64,000 bases of DNA, from assembly GCA_947502595.1 (NCBI GenBank), contig CANNAM010000012.1:1-64000 (forward strand), given 5' to 3'. The translations under genes were made by a program, and so were the position numbers. The notes under the pieces were generated by a model. It saw only the letters and a list, made by a program, of their open reading frames with translations, ran no database searches and was not told the origin of the DNA. Source of the DNA: an uncultured Marinicella sp. (GTDB taxonomy: Bacteria; Pseudomonadota; Gammaproteobacteria; Xanthomonadales; Marinicellaceae). Shown one piece after another: positions 1 to 64,000 of this stretch (position 1 is the first letter of the stretch; each line of letters begins with the position of its first letter).

Positions 1-235
1 GAAAGATTTTGGCTGGTTTGGTGCTTGCGTTGGCATTGGGAGATTGCCACAGTCGCTTCGCTCCTTCGCAATGACATTTTTTTTATTTGGGATTGCGTTG
101 GCTTTGGGAGATTGCCACAGTCGCTTCGCTCTTTCGCAATGACATGTTTTTTTAGTTTCTCCCTGAATGACAGAATCCACTGTCATTTTGAGCGGAGCGG
201 AGCGCAGTCGAAAGATCTTGGTTGGGATGGACGGA
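1..235. repeat. Dispersed modular repeat array 1 (A, A, B units)
   Basis: This non-coding stretch before lapA consists of units that recur elsewhere in the window. Unit A (38-76 and 106-144) runs from GGGAGATTGCCACAG to TTCGCAATGACA; its ends ATTGC and GCAAT are complementary. Unit B (about 163-222) begins TGAATGACAGAATCC, contains GAGCGGAGCGGAGCGCAG and ends GTCGAAAGATCT. Bases 1-8 match the end of another B unit, so the array continues off the left edge. The open reading frame across 25-252 is only a translation of the repeat and is not annotated as a gene. Confidence 0.85.
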
Positions 236-287
236 TGTTTTTTTGGATTTAAATCAGATGACTTTTCCAAATTTATATTGAATCACT

Positions 288-293
288 TATAAT
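288..293 (+). promoter_or_regulatory. Candidate -10 element for lapA
   Basis: A perfect TATAAT lies 7 bases before the lapA ATG. No clear -35 element and no Shine-Dalgarno sequence are visible. If this -10 is used, transcription starts at or next to the ATG and the message is leaderless or nearly so. This is inferred from position only. Confidence 0.4.
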
Positions 294-300
294 ATCTATT

Positions 301-648
301 ATGAGCACTGTTAAAAAAATATTTACTTTGGTTATTGTGCTGATCTTGTTGATTGGGTCAGTTGCAATCAGTAGTTTAAATGCTGGGTCGGTGGCGTTGA
401 ACCTGTATTGGTACCAATTCAGTTTGCCCTTGGGTTTTATGCTGTTGTTATTTGCATCCATGGGCCTGTTGTGTGGCATGCTGTTGAGTTGGCTGTTATG
501 GACTTGGCCGGCCAATAGGCGCAAAACCTATTGGGAAAGAGAGTACTTTAAACTGAAGCAATTACAAGATGAACAGGTTGAAACCATTCAAGAGGCGGGC
601 TCAATAGAGCGTGCCTTGGAGACCAAATCGGCGGTTAAAATTCCATGA
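301..648 (+). CDS. lapA: LapA-type lipopolysaccharide assembly protein (DUF1049)
   Basis: This 115-residue inner-membrane protein has two hydrophobic segments (about residues 6-25 and 43-68) and a charged C-terminal tail likely to form a coiled coil in the cytoplasm. Size and layout match LapA (YciS, DUF1049), which works with LapB in the FtsH-dependent control of LpxC and hence LPS synthesis. The stop codon overlaps the lapB start by 4 nt (ATGA), the standard lapA-lapB coupling. The ATG is preceded by a TATAAT rather than by a ribosome-binding site, so the leader may be very short. Identification rests on the two-helix pattern plus the diagnostic neighbour lapB. Confidence 0.85.
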   Translation: MSTVKKIFTLVIVLILLIGSVAISSLNAGSVALNLYWYQFSLPLGFMLLLFASMGLLCGMLLSWLLWTWPANRRKTYWEREYFKLKQLQDEQVETIQEAGSIERALETKSAVKIP

Positions 649-1826
649 ATTCACAGTTTTTGTGGACTTCATTGGCCTTGTTGGCCGGGGTCTTGATGGG
701 CTTGTATTTAGCTGTCATCATGCGTGCAGGAAAAACCAAACGTACTTTTCAACAACTGAATCACCGTTATTTTAAAGGCCTGAATTACCTGCTGAATGAT
801 GAGTCAGATAAGGCCATCGATGTATTCATTCAATTGGCAGAAACTTCGCAGGAAACATTTGAACCGCAATTGGCGCTGGGTAATCTGTACCGCCGCAAAG
901 GTGAGGTAGATCGGGCAATTAAATTGCACCAAGCTTTGATTGCGCAAGCTGAACTGCCGGAGCGTTACCGCACCCGTGCTTTGTTGGCGATTGGTAAAGA
1001 TTACATGAGTGCAGGCTTGTTGGACCGAGCCGAAGTGTTGTTTTCTGAGTTGGTTGAGATAGAAGCGCACACGCCAGAGGCCTTACAATCATTGGTTGAA
1101 ATTTACCAACAAGAACAAGATTGGTTACAGGCAATCAAATCAGCCACTCGTTTCCAAACTGCCACCCAACGCAACATGCAAACATCAATAGGTCATTATT
1201 ACTGTGAGCTGGCTGAAATGTCGTTGCAGCAAGATGACATTCAACAGGCAGAAAAGTACTTGGCTTCGGCTTTGCGGATTGATGATGTGTCGGTCAGGGC
1301 GCACTTAATCACGGCCAGAATTCATCAGGACCAGCAACAATGGCAACAAGCCATCAATGCCTACCAAGCTGCTAAACAGGCCGACTCTGCATTTATTCCA
1401 TTGTTCATCAATGATTTGGCAAATTGCTATTTGGCCTTGGGCGAGGGTGAGCAGTTAGAAGCAGAGTTGTTGAAATGGATTGAAACCTACCGTGGGGTGT
1501 CACCGGTTTTGACTTTGGCCAGTTATTACGCCAAAGAAAAAGACGAAGCATTTGCGACCGAATTCTTAACAGCTCAGATGAACAACCGTGCTTCTTTCAA
1601 GGGTTTGAATGCTTTGATTGAATTGAACGAAGCTGAATTAAGTCAATTGGGCGATGATTTCGCATACTTCAATGTGCTCAAAGACTTGATAGCTAAGTTA
1701 TTGAAAAATAAACCTAAATTGCGTTGTAGAAAATGTGGTTTTGGCGCCAAGTCGTTGCATTGGCAGTGTCCAAGTTGTAAAAATTGGGGTGTGGTTAAAC
1801 CTATCTATGGACTTGAGTCTGAATAA
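645..1826 (+). CDS. lapB: LapB (YciM), TPR protein with rubredoxin-like metal-binding tail
   Basis: This 393-residue protein has one N-terminal transmembrane helix (about residues 7-26) with the GxxMGLYLAVIM pattern, a long series of tetratricopeptide helices (about 40-330) and a C-terminal rubredoxin-type knuckle with CxxC pairs at about residues 361/364 and 375/378. This is the exact LapB architecture. LapB is an essential inner-membrane scaffold that delivers LpxC to FtsH and contacts the LPS transport machinery; the metal site is needed for function in E. coli. The length fits E. coli LapB (389). The gene overlaps lapA by 4 nt and the next gene by 20 nt, so the three are probably one operon. 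Confidence 0.95.
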   Translation: MNSQFLWTSLALLAGVLMGLYLAVIMRAGKTKRTFQQLNHRYFKGLNYLLNDESDKAIDVFIQLAETSQETFEPQLALGNLYRRKGEVDRAIKLHQALIAQAELPERYRTRALLAIGKDYMSAGLLDRAEVLFSELVEIEAHTPEALQSLVEIYQQEQDWLQAIKSATRFQTATQRNMQTSIGHYYCELAEMSLQQDDIQQAEKYLASALRIDDVSVRAHLITARIHQDQQQWQQAINAYQAAKQADSAFIPLFINDLANCYLALGEGEQLEAELLKWIETYRGVSPVLTLASYYAKEKDEAFATEFLTAQMNNRASFKGLNALIELNEAELSQLGDDFAYFNVLKDLIAKLLKNKPKLRCRKCGFGAKSLHWQCPSCKNWGVVKPIYGLESE

Positions 1827-2775
1827 TTACTTGTTGCTGAGCGTGGCTATGGCTGCGCTGGTGCTGCTGCTGTTGTGGCGATATGCCTACCACAGCCAGT
1901 TGTTGGTTTACGACGCCCAAAGTTCACGCAGTTTACATCAGGGAAAAACCTTAACAGCGGCAGGTATTTTGATGTTTGTGCCGTGGTGTTTGATGGGTGT
2001 GTTTGTGGCTCCGTGGTTTTTACATTTTTACTTGGTGCTGGCTTTGAGTGTACTGGGGTTCGTTGATGACCGGTATGATCTTTCATTCAAGCTTCGGCTG
2101 TTGGTACAGCTATTGGCAGCGGTGGCTACACTGTATGCGGCCGGTATGGTAACTCCACTTTGGTTGCAGGTGTTTCTGATTTTTTGTTTGTTGTGGTGGG
2201 TCAATTTATTTAACTTCATGGATGGGGCCAATGGCATGGCTGGCTTGCATGGGGTGGTCAGTTTGAGTTTTTATGGCTTTATTTTTCTGAACAGCTCAAA
2301 CTTGAACAGTTTTTATGCCTTTGTGGCCTTGTCTTGTGTTTTGGTGTTGGTGGTTTATTTACACTTTAACCTGTGGCTTAAAAAGTTATTCATGGGTGAT
2401 TCGGGCAGTTTGCCCTTGGCTTGGGTGATTGCAGTGATGGCTTTGTGTGCCATCCAAACCGATTCGCTCAGTTATGTGCAGGTGGCCAGCATACATGCGG
2501 TTTTTATTGTTGATGCGAGCATGACTTTGCTGTTGCGTTGGCGTCGTGGTGAGAACATCACCCAGGCCCATGCCAGCCACTTGTATCAGCGTCTGGTTAA
2601 AACTGGTCGCTCTCACCCGCAGGTTTCAGGCGGCTATGCTGCTTTAACCGTGGTATTATGCTTACTGGTTTGGCTGACATTGCACAGCACATGGTTGGTT
2701 CAATGGACGGTGTTGGCGCTGGTGTATGTGTTTTTATTGGCAGTTTTTATGAAATTTTTAAACTTGGGGCGCTAG
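1807..2775 (+). CDS. WecA/MraY-family undecaprenyl-phosphate glycosyltransferase (WbpL-like)
   Basis: This 323-residue polytopic membrane protein has about ten hydrophobic segments. Family motifs are visible: FVDDRYDLS near residue 87 (Mg-binding Asp pair), NFMDGANGMAG near 138, a FMGDSGS loop near 198 and a HASHLYQR motif near 256. It should transfer a sugar-1-phosphate from a UDP-sugar to undecaprenyl phosphate, starting O-antigen or another glycan. I chose the ATG at 1807, which overlaps the lapB end by 20 nt; the frame is open farther upstream (to 1735) but that part lies inside the lapB zinc-knuckle codons and encodes no plausible protein. With the dehydratase downstream it resembles the WbpL-WbpM pair at the end of Pseudomonas O-antigen loci. 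The exact sugar cannot be told. Confidence 0.85.
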   Translation: MDLSLNNYLLLSVAMAALVLLLLWRYAYHSQLLVYDAQSSRSLHQGKTLTAAGILMFVPWCLMGVFVAPWFLHFYLVLALSVLGFVDDRYDLSFKLRLLVQLLAAVATLYAAGMVTPLWLQVFLIFCLLWWVNLFNFMDGANGMAGLHGVVSLSFYGFIFLNSSNLNSFYAFVALSCVLVLVVYLHFNLWLKKLFMGDSGSLPLAWVIAVMALCAIQTDSLSYVQVASIHAVFIVDASMTLLLRWRRGENITQAHASHLYQRLVKTGRSHPQVSGGYAALTVVLCLLVWLTLHSTWLVQWTVLALVYVFLLAVFMKFLNLGR

Positions 2776-2798
2776 AATAGCTCAATGAGAATGAAGCA

Positions 2799-4700
2799 AT
2801 GAAAAGGCGATTATTACATTTGCGCTTGGCGGTGGTGGCTCATGACTTGTTCATGACCTGGTTGGCGTGGGTGTTGGGTTTTTTAATTCGCTACAGCATT
2901 TGGCCTGATTCGCCCAGTATCGACTTGTGGTCATTTGAAATTTTCACGGTGTTGCTTATTCAGGGCATCATTTGTTTTGCTTTCAATATGTACCGAGGTT
3001 TGTGGCGTTTTGCCAGTGTGCCTGATTTAATCAATTTAGTAAAATCCGCTACCATAGGTACTTTGGCCATTGCCTTGATGTTCTTTTTGATCAATCGCTT
3101 GGATGGTATTCCACGCAGTGTTTTATTGATGTATCCGGTGTTATTGGTGCTCTTATGGGGTGGTCCCAGAATCACTTATCGGATGTGGAAAGACAAATAT
3201 TTTAACCTGTCAGATGGTAATAAGCCCCGAGTATTGATCATCGGTGCCGGTCAAATTGCTGAGTTGTTTATTCGCAATGCAGCCAGTCATCAATCCTGTC
3301 ATGTGATTCGAATTATCGATGACAACAAAGCTTTTGGAGGCACGCAAATTCGCGGTGTTAAAATCCAATCAGGCATCGAAAACATCCAACAAATCGTGGC
3401 AGATTTTGATATTGAGTTGGTGGTAATAGCCAAGCAAAACCCCAGTGCTGATTTAATTAAGCTGGTGGTTGATGAGTTGGCCGCAACCAATTGCATGATT
3501 CGAGTGGCGCCTGATCCTGAGGACTATGACAATAATTTAATCAACGTCAATCAGTTGCAACCAATCACGGTTGAAGATTTGTTGGGCCGTGAAAAAGTTG
3601 AGTTAGATTGGCAAGCAGTGGCCAGTTACATTAAAAATAAATCAGTGCTGGTGACCGGTGGTGGTGGCTCGATTGGTTCTGAGCTGTGTCGACAATTGGC
3701 CCGCATTGGGGTCAGCCAGCTGAGCATCATTGACCATTCAGAATACAATTTATACCAGATTGATAAAGAGCTAAGCAGTGAACATTTGGTGGTTAATTCT
3801 CACCTCGGTGATGTCACCAATAAAGCGTATTTATACCATATTTTCAAGCAGCACAAACCTGATGTGGTGTTCCATGCTGCGGCTTATAAGCACGTGCCTT
3901 TATTAGAAAGTCATGCCAGTGAAGGCTTTTTAAACAATGTCATAGGCACCCGCAATGTGGCAGATTGTTGTGATGATTTTGGGGTGGATAAAATGGTCTT
4001 GATTTCAACCGACAAAGCCGTAAATCCATACAGTGTAATGGGTGCCACCAAACGCTTGTCGGAGAAATACTGTCAATACAAAAACCAAAGCAGTGACACT
4101 GAGTTTCTGACTGTAAGGTTTGGCAATGTATTGGGTTCAGCGGGCTCAGTGGTGCCATTGTTTGAACAACAAATTGCCCAAGGTGGTCCGGTGACCGTGA
4201 CAGATGAGAAAATGGAACGTTATTTCATGACCATTGAAGAAGCGTGTCAATTGATTTTGCAAAGTCTGTTGTTAGGCAAGGACAATGAAATACTGGTGTT
4301 GGACATGGGTCAGCCGGTTAAAATTAAATCTTTGGCGCAGCGCATGATTGCATTATCAGGCAAAGGCAAAGACATCAAGATCAGCATCACCGGCTTGCGC
4401 ACTGGGGAAAAGTTGTATGAAGAATTGCACTATGACATTGAGAACTTGGCGCCGACTAAAATACCTAAAATCAGTGGTGTCAAAAAAGCCCATGTTCAAG
4501 CCCAACAATTGCCTGAGTTGATACAACAAGGTCATCAGGCAGCCCTTAAATATGAACAAGCTGAAATCAAAAAGATTTTGGCCCAATTGGTGCCCGAATT
4601 CAAAGGTCATGAGCTGCGTTTGTTGCAAAGTACAACGGCCTTAAAAACTTCACAGTCGAATGGGAAGCCAGTGACCAGTAAAAATAAATTAAAGGAATGA
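2799..4700 (+). CDS. WbpM/CapD/FlaA1-type membrane-anchored nucleoside-diphosphate-sugar dehydratase
   Basis: This 633-residue protein has four N-terminal transmembrane helices (about 1-130), a first Rossmann fold with VLIIGAGQIAELF (about 145-160), and a C-terminal extended SDR domain opening with VLVTGGGGSIGSE (about 283-296). The catalytic segment reads STDKAVNPYSVMGATKR near residue 405: as in WbpM, PglF and FlaA1, the usual SDR tyrosine is methionine and the lysine is retained. Such enzymes convert UDP-GlcNAc to a 4-keto-6-deoxy sugar at the cytoplasmic face, the first step to QuiNAc, FucNAc or bacillosamine-type sugars. The length (about 630-665 in the family) indicates a complete gene. 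It lies 23 nt after the glycosyltransferase and 1 nt before galU. Confidence 0.9.
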   Translation: MKRRLLHLRLAVVAHDLFMTWLAWVLGFLIRYSIWPDSPSIDLWSFEIFTVLLIQGIICFAFNMYRGLWRFASVPDLINLVKSATIGTLAIALMFFLINRLDGIPRSVLLMYPVLLVLLWGGPRITYRMWKDKYFNLSDGNKPRVLIIGAGQIAELFIRNAASHQSCHVIRIIDDNKAFGGTQIRGVKIQSGIENIQQIVADFDIELVVIAKQNPSADLIKLVVDELAATNCMIRVAPDPEDYDNNLINVNQLQPITVEDLLGREKVELDWQAVASYIKNKSVLVTGGGGSIGSELCRQLARIGVSQLSIIDHSEYNLYQIDKELSSEHLVVNSHLGDVTNKAYLYHIFKQHKPDVVFHAAAYKHVPLLESHASEGFLNNVIGTRNVADCCDDFGVDKMVLISTDKAVNPYSVMGATKRLSEKYCQYKNQSSDTEFLTVRFGNVLGSAGSVVPLFEQQIAQGGPVTVTDEKMERYFMTIEEACQLILQSLLLGKDNEILVLDMGQPVKIKSLAQRMIALSGKGKDIKISITGLRTGEKLYEELHYDIENLAPTKIPKISGVKKAHVQAQQLPELIQQGHQAALKYEQAEIKKILAQLVPEFKGHELRLLQSTTALKTSQSNGKPVTSKNKLKE

Positions 4701-4701
4701 G

Positions 4702-5565
4702 ATGAAAAAAATCACCAAAGCTGTATTTCCAGTCGGCGGTATGGGAACTCGATTTTTACCTGCCACCAAATCTATCCCCAAAGAGTTGTTGCCCATCATT
4801 GATAAGCCGCTGATTCAGTATGCAGTGGAAGAAGCCATTGAAGCGGGCATCGAAACTTTGATTTTTATCACCAGTGCCAGTAAACATGCAATCAGCGATC
4901 ATTTTGATCCGATGCCTGATTTACGCGCTAAGTTTGTCAGTCAGAACAAACAACATTTGGTTAAGAAGCTCGACACTTTGCCATTGGAAATTCAACGGGT
5001 GTTCATTCCACAAGGACAACCCTTGGGTTTGGGTCATGCTGTGCTACAAGCAGAGGCCATGATTGAAGACGATGAGATGTTTGCGGTGATTCTGGCCGAT
5101 GATTTCATTCAAGCCGAGTACAATCCTTTGCGCCGCTTAATTGCGGTGGCTGAAAGCAATGGTCGTGCGACCATCAGTGTTGAAGCTGTGGAACGTCAAC
5201 GGATTTCTAGTTATGGGGTGATCGCCCCTGGTCAATGGCAAGGGGACCATGTCAGCGTCAATGAAATTATAGAAAAACCTGATGCAGCTTCTGCGCCTTC
5301 TGAATTTGGGGTCATCGGTCGCTATGTGTTACCGCAAAGTATTTTTGCTGTTTTGAGTCAAACTCAGATGGATAAAAACCATGAAATTCAATTGACTGAT
5401 GCCTTGAAAGAACTGATTCAACTTGATGGATTACAGGCTGTTAAATTGGCCGGTCAAAGGTTCGATTGCGGCAGTCAAGATGGTTTCGTGTTGGCCAATT
5501 TACATGTTGCCATGCAGGACGGTGATTTGAATCAAAAGATCCGCAGTTATTTGACTGAACACTGA
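4702..5565 (+). CDS. galU: UTP-glucose-1-phosphate uridylyltransferase
   Basis: GalU makes UDP-glucose from UTP and glucose-1-phosphate for LPS core, capsule and osmoprotectant synthesis. The N-terminus has the nucleotide-binding signature FPVGGMGTRFLPATKSIPKE (residues 9-28; the usual PVAGLGTR has become PVGGMGTR), followed by the LPIIDKPLIQYAVEEA sugar-nucleotide loop, LADDFI near 131 (metal-binding Asp), and EKPDAASAPSEFGVIGRYVL near 190. At 287 residues it is full length. A Shine-Dalgarno AAGGA lies 7 nt before the ATG and the gene follows the dehydratase by a single base, so it closes the glycan operon. Immediately after the stop begins the second repeat array. Confidence 0.95.
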   Translation: MKKITKAVFPVGGMGTRFLPATKSIPKELLPIIDKPLIQYAVEEAIEAGIETLIFITSASKHAISDHFDPMPDLRAKFVSQNKQHLVKKLDTLPLEIQRVFIPQGQPLGLGHAVLQAEAMIEDDEMFAVILADDFIQAEYNPLRRLIAVAESNGRATISVEAVERQRISSYGVIAPGQWQGDHVSVNEIIEKPDAASAPSEFGVIGRYVLPQSIFAVLSQTQMDKNHEIQLTDALKELIQLDGLQAVKLAGQRFDCGSQDGFVLANLHVAMQDGDLNQKIRSYLTEH

Positions 5566-5597
5566 GCCCGTAGATTGGCTCTGATGTCGTTTGTTTT

Positions 5598-6251
5598 GGG
5601 AGATTGCCACAGTCGTGCCTCGGCAACTGCTCCTGCGTTGCCCTAACTAACTGCATCCATGTAGGGGTCCTTCGCAATGACATGCTTATTTTTAGTTTTA
5701 GTCTGAATGACATAAACTCTGTCATCTTGAGCGCAGCGGAGCGCAGTCGAAAGATCTCAGGCGGGGTAGAGTGGTGTTTTTTTGAAGATCGCGTTTGCTT
5801 TAGGAGATTGATAAAACAACATCCATGTCGTTTTACCCTCCGGGCTGCTGCGCAGGGCTAAAAGGCTGTCCTGCCTTTTAGTCTTCAGTCGCTGTCGCTC
5901 CATCTGAATGACAGAATCCACTGTCATCTTGAGCGGAGCGGAGCGCAGTCGAAAGATCTTAAGCGGGGTTGGGGATTGCGTTGGCTTTAGGAGATTGCCA
6001 CAGTCGCTTCGCTCCTTCGCAATGACATGTTTCTTTTTAGTTTTAGTCTGAATGACAGAATTTCCTGTCATCTTGAGCGGAGCGGAGCGCAGTCGAAAGA
6101 TCTTGGTTTGGTGTTTGTTTAGGATTGCGTTGGCATTGGGAGATTGCCACAGTCGCTTCGCTCCTTCGCAATGACATGCTTCTTTTTAGTTTTAGTCTGA
6201 ATGACATAAACTCTGTCATCTTGAGCGCAGCGAAGCGCAGTCAAAAGATCT
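5598..6251. repeat. Dispersed modular repeat array 2 (A-long, B, C, B, A, B, A, B)
   Basis: The galU to 6414 gap is filled by repeat units: A-long 5598-5684, B about 5702-5757, C about 5803-5902, B 5903-5961, A 5990-6028, B 6048-6103, A 6138-6178, B 6197-6251. A-long is unit A with about 50 extra bases between its two ends. Unit C starts GGAGATTGATAAAACAAC, carries GGGCTGCTGCGCAGGGCTA and a copy of CCTTTTAGTC, then joins a B unit. B copies differ at a few bases (GAGCGGAGC, GAGCGCAGC). Reading frames here (for example 5604-5861) are repeat translations. Bases 6252-6413 are the leader of the next gene. Confidence 0.9.
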
Positions 6252-6413
6252 CGGGTGGTTTGGAGTGGTGCTTAATTGGCTGGAATTAGGCTGTTGCTTG
6301 CTTAAATGGTGGTAATTCATGAGTTTTTCATTATTTTTTCATGGCTTTTTCAGGATGTGAGGAGCTTGCTCTGGCACAATGTATTTACAATTTAAATTAA
6401 ATCGGAGTATGGT

Positions 6414-6665
6414 ATGAAAACATTTATGGTGGCTTTATTGATGATGAGTTCTTTGGCTCAAGCAGTCAGTTTACAAAACAAAGACAACAAAAGTTATGAC
6501 ATCAAAGTCAAAGGCAGTTCAACCATGAGTACATCAATCAGCAGTGGTACCACCAAAAGCAGTATTTGTAGCTCATCTTGTACCATTGAAGTAGAAGGGG
6601 TGGGCAGTATTGAAGCCAGTGGTTCGGACCGTGTTGTGATCAAAGACGGTAAACTGTCTAAATAA
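6414..6665 (+). CDS. Small secreted Ser/Thr-rich hypothetical protein
   Basis: This 83-residue protein is not recognised. Residues 1-17 (MKTFMVALLMMSSLAQA) form a clear signal peptide with an AQA cleavage site, giving a mature chain of about 66 residues rich in Ser, Thr, Lys and Gly. The mature part has a Cys pair, ICSSSC, about residue 51-56, and short alternating beta-like stretches (YDIKVKG, CTIEVEG, GSIEASG, RVVIKDG). The start is supported by a CGGAG Shine-Dalgarno 6 nt upstream. It stands alone between the repeat array and cdd, on the opposite strand from cdd, with a stem-loop after it. A small periplasmic or surface protein is a reasonable inference; function unknown. Confidence 0.6.
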   Translation: MKTFMVALLMMSSLAQAVSLQNKDNKSYDIKVKGSSTMSTSISSGTTKSSICSSSCTIEVEGVGSIEASGSDRVVIKDGKLSK

Positions 6666-6765
6666 ACCTCAGGTCAACCTCATTCATCACACGGCGGCAT
6701 CAGCAGGGCGTTATTGAAACCTGCGTCGCTCGCTGTGGTTGAATGAACAGTTGTTGTTAACACGG

Positions 6766-6808
6766 ATTGAGGCGCTTACTGCTGGCAGTACAGTGCCTCA
6801 ATTGCTTT
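6766..6808 (+). terminator. Stem-loop downstream of the small secreted protein gene
   Basis: ATTGAGGC (6766-6773) pairs with GCCTCAAT (6795-6802), with an inner ACTGC/GCAGT pairing, followed by TGCTTTTCC. It sits between the 83-residue gene and the end of the convergent cdd gene, as expected for a terminator, although the U-tract is short. Confidence 0.5.
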
Positions 6809-6830
6809 TCCTAGGAATATTTATGGCCAG

Positions 6831-7223
6831 TTAAAGTTTTGACGGGTGAAAAGCGTTGGGCAGCAGTTCATCGATACTTTGCGTACTGAATTGGCCATCT
6901 GCGGTTTCTAAATGAATTTGGGTGCTGGCATCGCCATGTTCTGCTATGATTTGTCGACAAGCGCCGCAAGGAGGGCAGGTGTTACCAGGTTTACCAATAA
7001 TCAAGATTTGTTTTATGCTTTTGCCGCCATTGAGTATCATTTGTGCCACTGCAGACTGTTCTGCACAACAACCAATCGGGTAGGCGGCATTTTCCACATT
7101 GCAACCGCTGTGAATGTTGCCCTGTTCATCAACTATCGCCGCTCCTACATAAAATTCAGAGTACGGTGCATAGGCCATGTTGCGGGCTTTTTCAGCAATC
7201 GGTAGTAATTTTTCTGGCTTCAT
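6831..7223 (-). CDS. cdd: Cytidine deaminase
   Basis: This 130-residue enzyme deaminates cytidine and deoxycytidine to uridine forms in pyrimidine salvage. The zinc site is visible: CNVENAAYPIGCCAEQSAV near residues 41-59 (catalytic Glu in CAE) and PCGACRQ near 86-92, giving the three Cys ligands of the short tetrameric class. The substrate loop YAPYSEFYVGAA (about 18-29) is also present. Length is normal for the homotetrameric type rather than the 290-residue E. coli enzyme. The start overlaps the hpt stop by 4 nt, so the two salvage genes are translationally coupled. Confidence 0.95.
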   Translation of the reverse strand: MKPEKLLPIAEKARNMAYAPYSEFYVGAAIVDEQGNIHSGCNVENAAYPIGCCAEQSAVAQMILNGGKSIKQILIIGKPGNTCPPCGACRQIIAEHGDASTQIHLETADGQFSTQSIDELLPNAFHPSKL

Positions 7224-7762
7224 TCGGGCGTTGGAATGTAATAGATTTCAGGCAGCTGGCGTAATTTTTCATCCAAATCCATGCCGTAACCGAAAATGAA
7301 ATGGTCTGGGATGTTCAAGGCGATGTAATCAGGTTTGTAGTTGGCGTATGGGCGGTCATGTTGTTTGTGAATTAAAACCACCGAAGAAACTGATTTGGCA
7401 CCCTTTTTAATACACCAATCATGCGCCGCTTCCAAAGTATGGCCTTCATCATAAATGTCGTCACAGAGGATGACATGGTGGTTTTCCATGTTGATTTCAG
7501 GTTGGTATTTCCACACCAACTGCCCACCTGTTTTACTTTTGCCGTAGCGCGACAGTTGCAGGTAGTCCATTTCCATATCCAGGTTCAGTTTGGTGGATAA
7601 AGCGGAAGCAAATATCATGCCGCCATTCATGATGGTTAAAAAAGCCACTTCTTTGCCACTGAAATCTTGGTTGATTTGCTTGGCCAGTTGCTCAATTGAA
7701 TCATTAAGTTGTGATTGCTTGATCAGTACTTGGCTGTTGGGTGGTAATATTTTGTTATACAT
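7220..7762 (-). CDS. hpt: Hypoxanthine-guanine phosphoribosyltransferase
   Basis: This 180-residue type I phosphoribosyltransferase attaches ribose-5-phosphate from PRPP to hypoxanthine or guanine in purine salvage. The PRPP-binding motif reads VILCDDIYDEGHT (about residues 96-108), preceded by the flexible-loop SRYGKSKTGG and followed by a hypoxanthine pocket with PDYIALNIPDHFIFGYGMD near 143-161, typical of HPRT. It is first in a two-gene operon with cdd (4-nt overlap) and is divergent from the peroxiredoxin gene across a 68-bp gap. Substrate preference between hypoxanthine and guanine cannot be read from the sequence. Confidence 0.9.
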   Translation of the reverse strand: MYNKILPPNSQVLIKQSQLNDSIEQLAKQINQDFSGKEVAFLTIMNGGMIFASALSTKLNLDMEMDYLQLSRYGKSKTGGQLVWKYQPEINMENHHVILCDDIYDEGHTLEAAHDWCIKKGAKSVSSVVLIHKQHDRPYANYKPDYIALNIPDHFIFGYGMDLDEKLRQLPEIYYIPTPE

Positions 7763-7830
7763 GGTGTTAATGGTTTCTCAGTGGATTGAAAGTTGGTAGA
7801 ATAATCTTTTTTACTCGTATTGAGAATAAA

Positions 7831-8781
7831 ATGATCAGAAAAACAATAACCTTACTCACATTATTAGCCATGAATTTTATGGTTTATGCCGAAAGTATGC
7901 AAGGTCAGCCTGCACCGACTTTCAATCTTGAGGACCAAGCGGGGCAATTACATCAGTTGGCAGATTACCAAGGCAAGTACTTGGTGGTGTATTTCTACCC
8001 CAAAAATAACACCTCTGGGTGTACTATTGAAGCCAAAGCGTTTCGGGACAACTACGCCACTATACAGGGTTTGAACGCCGTTGTTTTAGGGGTGTCTTTA
8101 GATGACGCTGAGTCGCACCGTGCTTTTATCAAAGAGTATGAATTGCCCTTCAATTTATTGGTGGATGCCGATAAACAAATGTCACGTGATTATGGTGTTG
8201 ATGGCGGTATGGCTTTTTTCAGTTATGCCAAAAGGCAAACATTCATCATTGATCCAACAGGTCAAATCGCAGTACATTTTGAGCAAGTTGATCCAAGTAC
8301 CCATGCCGATCAAGTCATCAAAGCTTTACAAGAATTACAAGCCACCGTTGAACAACCAGCACAACAGACTGAAAATGCAGAGACTGCGAAAGTAATTGAA
8401 GTACTCGATGGTGCTGAAGTATACGGTCAGCAGTGGCCTACTGAAACAGGCGACACCGTAGGCATTGCAAATGCATTGGCTGAACCCAGCAAATTCACCG
8501 CGACCAATCATGTTATTACTGGTAACATCACCAGGGTGTGCCAATCGAAAGGCTGCTGGATGATTTTGACCGAAGGTGATGCTTTTGCTCGTGTGGATTT
8601 CAATGACCACGCATTTTTAATTCCCAAGGATTCAAAAGGGCAGGCCGAGGTCTATGGTCGCTTGGTTGAAAAAGAACTGTCTGAAAAACAACGGGCACAC
8701 TATGCAGCTGAAGGTTCTGGTGAGTTGCCAGCCAAAAGTTATGAAGTTGTGGCAGATGCAGTGAAAATAATCGGCTCTTGA
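7831..8781 (+). CDS. Secreted peroxiredoxin (PrxQ/BCP) fused to a DUF4920 domain
   Basis: This 316-residue exported protein has a signal peptide (1-20, MVYA cut), a PrxQ/BCP thioredoxin-fold domain (about 23-170) with peroxidatic Cys64 in NTSGCTIEA, and a C-terminal DUF4920 domain (about 195-316) with GNITRVCQSKGCWMIL and AEVYGRLVEKELSE. The resolving Cys normally five residues after the peroxidatic one is absent (Lys69), so this is a one-Cys form or uses a Cys from DUF4920. The ATG at 7831 starts the signal peptide and has GAGAA upstream; the frame extends back to 7786 without purpose. It probably reduces peroxides in the periplasm. Domain fusion is seen directly; cooperation of the two domains is inferred. 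Confidence 0.85.
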   Translation: MIRKTITLLTLLAMNFMVYAESMQGQPAPTFNLEDQAGQLHQLADYQGKYLVVYFYPKNNTSGCTIEAKAFRDNYATIQGLNAVVLGVSLDDAESHRAFIKEYELPFNLLVDADKQMSRDYGVDGGMAFFSYAKRQTFIIDPTGQIAVHFEQVDPSTHADQVIKALQELQATVEQPAQQTENAETAKVIEVLDGAEVYGQQWPTETGDTVGIANALAEPSKFTATNHVITGNITRVCQSKGCWMILTEGDAFARVDFNDHAFLIPKDSKGQAEVYGRLVEKELSEKQRAHYAAEGSGELPAKSYEVVADAVKIIGS

Positions 8782-8822
8782 AGCCAATAAAAATTTATAA
8801 ACTGAAATAAAGGAGTGTGCTT

Positions 8823-10202
8823 GTGGAAGGTGTGATTGGAATATTGTTGTCGCTGGGTTTGTTGATGTATTTGGCTTACCGGGGAATCAGTGTCATCATT
8901 TTAGCCCCTGTGTTGGCTATGCTGGCTGTGGTTTTGGCTGGAGAGGGCAGTCAAATGTTGGGTATTTATACGCAAATATTCATGGCTAAACTGGGTTCCT
9001 TTGCCATCAGTTACTTTCCGATTTTTCTGTTGGGTGCCATCTTTGGCAAACTGATGGAAGATTCTGGCTCAGCGAAAGCCATCGCCAGAAGCATCATCAA
9101 TGTTCTGGGTATCAGACATGCGGTTTTTGCCATTGTTGCGGCATGTGGGATGCTGACTTACGGTGGCGTTTCAGTGTTTGTTGTGGCCTTTGCTGTATAC
9201 CCGTTGGCAGCTGCATTGTTCCGCGAAATTGATTTACCTAAAAGGTTCATTCCTGCGGCTGTGGCCTTGGGTGCTTTTACTTTTACCATGACCTGTTTAC
9301 CGGGTACTTCACAAATTCACAACATCATTCCAGCCAAATATTTCGGCACCGACATGTATGCAGCTCCAGTGATTGGTTTACTGGCTGGTTTCAGTATGAT
9401 GTTTGCAGGTATTGCCTGGATTAATTACCGCATCAAGCAAAACAACACTGAAGGTTATGGTGAAAACCACAGCAAAGAACCCTTGGTGGTTGAGGACCAT
9501 ACCTTGCCACATATATTGACTGCAGTGATGCCTATTTTAGTGGTTGTGTTGGCTAACTTTTTGTTACAAAAACTGGTCATACCTAATTGGGATACCGCGT
9601 ATTTAGGCACTGAAAAATTTGGTCAGGTTAATGTCAATAATGTCAAATCAATCTGGTCAATGATCATGTCTCTGGTGTTGGCAATCATCGTGGTCATTGG
9701 TTTGAACTGGAAAAAGTTTGTTGATGTCAACGCCACCATGACCAAAGGAGCCATGGGCTCCATGTTACCTACTTTCAACACCGCTTCAGAAGTTGGTTAT
9801 GGCGCCACCATTGCTTCGTTGGCGGCGTTTACTGTTGTGAAGAACGCAGTGATTAATATTTCACCTGAAAACCCGTTGATTTCTGAAGTGGTGGCCGTCA
9901 ATGTGCTGGCTGGTATCACTGGCTCAGCCTCTGGAGGTTTGACCATTGCTTTGGAAGCATTGGGCAGCACCTATACTGAGCTCGCTCAGCAATTCAGCAT
10001 CAACCCAGAATGGATGCATCGTTTGGCCTCTATGGCCTCCGGTGGTTTTGATTCTTTGCCTCACAACGGTGCAGTGATTACTTTGTTAACCATTTGCGGT
10101 TTGTCGCACAGGCAATCATACAAAGACATATTTATGGTTTCGTTGGTGATTCCAGTGACCATTACAGCCATCACTGTGGGTATTTTAAGTTTACTGATTT
10201 AG
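8823..10202 (+). CDS. GntP-family permease
   Basis: This roughly 459-residue integral membrane protein has about twelve to fourteen hydrophobic segments. The GntP pattern is visible: FPIFLLGAIFGKLMEDSG near residue 62, MLTYGGVSVFVVAFAVYPL near 107-126, and a re-entrant TCLPGTSQIHNIIPAKYFGT near 160-179. GntP members are proton symporters for gluconate and related hydroxy or keto acids; the substrate here is unknown. The start is taken as GTG 8823 because the AGGAG at 8811-8815 is then 7 nt away; GTG 8817 would be too close. The gene is 41 nt after the peroxiredoxin gene and 12 nt before the PhyH gene, so substrate uptake and oxidation may be linked. Confidence 0.85.
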   Translation: MEGVIGILLSLGLLMYLAYRGISVIILAPVLAMLAVVLAGEGSQMLGIYTQIFMAKLGSFAISYFPIFLLGAIFGKLMEDSGSAKAIARSIINVLGIRHAVFAIVAACGMLTYGGVSVFVVAFAVYPLAAALFREIDLPKRFIPAAVALGAFTFTMTCLPGTSQIHNIIPAKYFGTDMYAAPVIGLLAGFSMMFAGIAWINYRIKQNNTEGYGENHSKEPLVVEDHTLPHILTAVMPILVVVLANFLLQKLVIPNWDTAYLGTEKFGQVNVNNVKSIWSMIMSLVLAIIVVIGLNWKKFVDVNATMTKGAMGSMLPTFNTASEVGYGATIASLAAFTVVKNAVINISPENPLISEVVAVNVLAGITGSASGGLTIALEALGSTYTELAQQFSINPEWMHRLASMASGGFDSLPHNGAVITLLTICGLSHRQSYKDIFMVSLVIPVTITAITVGILSLLI

Positions 10203-10214
10203 TGGCGAGCTAAA

Positions 10215-10973
10215 ATGAAATTAACCGAACAAGAGATTGCACAATTCAAGGCAGATGGTTATTTAATTAGGCGGCAGCTGATTGATATGGCCTTGCTCAA
10301 TGACCTGCGTCATCAAGTGAAGTTACATTTGCAGTTGCGCATTCCTCCTTTTGAGTTAGAGGCTGAGGTGGGTTACCCCAAAGCGCCAGAATCTGTTGAT
10401 GCAGAAGGCGGGCAAACCATTCGCCGTTTGCTGTTGGCTTACAGCCGTGATGCAGCATTTCGTGAGTGGGCAAAAAACAAAGTGGTGAAACAAATACTGC
10501 AACAGTTACTCGACTCTGAGCAAGTGTATTTGGTGCAATCCCATCATAACTGCATCATGACCAAACAGCCTCAGTACTCCAGCAAAACAGGCTGGCACAG
10601 GGACATCAGGTATTGGAAATTCAGTGATGACCTATTGGTCAACTCATGGTTGGCGATGGGCGATGAAAATAACGCCAATGGATGTCTTAAAGTGTTACCT
10701 GGCACCCAGCGCTTAGCTGTGAATGCTGATATGGTGGACAAAGAACTGTTTTTAAACCCGCAACACCCCAAAGCCAAAGCGTTGGTTGAAGCGGCAGTGG
10801 ATGTTGAGTTGGTTGCCGGTGATGTATTGTTTTTTCATGCTGGTTTGTTCCATGCCGCCAATCACAACCAAACCGAGCAGGCCAAATTCTCTTTGGTCAA
10901 CTCCTACCACGGTGCGGGAAATAAACCATTAGCGAATTCAAAGTCAACCACCTATGAAGAAATATTGCTTTGA
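10215..10973 (+). CDS. Phytanoyl-CoA dioxygenase (PhyH) family Fe(II)/2-oxoglutarate oxygenase
   Basis: This 252-residue protein has the PhyH jelly-roll fold signature. The iron-binding facial triad is seen as His128-x-Asp130 in TGWHRDIRYW and a distal His in DVLFFHAGLFHAANHN (about residues 208-222); an Asn-rich NANGCLKVLPGTQRL segment lies between them. Such enzymes hydroxylate small molecules or lipids using O2 and 2-oxoglutarate. It follows the GntP permease by 12 nt and is closed by a perfect bidirectional terminator, so a permease-oxygenase pair acting on one carboxylate is a plausible inference. The substrate cannot be told from sequence. Confidence 0.85.
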   Translation: MKLTEQEIAQFKADGYLIRRQLIDMALLNDLRHQVKLHLQLRIPPFELEAEVGYPKAPESVDAEGGQTIRRLLLAYSRDAAFREWAKNKVVKQILQQLLDSEQVYLVQSHHNCIMTKQPQYSSKTGWHRDIRYWKFSDDLLVNSWLAMGDENNANGCLKVLPGTQRLAVNADMVDKELFLNPQHPKAKALVEAAVDVELVAGDVLFFHAGLFHAANHNQTEQAKFSLVNSYHGAGNKPLANSKSTTYEEILL

Positions 10974-10997
10974 GGTTGGGCTTTGGTTTTAGCCAAA

Positions 10998-11025
10998 AAA
11001 AACGGAGTCCATGGACTCCGTTTTT
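10998..11025. terminator. Bidirectional rho-independent terminator between phyH-like and csp genes
   Basis: A perfect palindrome with a CGGAGTCC/GGACTCCG core, five A on one side and five T on the other, lies between two convergent genes. It can terminate both the oxygenase transcript on the plus strand and the cold-shock transcript on the minus strand. Confidence 0.9.
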
Positions 11026-11046
11026 GTATTCAGTTTTAAAACTGAG

Positions 11047-11262
11047 TTATATCGCTTGGATATTTTCAGCTTGAGGTCCTTTTTGACCTTGGGTGACGTT
11101 GAACTCAACTTGTTGACCTTCTTGCAACGTTCTGAAGCCATCGCCGTCTGTTTGGATCGCACTGTAATGAGCGAATACATCAGAACCTGATGCTTGTTGA
11201 ATGAAACCAAAACCTTTTGACTCGTCAAACCATTTGACGGTACCTGTTACTTTTTCTGACAT
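11047..11262 (-). CDS. CspA-family cold-shock protein
   Basis: This 71-residue single-domain OB-fold protein has the two nucleic-acid-binding motifs KGFGFIQ (RNP1, residues 16-22) and DVFAHYS (RNP2, about 28-34), plus the [11 protein letters not shown] opening. Such proteins bind single-stranded RNA and act as RNA chaperones, in cold or stationary phase. The leader between 11263 and 11424 is long (about 160 nt) and free of genes, as usual for csp messages that fold in a temperature-dependent way, but I cannot show a thermosensor. A bidirectional terminator follows directly. Which paralogue (CspA, CspD or other) is not decidable. Confidence 0.95.
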
Positions 11263-11424
11263 AGTGTAATACCTTAATTAATAATAAAAAATGCTGGAAT
11301 AATCGCCATGTACTTTGACTTGTCAACGAACAGAGTACAGCACTTATAAAGGCTATTCTCACGGGTATTCGAGCACGGCGCAGTCTATAGGCAGGTCAAG
11401 CTTATGTCAAATTAAAAACCATAC

Positions 11425-11455
11425 ATTGCGGTATTTTGTTTAAAAATACCGCAAT
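11425..11455 (-). terminator. Probable terminator of the coq7-ETFQO operon
   Basis: ATTGCGGTATTTT pairs perfectly with AAAATACCGCAAT across a four to five base loop. On the minus strand it follows the oxidoreductase stop by about 30 nt and is followed by GTATGGTTTTTAATTT, a moderate U-tract. Confidence 0.65.
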
Positions 11456-11486
11456 CAGATCGTATTGCTAAGCCAAAGGATATTTT

Positions 11487-13133
11487 TTACATGTTTGAAT
11501 AGTTGGGGCCACCGCCACCTTCAGGCGTTTGCCAGTTGATGTTTTTAGATGGATCTTTGATGTCACAGGTTTTACAGTGCACACAGTTTTGTGCATTGAT
11601 TCTGAACACCGGCTGTTGACCTTCTTGAACCACTTCATAAACTGCTGCTGGACAGTATCGTTGTGCTGGCTCTGCCCATTTAGGTAGGTTGACCTCAATC
11701 GGTATGTCTGGGTCTTTCAATACCAGATGGCAGGGTTGGTCTTCTTCATGGTTGGTACTGGACAAGAACACCGATGACAAACGATCAAATGAAACCTCGT
11801 TGTCTGGTCTTGGGTAGTCAATCGGTTTGAATTGATCGGCTGGTTTCAGTGTGGCATGGTCAGGGGTTTTGTTGTACCAAGTGAATGGCAGTTTGCCCCT
11901 GAAAATATTTTGATCGATGAAAGTGAAAGCCGCACCAAAAAACGTACCCAGTTTATTCAAACCAGGCTCAAAATTTCTGGTTTGTTGTAACTCTCGGTAA
12001 ATCGACGAAGCTTTGATGTTATCGGCATAAGCGCTTAACTCTCCGCTGGCTTGGTCTTTGAGCATGGCATCAGCGATACTTTCGGCCGCAATGATACCGG
12101 ATTTGAGCGCTGTGTGCGTGCCTTTGATTTTGGCCGGATTCAGAAAGCCAGCTTCACAACCAACCAACAAGCCACCAGGGAATGTAAGTTTGGGCAGAGA
12201 TTGGAAACCGCCTTTGTTCAATGCCCTGGCTCCATAGGAAACGCGTTTGCCACCTTTGATGATGTTCTTGATGACTGGGTTTTGTTTCCACTGTTGAAAT
12301 GTTTCAAATGGACTTAAGTAAGGGTTTTCATAATTCAGTGCAACCACAAATCCTAAAGCCACAGTGCCTTGGTCTAAATGGTATAAAAACCCGCCACCTT
12401 CGGTGTGGTTGTCCAATGGCCAGCCTAAGGTGTGCACCACTTTTCCGGGTTGTGAAATGGCATCATCTACTTGCCATACTTCTTTCAGACCAATGCCATA
12501 ATGCTGTGGGTCTGCATCTTTTTGTAAGTTAAATTGTTGTGTCAGTTGTTTGCCAAGTGAGCCTCTACAACCTTCGGCAAACACAGTTTGAGGCGCCAAC
12601 AACTCATAACCAGGTTCAAAGCTGTCTTTGGGTTGTCCTTGTGCGTCAACGCCCATGTCACCGGTGATTACGCCCTTGACGGCACCATCATCACCATAAA
12701 TTATTTCTGATGCTGGAAAACCAGGAAATATATTAACCCCTAGGTTTTCTGCTTGCTCGCCTAACCATCGACACAACTTGCCCAGCGATATGATGTAGTT
12801 ACCATGGTTGCGCATCGGTCTAGGAATTAGAAAGCCCGGTACTTTGGTGTCTTTTTCTAAACCACGTAAGTAATGAAACTCATCATCAGTGACCGCTGTT
12901 TTTACCGGAGCACCTTGGCTTTGCCAATCTGGGAACAGTTCGGTCAAAGCTTCGGTCTCTATAACAGCACCAGACATGATGTGGGCGCCTATTTCTGAGC
13001 CTTTTTCAACCAAGGCGATTTGCCAGTCTTTGTTGTGCTGCTGTGACAGTTGTGCCAAACGACAAGCAGTTGCTAATCCTGCTGGGCCACCACCGACGAT
13101 GATGACATCAAACTCCATAGATTCTCTGTTCAT
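11487..13133 (-). CDS. Electron transfer flavoprotein-ubiquinone oxidoreductase
   Basis: This 548-residue membrane-associated flavoprotein passes electrons from ETF (fatty acid and amino acid oxidation) to ubiquinone. The N-terminus has the FAD dinucleotide fold DVIIVGGGPAGLATACRLA; the middle holds the quinone-binding region; the C-terminus has the [4Fe-4S] ligands in RYCPAAVYE and NCVHCKTCDIKDP. I chose ATG 13133 (MNRESMEFDV, the usual family start) rather than the upstream 13184 because it overlaps the coq7 stop as ATGA. Coupling to coq7, a ubiquinone-synthesis gene, makes biological sense because this enzyme reduces ubiquinone. Confidence 0.95.
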   Translation of the reverse strand: MNRESMEFDVIIVGGGPAGLATACRLAQLSQQHNKDWQIALVEKGSEIGAHIMSGAVIETEALTELFPDWQSQGAPVKTAVTDDEFHYLRGLEKDTKVPGFLIPRPMRNHGNYIISLGKLCRWLGEQAENLGVNIFPGFPASEIIYGDDGAVKGVITGDMGVDAQGQPKDSFEPGYELLAPQTVFAEGCRGSLGKQLTQQFNLQKDADPQHYGIGLKEVWQVDDAISQPGKVVHTLGWPLDNHTEGGGFLYHLDQGTVALGFVVALNYENPYLSPFETFQQWKQNPVIKNIIKGGKRVSYGARALNKGGFQSLPKLTFPGGLLVGCEAGFLNPAKIKGTHTALKSGIIAAESIADAMLKDQASGELSAYADNIKASSIYRELQQTRNFEPGLNKLGTFFGAAFTFIDQNIFRGKLPFTWYNKTPDHATLKPADQFKPIDYPRPDNEVSFDRLSSVFLSSTNHEEDQPCHLVLKDPDIPIEVNLPKWAEPAQRYCPAAVYEVVQEGQQPVFRINAQNCVHCKTCDIKDPSKNINWQTPEGGGGPNYSNM

Positions 13134-13786
13134 ATTCTGTAACTCACCATTTTCATTATTTTTGACATACCAGTCATGACCCATTTAACAGGTTCTGGTA
13201 ACTCCACGCCCCCAGCATCTTTGGCGTCATTGCCATGCCGTATTTCATCTGCTTGCATTTGTTGTAATATTTTCAATGACTTTGGGTCTTGTGGGCCAAT
13301 GTCATCAATGTGTTCTTGTAAATGCGATTCAACCTGTCTTTCGGTTTCAATCACAAAGCCATAACTCACAGGGTCGCCAAAAAATGCCGCCAAAGAACCA
13401 ATCGCAAAAGAGTGCAGGTACCAAAACGGATTGGTGACGCTGACTTGGGCACCCAGTTCATCCAGTCTGGACTGGCACCAGTTAAGGTGGTCATGCTCTT
13501 CAGCAGCCGCTTTGAGTAAGTGGGCTTTGGTTTGCGGGTCTTTGGCCATCATGGCTTGCCCATTGTATAAAGCTTGTGCACACACTTCACCGGTGTGGTT
13601 GATGCGCATCAGTCCAGCTGTGTGTCGCTGTTGTTGTGCTGATAACTCAGGTTGAGGCAGCTTCGCACCAGGGACTGCTTGTTGATTGTTGGTTTGGTGA
13701 TTGAGCACTTTTAACATGCGATCAAATTCAAGCATCAATTGGTTGCCCAGTGATTCATTTTCAGTGCGCATTGACATTATATTCAT
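13130..13786 (-). CDS. coq7: Coq7-type 2-polyprenyl-3-methyl-6-methoxy-1,4-benzoquinone monooxygenase
   Basis: This 218-residue di-iron hydroxylase makes the penultimate ring hydroxylation of ubiquinone synthesis. The carboxylate-bridged di-iron ligands are visible: NHTGEVCAQALY (Glu), AAEEHDHLNW (ExxH), VIETERQVESHL (Glu) and QADEIRHG (ExxH). Short hydrophobic helices such as YLHSFAIGSLAAFFG fit membrane association. It is the bacterial Coq7 type, used in place of UbiF. The stop overlaps the oxidoreductase ATG by 4 nt. Met1, Met4 and Met6 are all possible starts; no Shine-Dalgarno decides between them. Confidence 0.95.
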   Translation of the reverse strand: MNIMSMRTENESLGNQLMLEFDRMLKVLNHQTNNQQAVPGAKLPQPELSAQQQRHTAGLMRINHTGEVCAQALYNGQAMMAKDPQTKAHLLKAAAEEHDHLNWCQSRLDELGAQVSVTNPFWYLHSFAIGSLAAFFGDPVSYGFVIETERQVESHLQEHIDDIGPQDPKSLKILQQMQADEIRHGNDAKDAGGVELPEPVKWVMTGMSKIMKMVSYRI

Positions 13787-13941
13787 GTGTTTTGGATTTT
13801 GTTTGTGGTTCGGTTAAATTCAGTGACCATTTTAACATTGATTCAACGGTATGAAGTAATTTCTCAATATTTTACATTTGGTTGGTTGATATTTTCCGGA
13901 TTATCATTAAACTCCGCTTTTTTAAAACAATGCGAAATATT

Positions 13942-14664
13942 ATGAACAAATCTGTATTAATAGTGGCGCTATCAATAACTGGTGCTTATGCCACCTCAGC
14001 TTTTGCTGACGACAGCAACTCAGGTAACTGGTCTGGCACTGGTCAATTAGGTTTCTCAATGACTTCAGGTAACTCTGACACTGAAAATTTAGTTGCTGGT
14101 TTGGCTTTGGCCAGAGAAAGTGAGCAATGGGTGAACAGTTTTTCATTGGATATGTTGCGTGCTTCTGCTGATGACGTTGATACGGCAGAACGCTTCACTA
14201 TAGCTACTCGCAACGGATATAAATTAGATGACAATGATTATATTTATAACAGCACACGTTATGAAAATGACAACTTTTCTGGTTTAGATTACAGCATCAC
14301 CACTTCTTTTGGTTGGGGTCATCAGTTCAGTGATACTGAAACTTATAAACTGTCTTCAGAAATTGGTGTGGGTTATAAAATTGAAGCCATAGATATTGAT
14401 CGTTCAGAGAACTCAGGCGCGGTTTTGGTGGGCAAGTTGAACCTAATGCGTCAACTGACTGAAACCACGCAATTTGTTGATACCTTGTTGGTTGAAGCAA
14501 CTGATGACAACACTTTTATTCAAAATGACGCCGGTTTTAAATTCAAAGTAAGTGATAAGTTTGGGGTTAAATTGGCTCACCAATACCGTCACAACACCGA
14601 TGCTCCTTTGGGTAAAGATTCTACCGATACTTTGGTATCTGCCAATTTGACTTATGAGTTTTAA
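13942..14664 (+). CDS. DUF481 outer-membrane beta-barrel protein
   Basis: This 240-residue protein opens with a signal peptide (MNKSVLIVALSITGAYATSAFA), followed by alternating amphipathic beta strands and a C-terminal Phe in NLTYEF, the recognition signal for outer-membrane barrel insertion. The GTGQLGFSMTSGNSDTENLV opening (salt-induced or YdiY-like) and strand-turn periodicity match DUF481. Function of the family is poorly known; E. coli YdiY is acid-inducible. Two upstream in-frame starts exist (13882, 13930), but only 13942 gives a clean signal peptide. A stem-loop follows at 14724. Confidence 0.85.
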   Translation: MNKSVLIVALSITGAYATSAFADDSNSGNWSGTGQLGFSMTSGNSDTENLVAGLALARESEQWVNSFSLDMLRASADDVDTAERFTIATRNGYKLDDNDYIYNSTRYENDNFSGLDYSITTSFGWGHQFSDTETYKLSSEIGVGYKIEAIDIDRSENSGAVLVGKLNLMRQLTETTQFVDTLLVEATDDNTFIQNDAGFKFKVSDKFGVKLAHQYRHNTDAPLGKDSTDTLVSANLTYEF

Positions 14665-14723
14665 GTTGCTTGTATAAGTCAGTTTAATTTGCCAGTAATA
14701 CTGGCTTCAGGCTGGTGACTGAG

Positions 14724-14751
14724 TCCCCACTTTCTTGAGTGGGGATGTTTT
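14724..14751 (+). terminator. Stem-loop after the DUF481 gene
   Basis: TCCCCACT (14724-14731) pairs perfectly with AGTGGGGA (14738-14745) around TTCTTG and is followed by TGTTTTG. It lies 60 nt after the DUF481 stop and is a fair terminator candidate. Confidence 0.6.
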
Positions 14752-14951
14752 GACTTTAACCAAGCAAAACGATTTACCTGCCTTTCTAAAGTCATCATGC
14801 ACGCCACTGAGCCTCTGGCCTCAAGTTATAGCTCCGGCAGGTGTTCAATAAATAACGCAATTTTCTTGGTGACTTACTTTGTTTAAGCAGGCTGAAAAAA
14901 CTTTTTCGCGCACCCGGTTTACGCAAAAGTTTTGGTTGGTTCTTTGAGTTT
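14752..14951. other. Intergenic stretch with no recognised gene
   Basis: The gap of 376 bases between the DUF481 and CoA-transferase genes holds a terminator at its left and a promoter/palindrome at its right. The 200 bases between them contain GC-richer patches and a few short complementary segments but no reading frame, tRNA or RNA family I recognise. A short RNA gene cannot be excluded. Confidence 0.4.
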
Positions 14952-15002
14952 TTGAACTGAATTATTGTGATTGCTATTAAAGCACATCAATTGATGTGCT
15001 TT
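14952..15002 (+). promoter_or_regulatory. Promoter overlapping a perfect 24-bp palindrome, upstream of the acetyl-CoA hydrolase-like gene
   Basis: TTGAAC (14952-14957), 17 bases, and TATTAA (14975-14980) form a sigma-70 type promoter. A perfect palindrome with the half-site AAAGCACATCAA covers 14979-15002, over the expected start of transcription, and is followed by more T. It can be read as an operator or, with a T-tract, as a short terminator hairpin for a transcript from the left. Confidence 0.5.
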
Positions 15003-15040
15003 TTTGGTTACAATATTGGATCAACTGAGGTGTTCTGGAC

Positions 15041-17191
15041 ATGACAAAAATAAGCACACAATTTAAAGAATCAATTGAGTTATTACACTCAAGATTGGGC
15101 TCAACTTGGACTGTTGGTACGCCATTAGGTATAGGTAAGCCCAACCCTCTGATAAACCATTTGTACCAACACGCCAAACAAAATCCGCAGTTGTCATTAG
15201 AAATATTCACTGCTTTGTCACTGGAAATACCGCACGGTAATTCATTGCTTGAACGGCGTTTTTTAGACAGTTTCAGTCAGCGGTTTTTTGGTCAATACCC
15301 AGAGCTTGATTACATCCAAGATGTGAAGCGTAACACCGTTCCAGCCAATATAAGTGTGCGTGAGTTTTATATGCAGTCGGGCAAGATGCTGTACTCAGCC
15401 ACTGCGCAACGTGGCTATGTCAGCAGCAACTACACCCATGTTGCACGTGATATGGTGGACCGAGATGTGAACATCATCTTGCAAATGGTGGCAGTTAAAC
15501 GCAGTGAGGAAGGCACACAATACAGTTTGAGCTGTAACCCTGATTTAACTTTGGATGTTTTAAATACCGCAGCACGCAAAGGCAAGCCACGGCCTGTGGT
15601 GATTGCTATGGTCAATGAAAGTTTACCCTTTATGGGTGGACAGGCGGTGGTAGATGCGGCGTTTTTTGATTTGATTCATGACAATCCCAGTGATTATTTT
15701 GCTCCTTTTGCGACCCCTGCGCAGCCAATCAACGCCACTGATTACAGCATTGGTTTATTGGCCAGTACCTTGCTTAAGGACGGTGGTACGCTACAAATTG
15801 GTATTGGCTCTTTAGCGGATGCCATGGTTTATTGCTCGCAAATGAGGCAACAAAACAACCACACTTATAATGAATTGCTGAAGTCCACTGGAATCAGTGA
15901 AAAATTCAAACCGGTGATTGCTGATGTGGGCGGAACGGGAGCGTTTAAACAAGGTTTGTATGCCGCCAGTGAAATGTTTGTTGAAGGATTTGCGCATTTG
16001 TATGAAGCGGGAATATTGCGCCGAAAAGTGTTCCCAGATGCGCGCATTCAAGGCCTATTGAACGAAGGTAAAATAACTGAACAAATTAAACCTGGCCTGA
16101 TCAAAAATTTATTAGATTGGCAAGTCATTGATGAAGTAATCACTGCCAGATCATTCCAGCGTTTACAGCACTTAGGGATTTTTAAAGCGGATTTAACTTT
16201 CAGTCCAGGGCGCATCACAGACAGCGCTGGACGGGTGTATGCCACAAATTTACATGATGATGAGAATCTGGCGGCCATTGAACAGCATTGCTTAGGCAGT
16301 CGTTTGCATCATGGGGTGTTATTGCATGCGGCATTTTTTATGGGCTCCAAGCGATTTTACCAGTGGTTACATGCTTTGGATGATGAGCACAAAGCGCTGT
16401 TTCAAATGACTGCAGTCAGCCAAATCAATGAACTGTATGGTGGAGAAGATCTGGATCGAGCGCAGAGAATCAAAGCCAGGTTCATCAACACCTGCATGAA
16501 GGTTGATGTTTTGGGCGCAGCTGCATCAGATGCTTTAGAAGACCACCAAGTGGTCAGCGGTGTTGGTGGTCAATACAATTTTGTTGCCATGGGTCATGCT
16601 TTGCAAGACAGTCGCTCGGTTTTGCTGTTACGCAGTGTGCACATCAGTAAACAGGCCGTCACATCCAATGTGGTGTGGAAGTATAGCTATTGCACCATTC
16701 CCCGGCACTTACGGGACATTGTCATCACCGAATACGGCATAGCAGACTTGCGTGGACAGTCGGATGAGGTTTGTATCCAAAGAATGGTATGCATTGCCGA
16801 CAGTCGCTTCCAAGAGGGTTTGCGCGCACAGGCAGTGGCGCACAATAAATTATCAGCTGACTGGCAAGTGCCAGCAGCATTCAAACACAACACCCCGGAA
16901 ATGATTGCTCAGCAATTCAATGCAGCCAAAGCCCAAGGCTATTTTCCAGCCTTTCCCTTTGGTGAAGACTTCACCGCAGATGAAAAGGTCATTATCAATG
17001 CTTTGAAATGGTTGAAAGTCAAAACCAGAAACAAATACGCCACCTTGCTGACTTTGTTTAAGGCACAATTTGTTAAGCCACGGCAGCAGGAGCTGGCTTA
17101 TTTACAATTAATGCAGTTGGATCACAACCAAACTTTTAAACAGCGCCTGTCGGCTAAACTGTTGGTTTATGCGCTGCGGAACCAGCCTTGA
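15041..17191 (+). CDS. Acetyl-CoA hydrolase/transferase family protein (long form)
   Basis: This 716-residue cytoplasmic protein belongs to the acetyl-CoA hydrolase / CoA-transferase family. Visible motifs are LQIGIGSLADAM near residue 250, VVSGVGGQYNFVAMGHAL near 505 and DIVITEYGIADLRGQS near 565, all in the usual order. Family members move CoA between acyl groups (acetate, succinate, 4-hydroxybutyrate) or hydrolyse acyl-CoA. It is longer than the usual 430-550 residues, mainly through an N-terminal part (1-150) and an insertion in the middle. A GAGGTG Shine-Dalgarno precedes the ATG by about 9 nt. Substrate unknown; it is followed 6 nt later by a GDPD gene. Confidence 0.8.
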   Translation: MTKISTQFKESIELLHSRLGSTWTVGTPLGIGKPNPLINHLYQHAKQNPQLSLEIFTALSLEIPHGNSLLERRFLDSFSQRFFGQYPELDYIQDVKRNTVPANISVREFYMQSGKMLYSATAQRGYVSSNYTHVARDMVDRDVNIILQMVAVKRSEEGTQYSLSCNPDLTLDVLNTAARKGKPRPVVIAMVNESLPFMGGQAVVDAAFFDLIHDNPSDYFAPFATPAQPINATDYSIGLLASTLLKDGGTLQIGIGSLADAMVYCSQMRQQNNHTYNELLKSTGISEKFKPVIADVGGTGAFKQGLYAASEMFVEGFAHLYEAGILRRKVFPDARIQGLLNEGKITEQIKPGLIKNLLDWQVIDEVITARSFQRLQHLGIFKADLTFSPGRITDSAGRVYATNLHDDENLAAIEQHCLGSRLHHGVLLHAAFFMGSKRFYQWLHALDDEHKALFQMTAVSQINELYGGEDLDRAQRIKARFINTCMKVDVLGAAASDALEDHQVVSGVGGQYNFVAMGHALQDSRSVLLLRSVHISKQAVTSNVVWKYSYCTIPRHLRDIVITEYGIADLRGQSDEVCIQRMVCIADSRFQEGLRAQAVAHNKLSADWQVPAAFKHNTPEMIAQQFNAAKAQGYFPAFPFGEDFTADEKVIINALKWLKVKTRNKYATLLTLFKAQFVKPRQQELAYLQLMQLDHNQTFKQRLSAKLLVYALRNQP

Positions 17192-17197
17192 GCCAGT

Positions 17198-17956
17198 ATG
17201 AAACTGGTTTATATAGGTGTCTTATTGGTGGTTATGATGGGGCATAAGGCGGCTGCCAAGCCATTGATGATAGCGCATGCCGGTGGTGGCTATGCTGGCA
17301 TCAGTTACAGCAATTCAATTGAAGCCTTGAATGACAGTTATGCCGCTGGCTTTCGGTACATAGAGATGGATTTTTCTTGGACCAGTGATGGTCACTTGGT
17401 TTGTTTACATGACTGGGGTAAAACCTTTAAAAAGCTATTCAACAAGAAGGTCAAACAAGCACTTAGCTATACAGAATTTGAACAACTGGTCGATGCCCAT
17501 CCGTATTTCAGCCCTTGTACACTAGCCAGTTTCGCAGGTTGGATGTCTGATAAACCCGATGTGAAGGTCATTACTGACATCAAGGATGATAACCTCAAAG
17601 GCATAGACTTAATGATTGCACAATACCCTGCGCTTAAAGCACAGTTGATTCCTCAATTTTACCAACCCGAGGAATACCCAGCCCTTAAAGACATGGGTTT
17701 TACTGATTTGATTTGGATATTGTACCAGTACCAAGGCGCTAAACAATCGGTGCTTGAGCTCAGTCAGCGCATGGATTTATTTGCGGTCAGTATGCGAGCC
17801 AGCCAAGCCAAAAATAAAATCTTGCAGCAGCTGTTGAAGTGGCACCGAATTTTTGTTTACACCATTAATGATGAGTCCACACGGTTGAAATTGATTGACC
17901 GCTACCAAGTGAGCGGTATCTACACCGATTTCTTATCAATTGAATTGCCACAATAA
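17198..17956 (+). CDS. Exported glycerophosphodiester phosphodiesterase family protein
   Basis: This 252-residue protein has a signal peptide (about 1-20, cut after KAAA) and a GDPD TIM-barrel. The catalytic opening reads IAHAGGGYAGISYSNSIEAL, in place of the canonical HRG..PENT, then EMDFSWTSDGHLVCLHDW carries the metal-binding Glu/Asp and second catalytic His. The C-terminal FVYTINDESTRLKLIDRYQV is the family's W-x-V-N-like strand. It should hydrolyse glycerophosphodiesters or related phosphodiesters in the periplasm. The HAGG variant is seen in a subset of exported members. It probably shares a transcript with the CoA-transferase-like gene 6 nt upstream. Confidence 0.85.
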   Translation: MKLVYIGVLLVVMMGHKAAAKPLMIAHAGGGYAGISYSNSIEALNDSYAAGFRYIEMDFSWTSDGHLVCLHDWGKTFKKLFNKKVKQALSYTEFEQLVDAHPYFSPCTLASFAGWMSDKPDVKVITDIKDDNLKGIDLMIAQYPALKAQLIPQFYQPEEYPALKDMGFTDLIWILYQYQGAKQSVLELSQRMDLFAVSMRASQAKNKILQQLLKWHRIFVYTINDESTRLKLIDRYQVSGIYTDFLSIELPQ

Positions 17957-18311
17957 TGTGCACTCAATTGAGCTGAGTCAGTGCTAGGCGCAGGAAATAT
18001 AGCTGGCCTGACAACACACTCAAAATCTGCACAAATTACTTTGTTTTAATGTCACTGATTTCAAATTCCGTGAAATTGCTCACAGGCAAAATGACAACTG
18101 AAATGTTATAGTGGCTGAATAATATATCTATTAATTTGTTAGTCCATATAGCCTGGTGTTAGGCGAGGCGCCAATCAAATGTCCAAAACAAGCACGAATG
18201 CAGCCAATTGTATTCGGGTTTGTAGTTTTGCCCGTTGATTGCGCATGACTGTGACCCATGTGGCGCAGGCATTCATTTAAGGACGTAGCAACAGAACCAA
18301 TGGGAGTACCA
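17957..18311. other. Gap between GDPD and the orphan secreted protein gene
   Basis: No gene or RNA family is recognised in these 355 bases. The right part presumably holds the promoter of the next gene; a GGGAG Shine-Dalgarno sits at 18302-18306. A GTGTTAGGCG near 18156 resembles an integron core-site sequence but has no partner and is not called. Confidence 0.4.
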
Positions 18312-19409
18312 ATGACTTTTAAGACTTTTCTATCAACTACAATTTTATTAGCCGCTGCTGCCCAAGTGCAGGCAACACTCGATCAAAGCCAAAAAATAAA
18401 CAGTGGTTATGCATACACCATGCACTCGACCAGTCCAAGTGAAGATGAACTTGGACAATTTCCGCCAGCCTATCAAAAACCGACAATTGAACATGTTTTA
18501 CAAGGGCCTAAACACACTTTAATCTGGCGTGACAGGGTTTCCAACCGCACTCAAGACAATGCGTCTTTGGCCCTGGGTGAGCGACGTATGGGCTTATTTA
18601 TTCCGCACTGGCCGCAAGATAAATTACCATCAGAGGCCACAGGTTGGACGGCATATGGCGACCCACTCAGTTACAGTCATTTCAGTGTCAAGGTTGAGCG
18701 TGCAGAGGGCGAGCGTGAGGTTGCTGGCAGCATGGCACAACATTATGTGCTCACTGCTGACTACACCCGACAGCTAGGAAACGACCCTGCCAGTGAGCGT
18801 TATCAGATGTATACCGATTTATGGGTATTGACTGACAAGCCGTTTTCATTTGCCCCTTTTCATAAAGCAGGTGCGTACAGTGATCCGCGTTTCGGTGCCG
18901 CTGTGGTGGCTGAACTCAGCGGGTTGGGCATGGTGGTGCGCAGTGACGCGCGTTACTCAAGCACAGCCATTGATGAGAACGGTGCAGAGATTGGCAGCAA
19001 ACGCGAAGGCACGTGGACGACCTGGGTGGAAGACCTTAAGTCAGCTGATGTACCTGGGTTGAATTTTCCAGTTGGTGACCACCAAACATTACACGTTTTA
19101 CAAAGTGAGTTCAGAAAACAAGCTGCTGCGACTTGTACAGCTGTCTTGGCCGGTGAAACCCCAGACTTTATCAAGCAAAACTTAGACAACATCCAGCAAA
19201 CAGCAGTGCTCAAAGACTTACACAATTCGTGCAAGAGTCAGGTGCTGCGAGCATTCACTCGAGACATGAAAAAGAACCCTCAATCAGTATGTGGTGACAT
19301 CATCGCTGGCAACAGTCCAGAGTCCATCAACCAAGTATTGAATGCAGATGAAAAACAAGACTTTATGCAAAGCGCGGTGTCATTTTGCGAACAGCAGGCA
19401 CTGCAGTAA
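18312..19409 (+). CDS. Secreted hypothetical protein
   Basis: This 365-residue protein is not recognised. Residues 1-21 (MTFKTFLSTTILLAAAAQVQA) form a signal peptide. The body (about 25-265) is mixed alpha/beta with many aromatic residues, for example HTLIWRDRVSNRTQDN and MGLFIPHWPQDKL. The last 100 residues are helical with three to four Cys (TCTAVLAGE, NSCKSQVL, SVCGDIIAG, FCEQQALQ) that could form disulphides. I chose ATG 18312, 5 nt after GGGAG, over upstream in-frame starts at 18258 and 18300. It lies alone, with a stem-loop downstream, directly before the integron-like cassettes. Periplasmic or extracellular location is inferred. Confidence 0.6.
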   Translation: MTFKTFLSTTILLAAAAQVQATLDQSQKINSGYAYTMHSTSPSEDELGQFPPAYQKPTIEHVLQGPKHTLIWRDRVSNRTQDNASLALGERRMGLFIPHWPQDKLPSEATGWTAYGDPLSYSHFSVKVERAEGEREVAGSMAQHYVLTADYTRQLGNDPASERYQMYTDLWVLTDKPFSFAPFHKAGAYSDPRFGAAVVAELSGLGMVVRSDARYSSTAIDENGAEIGSKREGTWTTWVEDLKSADVPGLNFPVGDHQTLHVLQSEFRKQAAATCTAVLAGETPDFIKQNLDNIQQTAVLKDLHNSCKSQVLRAFTRDMKKNPQSVCGDIIAGNSPESINQVLNADEKQDFMQSAVSFCEQQALQ

Positions 19410-19441
19410 CCAACAATAGGGTGCAAAAAACGGACTATAAA

Positions 19442-19489
19442 AAAAGCTGGACAAACCCTGGTCAGTTATTCGATCAATGTCCAGCTTTT
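19442..19489 (+). terminator. Stem-loop terminator after the secreted hypothetical protein
   Basis: AAAAGCTGGACA (19442-19453) pairs perfectly with TGTCCAGCTTTT (19478-19489) around a 24-base loop. It lies 32 nt after the stop codon. The run of T is within the stem, so termination could be modest. Confidence 0.6.
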
Positions 19490-19855
19490 GATTGCTTGTC
19501 AATACGCCCACGGGGAAGCTTCGTAGCTATACAGAATAGACTTTACCCAGCACAATAATGGCTCACTGCGTTAGGGGTTAAAATTTATCAGCATTGCTGT
19601 AAAGACTGAAAAATCCAAACTCAAGTAAAAGTTCATCACAGTGATGGGCGGAACCCATCTTACCCAAATATAAATGCTTTTTAATCTTGATATATTCGGA
19701 TAATAGCGCTTTATTGCGTTTTAAACTCGATAATTTCGAATAAAAACGCAATTATTTAATAAAATACATCAGTTTTTAGCAATAATGCACCAAATACAGG
19801 GAAAAATACCCAGTTTTAAGTAACAGTTAAGGTTAAAATGCATGTTTAATAAGTT
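19490..19855. other. AT-rich gap upstream of the cassette cluster, with one REP-like hairpin
   Basis: No reading frame is supported here. GATGGG-CGGAA-CCCATC (19643-19659) is a short palindrome whose reverse complement is preceded by GGTAAG, like REP elements that carry a GTAG-type foot. Near 19716-19752 TTGCGTTTTA and TAAAAACGCAA form an AT-rich hairpin. The sequence is richer in A+T than its neighbours. Neither an attI site nor an integrase gene is recognisable. Confidence 0.5.
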
Positions 19856-19875
19856 GTTAGAGCTCAAGGATAGAT

Positions 19876-20331
19876 ATGAGAATTCCCACGGATCTAGAAA
19901 TATTAAATACGATATACCGTATGTATCACTCTGACTTTGCTGCTTTTGAAAGAGGTGATGGGTCGCGGGCTTCGAAAATCTATGTTCCGATTGACTGCAA
20001 GGAAATTGCTGGCGAGCTTAAAGTGGATCCTGACATTGTCTTTGGTCGCTTGTACTACCACTTAGAGAAACAGTACGGTTACAAACAAGATGATGGGAGT
20101 AATGTTCATTTCTTTGCTCTAAAAGTTGGGGATGACCCGAAGTGCGTAAATTTTCCACTTATGACATCCGTTTTGGCTGGCTTGCGTCAAGAGAAAAAGA
20201 AGTTTTGGATAGGTACTGCAATTGCTGTTCTTGCGCTAATTGTATCAACAGTCTCATTGACCGTTTCAGTTACGCAGTCGGCAGGCTCTAACAAGTCAAT
20301 GCATCCGACCGCTGAAGCGGCGGATGATTGA
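19876..20331 (+). CDS. Cassette 1 hypothetical protein with C-terminal membrane anchor
   Basis: This 151-residue protein is not recognised. Residues 1-90 look like a small alpha/beta or winged-helix-like domain (DLEILNTIYRMYHSDF, VFGRLYYHLEKQYGY). Residues about 110-132 (FWIGTAIAVLALIVSTVSL) form one transmembrane helix, so the N-terminal domain is probably cytoplasmic. The final residues SNKSMHPTAEAADD are encoded by the attC site itself, a tail often seen in cassette proteins. The ATG follows the cassette front by 12 nt with AAGGAT as Shine-Dalgarno. Function unknown. Confidence 0.65.
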   Translation: MRIPTDLEILNTIYRMYHSDFAAFERGDGSRASKIYVPIDCKEIAGELKVDPDIVFGRLYYHLEKQYGYKQDDGSNVHFFALKVGDDPKCVNFPLMTSVLAGLRQEKKKFWIGTAIAVLALIVSTVSLTVSVTQSAGSNKSMHPTAEAADD

Positions 20332-20341
20332 GGCGTAAGGC
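20285..20341 (+). other. attC-like recombination site 1
   Basis: The site starts with R'' GCTCTAAC and ends at GTAAGGC (20335-20341). Between them is a nearly perfect stem: CAAT, CATCCG and CCGC pair with GCGG, CGGATG and ATTG around TGAA, leaving G20301 and A20308 unpaired as extrahelical bases, a hallmark of attC folding. The terminal core should read GTTRRRY but reads GTAAGGC, so the strictly needed GTT triplet is lost. Confidence 0.75.
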
Positions 20342-20350
20342 TTCCGAGCA

Positions 20351-21019
20351 ATGAACAGATTTGAACTAATTATTTTTGATTGCGATGGTGTACTTGTAGA
20401 TAGCGAGCGAATTGCCAATGAAGTGTTTGCAAAAGTATTGAATGAAGAGTTTGGCTTTTCACTTAGCCTAGACGATATGTTCGAAACTTTTGTCGGAAAC
20501 TCGTCGCAACAATGCATGAAAATTATCGAACAGATGATTGGCTCTAAACCTCCACCACACTTGGAAGCCCGTTACAAAAAGGAAATCAATGAAGCTTTGA
20601 GTAAATCAGTTGTTGCCGTAAATGGAATTGAGCAAGCATTAGCGGAACTTTCAATCCCTTACTGCGTAGCTTCAAGCGGCTCTTACGAAAAAATGAATAC
20701 AACGCTGGGGAGAACTAACTTACTCAAGCTCTTCGACGGAAAAATTTACAGTACGTCAGATGTCGCGCGTGGAAAGCCTTTTCCAGACATATACATCCAT
20801 GCTGCCAAGAACATGGGCTATCGTGAGCCATCTAAATGTCTTGTGATTGAAGACAGCCCGCTTGGTGTTGAAGGTGGCGTTGCTGCTGGAATGGTTGTAT
20901 TCGGATATACTGAATTAGCGCGAGAAGAAAGGCTTATCCAGTCTGGTGCGCATCGTACATTTAGTGAAATGAGTAAGCTTGCCAATGAAATTACAACCTA
21001 TGAGCAAACCGCCTTATAA
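20351..21019 (+). CDS. Cassette 2 HAD-superfamily hydrolase (subfamily IA phosphatase)
   Basis: This 222-residue enzyme has all HAD motifs: FDCDGVLVDSE (motif I, nucleophile Asp and acid Asp, residues 9-19), VASSGS (motif II, near 103), the Lys in ARGKPFPDIYIHAAK (motif III, near 141) and LVIEDSPLGVEGG (motif IV, near 164). A helical cap lies between motifs I and II. It resembles beta-phosphoglucomutase and sugar-phosphate phosphatases; the substrate is unknown. The stop TAA (21017-21019) is inside the R'' box of the following attC, the normal cassette arrangement. Only a weak Shine-Dalgarno precedes the ATG, so translation may rely on the upstream gene. Confidence 0.85.
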   Translation: MNRFELIIFDCDGVLVDSERIANEVFAKVLNEEFGFSLSLDDMFETFVGNSSQQCMKIIEQMIGSKPPPHLEARYKKEINEALSKSVVAVNGIEQALAELSIPYCVASSGSYEKMNTTLGRTNLLKLFDGKIYSTSDVARGKPFPDIYIHAAKNMGYREPSKCLVIEDSPLGVEGGVAAGMVVFGYTELAREERLIQSGAHRTFSEMSKLANEITTYEQTAL

Positions 21020-21074
21020 CGCTTTGCTTTGTGGACTGAGTGGAACGAAGTTCCAAAACAGCAATTTGTTAAGT
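21014..21074 (+). other. attC-like recombination site 2
   Basis: This 61-bp site starts with TTATAAC (R'') and ends with GTTAAGT (21068-21074), a perfect GTTRRRY core. L boxes GCTTTG (21026-21031) and CAAAACAGC (21054-21062) are complementary apart from an extra base, and TGGAAC-GAA-GTTCCA forms the terminal hairpin. Size and box order match integron attC sites. The HAD stop codon overlaps R''. Confidence 0.75.
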
Positions 21075-21079
21075 GCCGA

Positions 21080-21361
21080 TTACTCATAGGTCTTGCCGCA
21101 ATAAAGGAACACCGCGAATTGTTTCCATTTATTGGTTTCTAAACCGGGTTCCTGTCGGACGCCAAAATCGGAATCTTCTGCCCATGCAATCGCTCCTTCG
21201 AGGAAACCACTGATAGAGTTATTAGCCCAATCACCAGAGAAGCCAACGTCATCAGTTGCTTTTCTTTCACGAGACTCTCTGTCCTCTAATAGAGCTTTTG
21301 TGAAGTCCAAAAATGATTTCTCGTCTTTCACTTCCTCCAACAATTCATGCGGCTCTCTCAC
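21080..21361 (-). CDS. Cassette 3 small hypothetical protein on the reverse strand
   Basis: This 93-residue acidic protein is not firmly recognised; it looks like the small DUF7660-type proteins common in cassettes (HELLEEVKDEKSFLDFTKAL, then SGDWANNSISGFLEGAIAWAED, then KWKQFAVFLYCGK). That family link is from memory and weak. An AGGAAG Shine-Dalgarno lies 3-4 nt before the ATG on the minus strand. The stop codon is 6 nt from the attC2 core. Because it faces the other way it cannot be driven by a promoter at the left end of the cluster; it needs its own promoter to the right of 21361. Confidence 0.65.
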   Translation of the reverse strand: MREPHELLEEVKDEKSFLDFTKALLEDRESRERKATDDVGFSGDWANNSISGFLEGAIAWAEDSDFGVRQEPGLETNKWKQFAVFLYCGKTYE

Positions 21362-21375
21362 ATAACTTCCTTAAG

Positions 21376-21384
21376 GTATTTAAC
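21376..21384 (+). other. Possible R'' box of a degenerate third attC
   Basis: GTATTTAAC contains ATTTAAC, a full match to the RYYYAAC consensus, and matches 7 of 9 positions of the reverse complement of the cassette 3 front (GTTAAGTGC). No convincing GTTRRRY partner follows within 100 bases, so the right end of cassette 3 is unclear. Confidence 0.3.
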
Positions 21385-21882
21385 AATTTATTAATAGTGC
21401 ATCAGTGCCATCTATCAAGATATTGGCTTCAATTCGTGCACGCTATTTTTAAAAGTTTCATTGTAAGTCATTGAATTATGACTTTGAAGGAAATTATTGA
21501 CTGCATCTTTGGCAGGAAATGGGCGGATAGATGTGCATTAATGGGTAAATTTACGTCCATTACTGGCAATGAGTGAAAAAATAATAAAATTTTTAGATCG
21601 TGTGAAAAGCAAAACAATAAGCTTGAATATCCTTGATAATTCACAGGATATCTAATTAAAACTATATTTTTCTGGTTGAAGTACCCGCTCTTTTATATGC
21701 TCATGCAATCGGTTAAGTTATAAAATCATTCATAATATTGAGGTTTTGATGTTGGGCTTCGCGGCGCTCAGCCCAACCTGACTTTAACTTACTATGCCAT
21801 GCCATTTCATTTCCAAGTAGGCTGGATTTCACTCACAAGTGGAATCCAGCGGTGGATTTAAAGCCAATTAATTCAAAAATGC
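21385..21882. repeat. AT-rich gap with two REP-like hairpins
   Basis: No gene is recognised. GTTGGGC (21751-21757) pairs with GCCCAAC (21771-21777). GTAG (21817-21820) is directly followed by GCTGGATTTCAC and GTGGAATCCAGC (21821-21850), a 12-bp stem with one G-T pair. A GTAG-type tetranucleotide at the foot of a palindrome is the known layout of REP elements. The second hairpin lies just after the reductase gene on the minus strand but has no U-tract, so I do not call it a terminator. Confidence 0.55.
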
Positions 21883-22866
21883 CTAACCACGACCATGCGG
21901 GGCGTTAAAATCCAACTCAGGGCCTTCCGGTACGATGCCGGTGGGGTTGATGGTTGGGTGGCTCATGTAATAGTGGTTCTTGATGTGGCGCATGTTGACG
22001 GTTGCTGCGACCCCTTCAACTTGGTACAGTTCGCGCATGTAGGCGCTGATACTTGGGTAGTCCGCAATGCGTTTGAGGTTGCATTTAAAATGGCCCACGT
22101 AAACCGCATCAAAGCGCACCAAAGTAGTGAACAAGCGCCAATCGGCTTCGGTGATTTGATCACCAAGTAGGTAACGTTTGGTACTCAATATGTCCTCAAC
22201 CCAATCCAAAGCCTTGAACAAGTTCTCCACATTTTCAGCGTAGGCCGCTTGTTTGGTGGCAAAACCAGCTTTGTAAACACCGTTGTTGATGTCTGAATAT
22301 ACACGTTGGTTGATGGCGTCAATTTCCGTGCGCAAAGCTGTAGGGTAGTAGTCCGCTGTGTTACCTGTGAGGTCATTGAAGGCACTGTTGAACATGCGGA
22401 TGATGTCGGCCGATTCATTGCTGACGATGGTTTGTTGTTGTTTGTCCCATAAAACCGGTACGGTGACTCGACCTGAGTAATTGCTGTCTGCTTGGGTGTA
22501 AAGCTGATGCATCAAGTCATGCTGATTGATTTGGTCACCAACCAAATCTTGGTCTTGTGCTTCACTGGCCTTGAAAGACCAGCCGTTTTCAGCCATCAAG
22601 TAATCGACTGTTGAAACACCGATGACAGACTCCAATCCTTTTAACTTTCTGAATATCAAGGTTCTGTGAGCCCAAGGGCAAGCCAAACACACATACAAGT
22701 GGTAGCGACCGGCTTCGGCTTTGAAACCAGATTTTCCGGTTGGTCCCGCGCTGCCATCGGCAGTGACGAAATTTCTGAATTGTGCGGCATCTCTCTTGAA
22801 CTTGCCACCAGTAGAATCGGTGTCATACCATTCATCTTGCCACTGTCCATTGACTAATAATCCCAT
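21883..22866 (-). CDS. Glutathionyl-hydroquinone reductase (YqjG/ECM4 type)
   Basis: This 327-residue cytoplasmic Xi-class glutathione transferase reduces glutathionyl-hydroquinones. The catalytic Cys is in VCLACPWAHRTLI (about residues 55-67), and the C-terminal helical domain carries LGDQITEADWRLFTTLVRFD, with YVGHFKCNLKRI, as in YqjG. Length is normal. It is the last of three co-directional genes (DoxX, pirin, this) divergent from a LysR gene. All four are often linked to electrophile or quinone stress, so a detoxification operon is a good inference. Confidence 0.9.
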   Translation of the reverse strand: MGLLVNGQWQDEWYDTDSTGGKFKRDAAQFRNFVTADGSAGPTGKSGFKAEAGRYHLYVCLACPWAHRTLIFRKLKGLESVIGVSTVDYLMAENGWSFKASEAQDQDLVGDQINQHDLMHQLYTQADSNYSGRVTVPVLWDKQQQTIVSNESADIIRMFNSAFNDLTGNTADYYPTALRTEIDAINQRVYSDINNGVYKAGFATKQAAYAENVENLFKALDWVEDILSTKRYLLGDQITEADWRLFTTLVRFDAVYVGHFKCNLKRIADYPSISAYMRELYQVEGVAATVNMRHIKNHYYMSHPTINPTGIVPEGPELDFNAPHGRG

Positions 22867-22944
22867 GTTATTTCTCCTGTTATTGTGTTGTTAATTAACC
22901 CTGTAGCCTGGATACAGTGCCAAAGGCTGAAGGGTGTGTATTAT

Positions 22945-23790
22945 TTATGCTTTGGCAAATGTGCCGGCTTGGTAGTCATCAAATGCTTGCTGTATCTGTG
23001 CTCTGGTATTCATTACAAAGGGTCCAGCCCGCTCAATCGGCTCATTCAAAGGCAGGCCTGATACCACAATGAAACGGCTGTCTTGTTGGGCACGGATAAG
23101 CAGCTGTTCTTGATTATCCAAGGTGGCTAAGTAGCCCGCTTGTATTGCGCTTTGGTCTGCCAATTCGATTTGTCCCTCATAGACATATATAAATGCATTG
23201 TGTTGAGGATCAATGGTTTCTTGCAGTGTGGTTCCAGCAGGCAAGGTGATGTCCCAATAGTTAGGTTCAACGTAGTTGTTTTTTATCACGCCTTCAGTGC
23301 CTTTGGAGGTGGTGCCAGCGATGACTTTTAACTGTGCTCCATCGCCGCGGCTTTCCACTGGAATTTGGTTGGCGGTTTTCTCCTGGTTGACTGGGTCTGT
23401 CATTTTTGCTGTACTGGGTAAGTTCACCCATAACTGAAAACCTGAAAGTAAGCCTTCGGACTGTTCAGGCATTTCACTGTGAATAATGCCTTTGCCAGCG
23501 GTCATCCATTGTATGCCACCGTCTTCAATCACACCGTTGTTACCAACTGAATCCTGATGGCGCATTTTACCTTTGAGCATGTAGGTAACTGTTTCAAATC
23601 CACGGTGGGGGTGTGGCGGAAAGCCACCAATGTAATCATTGGCTTGGTCAGAGCTGAAGTGATCAAGCAACAAAAAAGGATCCAAGTCTGGCAACTGATG
23701 TGTACCAATGATGCGGGTTAATTTAACCCCGTCACCATCAGCAGCGGGTAGGCCACGGTACAACTGTTTGATTTGTTTGTATGTTGTCAT
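22945..23790 (-). CDS. Pirin-family bicupin protein
   Basis: This 281-residue protein has the two-cupin pirin layout. The N-terminal cupin carries the metal ligands in FPPHPHRGFETVTYM (about residues 55-69, His-x-His) and GIIHSEMPEQ (about 101-110, His and Glu). Pirins such as E. coli YhhW have quercetin 2,3-dioxygenase activity; the natural substrate is unknown. The start ATG has AGGAG 6 nt upstream. It is the middle gene of the LysR-divergent group. Confidence 0.9.
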   Translation of the reverse strand: MTTYKQIKQLYRGLPAADGDGVKLTRIIGTHQLPDLDPFLLLDHFSSDQANDYIGGFPPHPHRGFETVTYMLKGKMRHQDSVGNNGVIEDGGIQWMTAGKGIIHSEMPEQSEGLLSGFQLWVNLPSTAKMTDPVNQEKTANQIPVESRGDGAQLKVIAGTTSKGTEGVIKNNYVEPNYWDITLPAGTTLQETIDPQHNAFIYVYEGQIELADQSAIQAGYLATLDNQEQLLIRAQQDSRFIVVSGLPLNEPIERAGPFVMNTRAQIQQAFDDYQAGTFAKA

Positions 23791-23849
23791 GTTACTCTCC
23801 TTTAAACACCAGCCCGGCAGCAGTCTGCCGAGCTGGTAGTTTGTTGGGT

Positions 23850-24242
23850 TTATTTGTTGTTATCAATCGCAACAGCGCCTGGGCCGTTGGCAACCAAGAA
23901 CAAGAAACCACCAGCAATGGCTATGTTCTTCATGAACATCAGTGATTGCATTTGGTCAGCGAAATCCAGATGGAAAACCAAGGCTGACAAGACACTGAAA
24001 CCTGCCAATAAGAAGGCCACCAGTCTGGTTCTGTAACCCAAAATTATGAACAGTGCGCCGATAACTTCAGTCACTATGACCAAGGGCAATAAGAAACCGG
24101 GCAGTCCCATGGCTTGCATGTAAGCTGCTGTGCCTGCGTAGCCAGTGATTTTGCCGATACCTGCCACCAAAAAAATGATGCTGATAAAAATACGGCCAAT
24201 GAGGCTGCTGTAAGTTTGGACTGTTGTGATGATGTTATTCAT
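23850..24242 (-). CDS. DoxX-family membrane protein
   Basis: This 130-residue inner-membrane protein has four hydrophobic helices and the DoxX opening LIGRIFISIIFLVAGIGKITG, then VIVTEVIGALFIILGYRTRL and a final GGFLFLVANGPG. DoxX-like proteins associate with redox stress systems and may handle quinones or thiosulphate; no activity can be assigned. It is first in the three-gene unit and is separated from the LysR gene by a 129-bp control region with a perfect inverted repeat. Confidence 0.85.
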   Translation of the reverse strand: MNNIITTVQTYSSLIGRIFISIIFLVAGIGKITGYAGTAAYMQAMGLPGFLLPLVIVTEVIGALFIILGYRTRLVAFLLAGFSVLSALVFHLDFADQMQSLMFMKNIAIAGGFLFLVANGPGAVAIDNNK

Positions 24243-24335
24243 AGTGTTCTCCGATATTGTTAGAAGGATGTTGTTTAAAGTATGTGTCCATTTTATGGTT
24301 TTAAATAATTTAATAAACAGGCGTAATCAGAAATC

Positions 24336-24358
24336 ATTGTTCTTAATTACAGAACAAT
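24336..24358. promoter_or_regulatory. Candidate LysR-type operator in the doxX-lysR control region
   Basis: ATTGTTCT (24336-24343) and AGAACAAT (24351-24358) are a perfect 8-bp inverted repeat with a 7-base spacer, containing the T-N11-A pattern bound by LysR regulators. It ends 13 bases before the LysR ATG, fitting autorepression and activation of the divergent operon. Confidence 0.6.
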
Positions 24359-24371
24359 GTAAAATACTGGC

Positions 24372-25289
24372 ATGAGCTTATTTGAAGACATGCAGTGCTT
24401 TGTTCGTATTGTAGAAGCCGGTAGCATCACCCAGGCAGCAGAACAAATGAATACGGTTAAATCGGCCGTCAGTCAAAGGCTGTCACGCCTGGAATCAAGA
24501 CTCGGGGTACAGCTACTCATTCGCACCACCCGCACCCAGAAACTGACTGACACCGGGCTCAGTTACTACCAATCTTGTTTGAATATCATGGATCAGGTGT
24601 TGACTGCGGAAGCTTCGGTTAAACAACAAAACACGGCTTTAGCGGGCCCAATAAAGATTGCTGTGCCCTTGTCCTTCGGTTTGAATCACTTGAATCGGGC
24701 ATTGCGTGAATTCAATACCATTCATCCAGCTGTGCTGTTTCACATTGATTTCAATGACCGACAAGTTGATATCGTTAATGAAGGTTTTGATTTGGCGATA
24801 AGAATAGCCCACCTGAACGATTCGAGCTTGGTGGCCAAAAAAATAACCCAGACCCAGTTAATCCTATGTGCCAGCCCAGCTTACCTGGCTAAATACGGCA
24901 CCCCACAGCACCCCAAAGATTTGCAACAAGGGCACGTAAAAATACATTACAGTCAATCGCCTGATAGTTGGAAGTTCACCGATGAATCCGGCAGTCAATG
25001 CCAAGTGAAAGTCCCCATTGAGTTGGTTTGTAATAACGGCGATTTCATGCGTGATGCAGCAATTGATGGTCAAGGTCTGGTGATGATTCCAGATTTTTTA
25101 AGCTACAAAGCAATCAAAAGAGGGCAGTTGGTACCGTTGTTATCTGATTACAAAACCAATAACCTGTTAAACGCCTATGCCGTGTATCCGCAGAACCGGT
25201 ATGTGTCGATGCGGGTTAAAAAGCTGGTTAATTACTTGACTGAATACTTTGGTGCAACGCCCTATTGGCAAATACCTAAAGTAAAGTAA
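24372..25289 (+). CDS. LysR-family transcriptional regulator
   Basis: This 305-residue regulator has an N-terminal winged helix-turn-helix (ITQAAEQMNTVKSAVSQRLS, about 19-38; then RLESRLGVQLLIRTTRTQKLTDTG) and a C-terminal periplasmic-binding-like effector domain (about 90-295). It resembles the AaeR/CrgA subgroup. The adjacent divergent doxX-pirin-reductase genes and the perfect inverted repeat between them point to local control, probably in response to a quinone or similar electrophile. The effector is inferred, not seen. Confidence 0.9.
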   Translation: MSLFEDMQCFVRIVEAGSITQAAEQMNTVKSAVSQRLSRLESRLGVQLLIRTTRTQKLTDTGLSYYQSCLNIMDQVLTAEASVKQQNTALAGPIKIAVPLSFGLNHLNRALREFNTIHPAVLFHIDFNDRQVDIVNEGFDLAIRIAHLNDSSLVAKKITQTQLILCASPAYLAKYGTPQHPKDLQQGHVKIHYSQSPDSWKFTDESGSQCQVKVPIELVCNNGDFMRDAAIDGQGLVMIPDFLSYKAIKRGQLVPLLSDYKTNNLLNAYAVYPQNRYVSMRVKKLVNYLTEYFGATPYWQIPKVK

Positions 25290-25430
25290 TTACCCAAGGT
25301 GTGTACATCAAGTACGAGCAGGCTGGTAGCCTAAATACCAGTTATTGGTCGTTAATGTTGTTGAAAACTCAGCGAAGCAACAAGCTGGGGGTTTAAACAT
25401 AAAAATGTCTGTTATTCTGCTAAGATTTAA

Positions 25431-25458
25431 TTGACAGTACCCTACACTCAGAGATAAT
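25431..25458 (+). promoter_or_regulatory. Promoter of the amino acid decarboxylase gene
   Basis: TTGACA (25431-25436), a 16-base spacer and GATAAT (25453-25458) make a near-consensus sigma-70 promoter, giving a leader of about 20-25 nt before the ATG at 25488. Confidence 0.65.
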
Positions 25459-25487
25459 AACTGGCTTTAATCATTGTCATTGGTCCT

Positions 25488-27755
25488 ATGAGCAAACGTT
25501 TTAACTTTCCCATTATTGTTATTGATGAAGATTTTCGTTCTGAGAATGTTTCAGGTTCAGGTATCCGCAATTTAGCTGAAGCCATCAGTGCCAATGGTAT
25601 TGAAGTGGTGGGCTACACCAGCTATGTTGATCTGACTTCATTTGCGCAACAAGCCAGTCGCGCTTCGACATTTATCTTGTCTATTGATGATGAGGAAATT
25701 GGACAAGAGTCTGCCGAAGAAATAGACAAAGCCATCAGTGAAATCAGACAGTTCATCAATGCAGTGCGCCGCAGTAACCCTGATATACCAATTTTTCTGT
25801 ATGGTGAAACCAAAACCAGTCAGCACATTCCAAATGACATTTTACGTGAGCTGCATGGCTTTATTCATATGTTTGAAGACACCCCTGAGTTCGTCGCCAG
25901 GCACATCATCCGCGAATCCAAAAAATACCTGGACTCAGTGGCACCTCCTTTCTTTAAGGCTTTGATGAATTACGCTGAGGATGGCTCTTATTCTTGGCAT
26001 ACACCTGGACATTCTGGTGGGGTGGCTTTTCTTAAAAGCCCGGTGGGGCAAATGTTCCATCAGTTTTTTGGTGAGAACATGCTGCGTGCCGATGTGTGTA
26101 ATGCAGTTGAAGAATTGGGTCAGCTGCTAGACCACAACGGACCAGTGGCTGAAAGTGAAGAAAACGCAGCAAGAATTTTTAACTGTGATCATTTATTTTT
26201 CGTCACCAATGGCACCTCAACCTCAAATAAAATTGTGTGGAATTCGACTGTTGCCACAGGTGATATTGTGGTGGTTGATCGGAACTGTCATAAGTCTATT
26301 TTGCATTCCATCATCATGACTGGCGCGATTCCGGTGTTTCTGATGCCGACCAGGAATCATTATGGCATCATTGGACCGATTCCAAAACGTGAATTTGAAC
26401 CAGCAAGAATTGCTGCGAAAATTACTGCGCATCCTTTTGCCAGCAAAGCCAAAAGCAAGAAGCCCAGAATTCTAACCATCACCCAGAGTACTTATGATGG
26501 GGTTATTTACAATGTTGAGATGATTAAGGATTTATTGGGAGACAGTGTAGAAACCCTGCATTTCGATGAAGCTTGGTTGCCCCATGCTACATTCCACGAG
26601 TTTTATACTGACATGCATGCCATTGGTGGGAACGACCGCCCAAGGGCAGAACATGCCACGGTATTTTCTACCCAATCAACCCATAAATTATTGGCTGGTT
26701 TATCACAAGCCTCACAAATTCTGGTGCAAGAGTCACAAAATTCAAATTTTGATATGCACCGTTTCAATGAATCTTTTTTGATGCACACTTCAACCAGTCC
26801 ACAGTATTCAATCATTGCTTCCTGTGATGTGGCCGCTTCAATGATGGAGCAGCCTGCCGGTGGTGCGTTGGTGGAAGAGTCCTTGCATGAAGCATTGAAT
26901 TTCCGTAAAGCAATGCGCAAAGTGGATGATGAGTTTGGTGATGACGATTGGTGGTTTAAAGTTTGGGGGCCTGATTATATCGGTGAATCAGATACGCCAG
27001 TGCAAGATGATTGGATGATCAATCCGGGTGAGGACTGGCATGATTTTGATGACATCGAAGTTGATTTCAATATGTTGGATCCGATTAAAGCCACCATCAT
27101 TACCCCTGGCCTGAATGTAAAAGGCGAGTTTGATGAGTTGGGTATTCCAGCCAATATCGTAACTAAGTACTTGTCAGAACACGGTATTGTGGTAGAAAAA
27201 ACAGGACTGTATTCGTTTTTTATTATGTTTAACATAGGTATCACCAAAGGCCGTTGGAACTCGTTGGTGACTGAGCTACAACAGTTCAAAGATGATTATG
27301 ACCAAAATCTACCTTTGTGGCGTATCATGCCTGAGTTCGTGGCCAAAAGACCGGATTATCAGCGCATTGGCCTGCAAGATTTATGTCAACAAATTCATAC
27401 CATGTACCAACAGCATGATGTGGCCAAGATCACCAACGACATGTATTTATCTAACATTGAACCTGCAATGATTCCAGCAGATGCTTGGGATTTAATGGCG
27501 CACAATCAAGTTGAGCGTGTTTCAATTGATGATTTGGCAGGTCGAGTAACGGCCATGATGATAACCCCTTATCCACCAGGCATTCCATTGATGGTGCCAG
27601 GTGAAACATTCACACCTGAAGTGATTAAATACTTACAATACATCAGAACTTTTAATCAGGAATTCCCTGGATTTGAATCCGATGTGCATGGCTTAATCAA
27701 TAAAAAAATTGATGGTAAGAAACATTATTTTGTAGATGTATTGAAAAATACTTGA
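25488..27755 (+). CDS. Orn/Lys/Arg decarboxylase, inducible PLP fold-type I (probably arginine or lysine)
   Basis: This 755-residue enzyme has the three-part layout of AdiA/LdcI/SpeF: an N-terminal response-regulator-like wing (about 1-130, with IIVIDEDFRSENVSGSGIRN), a PLP domain beginning YSWHTPGHSGG, and a C-terminal domain ending LINKKIDGKKHYFVDVL. The PLP lysine is Lys400 in TQSTHKLLAGLSQAS; the DEAWLPHA stretch supplies the Asp that binds the pyridine nitrogen. It decarboxylates a basic amino acid to a polyamine. Length equals that of E. coli AdiA (755), but no antiporter gene is adjacent, so an acid-resistance role is uncertain. There is no clear Shine-Dalgarno before the ATG. Confidence 0.88.
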   Translation: MSKRFNFPIIVIDEDFRSENVSGSGIRNLAEAISANGIEVVGYTSYVDLTSFAQQASRASTFILSIDDEEIGQESAEEIDKAISEIRQFINAVRRSNPDIPIFLYGETKTSQHIPNDILRELHGFIHMFEDTPEFVARHIIRESKKYLDSVAPPFFKALMNYAEDGSYSWHTPGHSGGVAFLKSPVGQMFHQFFGENMLRADVCNAVEELGQLLDHNGPVAESEENAARIFNCDHLFFVTNGTSTSNKIVWNSTVATGDIVVVDRNCHKSILHSIIMTGAIPVFLMPTRNHYGIIGPIPKREFEPARIAAKITAHPFASKAKSKKPRILTITQSTYDGVIYNVEMIKDLLGDSVETLHFDEAWLPHATFHEFYTDMHAIGGNDRPRAEHATVFSTQSTHKLLAGLSQASQILVQESQNSNFDMHRFNESFLMHTSTSPQYSIIASCDVAASMMEQPAGGALVEESLHEALNFRKAMRKVDDEFGDDDWWFKVWGPDYIGESDTPVQDDWMINPGEDWHDFDDIEVDFNMLDPIKATIITPGLNVKGEFDELGIPANIVTKYLSEHGIVVEKTGLYSFFIMFNIGITKGRWNSLVTELQQFKDDYDQNLPLWRIMPEFVAKRPDYQRIGLQDLCQQIHTMYQQHDVAKITNDMYLSNIEPAMIPADAWDLMAHNQVERVSIDDLAGRVTAMMITPYPPGIPLMVPGETFTPEVIKYLQYIRTFNQEFPGFESDVHGLINKKIDGKKHYFVDVLKNT

Positions 27756-27756
27756 T

Positions 27757-27796
27757 ACGCAGTCAGCTGCGTTGTTTTATATAATTCAGCTGACTG
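27757..27796 (+). terminator. Stem-loops after the decarboxylase gene
   Basis: CAGTCAGCTG (27760-27769) and CAGCTGACTG (27787-27796) are perfect inverted repeats. A shorter alternative stem CGCAG/CTGCG followed by TTGTTTTAT starts immediately after the stop codon and fits a terminator. The two structures exclude each other. Confidence 0.6.
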
Positions 27797-27962
27797 GTGT
27801 TACCACTTTAACCAGAGGTATTTAAACGGTAACAATCCCTTATAATTTATTCGCTGGTGTTTTATCGTTCGACAAGTAGGTTAATTTTTGTTGCAGTTGA
27901 AATTTTATTGCAAATAAAAAATAGGGTAAGATGTTGTTTTTAAAAATTTACAGGTGAACAAC

Positions 27963-28718
27963 ATGAGGTTTATTTTTTTACTGCTGGTGACGGCATCACT
28001 TTTTGCCTGTGGCAAAGAAACAAATGATTCCAAGCAAGAAGCTGTGTCAACACCGAAAAGTGCAGCCAAACAAAGTGTCAGTCAAACTACCGAAGGCAAA
28101 CATTTTCAGGCTTTGATGGCGGATGACAAAATTTGCGAATTGTTGACAGTAAATGAGTTGAAGTCTTTGTTCCCCACCGATGCAACGATCAAAATGTCTG
28201 GTCATTCGTTTATGAATAATTATTCCTGTACTTACAGTTGGGATCGGGTCGATGCCGAAGCCAGAGAAAAAGCCATGTTGAGCAACATGATGCAATCCAT
28301 GCAAGACAACAGCAAAAAAATCCCGATGCGACAAAGAATTTCGACCCATGAGCTGACGTTGTCATTAAAAGCCACTAAAGCAACCGCGCACAATTTCATG
28401 CCACCCAAATTAACCGAGCAACAGTTACAAGCCAGAATCAAAGCGGCTCAAGAGGCAGCAGCTAAAAAGCTCAGCGATGAACAAAAAGCACTTGCTGGTG
28501 ACATGGCTAATAACATGATGGAAAAAATGATGCAGCAAAACAACGAAAATCAAGCGATTGAAGGCATCGGTGATGCAGCATACTGGAGTAAGATTGGTGG
28601 TGATGGCTTGAATGTGTTGTTGGGCAGCACCCAGCTTTACATTGCTCCGATGATTGCAGACAGCATGGAAGAAGACATTGAAAATGCCAAGAAAATCGCC
28701 CTGAAAGTCATTCAATAG
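27963..28718 (+). CDS. Hypothetical lipoprotein
   Basis: This 251-residue protein is not recognised. It begins with a lipoprotein signal (LLLVTASLFACGKE), with Cys17 the lipid-modified residue after LFA. A linker rich in Lys, Ser and Thr follows, then a domain with KICELLTVNELKSLFPT near 45 and NNYSCTYSW near 85. The centre (about 150-190) is a charged, Ala-rich helix, and the end contains GIGDAAYWSKIGGDGLNVLLG. ATG 27963 is preferred to GTG 27954 because AGGTGA lies 5 nt before it. It is probably anchored in the inner or outer membrane facing the periplasm. It stands alone between the decarboxylase and rhomboid genes. Confidence 0.65.
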   Translation: MRFIFLLLVTASLFACGKETNDSKQEAVSTPKSAAKQSVSQTTEGKHFQALMADDKICELLTVNELKSLFPTDATIKMSGHSFMNNYSCTYSWDRVDAEAREKAMLSNMMQSMQDNSKKIPMRQRISTHELTLSLKATKATAHNFMPPKLTEQQLQARIKAAQEAAAKKLSDEQKALAGDMANNMMEKMMQQNNENQAIEGIGDAAYWSKIGGDGLNVLLGSTQLYIAPMIADSMEEDIENAKKIALKVIQ

Positions 28719-28839
28719 TGATCTTCACAGTTGTATACTTAATTCAGCAATGAACCGGTGCGACAATAGCTTGATTTGGCTGAAAAACCTGTCATCAGTT
28801 GAGCCGAATTCTTAACAATAAAAAACCGGTACCTGATAT

Positions 28840-29460
28840 ATGCAAGACATCAACCAAACCATAATTATCATCGCTGTTACCTGCTTGGTTTCATACATAG
28901 CCTGGCAAAACAGACAACTGATGGAGCGCTTGATATTTTGGTCGCCAGCCATCAAACAAGGGCAGGTTGAGCGGTTTGTGACCCATGGTTTTATTCATGC
29001 TGATGGTATGCATTTGTTGTTCAACATGTTTACCTTCTATTTCTTTGGTTCGTTTCTTGAGCATTTTTATCGGCAGTTTTTTGGTGGCGCGGGCTTTGTG
29101 GTGTTTTATTTGGCCGCCATTGTGGTGGCCATGTTGCCTTCATATTTTAAACACAAGGATGACCCGAACTACATGAGTTTGGGTGCATCAGGTGCTGTGT
29201 CTGCGGTGTTGTTTGCTTTTATTTTGTTTGCGCCTTGGGAAATGTTGTACCTGTTTGGTGTCGTACCTATCCCAGCCATCTTGTTTGCTGTGGGTTATGT
29301 TTGGTACAGCATCCATGCACACAAAAAAGCCAATGACAACGTCAACCACAGTGCCCATTTATACGGTGGCTTATTTGGGGTGGTCATGACCATCATTCTA
29401 GAGCCACGAGTCATCAGTTTGTTTTTCAATCAGTTGTTTAACCCCAGTTGGTTGGGCTGA
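28840..29460 (+). CDS. Rhomboid-family intramembrane serine protease
   Basis: This 206-residue polytopic protein has six hydrophobic segments. The catalytic dyad is Ser117 in LGASGAVSAV and His173 in HSAHLYGGLFG; the oxyanion-side motif HADGMHLLFNMFTFYFFG (His53, His58, Asn62) is also intact. Rhomboids cleave transmembrane segments of partner proteins within the membrane. It is the minimal six-helix bacterial form without a GlpG N-terminal domain. The substrate is unknown. The gene is monocistronic. Confidence 0.9.
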   Translation: MQDINQTIIIIAVTCLVSYIAWQNRQLMERLIFWSPAIKQGQVERFVTHGFIHADGMHLLFNMFTFYFFGSFLEHFYRQFFGGAGFVVFYLAAIVVAMLPSYFKHKDDPNYMSLGASGAVSAVLFAFILFAPWEMLYLFGVVPIPAILFAVGYVWYSIHAHKKANDNVNHSAHLYGGLFGVVMTIILEPRVISLFFNQLFNPSWLG

Positions 29461-29948
29461 GTCTCTAGATAATTACTTGAACTCACCACAGGGTTTGCCC
29501 CCAATTGTACTTACTCGAATTCTAAATGGATGAAGAGTTTTTAGTGGGCAGAGCCCACCCTACCTGAGCCCCAAAATCAGCTTGTTATTACGAAAAGGAA
29601 CGGTTGTAGTAATCTGCTGATGCCAACGCGATGCCTGTACTGGTTTACCTGTAGGTTTACCTTGGGGTTGTCGGCTTCAGCCGACCGATAAAACCACAGG
29701 TTTTATACTTGCTTGACTGCAGTCAATAAACCTAAATATTTTTAAAATTTTAATTAATTACAGTGACTTATGTGTTTCTGGTGGTAGGAGCCCGCTCTAT
29801 CTGTCTACCATGCCCAGTATCAGGCTCAATGCATAACTAAGCTGCATGCCACAAAAACCACGGTGCAAACCGTAAAGTTTCTAACCCAAGGTGTACGCAA
29901 GTAGTACAGCTACTTTTTCACAGCGAATCAGGACTGTGCTGGAGCATT
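29461..29948. repeat. Gap with several REP-like palindromes
   Basis: No gene is recognised. Palindromes are GTGGGC-AGA-GCCCAC (29544-29558), whose reverse complement is preceded by GGTAGG; GTCGGC-TTCA-GCCGAC (29670-29685); and GTAG followed by GAGC-CC-GCTC (29784-29797). The GTAG foot and GC-rich stem recall REP elements. The left end follows the rhomboid stop and the right end the deoB stop (minus strand). Confidence 0.55.
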
Positions 29949-31187
29949 TTATAAATTAATTAACTTGCCATGGGGCAAAGCACTGATACCGAAATGGTTG
30001 GCCAAAGTTTGTCCCATATCCGCAAATGAACTGCGGGCACCAATATTGAGTGCTTTGATGTGGGGGCCAAAAAACAACACGGGTACGTGTTCCCGGGTGT
30101 GGTCTGAACCAGGGAATGTGGGGTCGCAGCCATGGTCAGCAGTGATCAATGCGATGTCATTTGCCTGTCCTTTGTTGGCAGCCATAAGCGTTTCTAATTC
30201 AGGTAAACGGGCGTCAAACTCTTCCAGTGCTTTGGCATAACCAAGCACATCTCTGCGGTGGCCAAAATGGCTGTCAAAATCAACAAAGTTTACAAATACC
30301 AGGGTGTTGTCTTCAGCATTCTTATAGCTTTCCAGCATCGCATCAAATAATTCCATGTTGTTCTTGCCTTTAACACACTGGCTGATGCCTCTGCCGGCAA
30401 AAATATCAGCGATTTTACCCACTGAAATAACTTGCCCACCTGATTGAACCAAATAATCCAATAAGGTGTCTTCTATTGGCTGTGTGGTCAGGTCTTTGCG
30501 GTTACTTGTGCGTTCAAATGTTGCGGCAGTCGCACCAATGAATGGACGCGCAATCACGCGGGTGATGTTCAAGTCATCAACCAAATTTTTGGCAATGGCC
30601 GAAATCTCTAACAACCTGTCCAAACCAAAATGTTCCTCATGGGCAGCAATTTGAAACACCGAGTCGGCCGATGTGTAACAGATGGGCTTGCCAGTTTTAA
30701 TGTGCTCTTCACCCAACTGCTTGATGATTTCAGTGCCTGAGGCATGGCAGTTTCCCAGTATACCTGGGATTCCTGCTTGCTGAATAAATGTTGCAATTAA
30801 ATCATCCGGGAAACAAGGTACGGTCTTCGGGAAAGTGCCCCATTTGAATGGCACCGGTACGCCGGCCATTTCCCAGTGGCCACTGGGCGTGTCTTTGTCC
30901 TTGCTTTGTTCAATTGCATAGCCATACGCTGCTTGGATTGCAACTGACTGATCAAGTCCCGCAAGTTCAGTACCTGAACTGTCAGCTTGTGCAGCAGCCA
31001 AGCCCAAACGGGTTAAGTTGGGTATTTTTAACGGACCTTGTCTGACACCCTTGGCATCAGCCATGCCTTGGGCACACTGCTCGGCAATATGACCTAAAGT
31101 ATTGGCGCCTTCATCACCGTACAGATGTGCATCTGCACTGGCGCCAATGCCAAGTGAGTCCAGGACTAAAATAAGTGCTCTTTTCAT
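29949..31187 (-). CDS. deoB: Phosphopentomutase
   Basis: This 412-residue enzyme converts (deoxy)ribose-1-phosphate to the 5-phosphate in nucleoside breakdown. It has the alkaline-phosphatase-like metal core: [16 protein letters not shown] near the start (Asp ligand), the catalytic Thr in [13 protein letters not shown] (about residue 90), [12 protein letters not shown] near 300, and [19 protein letters not shown] near 340. The frame extends to 31238, but ATG 31187 ([11 protein letters not shown]) is the family start. It lies apart from deoA, deoC and deoD homologues in this window, though cdd and hpt are 23 kb away. Confidence 0.95.
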
Positions 31188-31348
31188 GTTAGTGTAATGG
31201 GTTGAGTTAAGTGGTTTGTTATTTCTAAAGTCAGCCATTTAATACAGCTGAAACAATTATGTACAGCATTTCCTGTCTGTTTGCTGAACTTATATACGAA
31301 AACGGTTAAAATCAAATTTAATTGAAAAGAATACCACAGGGACCATTC

Positions 31349-33940
31349 ATGAACAAAAATTATCGTAAAAACCTGGCTGGCACAGAGCTTGATTATTATG
31401 ACACCCGCCAAGCCATTGAAGACATTAAAACTGGTGCTTATGACAAGTTGCCATATACTTCGAAAGTCTTGGCTGAAAACTTGGTGCGCCGTTGTCCGCC
31501 TGAAAACTTAACCGCTTCTTTGCAACAAATCATTGAGCGCAAGCGGGATCTGGATTTCCCCTGGTTTCCAGCCAGGGTGGTGTGTCACGATATTTTAGGT
31601 CAAACTGCATTTGTTGATTTGGCTGGTTTGCGTGATGCCATTGCAGAGAAGGGCGGTGATCCGGCACAAATCAATCCGGTGGTGCCTACGCAGTTGATTG
31701 TTGATCACTCCTTGTCTGTCGAATATGCAGGCTTTGATAAAGATGCTTTTGCTAAAAACAGGGCGATAGAAGACCGCCGTAATGCCGATCGATTCAGGTT
31801 CATCAACTGGTGTAAAACGGCATTTAAGAATGTCAATGTGGTGCCACCAGGTAACGGCATCATGCACCAAATTAATCTAGAGCGCATGTCGCCAGTGATA
31901 GAAGCACGTGATGGCGTGGCTTTTCCTGATACCCTGGTTGGCACCGACAGCCACACACCGATGGTCGACGCATTGGGTGTGATTGCGTTGGGAGTGGGTG
32001 GACTGGAAGCTGAAAGCGTGATGTTGGGCCGTGCTTCTTACATGCGCCTACCTGACATCATTGGGGTGGAAATGACGGGTAAACCACAAGCGGGTATCAC
32101 CAGTACCGATATTGTATTGGCCATCACTGAATTTTTACGCAATGAAAAAGTGGTCTCAAGTTACCTTGAATTTTATGGTGAAGGGGCTGAAGCCCTGACT
32201 TTGGGAGATCGCGCCACCATTTCTAATATGACGCCTGAGTTTGGTGCTTCGGCTGCGATGTTTTTTATAGACCAACAAACCATTGATTACTTAACCTTAA
32301 CGGGTCGTGATGCCGAGCAAGTGAAGTTGGTGGAAAATTATGCCAAGCAAACTGGTTTATGGGCCGAGCAAATGACCGGTGCAGAGTATGAGCGTGTTTT
32401 GACCTTTGATTTGGCTTCAGTTGGGCGAAATATCGCGGGACCATCGAATCCTCACGCCCGGGTTTCTGTTGCAGATTTGGCCAGTAAAGGCATTGCGGGT
32501 GATTACAGTGCGACCGGTGATTTAATGCCTGATGGTGCGTGTATCATTGCCGCCATCACCAGTTGTACCAATACTTCTAATCCCAAAAACATGGTGGCTG
32601 CTGGTTTGATTGCACGCAATGCCAACCGGCTTGGTTTGACCCGTAAACCATGGGTTAAATCCTCATTGGCACCTGGTTCTAAAGCAGTTACTTTGTATTT
32701 AGAAGAATCCAATTTGTTACCTGAATTAGAACAACTGGGGTTTGGCGTGGTCGGTTATGCCTGTACTTCATGCAATGGCATGAGTGGTGCATTGGATCCC
32801 CAAATTAAACAAGAAATCCTGGACCGTGATTTGTATGCCACAGCGGTGTTATCAGGTAACCGCAACTTTGATGGACGCATTCATCCCCATGCCAGTGAAG
32901 CTTTTCTGGCTTCACCGCCGTTGGTGGTGGCTTATGCCATTGCCGGTTCGATTCGCTTTGACATCGAAAAAGATGTGCTGGGTATTGACTCAGATGGCAA
33001 CGAAGTTCGTTTGAAGGATATTTGGCCCAGCGATGAAGAGGTCAATGCCATCATCAAAGCCAGTGTAAAACCAGAACATTTTACCCAAGTGTATGAGCCG
33101 ATGTTTGACGTCCAAGCCATCCTCAATAAAAAAACCAACCCACTGTATGACTGGGATGTGAAATCTACCTATATTCAACGTCCACCCTATTGGGAAGGTG
33201 CTTTGGCTGGCAAACGCAGCATGCAAGGCATGCGACCATTGGCTGTTTTGGGAGACAACATCACCACCGATCATTTATCACCTTCTAATGCGATTCAATT
33301 GTCCAGTGCGGCAGGCGCATACTTGGCCAAGATGGGTGTGCCAGAAGAAGATTTTAATTCATATGCAACCCATCGGGGTGATCATTTAACTGCACAACGT
33401 GCAACCTTTGCCAATCCGAAATTACTCAATGAGATGGTACGCAATGCAGATGGCAGCATCAAGCAAGGTTCTTTGGCACGTCTAGAACCAGAAGGCACCC
33501 AAATGCGCATGTGGGAAACCATTGAAACCTATATGCAGCGTAAACAACCGTTAATTATTGTGGCTGGTGCCGATTACGGCCAAGGTTCGTCACGTGATTG
33601 GGCCGCCAAAGGCGTGCGCTTGGCTGGTGTAGAGGTTATTGTGGCTGAAGGTTTTGAGCGCATTCATCGGCAAAATCTGATTGGTATGGGCATTTTACCG
33701 TTAGAGTTCACCAATGGTGAAACCCGTAAAACTTATGCCATTGATGGTACCGAAACCTATGAGGTTAAGGGCGAAATTACACCGGGTGCAGACATGCAAG
33801 TGATCATGACCCGTAAAAATGGCGAACCAGTGACCATTCCAGTGAAAAGTCGTTTAGATACAGCCGAAGAAGTGTCGATTTATGATGCTGGTGGCGTGTT
33901 ACAGCGTTTTGCTCAAGATTTTTTGAGTGGTAATGCTTGA
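31349..33940 (+). CDS. acnD: AcnD-type Fe/S-dependent 2-methylisocitrate dehydratase / aconitase
   Basis: This 863-residue aconitase-superfamily enzyme dehydrates 2-methylcitrate in the methylcitrate cycle of propionate breakdown. The segments LPYTSKVLAENLVRRCPPEN, RKRDLDFPWFPARVVCHDIL and KAFGKN-like FAKNRAIEDRRN match AcnD rather than AcnA. [4Fe-4S] ligands are in AAITSCTNTSNP (about 410) and GYACTSCNGMSG (about 475). ATG 31349 (MNKNYRKN), after CAGGGA, is preferred to the TTG at 31322. AcnD usually sits with prpB, prpC and the isomerase gene prpF; none is in this window, so it may work as a general aconitase or draw on genes elsewhere. Confidence 0.9.
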   Translation: MNKNYRKNLAGTELDYYDTRQAIEDIKTGAYDKLPYTSKVLAENLVRRCPPENLTASLQQIIERKRDLDFPWFPARVVCHDILGQTAFVDLAGLRDAIAEKGGDPAQINPVVPTQLIVDHSLSVEYAGFDKDAFAKNRAIEDRRNADRFRFINWCKTAFKNVNVVPPGNGIMHQINLERMSPVIEARDGVAFPDTLVGTDSHTPMVDALGVIALGVGGLEAESVMLGRASYMRLPDIIGVEMTGKPQAGITSTDIVLAITEFLRNEKVVSSYLEFYGEGAEALTLGDRATISNMTPEFGASAAMFFIDQQTIDYLTLTGRDAEQVKLVENYAKQTGLWAEQMTGAEYERVLTFDLASVGRNIAGPSNPHARVSVADLASKGIAGDYSATGDLMPDGACIIAAITSCTNTSNPKNMVAAGLIARNANRLGLTRKPWVKSSLAPGSKAVTLYLEESNLLPELEQLGFGVVGYACTSCNGMSGALDPQIKQEILDRDLYATAVLSGNRNFDGRIHPHASEAFLASPPLVVAYAIAGSIRFDIEKDVLGIDSDGNEVRLKDIWPSDEEVNAIIKASVKPEHFTQVYEPMFDVQAILNKKTNPLYDWDVKSTYIQRPPYWEGALAGKRSMQGMRPLAVLGDNITTDHLSPSNAIQLSSAAGAYLAKMGVPEEDFNSYATHRGDHLTAQRATFANPKLLNEMVRNADGSIKQGSLARLEPEGTQMRMWETIETYMQRKQPLIIVAGADYGQGSSRDWAAKGVRLAGVEVIVAEGFERIHRQNLIGMGILPLEFTNGETRKTYAIDGTETYEVKGEITPGADMQVIMTRKNGEPVTIPVKSRLDTAEEVSIYDAGGVLQRFAQDFLSGNA

Positions 33941-34009
33941 ATGAGCCAGAAGTTTTATTGGCAATTAAATTACAGTTGTAACAAGCGCTGAACTGTTTTC
34001 AGCCAAACG

Positions 34010-34042
34010 AGTGCGGTTTTCAATCAACATGAAAGCCGCACT
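34010..34042. terminator. Stem-loop between convergent acnD and the M17 peptidase gene
   Basis: AGTGCGG (34010-34016) pairs with CCGCACT (34036-34042), extended by TTTC/GAAA inside. It lies between converging genes, but U-tracts are poor on both strands. Confidence 0.45.
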
Positions 34043-34118
34043 TTAACGTTAATGACAACAACTGCGCAGGCCAGGTGTTGAATGCTCAACAGCAATTCTG
34101 CACAGTTGTAGCGTGTCT

Positions 34119-35690
34119 CTAGGGTTTGTTTTCGTGGTGGGCTTTGATGTATGCATTCAATAAGCGTATGCCAAAAGCTGTGGAACCTGGTGAGTCTTTG
34201 AATGGGATGGCATTACTGCCCCAGGCCACTCCAGCGATGTCCAAATGCACCCAAGGCGTGGTTTCGCGCACAAAAGTGGCCAAGAATGCTGCGCCGGCAC
34301 TGGCACCTGGTGCATCTGGACCTGAGTTCATCACATCGGCAATGTCGGCTTCAATGGCTTTGAAGTGGTTGTCGTTTAATGGCATGTGCCACAATTGATC
34401 ACCAGTTAGTTTACCCATCTCAATAAATTGTGGCACCAACTCATCGTGGCGAGTAAACATGGGTGCATAGTCTTTGCCTGTGGCCCGGCTCGCAGAACCG
34501 GTTAAGGTGGCCAGGTTAATCAATAAAGCCGGGTTGTACTTGGTGTCGCCGTAGTAGTTGCCATCTGCTAATACCAGCCGACCTTCAGCGTCGGTTGAGC
34601 GGATTTGGATGGTTTTCCCGGACATAGATGTGACGATGTCACCAGGGCGTTGTGCATTGGCGCTTGGCATGTTTTCCGCCAATGCTGCAATGGCCACCAC
34701 ATTCACTTTTGCACCCCTGCCAGCCACAGCATATAAGGTACCTAGGGCAGAGGCTGCACCAGACATGTCGTATTTCATGTTCCACATATTGGGTGGGTTT
34801 TTTAAACTGATGCCACCGGTATCAAAGGTAATGCCTTTGCCAACCAATACGATGGGCGCATCGCCTTTCTTACCATTCATGTACTCAACCACCATCATGC
34901 GTGGTGGGCGCTGGCTGCCGCGACCAACACCATAAATTGCGCCCATGTTGATATCCAGCATGTCTGCTTCATCAAATACCTTGATAGTGATATTTTTTAT
35001 GTCCTTTAGATACTGTCTCCAACGGGCCACGAAACTGGCAGGATAAATAACATTGGCAGGTTCATTCGACACATCCCGGGTGTACCAAATGGCTTCAGCA
35101 ACTGAGGACAGTTCTTGTTTGTAATGGCTTGTCGTTGCTGCCTCATCCGCAGTCACAATGGTGATGTTTTTTTGTATGGTTTGGCGTTTTTTATCGGTGT
35201 AATACTTGGTAAAAGCGTAGCTGCCCAATTGCGCACCAAATGCAACCTGGGCGGTGGTGTTGGTGTGGTTCACATCAAATGCCATGCTTGGAATTTGGCT
35301 GAATGTTTTGGCGGCTTTTTGTGCGGCATAACCACCGAGTTCTTGCCAAACCAAGTTTGATTGCTCCGCAGACTTTTCACCTAAGCCAATCAATAGTATC
35401 TGCGCCAAACCTGTTGCTTTGGGCGCGGTGATTAATTGTGAACTTTTGATTTCAGCTTTGAATTCAGTGGTTTTGATGGCATGTTGCAACCCCCCTTCGC
35501 TTTGTCGGTTAATTTGGTTGCCAAACTGGCCTAATTCACCGTCTGTATACACGCCCAAAATTAAGTTGCCTGTGGTGGGTAGTTGTTGCGTGAAGTTAAT
35601 TTGAGTGGGTGAGCTGTTTTTATTTGCAACTGCAGGGCTGAAATTAAGGGTCAGAATAAGGCTAAGCAGTAGTAATGGCCAAGTTTTCAT
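34119..35690 (-). CDS. Exported leucyl aminopeptidase (M17, PepA family)
   Basis: This 523-residue metallopeptidase has a signal peptide (about 1-22, cut after PAVA), an N-terminal M17 domain, and a C-terminal catalytic domain from about 190. The di-zinc core is visible: LVGKGITFDTGGISLKN (Lys and Asp ligands, near 280), KYDMSGAASAL (near 305) and IRSTDAEGRLVLAD (near 365, Asp-Glu ligands and catalytic Arg). Most PepA enzymes are cytoplasmic; the signal peptide makes this a periplasmic or secreted form that trims N-terminal residues from peptides. In place of canonical NTDAEGR it reads STDAEGR. It is single-gene and convergent with acnD. Confidence 0.9.
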   Translation of the reverse strand: MKTWPLLLLSLILTLNFSPAVANKNSSPTQINFTQQLPTTGNLILGVYTDGELGQFGNQINRQSEGGLQHAIKTTEFKAEIKSSQLITAPKATGLAQILLIGLGEKSAEQSNLVWQELGGYAAQKAAKTFSQIPSMAFDVNHTNTTAQVAFGAQLGSYAFTKYYTDKKRQTIQKNITIVTADEAATTSHYKQELSSVAEAIWYTRDVSNEPANVIYPASFVARWRQYLKDIKNITIKVFDEADMLDINMGAIYGVGRGSQRPPRMMVVEYMNGKKGDAPIVLVGKGITFDTGGISLKNPPNMWNMKYDMSGAASALGTLYAVAGRGAKVNVVAIAALAENMPSANAQRPGDIVTSMSGKTIQIRSTDAEGRLVLADGNYYGDTKYNPALLINLATLTGSASRATGKDYAPMFTRHDELVPQFIEMGKLTGDQLWHMPLNDNHFKAIEADIADVMNSGPDAPGASAGAAFLATFVRETTPWVHLDIAGVAWGSNAIPFKDSPGSTAFGIRLLNAYIKAHHENKP

Positions 35691-36032
35691 TTGTACTCCA
35701 ATTGTGTTGTGGGGTTGTTAATAATGCTGTTTCATGACGACATTTTAAATGACGTTTAATCACAGCATGACTGCTACTGATTATAAACAAATTTGCGATA
35801 AATATAAGCCATGTTTTTGGCGCTACTTTTTGAAGTATTTATTTGTGTGGATGCATTGGTGTGACAGTTTTTGGTAAAAGGTTGGTGTCAATTGCCTTAA
35901 ACTTTCATGAAAATACCAGTTATGTGGTAGATTTGTAAGCGATTGTTACGAAAATAGCCAGAAACCCTTACTGAGCTTGACTTTGTATAAGCTGTTGCTA
36001 AACTTGCGGTTGTTCTAATTTTGACCATTGAT
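35691..36032 (+). promoter_or_regulatory. Divergent intergenic region with a promoter for the TonB-like gene
   Basis: TTGACT (35977-35982), 16 bases and TAAACT (35999-36004) form a plausible promoter for the TonB-like gene, whose ATG is at 36033. The remaining 280 bases lead away from the M17 gene and show nothing else I can identify. Confidence 0.4.
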
Positions 36033-36758
36033 ATGAAACATTTGAGTTTAACTTTGTTGTTGCTGCTGGCAGCCAGCGGCTATGCCCAACAGCCACAAAA
36101 TAACAGCCAATCCAAAGTACAGGAATCAGACGCAACAGATGACGCCAAAGCATCATCAAAAAGACCCAGTTGGTCGCAAGGTTTACCTGAGCGTCAAGCG
36201 GCTCCTGTGAGTCGCATTGTGCAAACAAATAAAGTTGAATCGACCGAAACTGAAATTGATACCCCATCAATTGGGGAAAAGCCGTTGATAGAAACGCAGG
36301 TGTTGTCGATTGATTTTCAGCCACAACCAAGCAGTGAGTTTAAGGTAGAATCCCAAGCTTCAGAATCCAAGCCTGCAGCATCTAAAAGAGTTGATCGTAA
36401 AGCTATTTTTGAGCAGTACTACAGTAGCCAATCTAGAACCAGTGATGCTGCTAATCAAGCCAATCAACCAGACACCATTGAGGTGAATCCATTGATTGCC
36501 GCCTACAAATGGCAGGTGTTAAAAACCACACCAGTTGAAGTGCCCAATAGTTTTGATAAAACTCAGCCACTGAAGGTAACCATTCAAATTAACCCGCAAG
36601 GAAAGGTCGTCAAAGTAACTGAAGCTGATGCCAGAATACCGTCTGTGGTGATGAGGCATGTTGAAAAAAGCATGCTAAACTGGCGATTCGAAGCACCTGC
36701 TGACATTGGTTTAAGTGAAAACATCAGCCGAGTATTTGAGATTGATATCCAAACATAA
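36033..36758 (+). CDS. Exported protein with TonB-like C-terminal domain
   Basis: This 241-residue protein has a signal peptide (about 1-18, cut SGYAQ), a long low-complexity linker rich in Ser, Gln, Lys and Glu (about 20-150), and a C-terminal domain (about 150-241): PLIAAYKWQVLKTTPVEVP, LKVTIQINPQGKVVKVTEAD and NWRFEAPADIGLSENI. The last part resembles the TonB/energy-transducer C-terminal fold (GxV..v.v..S) but lacks the N-terminal transmembrane anchor with conserved His, so it cannot be a classic TonB. ATG 36033 is chosen over TTG 36021. A periplasmic partner-binding role is inferred. Confidence 0.6.
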   Translation: MKHLSLTLLLLLAASGYAQQPQNNSQSKVQESDATDDAKASSKRPSWSQGLPERQAAPVSRIVQTNKVESTETEIDTPSIGEKPLIETQVLSIDFQPQPSSEFKVESQASESKPAASKRVDRKAIFEQYYSSQSRTSDAANQANQPDTIEVNPLIAAYKWQVLKTTPVEVPNSFDKTQPLKVTIQINPQGKVVKVTEADARIPSVVMRHVEKSMLNWRFEAPADIGLSENISRVFEIDIQT

Positions 36759-36789
36759 GACGCGCATAAAGTCTGAGTTGGCGGCTGTT

Positions 36790-39652
<2,863 letters not shown>

Positions 39653-39731
39653 AAAAAAAACGGGACTTAATTCAAAGAACCAAGCCCCGCCAGTGGTTGG
39701 TGACATAAAGGGGGAAGGCGCCACCAACCAT
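39653..39731 (-). ncRNA. Candidate small RNA with C-rich loop, own promoter and terminator
   Basis: A transcript of about 79 nt is predicted on the minus strand. Hairpin 1: TGGTTGGTG (39730-39722) pairs perfectly with CACCAACCA (39702-39694); its 19-nt loop holds CTTCCCCCTTTATG. Hairpin 2: CGGGGCTTGGTTC (39688-39676) pairs with AATTAAGTCCCG (39672-39661) using G-U pairs around TTTG, followed by eight T (39660-39653), a textbook terminator. Upstream is a near-consensus promoter. There is no reading frame with a start of note. The exposed run of five C could pair with G-rich Shine-Dalgarno regions, as shown for C-rich-loop sRNAs such as Xanthomonas sX13; that function is inference. Confidence 0.75.
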
Positions 39732-39737
39732 GTGCGT

Positions 39738-39767
39738 ATTATATCCTGATTGTTACTGCCTTTTCAA
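39738..39767 (-). promoter_or_regulatory. Promoter of the candidate small RNA
   Basis: TTGAAA (39767-39762), 18 bases, and a perfect TATAAT (39743-39738) lie on the minus strand, overlapping the last codons and stop of the preceding thioredoxin-fold gene. Transcription should start near 39731. Confidence 0.75.
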
Positions 39768-40400
39768 ATAATCTATTGCAACTGCATGTAAAATACTTGG
39801 CGCCAACCGTATTTTATAGTCTGGGTTCACATACTGAAATTGAATCACACCATTTGTGCCAACTACAAAGGTGGCTGGTGCGGGCAACAAGTGGTGGTCA
39901 TGGCCTGAAGCTTGTTCCAAATCAATGTTCCATTGTTTGTATTTTTCAACTGTTACATCATCAACTTTATAGGCAATTTTAAATGCTTTGGCGACAGCCA
40001 TACTCGAGTCTGACAACAGTTGATGACCGGCCTCGGCTTGCAGTTCGGCTTTTAAGTCTTGGTCCTTTAAGCTATTTAGTAAAAAACTGGGTTGATCGGG
40101 GCTGATGAAATACACCTCAAACCCCATTTCAATTAATTGCTTTTCCAGTTCGCGCATTTCACCCAAGTGGGCATTGCAATAAGGGCACCATCCACCACGA
40201 TAAAAAGTCAGTACAAAAGGTTTGGTTAAGTTCTCAGGGTCAAACGTGACCGTTTCCCCATCGGGTGTTATTGCACTGAAGGTTGGTATACTCATGCCTG
40301 GGAGTAAGGGTGTGACCGCTTCAGCATGGTCAAAATAATCTTTTGCATTGGTAGTTATGCTGAAAAGAAGGCCGATAATCATCACGGGTACTGATTTCAT
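39753..40400 (-). CDS. Exported AhpC/TSA-like redoxin
   Basis: This 215-residue protein has a signal peptide (about 1-19, cut TNA) and a thioredoxin-fold peroxiredoxin-like domain. The redox motif is a CxxC in FYRGGWCPYCNAHLGEM (about residues 68-84), typical of the AhpC/TSA 'redoxin' group, not the TPxC of true AhpC. Later features are VYFISPDQPSFL, DSSMAVAKAFKIAYKVDD and PAPATFVVGTNGVIQFQYVNPDYK. It probably works as a periplasmic thiol peroxidase or oxidoreductase. The gene is monocistronic; the small RNA promoter sits in its last codons. Confidence 0.85.
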   Translation of the reverse strand: MKSVPVMIIGLLFSITTNAKDYFDHAEAVTPLLPGMSIPTFSAITPDGETVTFDPENLTKPFVLTFYRGGWCPYCNAHLGEMRELEKQLIEMGFEVYFISPDQPSFLLNSLKDQDLKAELQAEAGHQLLSDSSMAVAKAFKIAYKVDDVTVEKYKQWNIDLEQASGHDHHLLPAPATFVVGTNGVIQFQYVNPDYKIRLAPSILHAVAIDYLKRQ

Positions 40401-40662
40401 GGTTTTATTTCCTTGGTTATGAAACTTATAAGACAGGATAAATGAATAATTATTACATAATTTATTTAAATAAAGTGGGTGGTAAGTAATACCAGTATTG
40501 GTTTGATATTTTAATCAATTTACATAAGTATATACTGAACTAGGGAATTATTAACTGGCGGTGTATTACGCGATGACTTGATTAATCCTTAGGGTTTTGT
40601 CATCACCAAAAATTTTCAGCATAACCTCAGCTCTGAATGACAGGATTTATTTTAGCTTCACC

Positions 40663-41036
40663 TTGAATGATAGAATCCACTGTCATCTTGAGCGCAGCGG
40701 AGCGCAGTCGAAAGATCTCAAGCGGGGTAGAGTGATGTTTTTTTGAAGATTACGTTTGCTTTAGGAGATTGCCACAGTCGTTCCTCGGCAACTGCTCCTG
40801 CGTTGCCCTAACTACCTACATCCATGTAGGGGTCTTTCGCAATGACATGTTTCTTTTTACTTTTAACCTGAATGACAGGATTTTAATTTGAGATTGATAA
40901 AACAACGTCCCTGTCGTTTTACTCTGCGGGCTATTGCGCAGGGCTAATAGGCTGTTATGCCTTTTAGTCCACACGTCGCTTAGGCTCCACTTGAATGGCA
41001 GAAATCCTGTCATCTTGAGTGCAGTCAAAGGATCTT
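40663..41036. repeat. Dispersed modular repeat array 3 (B, A-long, C, B)
   Basis: Units in order: B 40663-40719, A-long 40763-40849, C about 40889-40990, and a shortened B to about 41036. A-long and C are close copies of those at 5598-5684 and 5803-5902, in the same relative order, so the block was probably copied as a unit. Bases 40401-40662 (leader of the redoxin gene on the minus strand) and 41037-41140 hold nothing else identified. The open frame 40816-41097 is repeat translation. Confidence 0.9.
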
Positions 41037-41140
41037 GGGTGGTTCTCGGTGGGTTTAAACAGGCAATAACTGATGGCATGTTGATTGAATGATACACGTT
41101 ATTATGACAAGATAGCGGTTTTGAATCAGAGTCAATAATT

Positions 41141-42286
41141 ATGAAAATAAGCAGTCAGTTTGATGGTGGCCGCATAGAAGCGGTCAAAGCCGAGGCGTTC
41201 GATGACATTCAAGTTAAAATCGATCACGATTCACACTCTGAATTCAGACAATGGTTTCATTTTAGATTACAAGGCGTTAAAAACCAAGATTGCGTATTGA
41301 AATTCATCAATGCCTCTGAAACTTCATATGTTGAGGGTTGGAAGGATTATGATGTTTGTGCTTCAACTGACCGCCAAGAATGGTTCAGAATTCCAACTGA
41401 TTTTGATGGCAAGCAACTGACGGTTGAGTTCAACACCGATACCGATGACATCTATTTCGCCTATTTTGCACCTTATTCATTTGAGCGGCACCTTAATTTA
41501 TTGGCGTTTGCCCAACAATCTGATTTGTGCTCATTACAAAACTTAGGTGAAACTTTAGATGGTCGTGATTTTGACATGTTGGTCATTGAGGATGCAGAAG
41601 TTGATTTGGCCGATAAACTTAATGTGTGGATGATTGCACGTCAGCACCCAGGTGAAACCATGGCTGAATGGTTTGTAGAAGGCTTTTTGGAGTCATTATT
41701 GGATCAGGACAACCCCAGCTCGAGACAGTTGTTGCAGCAATGTCGTTTCATGGTGGTGCCTAACATGAACCCTGATGGTGCATACCGCGGTAATTTACGC
41801 ACCAACGCGTCTGGTGCCAACTTAAATCGTGAGTGGCTTGAGCCTTCGATGCAAGCCAGTCCTGAAGTTTATCTGGTACGAGAGCAAATGCACAAACACG
41901 GGGTGGATATGTTTTTGGACATCCATGGTGATGAAGCCATTCCATATAACTTTGTGGCCGGCTGTGAAGGCAATCCTAATTATGATGCGCGTCTGAAAAA
42001 CTTAGAAGATACTTTTAAAGCCGCTTGGGCTGCAGCCAGCCCAGATTTTCAAGATGTGCATAAATACGATGACGATGAACCAGGTAAAGGCGATTTGCGC
42101 ATTGCTACTAATTATGTAGGGCAAACATTCAATACTTTGGCCTATACCGTAGAAATGCCGTTCAAAGACAACCATGATTTGCCTGATGAAGACTATGGCT
42201 GGTCACCAGAGCGCTGTAAGAAGTTTGGTGAAGATGTGGTCATCGCCATCAATAACACCATCCCAGCATTGAAAAAATCTAAGTGA
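41141..42286 (+). CDS. M14-family zinc carboxypeptidase, cytosolic carboxypeptidase-like
   Basis: This 381-residue protein has an N-terminal beta-sandwich (about 1-120) and an M14 catalytic domain (about 125-375), the layout of cytosolic carboxypeptidases (M14D). Zinc ligands are His and Glu in MIARQHPGETMAEW (about 165-178) and His in MFLDIHGDEAIPYNF (about 258-272); substrate-binding NLNREW is near 228 and the catalytic Glu in LAYTVEMPFKDN near 337. No signal peptide is seen. Eukaryotic relatives trim glutamates from tubulin; bacterial substrates are unknown. The stop overlaps the next gene's GTG by 4 nt. Confidence 0.88.
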   Translation: MKISSQFDGGRIEAVKAEAFDDIQVKIDHDSHSEFRQWFHFRLQGVKNQDCVLKFINASETSYVEGWKDYDVCASTDRQEWFRIPTDFDGKQLTVEFNTDTDDIYFAYFAPYSFERHLNLLAFAQQSDLCSLQNLGETLDGRDFDMLVIEDAEVDLADKLNVWMIARQHPGETMAEWFVEGFLESLLDQDNPSSRQLLQQCRFMVVPNMNPDGAYRGNLRTNASGANLNREWLEPSMQASPEVYLVREQMHKHGVDMFLDIHGDEAIPYNFVAGCEGNPNYDARLKNLEDTFKAAWAAASPDFQDVHKYDDDEPGKGDLRIATNYVGQTFNTLAYTVEMPFKDNHDLPDEDYGWSPERCKKFGEDVVIAINNTIPALKKSK

Positions 42287-42627
42287 CACAAACCGCTTGG
42301 TTGGTAAACTACCATTGGCTGATTGCCCTGACAGTTGCTGTTGGGGTAATTTCTTGGGTGGTGTTGCTTTTACAGGCTTTGTTTCATGACCAACGGATTG
42401 CTTTGGTTGGTGTGTTTGGCAGCTTGTTATTCAGTTTTACATTTTTATTCCCGCAGTTTATTCCGTTGGCCATTAAGTACAGTGCAGCCACATTGTGTGC
42501 TGTGTTTGTGCTCTGGTTTGGGCTAAAACACTGGCAGAAACCCTATGTGTACTTACCTGCTTTGGGAGTAGTGATGAGTTCGGTTTCAGCTTGGTGGCTG
42601 TACCATAACTTTCCAGCAGGTGGTTGA
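42283..42627 (+). CDS. Small inner-membrane protein
   Basis: This 114-residue protein is not recognised. It has four hydrophobic segments (about 9-30, 38-57, 63-80, 90-108) with short loops. It starts with GTG inside the stop of the carboxypeptidase gene (GTGA overlap), so its translation depends on the upstream gene. Membrane location is clear; function is not. Confidence 0.65.
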   Translation: MTQTAWLVNYHWLIALTVAVGVISWVVLLLQALFHDQRIALVGVFGSLLFSFTFLFPQFIPLAIKYSAATLCAVFVLWFGLKHWQKPYVYLPALGVVMSSVSAWWLYHNFPAGG

Positions 42628-42694
42628 ATGCATCTGAATACACTGCTTTAAAAGCCATTCATTACAGCTTAGCCAACTGATTAAGGTGGTTAGT

Positions 42695-43630
42695 TTAAGG
42701 TTTGACGTAGTTCAATGGGTTGACAGGTTTGCCATTTTTTCTGATTTCAAAGTGTAGGTTGTTGACATTGGTGCCGGTAGAGCCCAGTTCGGCAATGGTT
42801 TCTCCACGCTGGACAGTTTGTCCTTCCTTGGCTTTCAATGTTTTGTTGTGGCCGTATGCACTGAGGTACTCGTCGTTGTGCTTGATAATGATGAGTTCAC
42901 CATAGCCCAACAGTCCATTGCCACTGTAAACCACGACTCCAGCTTCTGCTGCTTTAACTGCTTGCCCTTCTTTACCACCAATTGAAATACCTTTGCGAGC
43001 AGGGCTGCTGGCTAAAAATGTGGTGCGAATTTTGCCATTGGTTGGCCACAACCATTTGAGGTTGGTGTTATTAGGAGTGGCCACGACCATGGGTTTATTG
43101 TTCGTTGATTTAACGTCAGGGCTAGATTTGACCGGTGGTTTAGTGACTGGTTTTGTTACCGGTTCAGTGGTCACCTGGGCCGTTGATTGCGGGGGCTGTT
43201 TTACTGCTGTAGTTGGTTTGGATTGAACACTGCTGTCTTTGATTGGTTCAATTTTGGCGCTGATTGCTTGGCCACTGGTAATGGGGCTGGTTTGAGCTAC
43301 TTGGCTGTTGTTGCTGGGCTTGAACACCACTTTTTTTGGGTTACCAGTCAATTTGATTATTTGTTTGGGGTAAATGCGATAAGGTGGTTTGATGTTGTTA
43401 ATTGCAGCCAGCGTTTGGTAGTCTTTTTGGTAACGAAAGCCAATCGAATAAAGCGAGTCACCTTTAACCACTGTATGGGTGGTTTGCTGTTTGTCATTCA
43501 GTGGGTGTCTGGCGTGCGACTTGGAGTAAGTGCGATGTGGTTTGGCACCTATTTCATCAACTTTTGCCGGTTGCCGAGGTGCGCAGGAACACAATGAAAT
43601 CAGCAGTATACTTAGTAAAACTAGGCGCAT
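42695..43630 (-). CDS. nlpD: NlpD-like lipoprotein (LysM and degenerate M23/LytM)
   Basis: This 311-residue lipoprotein activates cell-wall amidases at division. It has a lipoprotein signal ending LCSCAP (Cys16), one LysM domain for peptidoglycan binding (about 52-95, HTVVKGDSLYSIGFRYQ), a long Pro/Thr/Lys linker, and a LytM domain (about 200-308, GQAVKAAEAGVVVYSGNGL, LHFEIRKNGKPVNPLNYV). The HxxxD zinc motif is replaced by KGISIGG, as in NlpD/EnvC, so it should be a non-enzymatic activator. It abuts pcm directly. In most relatives rpoS follows; here it does not. Confidence 0.9.
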   Translation of the reverse strand: MRLVLLSILLISLCSCAPRQPAKVDEIGAKPHRTYSKSHARHPLNDKQQTTHTVVKGDSLYSIGFRYQKDYQTLAAINNIKPPYRIYPKQIIKLTGNPKKVVFKPSNNSQVAQTSPITSGQAISAKIEPIKDSSVQSKPTTAVKQPPQSTAQVTTEPVTKPVTKPPVKSSPDVKSTNNKPMVVATPNNTNLKWLWPTNGKIRTTFLASSPARKGISIGGKEGQAVKAAEAGVVVYSGNGLLGYGELIIIKHNDEYLSAYGHNKTLKAKEGQTVQRGETIAELGSTGTNVNNLHFEIRKNGKPVNPLNYVKP

Positions 43631-44287
43631 TTACCTGACCACGCCTTCTAGTAAAGGGACAAAAAACACTTCACCCAGCAGCGCTTCGTGGTAACCGTGT
43701 TGTTCTTTAACTATGGCGACTAATTTTTGTTGTTTTTTATCGCCTACCGGTAGAATCATTTTACCTCCAACTTCTAACTGGTCCAGCAGGTTGTAGGGAA
43801 CTTCTTCGGGCGCAGCGGTGCATATAATGACATCAAATAAAGCTTCAGTGGGCCAGCCATTAAAACCATCAGCTGTTTTACAGCGGATATTACTGTAACC
43901 CAATTTAATGAATCTGCGACGTGCAATTCTGGTTAATTTATCAATCCGTTCGATGCTGAACACCTGTTCTATCAACTGACCCAATACAGCTGCTTGGTAG
44001 CCTGAACCTGTACCAAGTTCCAATATTTTGAGTGGTTGTTGGTGTTTGATGACTTCTTCAGTCATGCGAGCCACAACATAGGGCTGTGAAATGGTTTGGC
44101 CAAATTTAATGGGTAAGGAAACATCTTCATAGGCACGGTGTGCCAAGGCTTCATCAACAAACAAGTGTCTGGGCACTTGTGCCATGGCCATCAGTACCCG
44201 TTCATCAGCGATGCCTCGATCGCGCAAGCGGTCTATCATACGCAAGCGAGTGCGGTCTGAGGTCATACCAATGCCATGTGCATTCAT
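43631..44287 (-). CDS. pcm: Protein-L-isoaspartate O-methyltransferase
   Basis: This 218-residue SAM-dependent enzyme repairs isoaspartyl residues in aged proteins. Motif I reads KILELGTGSGYQAAVL (near residues 75-90); upstream is the family-specific IKFGQTISQPYVVARMTE (near 50-67). Motif II is FDVIICTAAPEEVP and motif III GGKMILPVG. I take ATG 44287, whose first bases overlap the surE stop (ATGA), over the 44302 start that the frame also allows. It sits in the classic surE-pcm-nlpD order. Confidence 0.95.
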   Translation of the reverse strand: MNAHGIGMTSDRTRLRMIDRLRDRGIADERVLMAMAQVPRHLFVDEALAHRAYEDVSLPIKFGQTISQPYVVARMTEEVIKHQQPLKILELGTGSGYQAAVLGQLIEQVFSIERIDKLTRIARRRFIKLGYSNIRCKTADGFNGWPTEALFDVIICTAAPEEVPYNLLDQLEVGGKMILPVGDKKQQKLVAIVKEQHGYHEALLGEVFFVPLLEGVVR

Positions 44288-45048
44288 ATGGTCTTGGCCC
44301 ACACTGCAAGGTCATTGATAAAGCTGTGTTTGGTCATGTCAGTTTGAATGGGAGAGATGGATACATAACCATTTTTAACTGCATGAAAGTCAGTGCCTTC
44401 ACCGGCATCTGCTTCTGGCCCAGCAGGGCCTATCCAATACATTTTAAAGCCTCTGGGATCACGTGTTGGGATGGCATTTTCAGCTTTGTGCCGGTTGCCC
44501 AAGCGGGTGATTTTCATGCCTTTGATTTCATCAATTGGCAGGTTGGGTACGTTGACGTTTAATATGGTGTCTTTTGGCAAGGGATGCATGATCACATGTT
44601 CTACAATTTTTTTCAAAAAGTGGGTCACCGTATCGTAATCACGGTGTCGATGGTTGTCCTTGACTGAGTCCATAACTATAGAGACTGCGATGGCCGGTAA
44701 GCCCAGATAGCGGCCTTCAATGGCTGCTGCTACGGTGCCAGAATACAATACATCATCACCTAAGTTGGCTGCATTGTTGATGCCAGAAACCACCATGTCT
44801 GGTTCATCGTCCAGTACACCAGTTACGGCCAAATGAACACAATCAGTTGGTGTGCCGTGTACACTGAAAATTGTGTCACTGATTTTTTCTACCCGGATGG
44901 GGCGATCCAGTGTTAAGGAGTTGCTGGCACCGGAGCGGTCTCTGTTGGGAGCAAAAACCACCACATCGCCAAGTTCCTTGAGCATTTGAGCCAATTTGTT
45001 TATGCCTTTGGCATTCACGCCATCATCATTGCTGACTAAGAATTTCAT
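44284..45048 (-). CDS. surE: 5'/3'-nucleotidase SurE
   Basis: This 254-residue enzyme dephosphorylates nucleoside monophosphates and is linked to stationary-phase survival. The metal-binding start MKFLVSNDDGVNAKGI (Asp8, Asp9), the FAPNRDRSGASNSLTL loop (Ser) and VVSGINNAANLGDDVLYSGT (Asn) are all intact. The gene starts a surE-pcm-nlpD unit with 4-nt ATGA coupling to pcm. A TATAAT lies on the minus strand at 45081-45076, with a weak -35. Confidence 0.95.
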   Translation of the reverse strand: MKFLVSNDDGVNAKGINKLAQMLKELGDVVVFAPNRDRSGASNSLTLDRPIRVEKISDTIFSVHGTPTDCVHLAVTGVLDDEPDMVVSGINNAANLGDDVLYSGTVAAAIEGRYLGLPAIAVSIVMDSVKDNHRHRDYDTVTHFLKKIVEHVIMHPLPKDTILNVNVPNLPIDEIKGMKITRLGNRHKAENAIPTRDPRGFKMYWIGPAGPEADAGEGTDFHAVKNGYVSISPIQTDMTKHSFINDLAVWAKTI

Positions 45049-45492
45049 GGGTCCGATTGATTAAAATAGTGAGTCATTATAATAAGATGTCTGGTTAAAA
45101 ATAAACAGTCCTATCCATAAAATATATTAATTATAACTGAGTCAGCTGAACACCGCAGTCAGTTCTCATCATTGTTACCTTTACATGGCCGTGCGCTGCA
45201 GTGCTGTTCCTCTGCAATCACCGCGGCTTTATAGAATAATTATGCTTTAATGCACCCCTTGTCATCCATCTAGTCTTGAAGAAAGACAACATCGTTTTGA
45301 TACTGGCAGAAAAATACAATAATCAACACATGGATAAGTTAAGCACTGCTGCAAACAAAGCTGTCGATTGGTTTGGCTACTTAATCAATACACAATGGCA
45401 CAGAATAAACATATTCAGATAGTAGTATGCGTAACTGTATCTTATGCGGTTATTCATGTTTTTGATTCAGTTACAGCTGATTAATTTGCGCC
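45049..45492. other. Gap upstream of surE and of the membrane/XRE operon
   Basis: Apart from the surE leader and its -10 at 45076-45081, I see no gene, RNA or repeat in these 444 bases. Confidence 0.4.
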
Positions 45493-45562
45493 CATGTAAA
45501 AAATATTTGACATGAATAGATTGTCGTGCATAATAGACATCATGTCTAATATTTTTTACATG
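45493..45562 (+). promoter_or_regulatory. Promoter inside nested inverted repeats, membrane/XRE operon
   Basis: TTGACA (45507-45512), 16 bases and CATAAT (45529-45534) form a strong promoter. A perfect palindrome TAGACAT-C-ATGTCTA (45534-45548) begins at the -10 and covers the start of transcription. An outer pair, CATGTAAAAAATATT (45493-45507) and its exact complement AATATTTTTTACATG (45548-45562), brackets the whole promoter. This layout suits a dimeric repressor, with the XRE protein of the operon as the obvious candidate. Confidence 0.7.
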
Positions 45563-45571
45563 AGGTGAGTG

Positions 45572-45988
45572 ATGCATGATTTAACTTTTCAAGAAAAAAG
45601 CCTTTGGCTGACTTTGATAGCAGTGGTACTGACTTATACGGTGTATTATCTTAATGTTATGCCACCTATAGAAGGTCGGATGTTGGCGCCACATATTTTT
45701 CAATTTGCCTATTACATGGGTGTATTGGTGGCTTTTGTGGCAATCAGCCACATTGTGTTAGCCATAAAACAAAAACAAGAGCCGGTTGATGAGCGTGAAA
45801 AGTTAATCAGATTGAAAGCCGATGCGGTCAGTTCATACATCTTAAATTCTGGTGTTTTTATTGCTATTGTGGTGGCATTGTTGGTGCCAGGTAACTTTTG
45901 GTTCATTCACACCATCAATTTTTTTGCAGTATTGAGTGAAGTGGTGAACAGCATTCAACAGCTGCGCGCTTACAGGAAGGGTTGTTGA
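45572..45988 (+). CDS. Small inner-membrane protein paired with an XRE regulator
   Basis: This 138-residue protein has four hydrophobic helices (about 8-26, 40-60, 85-103, 107-125) and a cytoplasmic loop EPVDEREKLIRLKADAVSS between helices 2 and 3. It resembles DUF2178-type membrane proteins that are encoded next to small HTH regulators, but I am not sure of the family. ATG 45572 follows GAGGTGA by 3 nt, better than the upstream GTG 45569. The stop TGA shares one base with the next ATG (TGATG), so the two are coupled. Confidence 0.65.
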   Translation: MHDLTFQEKSLWLTLIAVVLTYTVYYLNVMPPIEGRMLAPHIFQFAYYMGVLVAFVAISHIVLAIKQKQEPVDEREKLIRLKADAVSSYILNSGVFIAIVVALLVPGNFWFIHTINFFAVLSEVVNSIQQLRAYRKGC

Positions 45989-46200
45989 TGGGTAAGTCAG
46001 CAAACATCACCAACCAAATAAGAACTTTGCGCTTCCAACACAATGAAATGACGCAACAAAACCTTGCCGATTTGGTTGGTGTAACACGTCAAACCATTAA
46101 TGCCATCGAACAGAATAAATACCCACCTTCGCTAGAAGTGGCCTTTAAGATTGCACAAGTTTTTGATTTACCAGTGACTGCCGTTTTTCAATACCAATAA
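45988..46200 (+). CDS. XRE-family (Cro/CI-type) small DNA-binding regulator
   Basis: This 70-residue protein is almost entirely a helix-turn-helix: ITNQIRTLRFQHNEMTQQNL, then LADLVGVTRQTINAIEQNKY (recognition helix) and PPSLEVAFKIAQVFDLPVTAVF. It matches YozG/YvaO-like minimal regulators. The start overlaps the stop of the membrane gene (TGATG), with AGGAAGG as ribosome-binding site. It most likely represses its own operon through the palindromes at 45493-45562, with the membrane protein possibly acting as its sensor or antagonist; that link is inferred. Confidence 0.88.
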   Translation: MGKSANITNQIRTLRFQHNEMTQQNLADLVGVTRQTINAIEQNKYPPSLEVAFKIAQVFDLPVTAVFQYQ

Positions 46201-46363
46201 AGCCAAGTAGTCCACTGATTGCTGGGTTGGCTGTATTAAAGGCTATTGTTAGGTGATATTCATTGCAAAGAAGTTTTTCGATGGATTGGATTTTTGTCAG
46301 TTTTTAACAACATTGAATGCACGGATTCACAATGAATTTAAGCATTGGTCTGTTTCATATGCG

Positions 46364-46683
46364 GGCCCGAATATTCCAAAAGAACTGTAAAAGCAGCTGT
46401 ATTTTATATTAATATCAAAAGTTTAGCGGAATATTGCTGAATTACAGTTTGTATCTGAAAGCTTTGTTCCAGCACATCCCTGTGTTGTCCTCTGCGGGCA
46501 GCAAAGCTGAGCAAAACATTTTCGATGTTTCAGTGGCGAAAAAATGACAGCATAGCTTGCGTAAAAATCGCATATAACCTAAGAATAACTGGGAATGAAT
46601 CGATGTGTATACAATCTATATTGCCTTATTACACCTTAATCCCCTTATCTCTGAATACCATTCTTTTCTGAAATATTCGGGCC
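46364..46683. mobile_element. Candidate MITE-like element bounded by inverted repeats
   Basis: GGCCCGAATATT (46364-46375) and AATATTCGGGCC (46672-46683) are perfect 12-bp inverted repeats 296 bp apart; similarity continues inward (CCAAAAG versus the complement TCAGAAAAG). The interior has no reading frame. No flanking target duplication is evident. The rest of the gap (46201-46775) holds a -10 for the next gene at 46731 and nothing else recognised. Confidence 0.4.
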
Positions 46684-46730
46684 AGGGTTGAAGTGTCTTA
46701 AACGCGAGCCATCCGTGGATGCCAGTAGGG

Positions 46731-46736
46731 TATAAT
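46731..46736 (+). promoter_or_regulatory. Candidate -10 element of the FG-GAP gene
   Basis: A perfect TATAAT lies 39 bases before the ATG at 46776. No clear -35 is present. Confidence 0.35.
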
Positions 46737-46775
46737 GGCGTGTATTATTTGTACGTTAGTTCATACTTTTGACTT

Positions 46776-48527
46776 ATGAAAAATTCCTCTACAGAAACCA
46801 TCGAACCAAAAACCACTCAACAACCGTGGTGTTTTTTGTGCCTGTTTTTATTATCAGTTTCATGTAACTGGTCATGGGCGCAAACTTTTACTGATGTGAC
46901 CGATGTGGTTGGGCTGACACTCACTCATCAGTCCTCACAGACTGTGGTGGCCATTGAAGACCACGCAGACAACACCATCCAGCCATTGGTTGGCTACCAC
47001 AACTGGGCGCAATTGATGTCGTCGTGGATGACTGGTGGGGTTGCTGCAGGCGATTATGACAACGACGGGTGGCAAGATTTATTTGTGATTGGCGGAGATT
47101 TGGGCCAATCCAAACTGTTCCGCAATGCCGGTAACGGTCAGTTCATTGATGTGACGCAAAGTGTTGGTTTAGGTGCTGTATCAGGACGCATAGCTGGCGC
47201 AGTGTTTGCTGATTATGATGGTGATGGTGACTTGGATTTATTTTTGGGTGCAGTGCTCGGTGAATTACCACAACTGTGGAACAACCAAGTTTCGCAGCAT
47301 GCTGGCTTTGTGGAAATGTTTGCAGTGGCGTTTCCAGATTTTGATGTGTCGCTGGCTCCCAACACATGGGGCATGACCTTTGGTGACATCAATAACGACG
47401 GTTGTTTGGACGTATTTATGCCGCATTCCATGACACCTAAAGGCCCCCAACCGAGGTTGTCGGGAGCTGATGGGTCGGGCTTACACCTGTGGAAGAATAA
47501 CTGCAATGGTCAGTTCGTTGACATTTCTGCCAGTGCGCAAATATCACAGGTTTATGATGACATTAATTACAATGCCAGCGAAAGAGATCAAACCATGGCA
47601 GCACAGTTTACTGATTTAAACGAAGATGGCTATGTGGATTTGGTGGTTGCATCTGACATCAATGCCAGTTTGGTATTTATCAACAACCAAAATGAAACCT
47701 TCAGTAATGCAACCGATCGGGTGGTGATTAACGACAAGCATGGCATGGGCTCAGCAGTGGGTGACATGAACGGTGATGGTCATATGGATTGGTTCACTGC
47801 AAATATTGGTGCGCCTTTAGAAGGCAATAAACTGTATTTAGGTTCAGGTGCTGGGACATTCACCAATGCTTCCCAAGGTGCTGGGTTGGTCGAAGGCCAT
47901 TGGGCTTGGGGCACTTGTGTGGCAGATTTTAATGCCGACCGATTACTGGATGTATTTCATGTGAATGGTTTTTATTTTCCAAACAATGACAACCCAAATG
48001 CCAGTAATGGGCGGTATGATCAGACACCAGCGGTGTTGTTCATGGCCAATGGTGATGGTACGTACACCGAAAGTGCAGCCAGTTTTGGGCTGAATGACAG
48101 CGCTGAAGGGCGTGGGGTCAGCTGTTTTGATTATGATCGGGATGGTGACATAGATATTGCCATTGCTAATTACAAGGGTGAATTTAAATTGTTCCGCAAC
48201 GACTTACAACCCAGCCAAAATAATTTCCTCAACATCAGGTTAAGGGATTACGCCCCCAACAGCCAATCAGTAGGTGCAAGGATCACAGTCAGTTCTGAAG
48301 TCGCTAATGAAACCGGCGCTTTGGTTCAAGAAATTTATGCAGGGGGTAACTTTAATTCCAGTAATCCTGCAGTTGCTTATTTTGGTTTAGGGGACTGGCA
48401 AGGCCCATTGACAGTGCATGTTCAGCCGCTGAATCAGGCAAATAAAACATTTACTCAGGTGCTCACTAATCAGTCTATTCAACTGGATTTGCGGGCTGAT
48501 TTGATTTTTACTGATGGATTTGATTGA
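46776..48527 (+). CDS. Secreted FG-GAP/VCBS repeat protein with ASPIC/UnbV domain
   Basis: This 583-residue exported protein has a signal peptide ending SWAQ (about residue 36) and a seven-bladed beta-propeller. Calcium-binding DxDxDG-type repeats are seen in GDYDNDGWQDLF, FADYDGDGDLDLF, GDINNDGCLDVF, TDLNEDGYVDLV, GDMNGDGHMDWF, ADFNADRLLDVF and FDYDRDGDIDIA. The end (about 480-570, LNIRLRDYAPNSQSVGARIT) is the ASPIC/UnbV domain. The last residues, DLIFTDGFD, are a motif also found near the N-terminus of the esterase at 55804. Such proteins are extracellular and may bind ligands or other surfaces. Confidence 0.85.
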   Translation: MKNSSTETIEPKTTQQPWCFLCLFLLSVSCNWSWAQTFTDVTDVVGLTLTHQSSQTVVAIEDHADNTIQPLVGYHNWAQLMSSWMTGGVAAGDYDNDGWQDLFVIGGDLGQSKLFRNAGNGQFIDVTQSVGLGAVSGRIAGAVFADYDGDGDLDLFLGAVLGELPQLWNNQVSQHAGFVEMFAVAFPDFDVSLAPNTWGMTFGDINNDGCLDVFMPHSMTPKGPQPRLSGADGSGLHLWKNNCNGQFVDISASAQISQVYDDINYNASERDQTMAAQFTDLNEDGYVDLVVASDINASLVFINNQNETFSNATDRVVINDKHGMGSAVGDMNGDGHMDWFTANIGAPLEGNKLYLGSGAGTFTNASQGAGLVEGHWAWGTCVADFNADRLLDVFHVNGFYFPNNDNPNASNGRYDQTPAVLFMANGDGTYTESAASFGLNDSAEGRGVSCFDYDRDGDIDIAIANYKGEFKLFRNDLQPSQNNFLNIRLRDYAPNSQSVGARITVSSEVANETGALVQEIYAGGNFNSSNPAVAYFGLGDWQGPLTVHVQPLNQANKTFTQVLTNQSIQLDLRADLIFTDGFD

Positions 48528-48660
48528 TGCCGATGGTGGCTTTTAAAAAAACGGTTAATTTGTAACAGCCTCATGTAAGTTGTTGGTTGGTATGACATGT
48601 AAACTAACTTAGCCAATAACATTCCTTCAGTTGGTGACATCATTCAGCAGTTGCAACGGT

Positions 48661-48666
48661 TATAAT
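48661..48666 (+). promoter_or_regulatory. Candidate -10 element of hemF
   Basis: A perfect TATAAT 30 bases before the hemF ATG. The -35 is not obvious. Confidence 0.4.
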
Positions 48667-48690
48667 GTGGCGGTCTTAAGTCAATTTTAG

Positions 48691-49602
<912 letters not shown>

Positions 49603-49659
49603 TGGTTTGCATGTTGTCAACGCCTGGGTGAAGACAACATGCAAAGGGTTGGTCAGCTT

Positions 49660-52314
49660 TTAGCGACTGCAGTTAAATAAGTTGCCAACAGGCCTGGTGA
49701 GTGGCACTATTGCTTGGCTTCCAGCGCCATAACCGGGTAATTCTGAGCTGTAACTGATGGTGCCGGACAGGCAATTCAATGTCAAGGTAACTTCACCCCA
49801 AACGGTCAGTGAAATCAGCTCAGGGTCAAACTGACTGCCGAACAGGCCACCTTCAGCATAATACACTTGGTCAAAATGAATGCTTGCACCTGTGGCTGTA
49901 GGAGTGACCGTTCCTTGGTCGCCTATGAACCACATCTTTTCGCCATTTAAACCAAAGCCATACCATTGGAAAGTGGCTTGGTTCTGATCTAAAATTTGCA
50001 CATGATAACCTTCACCACTGCGTTCAGGGTTGTACCAAGAGCCGGTGTTGCCTGCGGTTAAATCTTCAGGGAAACCGCCTTCAGGTGGTGTGGGGTTGAT
50101 GGGAAAGTCGGCGAAACCGGATGCTGCGGTGAGGGCTTGCAACTGTGCACGAAATTTGCTTCCATCAGGCGCTGTGTATTTCAGTGCACCTACTCGCAGG
50201 TAATCGAGCCAAGGGTGGGTGATTGCTTGACCTTGATCAAAAATAATTTCAAGGTCACCGGCCACCTCAAAATAAGTTGACTCAGGATCAAATGCGCCAC
50301 CAAATGCGCCGCCTTCAACCGTATAGATACCGTTGGCCAGCAAGGCATTGGTGGCGCTGGCTGAACCATTGTTTACATACCATTGTTGTTGGCCTTGGTC
50401 ATCAAAAGTAAACCATTGCAACCAAGCAGCTTGTTCATTATTGATGAATTCAATGCTGAACCCTTCGCCTGAGCGAGCGGGGTCATAGTACAGTGCTGTA
50501 GGTGGTAGTACTGGGGTGTTTATGTTGTTTGCTTGCTTGCTGATTTGTACGCTGATGGTGCCATCAATGCCACCGTTGATGGATGCATTGCCATTGCTGT
50601 CTTCATAATTTTGCCACTGGCCGTTGGCCCAGGTGACCACAGTGGCAGGGTTGGCGTCGGTGTTTTGTCCAACCATGTCGGTGGTGGTGATTTGCCAAGT
50701 TAATGCAATTTCATCAGCATCGTTAAACTCAGGATTGACACTGAAATCAACCACAAAGGTGTCATCTTTATAATGAGCAAAACTTTCCCAGTGTGGGGTT
50801 TTGCTGTCAATCCAACGGTGGTTCTGAAGGTTTAGATTAATTGGGTTATTAACTACTAAGGCTTGTATAGATGGGTCTAATGCAAGTGATTGACCTGGTA
50901 AGTTTTGTATTTCACCGGCATCGTTTCTGTACCGCATGGGTTTATCAAAACGCAACATCAAAGAATAATCCTGACCGGCCAGAATTTCATCAAAATAGTG
51001 ACTGTATAATTCGCGCTCTCCTGCATTGTTGATGTCCCATTCAGCATCAAAAACAATGCTATTGGTACCGCGGTCAATGATCCTCATTTGAGTGACTGAA
51101 GGTGGTCCTGCTTGACCGTACCAGACCACCATGAATGATTCTGCCAGTTGTTCTCTGACCCTTTTGATTTCGGAGTCAGGCAGAATAAAGCCATCATGTC
51201 CATTGTTGGCAAATCCACCATAATCTGCGCCAAATCCAGGTAAATCAGGGTGTGCGTCAGGGTTTAAATTGTTTGAAGGTTCAATTTCTAGTGTCCATGA
51301 GGGAACTTGGTAAATGACCTGGAAATATTCATCCGTTGAGCCAATCCCGAAACCAGCTGTAGTGAAGGCAGATCGGTCTACATAATTTTTGCCTGCAGGA
51401 AACGCTTTGTGGTGGTTGGTAAAGTCTGCTAATACACGGCTTTGCAAAGTATTTAGTTGGTTGTTGAAAGATTTATTGGCAAAATGCACTTGCGAAAAGG
51501 AATGGACATCAGTATAAATTCTGAGTTGGTCGGCATCTACTAAGTTGGCTGCGGATATTCTGGCCTGTGTTTCAGGTTCTGATTGACTGGTCGGTCCGTG
51601 GTATAAAATAGATTGCGGGCTGTATGATGAACTCGTGCTGCTGGCCCAATACGGGTTGTTGTTGCGGTTTAAGTCAACACCATTGAGGAAGTCGGCCTTG
51701 GTAAGTAAGATCTCATCGGTATTAAGCATGTTTTTTCTGCGCATGCGACCATCACGAGGACCAATGCTGTTGCTGTACCAGTTGGTATTAGGGTACCTTT
51801 GGGTCTGCAAAAAACCATCGATGTTGTTGCTGGGAATGGTTATGATGGCGGTGTTTTCTAACAGGAACTGATAAAATGATTGGTCATTGCTGCGTTCATT
51901 GAAGTCAGTGATGATTTGGGTCAACGTTTCTGGCGTTTGCCACTCACGCGCATGGATGCCACCATTAACCATCATTGCGCCTTCTTTGACGCCATAAACA
52001 GTGGTGTTATCCGGATCACTGAGCAGGTAGGCCCAAATGTCCCGATTGTAATGGGTTTTTCCGACAATATGACCAGTGATGTAAGGGTTGTTCATGGCCA
52101 TCATTTGATGTTTTGCAAACAAGCCTGCATAGGTTCGAAAGCCATTAAATGGTTCGGGGGTGTCCACCGGTACTGGTACCGGGTAGCCCAAGCCCAAGGT
52201 GCTGTTTTGCTCAGTCCAAGCGGTGATGGTTTGCGCATTGAGCAATGGGCTGCAAACCAGACAACAAAGCAAACAGTATGGCATCAAGCGCCTCAATCTT
52301 TGGGTCTTGTTCAT
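49660..52314 (-). CDS. Secreted M14 zinc carboxypeptidase with two C-terminal RSGEG modules
   Basis: This 884-residue protein has a signal peptide (about 1-27), an M14 catalytic domain (about 55-400), a central beta-rich part (400-640), and two tandem modules of about 110 residues at the C-terminus. Zinc ligands are His and Glu in GGIHAREWQTPE and His in IYTDVHSFSQVHF; the catalytic Glu is in WTLEIEPSNN. The modules start ALYYDPARSGEGFSIEFINN and SWYNPERSGEGYHVQILDQN and share QWFTFD/QWYGFG and GGxFGxxFDPE. The module may bind surface or substrate. It overlaps the upstream gene by 4 nt. Confidence 0.88.
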   Translation of the reverse strand: MNKTQRLRRLMPYCLLCCLVCSPLLNAQTITAWTEQNSTLGLGYPVPVPVDTPEPFNGFRTYAGLFAKHQMMAMNNPYITGHIVGKTHYNRDIWAYLLSDPDNTTVYGVKEGAMMVNGGIHAREWQTPETLTQIITDFNERSNDQSFYQFLLENTAIITIPSNNIDGFLQTQRYPNTNWYSNSIGPRDGRMRRKNMLNTDEILLTKADFLNGVDLNRNNNPYWASSTSSSYSPQSILYHGPTSQSEPETQARISAANLVDADQLRIYTDVHSFSQVHFANKSFNNQLNTLQSRVLADFTNHHKAFPAGKNYVDRSAFTTAGFGIGSTDEYFQVIYQVPSWTLEIEPSNNLNPDAHPDLPGFGADYGGFANNGHDGFILPDSEIKRVREQLAESFMVVWYGQAGPPSVTQMRIIDRGTNSIVFDAEWDINNAGERELYSHYFDEILAGQDYSLMLRFDKPMRYRNDAGEIQNLPGQSLALDPSIQALVVNNPINLNLQNHRWIDSKTPHWESFAHYKDDTFVVDFSVNPEFNDADEIALTWQITTTDMVGQNTDANPATVVTWANGQWQNYEDSNGNASINGGIDGTISVQISKQANNINTPVLPPTALYYDPARSGEGFSIEFINNEQAAWLQWFTFDDQGQQQWYVNNGSASATNALLANGIYTVEGGAFGGAFDPESTYFEVAGDLEIIFDQGQAITHPWLDYLRVGALKYTAPDGSKFRAQLQALTAASGFADFPINPTPPEGGFPEDLTAGNTGSWYNPERSGEGYHVQILDQNQATFQWYGFGLNGEKMWFIGDQGTVTPTATGASIHFDQVYYAEGGLFGSQFDPELISLTVWGEVTLTLNCLSGTISYSSELPGYGAGSQAIVPLTRPVGNLFNCSR

Positions 52315-53423
52315 GGTTGCTCTCCTGAACTTTTATGTTCAAATGATTGCAGCCACAGTCCTGCTGCAGAGTTTGGCTTAATTTGATGCTTTAAATCATC
52401 TACCGCCAGTTTAGCAGTGCTCGATGGATTTAATTTCAGTGCCAGTAACAAATGGTTTTTTTCAAAGCTGTTGTTGGATAAAAGGTAATGCTCTTTTAGT
52501 AACAATGGCAAGTCTGGGTGGTTGGATTGACTCAACGCAAAAGCTGCACTTTCTGCATTGGCTGAATTTTTAAGCTGCTGCAGCAAGAAGCTTTGAACTG
52601 CCTGGTCATTGGTGAATTGACTTAACAGTGCAGTACTGAATGCACTGTCAACACCGTTGCTTGCGCTTTGTATGAGCATTGATTTGGCTAGTTGGGCAGT
52701 TAAATGTTGAGGCAAATGACGCAAGGTGAGTTGTCGCACTGCGGCTTGCTTTGAAGTCAGGGCTTTTTCAATTAAACCGACGTGGCCGCTGAATAAACCA
52801 ACGTGACTGAGCAAAGGGTCCAGTCCTGAGTTTGCTTTAACTTCAGTGCTTAACATGTTGACCAGTTGCTCAAATTTGTTTTCATCTAAAGCTGCGATGC
52901 TGTTTTTGACCCCCAACCATTGTGGACGGCGCTGGCTGCTGTCTGTTTGTAGTAGCGAGTTGATTTCGTCCAGAGCAGCGTACATGTCTTGCTTGAACAA
53001 TTGATTGAAACGTTGTTCGCTGCGATAGGCTGACCAAATGTTTTCAATGCCATAAGCTTTGCTGTTGAGGTTGAATACTGCCACCGGTAAATGACCTTCA
53101 TCAGCAGTTCGGGTGGCTTGTATGGCATAGGTTTTCATGCGATTAATAAAATCTTGATGGAAGTGCTGTGGTGGTTGTTGCGCTATGGCTGTCAGTAAGT
53201 TAAATAAGATGTATTCACGTTGTAAAGGCGACATTTCAGCCTTAAATAATTCTTCAATCACAGTTGTAGGCTGCTGGTTATTGAAATAACTGTGAATATA
53301 TTGCGTTGATAAGTCTTGCAGTACAGTTTGGTTGAGTTGCTGATCAATTTCATAATCACTGTAGAACAATGCATGCGCATTCACTGTGCTTAATAAGCCG
53401 ATTAATAAAAATACCTGTTTCAT
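52311..53423 (-). CDS. Exported alpha-helical repeat protein, partner of the M14 peptidase
   Basis: This 370-residue protein is not recognised. It has a signal peptide (MKQVFLLIGLLSTVNAHA) and is mainly short amphipathic helices, with a HEAT-like pattern in the second half (SKQAAVRQLTLRHLPQHLTA, FALSQSNHPDLPLLLKEHYL, SFEKNHLLLALKLNPSSTAK). The start is ATG 53423 rather than TTG 53435. Its stop overlaps the start of the M14 carboxypeptidase gene (ATGA), so they are coupled; a chaperone, inhibitor or scaffold role for the peptidase is inferred. Confidence 0.65.
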   Translation of the reverse strand: MKQVFLLIGLLSTVNAHALFYSDYEIDQQLNQTVLQDLSTQYIHSYFNNQQPTTVIEELFKAEMSPLQREYILFNLLTAIAQQPPQHFHQDFINRMKTYAIQATRTADEGHLPVAVFNLNSKAYGIENIWSAYRSEQRFNQLFKQDMYAALDEINSLLQTDSSQRRPQWLGVKNSIAALDENKFEQLVNMLSTEVKANSGLDPLLSHVGLFSGHVGLIEKALTSKQAAVRQLTLRHLPQHLTAQLAKSMLIQSASNGVDSAFSTALLSQFTNDQAVQSFLLQQLKNSANAESAAFALSQSNHPDLPLLLKEHYLLSNNSFEKNHLLLALKLNPSSTAKLAVDDLKHQIKPNSAAGLWLQSFEHKSSGEQP

Positions 53424-53559
53424 CTCATGTTCCAAAAGTGATTTGTTTAAATATATTAAACGATGTGTTTCGTATTTTCAATTTCAACAGCTGCTTTTGT
53501 GTCTGTGTTTTATTGGTTGATGATGCTAAAATCTCCCTTTTGAACGACAGCAAGTTTGT

Positions 53560-55800
53560 ATGACTCAATCCTTGGATTTTGAAACCATATCAATGGGCGA
53601 ATATGCCGAGCGCTCCTATTTAGATTATTCCATGTACGTGGTGCTTGATCGGGCCTTGCCTTTTGTTGGGGATGGCTTGAAACCGGTGCAACGGCGCATT
53701 GTTTATGCGATGAGTGAGCTGGGCTTATCCAACCAGTCCAAACACAAAAAATCAGCACGCACCATTGGTGATGTAATTGGTAAATTTCATCCCCACGGTG
53801 ATTCAGCCTGTTATGAAGCCATGGTATTGATGGCTCAGTCCTTTTCTTACCGCTATCCATTGGTTGACGGGCAGGGCAACTTTGGCTCACCTGATGACCC
53901 CAAGTCTTTTGCTGCCATGCGTTACACCGAATCGCGGTTAACCCCATATGCCAAAACATTGTTGTCTGAATTACCACATGGCACCGTTGATTGGGGCCCG
54001 AATTTTGATGGCACCATGGATGAGCCCTTGTGGTTACCTGCCAGGTTGCCCAATGTGTTGCTCAATGGTGCATCTGGCATTGCAGTTGGCATGGCCACCG
54101 ATGTGCCGCCGCATAATTTAACAGAAGTGGCTCAGGCCACTTTACATTTATTGGATAATCCTGCTGCAGAAGTGGCTGACTTATGTGAATTCATTCAGGC
54201 CCCAGATTACCCAACTAAGGCAGAAATCATTACCCCGCATGCAGATATACTTAATATGTATGAAACGGGTCATGGTGGCATACGTATGCGTGCAGTGTAT
54301 GAGCGTGAAGGCAATGATGTGATCGTTACGGCGCTGCCGCACCAAGCCTCAGGCAGTAAGGTGTTGGAACAAATTGCCAGTCAAATGCGGGCCAAAAAAC
54401 TACCGATGGTCAGTGATTTACGAGATGAATCAGACCACGAAAACCCAGTTCGTTTGGTGATTACTGCACGTTCTAATCGAATTGATTTTGATGCTTTGAT
54501 GTTACATTTATTTGCCACCACCGATTTAGAAAAAACCTACAAAGCCAATTTCAATGTCATTGGTTTAGACCGTCGCCCTCAGGTAAAAAACCTGAAAATG
54601 ATCTTGCAAGAGTGGCTGCGCTTCAGAACTGAAACGGTGCGCCGTCGTTTACAATTTAGGTTAGATAAAGTAGATGCCAGATTACATATTTTAGCTGGCT
54701 TGTTGGTGGCTTATTTGAACTTGGATGAAGTCATCAGAATCATTCGTTATGAAGATGAACCAAAGCAAGAATTGATCAAGGCGTTTAAATTGTCTGACAT
54801 TCAAGCCGATGCCATTTTAGATACACGTTTACGTAACTTGGCGCGCTTAGAAGAAATGAAAATCCGCACTGAACAAACTGAGTTGCAAGCGGAAAAAGAT
54901 GAATTAGAAGGCATTTTGAAATCCAGAGCTCGGATGAAAACGTTGATTCGCAATGAAATCAAAGCCGATATGGAACAGTACGGTGATGTGCGTAAAACCC
55001 AAATTGCTGAACGTGAATCTGCACAAGTGTTTGATGAAACCAAGTTAGTCCCCAGTGAACCAAGCACCATTATTTTGTCAACTGCAGGATGGGTCAGGGC
55101 TGCCAAAGGCCATGACATTGATCCCGGGTCTTTGAATTATAAAGCTGGGGATGAATTCTTAGACAGTGCTTTGGGTCGCAGTAATTTAATTTCTGTGTTT
55201 TTGTCTGCTGACGGCAGGGCATTCAGTTTACCGACGCACACCTTGCCTTCAGCACGTGGACAAGGCGAGCCGTTGACCACTAAATTTAATTTCAAAAATA
55301 ACTTATTACCCATCTCGGTGACTTGTCAGTTGCCTAATGCCAGGTTGTTGATGTGTTCAGATGCCGGTTATGGCTACCATGGGGTGATGGAAAATCTGTA
55401 CAGTAAAATGAAGGCAGGGAAGCATGTGTTGAGCGTGCCTAAAGGCTTCAGTGCAATGAAGCCCACATGGATTGAAAAATTACCAGATGCCCATGTGGTT
55501 TGTGTCACCACCGCTGGCTATATGTTGGTGTTCCCATTAGATGAATTGCCAGAGTTGGCCAAAGGCAAGGGCAATAAGCTCATCAATATACCCGCCAAAC
55601 GTTTAAAAGCCGGTGAGGAAAAATTGGCCGCAACTTTGGCCATTACTCCAGATGATTCATTCTTGATTCATGCCGGAGCCAGGTATATCAGGTTCAAATG
55701 GAAAGATTTAGTCAATTACATTGGACACCGAGCGAAACGTGGTTTAGTGTTGCCCCAGGGTTTCCGCAATGTGGACCGTGTAGAGATTGAAAAGGACTGA
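53560..55800 (+). CDS. parC: DNA topoisomerase IV subunit A
   Basis: This 746-residue subunit cuts and rejoins DNA to unlink daughter chromosomes, with ParE. The catalytic Tyr is Tyr122 in [15 protein letters not shown]. The quinolone-resistance region around [20 protein letters not shown] is intact with Ser at the usual site. The short C-terminal domain (about 500-746) with three to four beta-propeller blades (for example [11 protein letters not shown]-like [15 protein letters not shown]) and lack of a GyrA box mark ParC rather than GyrA. parE is not in the window. Confidence 0.95.
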
Positions 55801-55803
55801 CTG

Positions 55804-56643
55804 TTGAAAACCATCAATGTATTAAGTACAGCTGTGTTGTTGCTGTTGGCTGTTGAAGTTGCAGCCACCGCCAGTGTGCACAGTTTAAACGCTTGTCCAG
55901 ACATGATATTTATTGATGGCATTGAAGATGCTGCTGTACCTTCTGGTGGTTTGGGTGGCTTGTATCCAGGTGCTCAAGTCAGGACTGTGACTGTGGGTGC
56001 AGCGCAACATGACTACTACCTTTACGTGCCTACTTCATATACCCCATCATCACCCATGCCAATGCTGGTGGCTTGGCATGGTTCTGTGATTAATCAAGCA
56101 GCCATTCCATTGGTGGCTCAACAAACCCGAGACTTTTGGCAAAGTGAAGCCGAAGCGCAAAGATTTATCGTGGTGGCGCAAGCCGCAACTGGTGGCACTG
56201 GTTGTGCACCTTGTGGTTGGCGTTCCAGTGATGTATCGGTATTAAGTGCGCTGCTAAGTGATGTGCAGGCAGATTACAACATAGCAACCACCCGACGGTA
56301 TGCATGGGGGTATTCAGCTGGAGGACATATCATGCATTATTTAGGCTTGTTGAATTCAGAGTTTTTTGCAGCTTATGCCGTCAGCGGTGCTGAATTAAGC
56401 TTTGCGGCCAGTCAAGCCGTATACCCAACATCGGCAACACGCAAAATTCCAACCTATATTTCAGTTGGTCAGTCAGATTTTTATTACCCTTATGCGCAAG
56501 CCGATATAATAACTTTTTTACAGGCTGGCTGGGAATTGAATCATAATTTATGGTTTGATGACTTTATTGGTGGGCATGAAATAAACCACCAATTACCAAC
56601 GCAAGCTTGGAATAAAATATGTATTTCAACCACTTTAGACTGA
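55804..56643 (+). CDS. Secreted esterase of the PHB-depolymerase-like alpha/beta-hydrolase type
   Basis: This 279-residue protein has a signal peptide (about 1-22) and starts with TTG, 8 nt after AAGGA; no ATG gives a signal. Next is the motif PDMIFIDGIED (about 32-42), then an alpha/beta-hydrolase domain: YYLYVPTSYTPSSPMPMLVA, the oxyanion WHGS, the nucleophile in YAWGYSAGGHIMHYL (Ser about 177) and a likely catalytic His in GGHEINHQLP. It resembles feruloyl-esterase or poly-hydroxybutyrate depolymerase LpqC types. It is 3 nt after parC; co-transcription is likely but a functional link is not. Confidence 0.75.
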   Translation: MKTINVLSTAVLLLLAVEVAATASVHSLNACPDMIFIDGIEDAAVPSGGLGGLYPGAQVRTVTVGAAQHDYYLYVPTSYTPSSPMPMLVAWHGSVINQAAIPLVAQQTRDFWQSEAEAQRFIVVAQAATGGTGCAPCGWRSSDVSVLSALLSDVQADYNIATTRRYAWGYSAGGHIMHYLGLLNSEFFAAYAVSGAELSFAASQAVYPTSATRKIPTYISVGQSDFYYPYAQADIITFLQAGWELNHNLWFDDFIGGHEINHQLPTQAWNKICISTTLD

Positions 56644-56659
56644 CAACAGCTAGAATGAT

Positions 56660-57124
56660 ATGACCGATAACAAAACCATAGAACTGGGCTGGAAAGAATA
56701 TGCCGCATTGCCTGAGCTGGGTGTGGATCGCATCCATGTGAAAGTGGATACAGGTGCCAAAACCAGTGCCATCCATACCTTAAAAAATAAGGTATTTAAA
56801 AAAAATAACCAATCATGGGTAAGGTTCACTTTAGCCCCTTATCAAGAAGATGACGACACCACCCTAGTGTGTGAAATGCCAGTCAAGGACCAAAGAACCA
56901 TTACCAGCTCCAACGGTCATAAATCAGAACGTATTGTGATTGAAACCAAATTGGTAATAGGTGATGTGGAGCGACAAATTGAGCTGACTTTGGTGTGTCG
57001 TAAAAAAATGAAATTCAGGATGTTGTTGGGTCGACAAGCCATGCAAGGTATGGTGGTGAAACCCAAAATGTCACATTTAACCACCCAAAAAGCAACCCCC
57101 AAAAAGGACGACAGAAAAACATGA
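56660..57124 (+). CDS. RimB-like retropepsin-fold protein (ATP-dependent zinc protease family)
   Basis: This 154-residue protein belongs to the family often annotated as ATP-dependent zinc protease. It has a retropepsin-like Asp motif, [13 protein letters not shown] (about residues 28-40), and the C-terminal flank [16 protein letters not shown]. It ends with a Lys-rich tail. The 4-nt ATGA overlap with rimK fits the rimB-rimK pair that controls glutamate tails on ribosomal protein S6 in Pseudomonas. Protease activity is assumed from the family. Confidence 0.8.
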
Positions 57125-58029
57125 AAATAGCCATATTATCAAGAAACCCAAGACTGTACTCAACCAAACGACTGGTAGAAGCTGCTGCAGCACGAGGCCA
57201 TGAGGTCAGGGTGTTGGATCATCTGCGTTGCTATATGAATATTTCTTCCAGCAAGCCTACCTTACATTACAGGGGGGAAGATTTACCGGTCTATGATGCT
57301 GTAATTCCTAGGATTGGTGCTTCGGTGACTTTTTATGGAACAGCTGTTTCACGCCAATTAGAAATGATGGGTGTTTATCCAGTCAATGAAAGTGTAGCCA
57401 TTACCCGTTCCCGAGATAAATTGCGTTCATTGCAATTGTTGTCCAGAAAAGGCATTGGTATGCCGATTACCGGCTTTGCCAATTCTCCAGATGACATTCA
57501 AGATTTGATTAAAATGGTCGGCGGCGCACCGTTGGTGATTAAGTTGCTCGAAGGCACCCAAGGCATAGGTGTGGTGTTGGCTGAAACCAAAAAAGCCGCA
57601 GAATCAGTGATTGAAGCTTTTCTGGGATTGAATGCCAACATCATGGTGCAAGAGTTCATTAAAGAGGCCGGTGGTGCTGACATCCGTTGTTTTGTGGTAG
57701 GTGGCAAAGTGGTTGCGGCTATGAAACGTCAAGGAGCAGAAGGTGAATTCCGTTCTAATTTACACCGCGGTGGCTCAGCTACTTTGGTTAAATTGACACC
57801 AGATGAGCGGAAAACTGCGGTAAAAGCGGCACAAATCATGGGTTTGAATGTGGCTGGAGTTGATATTTTAAGGTCGTCACGTGGCCCGGTGGTGATGGAG
57901 GTCAATTCATCTCCTGGTTTAGAGGGCATTGAAAAAGCCACTGGTAAAGACGTGGCTGGTATCATTATTAAATTCATTGAAGACAACGCCAAGCCACACA
58001 GAACCAGAACCAAAGGTGCTGCAGGCTAA
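57121..58029 (+). CDS. rimK: Ribosomal protein S6 modification ligase RimK
   Basis: This 302-residue ATP-grasp enzyme adds glutamates to the C-terminus of ribosomal protein S6. It opens [20 protein letters not shown] and has the ATP-grasp segments [20 protein letters not shown] (about 139-158), [20 protein letters not shown] (about 177-196) and [19 protein letters not shown] (about 256-274). Length equals E. coli RimK (300). The gene overlaps the RimB-like gene by 4 nt and is closed by a terminator. Confidence 0.95.
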
Positions 58030-58053
58030 ATAAATAAATCGCTGAATAGTTAA

Positions 58054-58081
58054 AGGCCGCTTAATTTTCTGCGGCTTTTTT
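58054..58081 (+). terminator. Terminator of rimB-rimK
   Basis: GCCGC (58056-58060) pairs with GCGGC (58071-58075), followed by six T. It overlaps the end of the convergent gene, which terminates within it. Confidence 0.7.
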
Positions 58082-58537
58082 GTGTTTATCTATAAATTCC
58101 CTGATGTTACGTTGACCGTCAATCGTATCAACCAACGTACAGATGTTATCTATACATGCAGCTGCAGTTTCTTTGCCGCTGTTCATACATCGGTACGTAC
58201 ATTTGGAACCGCTGCTGTGGTCAAGATTGTTTTTCAATTGCTGTATAAGAACATGGTTGGACAAGTTCACTACACTGCTACAGCCAAATGGGCAGCCATA
58301 GTATGTTTTAATACAATCTCTTGCTGCATTGCACGATTGTGGTTTTCTGATTAACTCCTGAATAGTAGCGGTGAGTTTATTGCGCTCTGAATCATCCGTG
58401 ACTATATCGGTGAATTCGACAGCAGTTTTGTTGTTGGTATTGGTGACATCAACAGGTGAATTAAATAGTTGAAATAGACCTAAGCAAAACAGGGCCGTCA
58501 TGGTTAAGACAATTAAAATACCAATGAACCATTTCAT
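58061..58537 (-). CDS. Hypothetical Cys-rich protein with N-terminal membrane anchor
   Basis: This 158-residue protein is not recognised. Residues 4-26 (FIGILIVLTMTALFCLGLFQ) are a transmembrane helix or uncleaved signal. The body has seven to eight Cys (SCNAARDCIKTYYGCPFGCS, SKCTYRCMNSG, ACIDNICTLV), suggesting disulphides in the periplasm. The start ATG 58537 is chosen because it gives the membrane anchor; the frame extends to 58636, but that part is untypical, and no Shine-Dalgarno supports either. Confidence 0.6.
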   Translation of the reverse strand: MKWFIGILIVLTMTALFCLGLFQLFNSPVDVTNTNNKTAVEFTDIVTDDSERNKLTATIQELIRKPQSCNAARDCIKTYYGCPFGCSSVVNLSNHVLIQQLKNNLDHSSGSKCTYRCMNSGKETAAACIDNICTLVDTIDGQRNIREFIDKHKKAAEN

Positions 58538-58636
58538 GTTGTATTCGTTTATATGAGTGAGGTAGGTAGTCAGTATATTGGATAATTCAACAGGTTTGCA
58601 TTTTTTTATCTGAGTGCAAACTTTTATTACAAACAT

Positions 58637-58667
58637 AAAAAAACCACTGAGTCAGTCTCAGTGGTTT
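58637..58667 (-). terminator. Terminator of the DUF4398-OmpA operon
   Basis: On the minus strand AAACCACTGAG (58667-58657) pairs with CTCAGTGGTTT (58651-58641) around ACTGA, followed by seven T. It lies 24 nt after the OmpA-domain gene stop. Confidence 0.8.
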
Positions 58668-58690
58668 TATATTAAGTCAACAGGCAGTGC

Positions 58691-59773
58691 TTATTCGTCG
58701 TCTTGCGGTAAGATGATTTCTACCCGTCTGTTTTGTTGTCTGCCTTCATTGGTGTCATTTGTAGCAACTGGAAAATCAAAACCTAAACCATCGGTCGAAA
58801 TTCTGCCGCCATCAATACCTTGGCTGACTAAATAGTTTTTCACTGATTCAGCTCTTTTTTCAGACAGGCTTATGTTATAGGCTTTGCTACCTATGTTGTC
58901 GGTATGGCCTTCAACAATAACCGCTTGCTCAAGGTCAGCATGCAAAGCTTTGACCAAGGGGGCCAAGTTTCTGGCTGCACCGTCTTTTAATTCAGCTTTG
59001 TTGAATGCAAACAGCACATCACCCAAAGTAATGACCAAACCACGTTCTGTTTGTTTGGCTTTCAGGTCAGTTAATTCATTCTCTAATTGCTGCATGGCTG
59101 CTTTGGCTGCTGCTGCTTCAGCAATGGCTGCTTCGGCTTTTGCTGCTTCAGCTGCTGCCACAATTCTGGCTTTTTCAGCTTCACTCATGGCAGATGAGGC
59201 AGCTGCTTCTGCTTCAGCGCGTAATTTTTCAGCTTCAGCACGTGCTTCAAGGGCCAATTGTTTTTGTTCACTTGCATATTGCGCAGTGGCCAATGCTTCA
59301 TCACGCATCATGCGGGCTTCTTCAGCTTCTTTCATGGCCAACTCCCTTTGGGCTTTGGCAGCTTCTGCACTGGCATTGGCTTGCTGAGCACGTTGGGTGG
59401 CTAAATCAGCTTCCAAAGTTCTTGATTCCAGTACCAGCATACTTTGCTCTTCAACCAAGTTTTTACGACGGTCATCAAACCATTTGGCTTGTGCAGAGTA
59501 TTTTGCTAACTCAATCAAGCGATCAGTGGCATAAATGGCGTAGTCTAAATCTTCAGCATTCATGTCAGAAAATTCGCTTTTGACCTGACCCAATGCATTT
59601 TGTGCACGTCTCAATTCATCACCACCCCGTTTGGCCAATTCTGCATTAGACATCAAGTCACTGAGCTGATTTTCTAATGTGGATATTCTTGGATCCATTT
59701 CTGGTGTTGATGCACAAGATGCCAATAAAGCAAACATGAACACCATAGTGATTGTTTGGTTTAAATTTTTCAT
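58691..59773 (-). CDS. OmpA-domain lipoprotein with coiled-coil stalk (DUF4398-linked)
   Basis: This 360-residue lipoprotein has a signal with LLASCAS (Cys20 lipidated), a DUF4398-like helical part (about 30-100), an Ala/Glu/Lys-rich coiled coil (about 105-235, many AEAAKAEA-type repeats), and an OmpA/Pal peptidoglycan-binding domain (about 240-355) with VEGHTDNIGSKAYNISLSEK and GRQQNRRVEI. It should span from the outer membrane to peptidoglycan. The coiled coil is long for the family. It overlaps the DUF4398 gene by 4 nt. Confidence 0.88.
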   Translation of the reverse strand: MKNLNQTITMVFMFALLASCASTPEMDPRISTLENQLSDLMSNAELAKRGGDELRRAQNALGQVKSEFSDMNAEDLDYAIYATDRLIELAKYSAQAKWFDDRRKNLVEEQSMLVLESRTLEADLATQRAQQANASAEAAKAQRELAMKEAEEARMMRDEALATAQYASEQKQLALEARAEAEKLRAEAEAAASSAMSEAEKARIVAAAEAAKAEAAIAEAAAAKAAMQQLENELTDLKAKQTERGLVITLGDVLFAFNKAELKDGAARNLAPLVKALHADLEQAVIVEGHTDNIGSKAYNISLSEKRAESVKNYLVSQGIDGGRISTDGLGFDFPVATNDTNEGRQQNRRVEIILPQDDE

Positions 59774-60144
59774 TGCATACTCCTTTTACGGTTCAATTCT
59801 GAACGCAGTAAATCTACTGCTGATTTTAAATCATTGTATGATTTTTCAGCTTTAGCAGCTTGTGATTTGGCATCAGCCACTTCGGCATCACGTTGAGCCA
59901 TTTTGGCTGAAACCTCTGCATCAACCCATTTTCTTTTTTCTAATTGTACTGAGGCTCTACCAAGATTGTCCCTAGATGATTTTAATAAATAGGCAGCATG
60001 TGTAGAAGCGCCATTTCTTTCGGCTGATTCAATCAGTACTTTGGCTTGGTTGATGGCTTTATTACTGGCGTCGCGGTCAGCTAAGGCTGGGCTGGCGATG
60101 ACCACCATGGCGAATGCCACGGGTAATATTGATTTTAACTGCAT
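59770..60144 (-). CDS. DUF4398-domain periplasmic protein
   Basis: This 124-residue protein has a signal peptide (about 1-22, cut SPALA) and a helical DUF4398 domain: QAKVLIESAERNGASTHAAY, LKSSRDNLGRASVQLEKRKW and ADAKSQAAKAEKSYNDLKSA. DUF4398 proteins are usually encoded beside OmpA-like lipoproteins, as here (4-nt ATGA overlap). A structural role in the cell envelope is inferred; its sequence similarity with the N-terminal part of the partner suggests they arose by duplication. Confidence 0.85.
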   Translation of the reverse strand: MQLKSILPVAFAMVVIASPALADRDASNKAINQAKVLIESAERNGASTHAAYLLKSSRDNLGRASVQLEKRKWVDAEVSAKMAQRDAEVADAKSQAAKAEKSYNDLKSAVDLLRSELNRKRSMQ

Positions 60145-60287
60145 TTTTTTTCTCCTCTAAAAAATGTGTGTTAAGCGTACCAGAAGGCACGTCAAAATGA
60201 CATGAAAGCTTGTGCTTATGTCCAGCGCAGAAAATAGCTTACTTTGCAAAAAAAATCCAATGTTATTTAATCAATTATTGATGAAAA

Positions 60288-61322
60288 TCATGTCTCAATC
60301 GCAATGATTTCGCGCAGTATACTGGTGGCGTAGGCACCTGGTTGTAACATGAAGTTGATATGCAAGTTTTTGTCCTGCCAATGGTGCGTCAAATCATGGG
60401 CTTGGATGCGCATGGCACGGCGGTCTTGTTTGACCCGATGGCTGATAAAGCCAGGTGTGTAGGCAGGTAGGGAGCTGGCAATCTTGCTTTCAAGAGTGGC
60501 ACATTGTGCCGTACTTTGCACCGCATCTTCTCCCCAAAGTGCAGCAGTGAGGTGAATGTCAAATGTGTTTAATCGGTGCTTCAGCTCAGTGGCAGTTGCA
60601 TCGCTGGCAGGGAACCATGAGTGACTTTTGTCCAATTGTAAAATGTCTCCATCAATGACTTGATCCCAAACTTTTTGTTCAATGCGCTGTGCAACAATTA
60701 AATTAAAAATATGGCTGCGGGCAGAAGAAATCAACAAACCGCGCAATTTTTTGTTGTTGACTTTGATTTTACCTGCAAACCAATCTTGGGCTTGTTGGAT
60801 GTTGTTCAAGTCGTGACCAAAGCGCTGTGGACCAAAATAATTGGGAGCGCCTGTCTGTTTAAGCGCTGCAATGTTTTGCTCAATGACAGCCAGGTCACCT
60901 TGAACGTCGCGGACCACCAGTTTGAATTCATTGTGAGTCAATTGTCCAGATTTGATTTTACTTTGGTGCCAATGGTGTTCGAGTAATTTAACTTCATCAG
61001 GAAGTTTGGCTTTGATGGCAGTTGGATCTGAGATTTTAGGTAGTTGAACACTGAACCATTGTTGGGTGATGGCATGGCGGTCTTTAAGACCAGCGAAACC
61101 AACTTGGCGCGCTGGTACTTTACATGCACTGGCCAGTTGGGTAGCCACCCAAGCGGTGTTGCTGTGGGTTTTTTCAATTTTAAGCCACAGGTGTTCGCCA
61201 CTTTCGGTGAAGTCCATGTCGTGGTGTTCGATAACCAAAAAATCTGCGGCTGAGTTGCGTATTTTTCCAGTGGCTGTCGATGGGTTAAGGGCAGGGAATA
61301 AACGGTCGAATGTTGTGGGCAT
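60288..61322 (-). CDS. truD: tRNA pseudouridine-13 synthase
   Basis: This 344-residue enzyme makes pseudouridine 13 in tRNA. The catalytic Asp81 is in VGFAGLKDRHAITQQWFS, and the N-terminal signature SAADFLVIEHHDMDFTESGEHLWL and GAPNYFGPQRFG (near 155) are all present. The family insertion domain lies between residues about 160 and 300. In E. coli truD is next to surE; here it is 16 kb away and next to an unrelated hypothetical gene 18 nt upstream. Confidence 0.95.
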   Translation of the reverse strand: MPTTFDRLFPALNPSTATGKIRNSAADFLVIEHHDMDFTESGEHLWLKIEKTHSNTAWVATQLASACKVPARQVGFAGLKDRHAITQQWFSVQLPKISDPTAIKAKLPDEVKLLEHHWHQSKIKSGQLTHNEFKLVVRDVQGDLAVIEQNIAALKQTGAPNYFGPQRFGHDLNNIQQAQDWFAGKIKVNNKKLRGLLISSARSHIFNLIVAQRIEQKVWDQVIDGDILQLDKSHSWFPASDATATELKHRLNTFDIHLTAALWGEDAVQSTAQCATLESKIASSLPAYTPGFISHRVKQDRRAMRIQAHDLTHHWQDKNLHINFMLQPGAYATSILREIIAIET

Positions 61323-61340
61323 GTTTATATTAATGTGTGT

Positions 61341-62582
61341 TCAGTCAAAGCTGATGGCTTGAATTTTTGCCCAGGGTATCCATTGGTGCTGGCTACCATT
61401 GGAGACCAAAATGCCGCGGTTATCTCGAGTTACGCTGCTGCTGTTACTGGCAATCACCTTGTTTGAGTCATGTGCTACAAGCTCGATACTTTGGTTGTTC
61501 AAACGATGTACTGATTTGAAGTTTGACCAAGGCAGTTGGCGCACATGGTTGGTTATTTCTGCAACCAGCAATTCAGCTTGGCTTTGTTGGTTCAGGTTAT
61601 AGGCTATTTTCTCGGCTTTGATGGTTGTACCGTCAGTTAAAACCACGCTGCCACTGAGCTGTTGGCTCAACCTTTGGTAATCATCAAAATCCATCCACGG
61701 TACATCAACACTTTCAATTTGTAAGTGCTCAAATTGTGCCCAAGTAATTTCAATGCGGCCCAGCTCTGGGTGGTTTAACCATATACCGCGATGACCGTTG
61801 TTGACGTCGTTGGTGCCATTCAACAGCAGCGATTGACCGTCAACCAGCTGTACTTTTGCAGCATTGCCTGAATCGGCTTTGGTGATGCTGGTGATTTCAG
61901 TAAATTTAATAGCATGTTCTTGGTTGTTCGCATGGCCATCTAATTTTTCATCAACGGTCCTTTCATCCTTATCCCAAATGATGCGACCTTGGTAGGTACC
62001 AGTGGAAGCCTTGACGGTACCATAAATTGCAGCGGTAAATGTTTTGGCATCAGCCGGTGCTTTGGCAAACTCAATATGGGTTAAATCATCAAGTTCGAAC
62101 TCTGTGGTTTCACCTTCTGCATTTTTGATGTAGATTTCATCGCTGAGATCATTTGAACCTTCGTTGCTGGTAATTTGGGTGCCATCATGTAAGGTAATCA
62201 GCAAACCAGCATCAACCATATCTATGCGTTGGATGGAACCAAAGAAAACATTGAATTCAGGCAGTAAAAGCTCTTTACCAAAGATTGATTTGAAAGTGAT
62301 TCTGATACCGGCTATATCAGCTTGAGGGCCTGGTTGGTGGTCTAGAATTTGCTGTTGTTCAGCTGCGGTCAAATGTTCATAGCCTACCACTGCAATTTTA
62401 TGGCCATTGAATATGTCACTGAGAAACTGTTCTTGCTCACCCCAGCGGATGGTGCCAGTGATGACGGTTCCATTTTTGTGAGTCGCTGAACCATAAATTA
62501 CTGGTTCTGGGTTGCTGGCTGAGCTGTGGCATGCAGTGGCGATTAACCACAGGCCAATGGCAGTGTGAAAATATTTATTCAT
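61341..62582 (-). CDS. Secreted hypothetical protein with internal repeats
   Basis: This 413-residue protein is not recognised. It has a signal peptide (about 1-23, cut HSSA) and at least two internal repeats: GTVITGTIRWGEQEQFLSDI with FNGHK near 37, and GTYQGRIIWDKDERTVDEKL with DGHA near 193, plus a more distant VVLTDGTTIKAEKIAYNL near 320. Each is about 150 residues with alternating beta strands and a recurring 'ITWAQFEHLQIES / LPWSNFKSVHR / IPWAKIQAISF' strand pattern, so a beta-rich repeat fold is likely. ATG 62582 gives the signal peptide; 62600 is less likely. It may be co-transcribed with truD. Confidence 0.6.
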   Translation of the reverse strand: MNKYFHTAIGLWLIATACHSSASNPEPVIYGSATHKNGTVITGTIRWGEQEQFLSDIFNGHKIAVVGYEHLTAAEQQQILDHQPGPQADIAGIRITFKSIFGKELLLPEFNVFFGSIQRIDMVDAGLLITLHDGTQITSNEGSNDLSDEIYIKNAEGETTEFELDDLTHIEFAKAPADAKTFTAAIYGTVKASTGTYQGRIIWDKDERTVDEKLDGHANNQEHAIKFTEITSITKADSGNAAKVQLVDGQSLLLNGTNDVNNGHRGIWLNHPELGRIEITWAQFEHLQIESVDVPWMDFDDYQRLSQQLSGSVVLTDGTTIKAEKIAYNLNQQSQAELLVAEITNHVRQLPWSNFKSVHRLNNQSIELVAHDSNKVIASNSSSVTRDNRGILVSNGSQHQWIPWAKIQAISFD

Positions 62583-62675
62583 GGTATATCCGTTAAGCAT
62601 CTTTAAAGATTATCGCTTATTACACACTTAAATGCATGTATCATAAGTCCTGAAATGTGAAATTATACCCAGGTG

Positions 62676-64000
62676 TTATTTTAACCTTGGCTTCAGAATT
62701 TCCTTAAGAAACGCCCCGGTGTGGCTTTTTTTGTTTTTAGCCAATTGTTCTGGTGTCCCTTTGGCGATGATTTCACCACCGCCATTACCGCCTTCAGGAC
62801 CCAGGTCAATCACCCAGTCTGCAGTTTTTATCACGTCTAAATTATGTTCGATCACCATGATGGTATTGCCATTGTCGCGTAAGCGATGCAGCACTTTCAA
62901 CAGTTGTTTGATGTCTGCAAAATGCAAGCCAGTGGTCGGCTCATCTAAAATATACACTGTTTGTCCGGTGTCTCGTTTAGACAATTCTTTGGCCAATTTA
63001 ACCCGTTGTGCTTCACCGCCAGATAAAGTCGTGGCGTTCTGACCTAAGGTGATGTAACTCAGCCCTACATCCATCAAAGTTTGTAATTTACTGGCAATCG
63101 GTGGAATGGCTGAGAAAAAGGGCAGGGCATCTTCCACAGTCATGCTTAAAACTTCATAGATGTTTTTGCCTTTGTACTGTACGTCCAGCGTTTCCCGGTT
63201 GTAGCGTTTGCCTTTGCAGGTGTCGCAAGTGACATAAACATCGGGTAGAAAGTGCATTTCGACTTTGATTAAACCATCGCCTTGGCAGGCTTCACAGCGC
63301 CCCCCTTTGACGTTGAAGCTGAATCGACCGGGTTTGTAACCACGGGTTCTGGCTTCTTGTGTGTTGGAAAACAAATCCCGAATCGGGCCAAATAATTGTG
63401 TGTAGGTGGCTGGGTTAGAGCGGGGTGTTCTGCCGATGGGTTTTTGGTCAATGTCGACCACTTTATCGAACAGTTCAATGTTTTCAAAGCTCTTGTATGG
63501 CTGTGCTTGGTGTGAGGCTCGATTCAAATGGTTGGCCAGTACTTTGTAAACAGTTTCGTTGATTAAGGTTGACTTTCCTGAGCCAGATACGCCAGTAATA
63601 CAGGTCATTAAGCCCGCAGGTATTTCAATATCAACATCTTTAAGGTTATTACCAGAAGCGCCGTTGAGTTTAAATAATTGGTTTTTATCTATTGGGTGTC
63701 TGGTGGCAGGAATCTCAATTTTCAATTCACCGGTGAGGTATTTTCCGGTGATGGAGTTTGGGTTGTCACAAATTTGTTGTGGTGTGCCTTGGGCGACAAT
63801 GTTCCCGCCATGCACCCCGGCGCCAGGACCAATATCAACCACAAAGTCAGCCATTCTGACCGCGTCTTCATCGTGTTCAACGACAATCACAGTGTTGCCC
63901 ATGTTTTTTAAGTTAACCAAGGTTTTCAATAATTTTTCATTGTCACGTTGGTGTAAGCCTATGGAGGGCTCATCCAATACATACATCACGCCAACCAAGC
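62676..64000 (-). CDS. uvrA: Excinuclease ABC subunit A, 3' part (cut by window edge)
   Basis: This fragment of about 441 codons is the C-terminal half of UvrA, the damage-recognition ATPase of nucleotide excision repair. It starts within the first ABC domain, with [19 protein letters not shown] (Walker B), and contains the second domain: [15 protein letters not shown] (Walker A), the zinc module [14 protein letters not shown] and [29 protein letters not shown] (signature) and [16 protein letters not shown] (Walker B). The ATG at 63998 is not the true start; the gene continues past base 64000. Confidence 0.97.

Follow-up and report, generated by a model that had tools for sequence, protein, structure and literature searches.

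What lies between a redoxin gene and purB in an uncultured Marinicella sp., an sRNA gene in its own right or part of one of its neighbours? A sequence-only reading of a 64,000-nt stretch of DNA (the window) proposed a stand-alone sRNA gene at this junction. The proposal is supported by a predicted promoter and terminator of its own, by conservation and by the lack of an Rfam match. We put at about 0.6 the probability that the segment is a stand-alone sRNA gene of ~79 nt, acting in trans by pairing of its loop with G-rich mRNA stretches, where transcription, trans action, pairing and targets are what we infer.

A predicted sRNA unit with a C-rich loop

The segment lies on the minus strand, with redoxin upstream and purB downstream as first described. 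Its parts and neighbours are as follows.

39653-39731, minus strand: predicted sRNA, 79 nt; first base A39731 set by the distance from the -10 box; based on the fold, nine copies and covariation
39719-39730, minus strand: hairpin 1, 5' arm, predicted by the fold to form 12 pairs with 39694-39705
39706-39718, minus strand: C-rich loop CCUUCCCCCUUUA, 13 nt, presumed binding site, near-invariant in relatives
39694-39705, minus strand: hairpin 1, 3' arm, from the fold and the alignment
39653-39691, minus strand: predicted intrinsic terminator with a 15-pair stem (39691-39659), a UUU loop and eight U (39660-39653)
39738-39743, minus strand: predicted -10 box TATAAT, 18-nt spacer from the -35 box
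39762-39767, minus strand: predicted -35 box TTGAAA, in the last codons of the redoxin gene
39753-40400, minus strand: redoxin, an AhpC/TSA-Redoxin family protein (PF00578, PF08534), upstream neighbour whose 3' end contains the sRNA -35 box
37925-39292, minus strand: purB, adenylosuccinate lyase, downstream on the same strand in all nine bearers of the sRNA
39320-39348, minus strand: separate predicted purB promoter TTGAGA-17-TATAAT, downstream of the sRNA terminator

The 79-nt unit of hairpin and terminator described by the sequence-only reading is present at 39731-39653, and the strong terminator with eight T was seen at its end (39660-39653). Some details needed revision. The gap between TATAAT and the segment is 6 nt, near the ~7 nt first given, and what was called a perfect 9-bp hairpin with a CCCCC loop is indeed a hairpin, but one of 12 pairs (G-U included) in which CCCCC lies inside a 13-nt loop. 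The segment has a minimum free energy of -36.8 kcal/mol, compared with -19.8 (sd 3.1) in shuffles (z -5.55), and none of 200 shuffles folded as stably.

The near-consensus promoter described earlier, TTGAAA-18-TATAAT, carries 11 of the 12 consensus letters. The window has four matches of this quality; 20 Markov-random windows average 1.4, although two of them also reached four. At the threshold of the promoter scan, 10 matches were found in 37000-42500 where 11.6 were expected. Taken alone, the promoter match is weak evidence. By a criterion defined after the feature was seen, a promoter of at least 10/12 with a strong perfect-stem terminator no more than 160 nt behind it, the window has one such unit, at the sRNA, and 10 random windows have none.

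The unit matches no described family. Rfam 15 gave no match at or above the gathering threshold over the window, in agreement with the earlier remark that no riboswitch was recognised; at E values up to 10, three weak matches (best E 2.3) fell in 39500-39850 and were taken as chance. Among the open-licence papers searched, no sRNA work on Marinicella came to light: the two papers with both terms concern microbial communities, as judged by title and abstract, and none of the eight listed out of 421 from a looser search names the genus.

Distribution in Marinicella and beyond

A blastn search over 61 genomes recovered nine copies, the window's own and eight more with E values no higher than 2e-8, every one of them in the same genus. 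A covariance model built from these nine sRNA copies gave nine strong matches (76-97 bits) among the 33 genomes of the family, placing the sRNA in 9/18 Marinicella genomes and 0/15 other family genomes (next best match 27.1 bits). The covariance search had been proposed in the sequence-only reading, which had also made its claim depend on whether hairpins and promoter are kept in close relatives; both results, with paired changes in the stems and retention in half of the genus genomes, speak for an sRNA. The restriction of the predicted sRNA to one branch of one genus lay beyond what that reading could see.

The same nine copies stand out among 299 genomes of the order, where five weaker matches scored 22-33 bits. 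In the class (369 genomes), four genomes besides the window's own matched at E <=0.001 (29-38 bits); these were rejected, being terminators that resemble that of the sRNA in sequence but lack the C-rich loop. Of the weak matches at family and order level, ten (L040-L046, L048, L052, L053) were read and judged by eye to be coding-like sequence or other terminators; four more, L047 and L049-L051, have E values of 0.3-0.5. In L046 and L053, a CCCCCTTT stretch is present and the rest of the sRNA is absent.

An exact scan of a wider genome contig collection for GGCGCCTTCCCCCTTTATG returned nine stretches, seven of which are the sRNA (81.5-96.4 bits in the covariance model). Their carriers are strains of M. 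litoralis (KMM 3900, locus L088), M. sediminis, M. marina and M. meishanensis, two Marinicella MAGs and one Lysobacterales MAG. The matches in a Bacteroidetes MAG and a Hungatella MAG scored 17.9 and 14.8 bits and were attributed to chance. The scan is blind to the copy in genome G007 because its loop differs, and it may omit the window's own record.

Conserved pairing around a fixed loop

In the nine-row alignment, 98.3% of the cells are paired. Changes on both sides affect 13 of the 27 pairs (25 cells), as compared to 5.0 pairs and 5.6 cells in shuffles, with 0/500 shuffles reaching either value, and sliding the pair partners by 1-3 columns leaves 1-4 such pairs; the count is to be read with the caveats that related rows can exceed shuffles and that the slide control leans toward structure because the structure was derived from the same alignment. 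Both elements contribute: hairpin 1 has 97.2% of its cells paired and 5/12 pairs changed on both sides, and the terminator stem 99.2% and 8/15.

The loop is identical in 8/9 sRNA bearers. Among these eight genomes (G007 left out) it shows no differences, whereas pairwise differences in the two arms are 0.182 and 0.274; the loop of G007 is shorter by two bases, with nine C ahead of UUUAUG. As far as the alignment can tell, the loop is mainly held fixed in sequence, and for much of the arms pairing alone is held. Constancy of the loop between varying arms is what a binding site would be expected to show, and because a C-rich loop has remained almost unchanged on a stem that changes in matched pairs, the predicted sRNA is very likely a working RNA.

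The promoter-like sequence is conserved as well. The -35 box is TTGAAA in seven of the nine bearers, ATCAAA in G007 and TTGATT in G005, where the flanking DNA is unrelated; the -10 box is TATAAT (5), TACAAT (2), TATCAT (1) or TAAAAT (1), and spacers are 16-18 nt. Seven bearers accordingly have TTGAAA-16/18-TA(T/C)AAT, G005 has TTGATT-16-TAAAAT, and the ATCAAA-17-TATCAT of G007 is a poor match (8/12).

Relation to known sRNAs with C-rich loops

Marinicella belongs to the order Lysobacterales, as does Xanthomonas, the host of sX13. In the parts of its description drawn on here, sX13 is a strongly structured RNA of 115 nt at the polA locus, with an unstructured 5' region and three C-rich stem-loops. 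Its apical loops carry CCCC/CCCCC, and loop 3 contains UCCCCCU; its repression of targets requires the C-rich loops and G-rich motifs in the target mRNAs (PMC3771888). The Marinicella sRNA likewise has a C-rich apical loop on a stable stem. It differs in its predicted length of 79 nt, in having two hairpins and one C-rich loop, and in its place at purB, rather than polA, in all nine genomes. According to the same excerpts, sX13 is reported from Xanthomonadaceae only, represses hfq and acts without Hfq (PMC3771888), whereas GGGG is absent from the Marinicella hfq leader (-70 nt to +30 nt around the start) in 13/13 genomes read. These leaders (L354-L366) are similar just before the start, roughly AATAATAAT..GAGTAAGGTAAC.

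GsrN of Caulobacter, in the portions of its description used here, is a sigma-T-dependent RNA of ~106 nt that is cut into a stable 5' form and uses its C-rich loop to pair with a G-tract of the katG leader (PMC5869019). By comparison, the predicted promoter of the Marinicella sRNA is sigma-70-like. For RepG (HPnc5490) of Helicobacter pylori, the source, as excerpted, describes how the C/U-rich loop of its terminator pairs with a G-repeat within the tlpB leader (PMC8295292). The Marinicella sRNA, by contrast, carries its C-rich loop on hairpin 1 and has UUU as its terminator loop. Helicobacter pylori and Marinicella belong to different phyla.

The motif UCCCCCU is common to sX13 loop 3, RepG and the Marinicella loop (except in G007), as far as the excerpted descriptions go. 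This likeness of the core motif is possibly convergence. By analogy with what these excerpts report, sX13, GsrN and RepG share the architecture of a near-invariant C-rich loop on a varying stem, and their C-rich loops pair with G-rich motifs that lie within leaders or close to translation starts (PMC3771888, PMC5869019, PMC8295292). The Marinicella sRNA thus appears to be a new family by its lack of an Rfam match, yet of a known kind, the C-rich-loop sRNAs, and set apart from sX13 and RepG by their descriptions.

Proposed mode of action and candidate targets

In the mechanism that we favour, the sRNA would have a sigma-70-type promoter and an intrinsic terminator to itself. A firm hairpin would display the near-invariant 13-nt C-rich loop, followed by the terminator hairpin. 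The loop core UUCCCCCUUU would pair with G-rich stretches in or near mRNA ribosome-binding sites and so alter translation of the target mRNAs. Hfq, which is encoded in 17/17 genomes searched, may help but would not be required.

Candidate sites were sought by motif. The long complement of the loop, RRRGGGGGRRGG, occurs at 19 places in the nine genomes, nine of which are the sRNA locus itself, leaving 10 others vs 8 in the reversed control. The motif AAAGGGGG occurs at 100 places in three genomes vs 87 for the reversed motif; of these, three are the sRNA loci, and the 97 that were read yielded three homologous pairs by blastn, none with the motif near the start in both members.

Start sites were searched with the pattern AAGGGGGN{2,11}ATG, which represents AAGGGGG before ATG, sites with two ATG being counted twice. 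The nine bearers have 277 such sites vs 89 in the reversed control (ratio 3.1), and the nine members of the genus in which the sRNA was not found have 147 vs 56 (ratio 2.6). The excess over the control indicates that sites with which the loop could pair exist, but since it is similar in bearers and in sRNA-less genomes, G-rich ribosome-binding sites do not clearly track the sRNA. The AGGAG and GAGGT sites pointed to by the sequence-only reading are not the best complement of the CCCCC loop.

Genes behind AAGGGGG sites were read in four bearers (G000, G003, G012 and G016), the other five being covered by count only. The 34 frames include one orthologous pair, a tail-collar-domain protein (PF07484) in G000 and G016. 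GGGG or more precedes its start in 6/7 bearers in which a copy was read (not in G003); no match was found in G009, and G005 has other copies only. The G-rich site is also present in sRNA-less G001 and G011, and absent from G002, G006 and G013; G010, likewise sRNA-less, gave no match. Three tail-collar-domain genes stand in tandem (L320-L331), the first with the G-rich site in six bearers and two sRNA-less genomes, the others mostly with GGAG.

In the window's genome (G000), AAGGGGG sites precede pilP (PF04351), rapZ (PF03668) and the gene of one protein with a signal-peptide-like start and a sub-threshold Pfam match. None of the three found a partner by blastp among the AAGGGGG frames of G003, G012 and G016. 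The pilP start (L117, G000:C1:344093) follows AAAAGGGGG, and rapZ (L250, G000:C7:150703) starts after AAGGGGG. In enterobacteria, RapZ is an adapter of sRNA decay.

The target prediction from the CCCCC loop that had been suggested earlier therefore gave no convincing target, the sole orthologous pair being G-rich in two sRNA-less relatives as well. Across the motifs searched in bearers, the sRNA-less controls and the hfq leader, no site tracking the sRNA was found, and for this reason the mechanism is one that we infer.

The same outcome would suit a fixed loop that binds one protein or one other RNA, so that the sRNA titrates a single partner rather than pairing with many mRNAs. Identity of the loop in eight of the nine genomes is also in keeping with this explanation, which we regard as unlikely but as a real contender. 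The GGA motif of CsrA/RsmA-type sponges is lacking from the loop, which argues against a sponge of that type, and the search for mRNA targets covered a few motifs only. According to the excerpted sources, sX13, GsrN and RepG use their C-rich loops to pair with mRNAs.

Independence from redoxin and purB

All nine copies are upstream of purB on the same strand, with 79-360 nt between the sRNA end and purB, and G005 keeps this link to purB even without an adjoining redoxin. This constancy is what a cis-acting purB leader (attenuator or riboswitch) would show, an explanation that we consider improbable. A purB promoter-like match with TATAAT 25-28 nt before the purB start is present in 16/16 genomes read, nine with the sRNA and seven without. 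The terminator stem and hairpin 1 do not overlap in the fold, so no antiterminator is apparent, and there is no Rfam riboswitch match. The purB leader was rejected on sequence because of the separate promoter predicted in all 16 genomes.

The segment could also serve chiefly the redoxin mRNA, as its 3' UTR and terminator; the sRNA would then derive from that 3' UTR, and its promoter would be incidental. The segment starts 21 nt past the end of the redoxin frame, and the terminator scan finds no other terminator in between, so that redoxin transcripts would end at the sRNA terminator, which may thus serve both. However, G005 has another gene next upstream, in divergent orientation, and still keeps the hairpin, loop, terminator and a promoter-like sequence. 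G006 and G013 have redoxin without the sRNA. The -35 box overlaps redoxin Tyr-Leu-Lys codons, of which the Leu codon is TTG in 7/8 bearers that have redoxin, as compared to CTC (G006), CTT (G013) and ATC (Ile, G015) in sRNA-less genomes. That the segment belongs mainly to redoxin therefore seems a poor prospect.

Because a purB promoter is predicted in 16/16 genomes and the unit is kept in G005 without redoxin, the predicted sRNA looks like an independent gene, neither purB leader nor redoxin 3' UTR alone. Comparison among the genomes shows a conserved structure, a fixed loop, a conserved predicted promoter and terminator, and an apparent separateness from both neighbours.

The earlier statement that the segment has no coding frame needs qualification: an ATG opens a frame of 19 codons at the predicted first base, but the frame evolves unlike protein. 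This leaderless frame, MVGGAFPLYVTNHWRGLVL (39672-39731, minus strand), was absent from the sequence-only reading. That the frame encodes a leaderless micro-peptide (MVGGAFPLY...), whether or not the RNA also has a role, is highly improbable and the coding reading was rejected: although ATG stands at the predicted first base in 7/9 genomes, it is ACG in G009 and G007, the frame is shifted in G007, frames stop at differing places among genomes, and the first 13 codons in eight genomes show 98 nonsynonymous vs 20 synonymous pairwise codon differences (counted over pairs of genomes, not events).

Origin of the sRNA gene

In a purB protein tree of 19 genomes, the nine sRNA bearers fall on one side of one branch, whose support (85/82) is below the program's firm-branch mark and which appears in 86% of bootstrap trees. 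The sRNA-less G006, G013 and G010 adjoin the bearer group, and in G006 and G013 the redoxin-purB junction is ~80 nt with the purB promoter and no sRNA. The junction reading covered seven of the nine sRNA-less genomes; G014 gave no purB match, and in G008 a contig end interrupts purB. A single gain of the sRNA fits these sequences best, the alternative being loss in the sister clade.

It is possible, though we would not expect it, that the loop is kept constant for just one partner, whether a protein or another RNA, and that this circuit originated a single time, at the redoxin-purB junction of the ancestor from which one Marinicella branch descends. If so, the sRNA would be of recent origin and would act as a titrator or scaffold rather than by pairing generally.

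The predicted sRNA gives Marinicella a clear-cut sRNA family that has no counterpart in Rfam. Bounds can be set on its age, since one clade bears the sRNA and two members of the sister clade keep the junction without it. The emergence of an sRNA gene can thus be traced, down to a predicted -35 box inside coding sequence.
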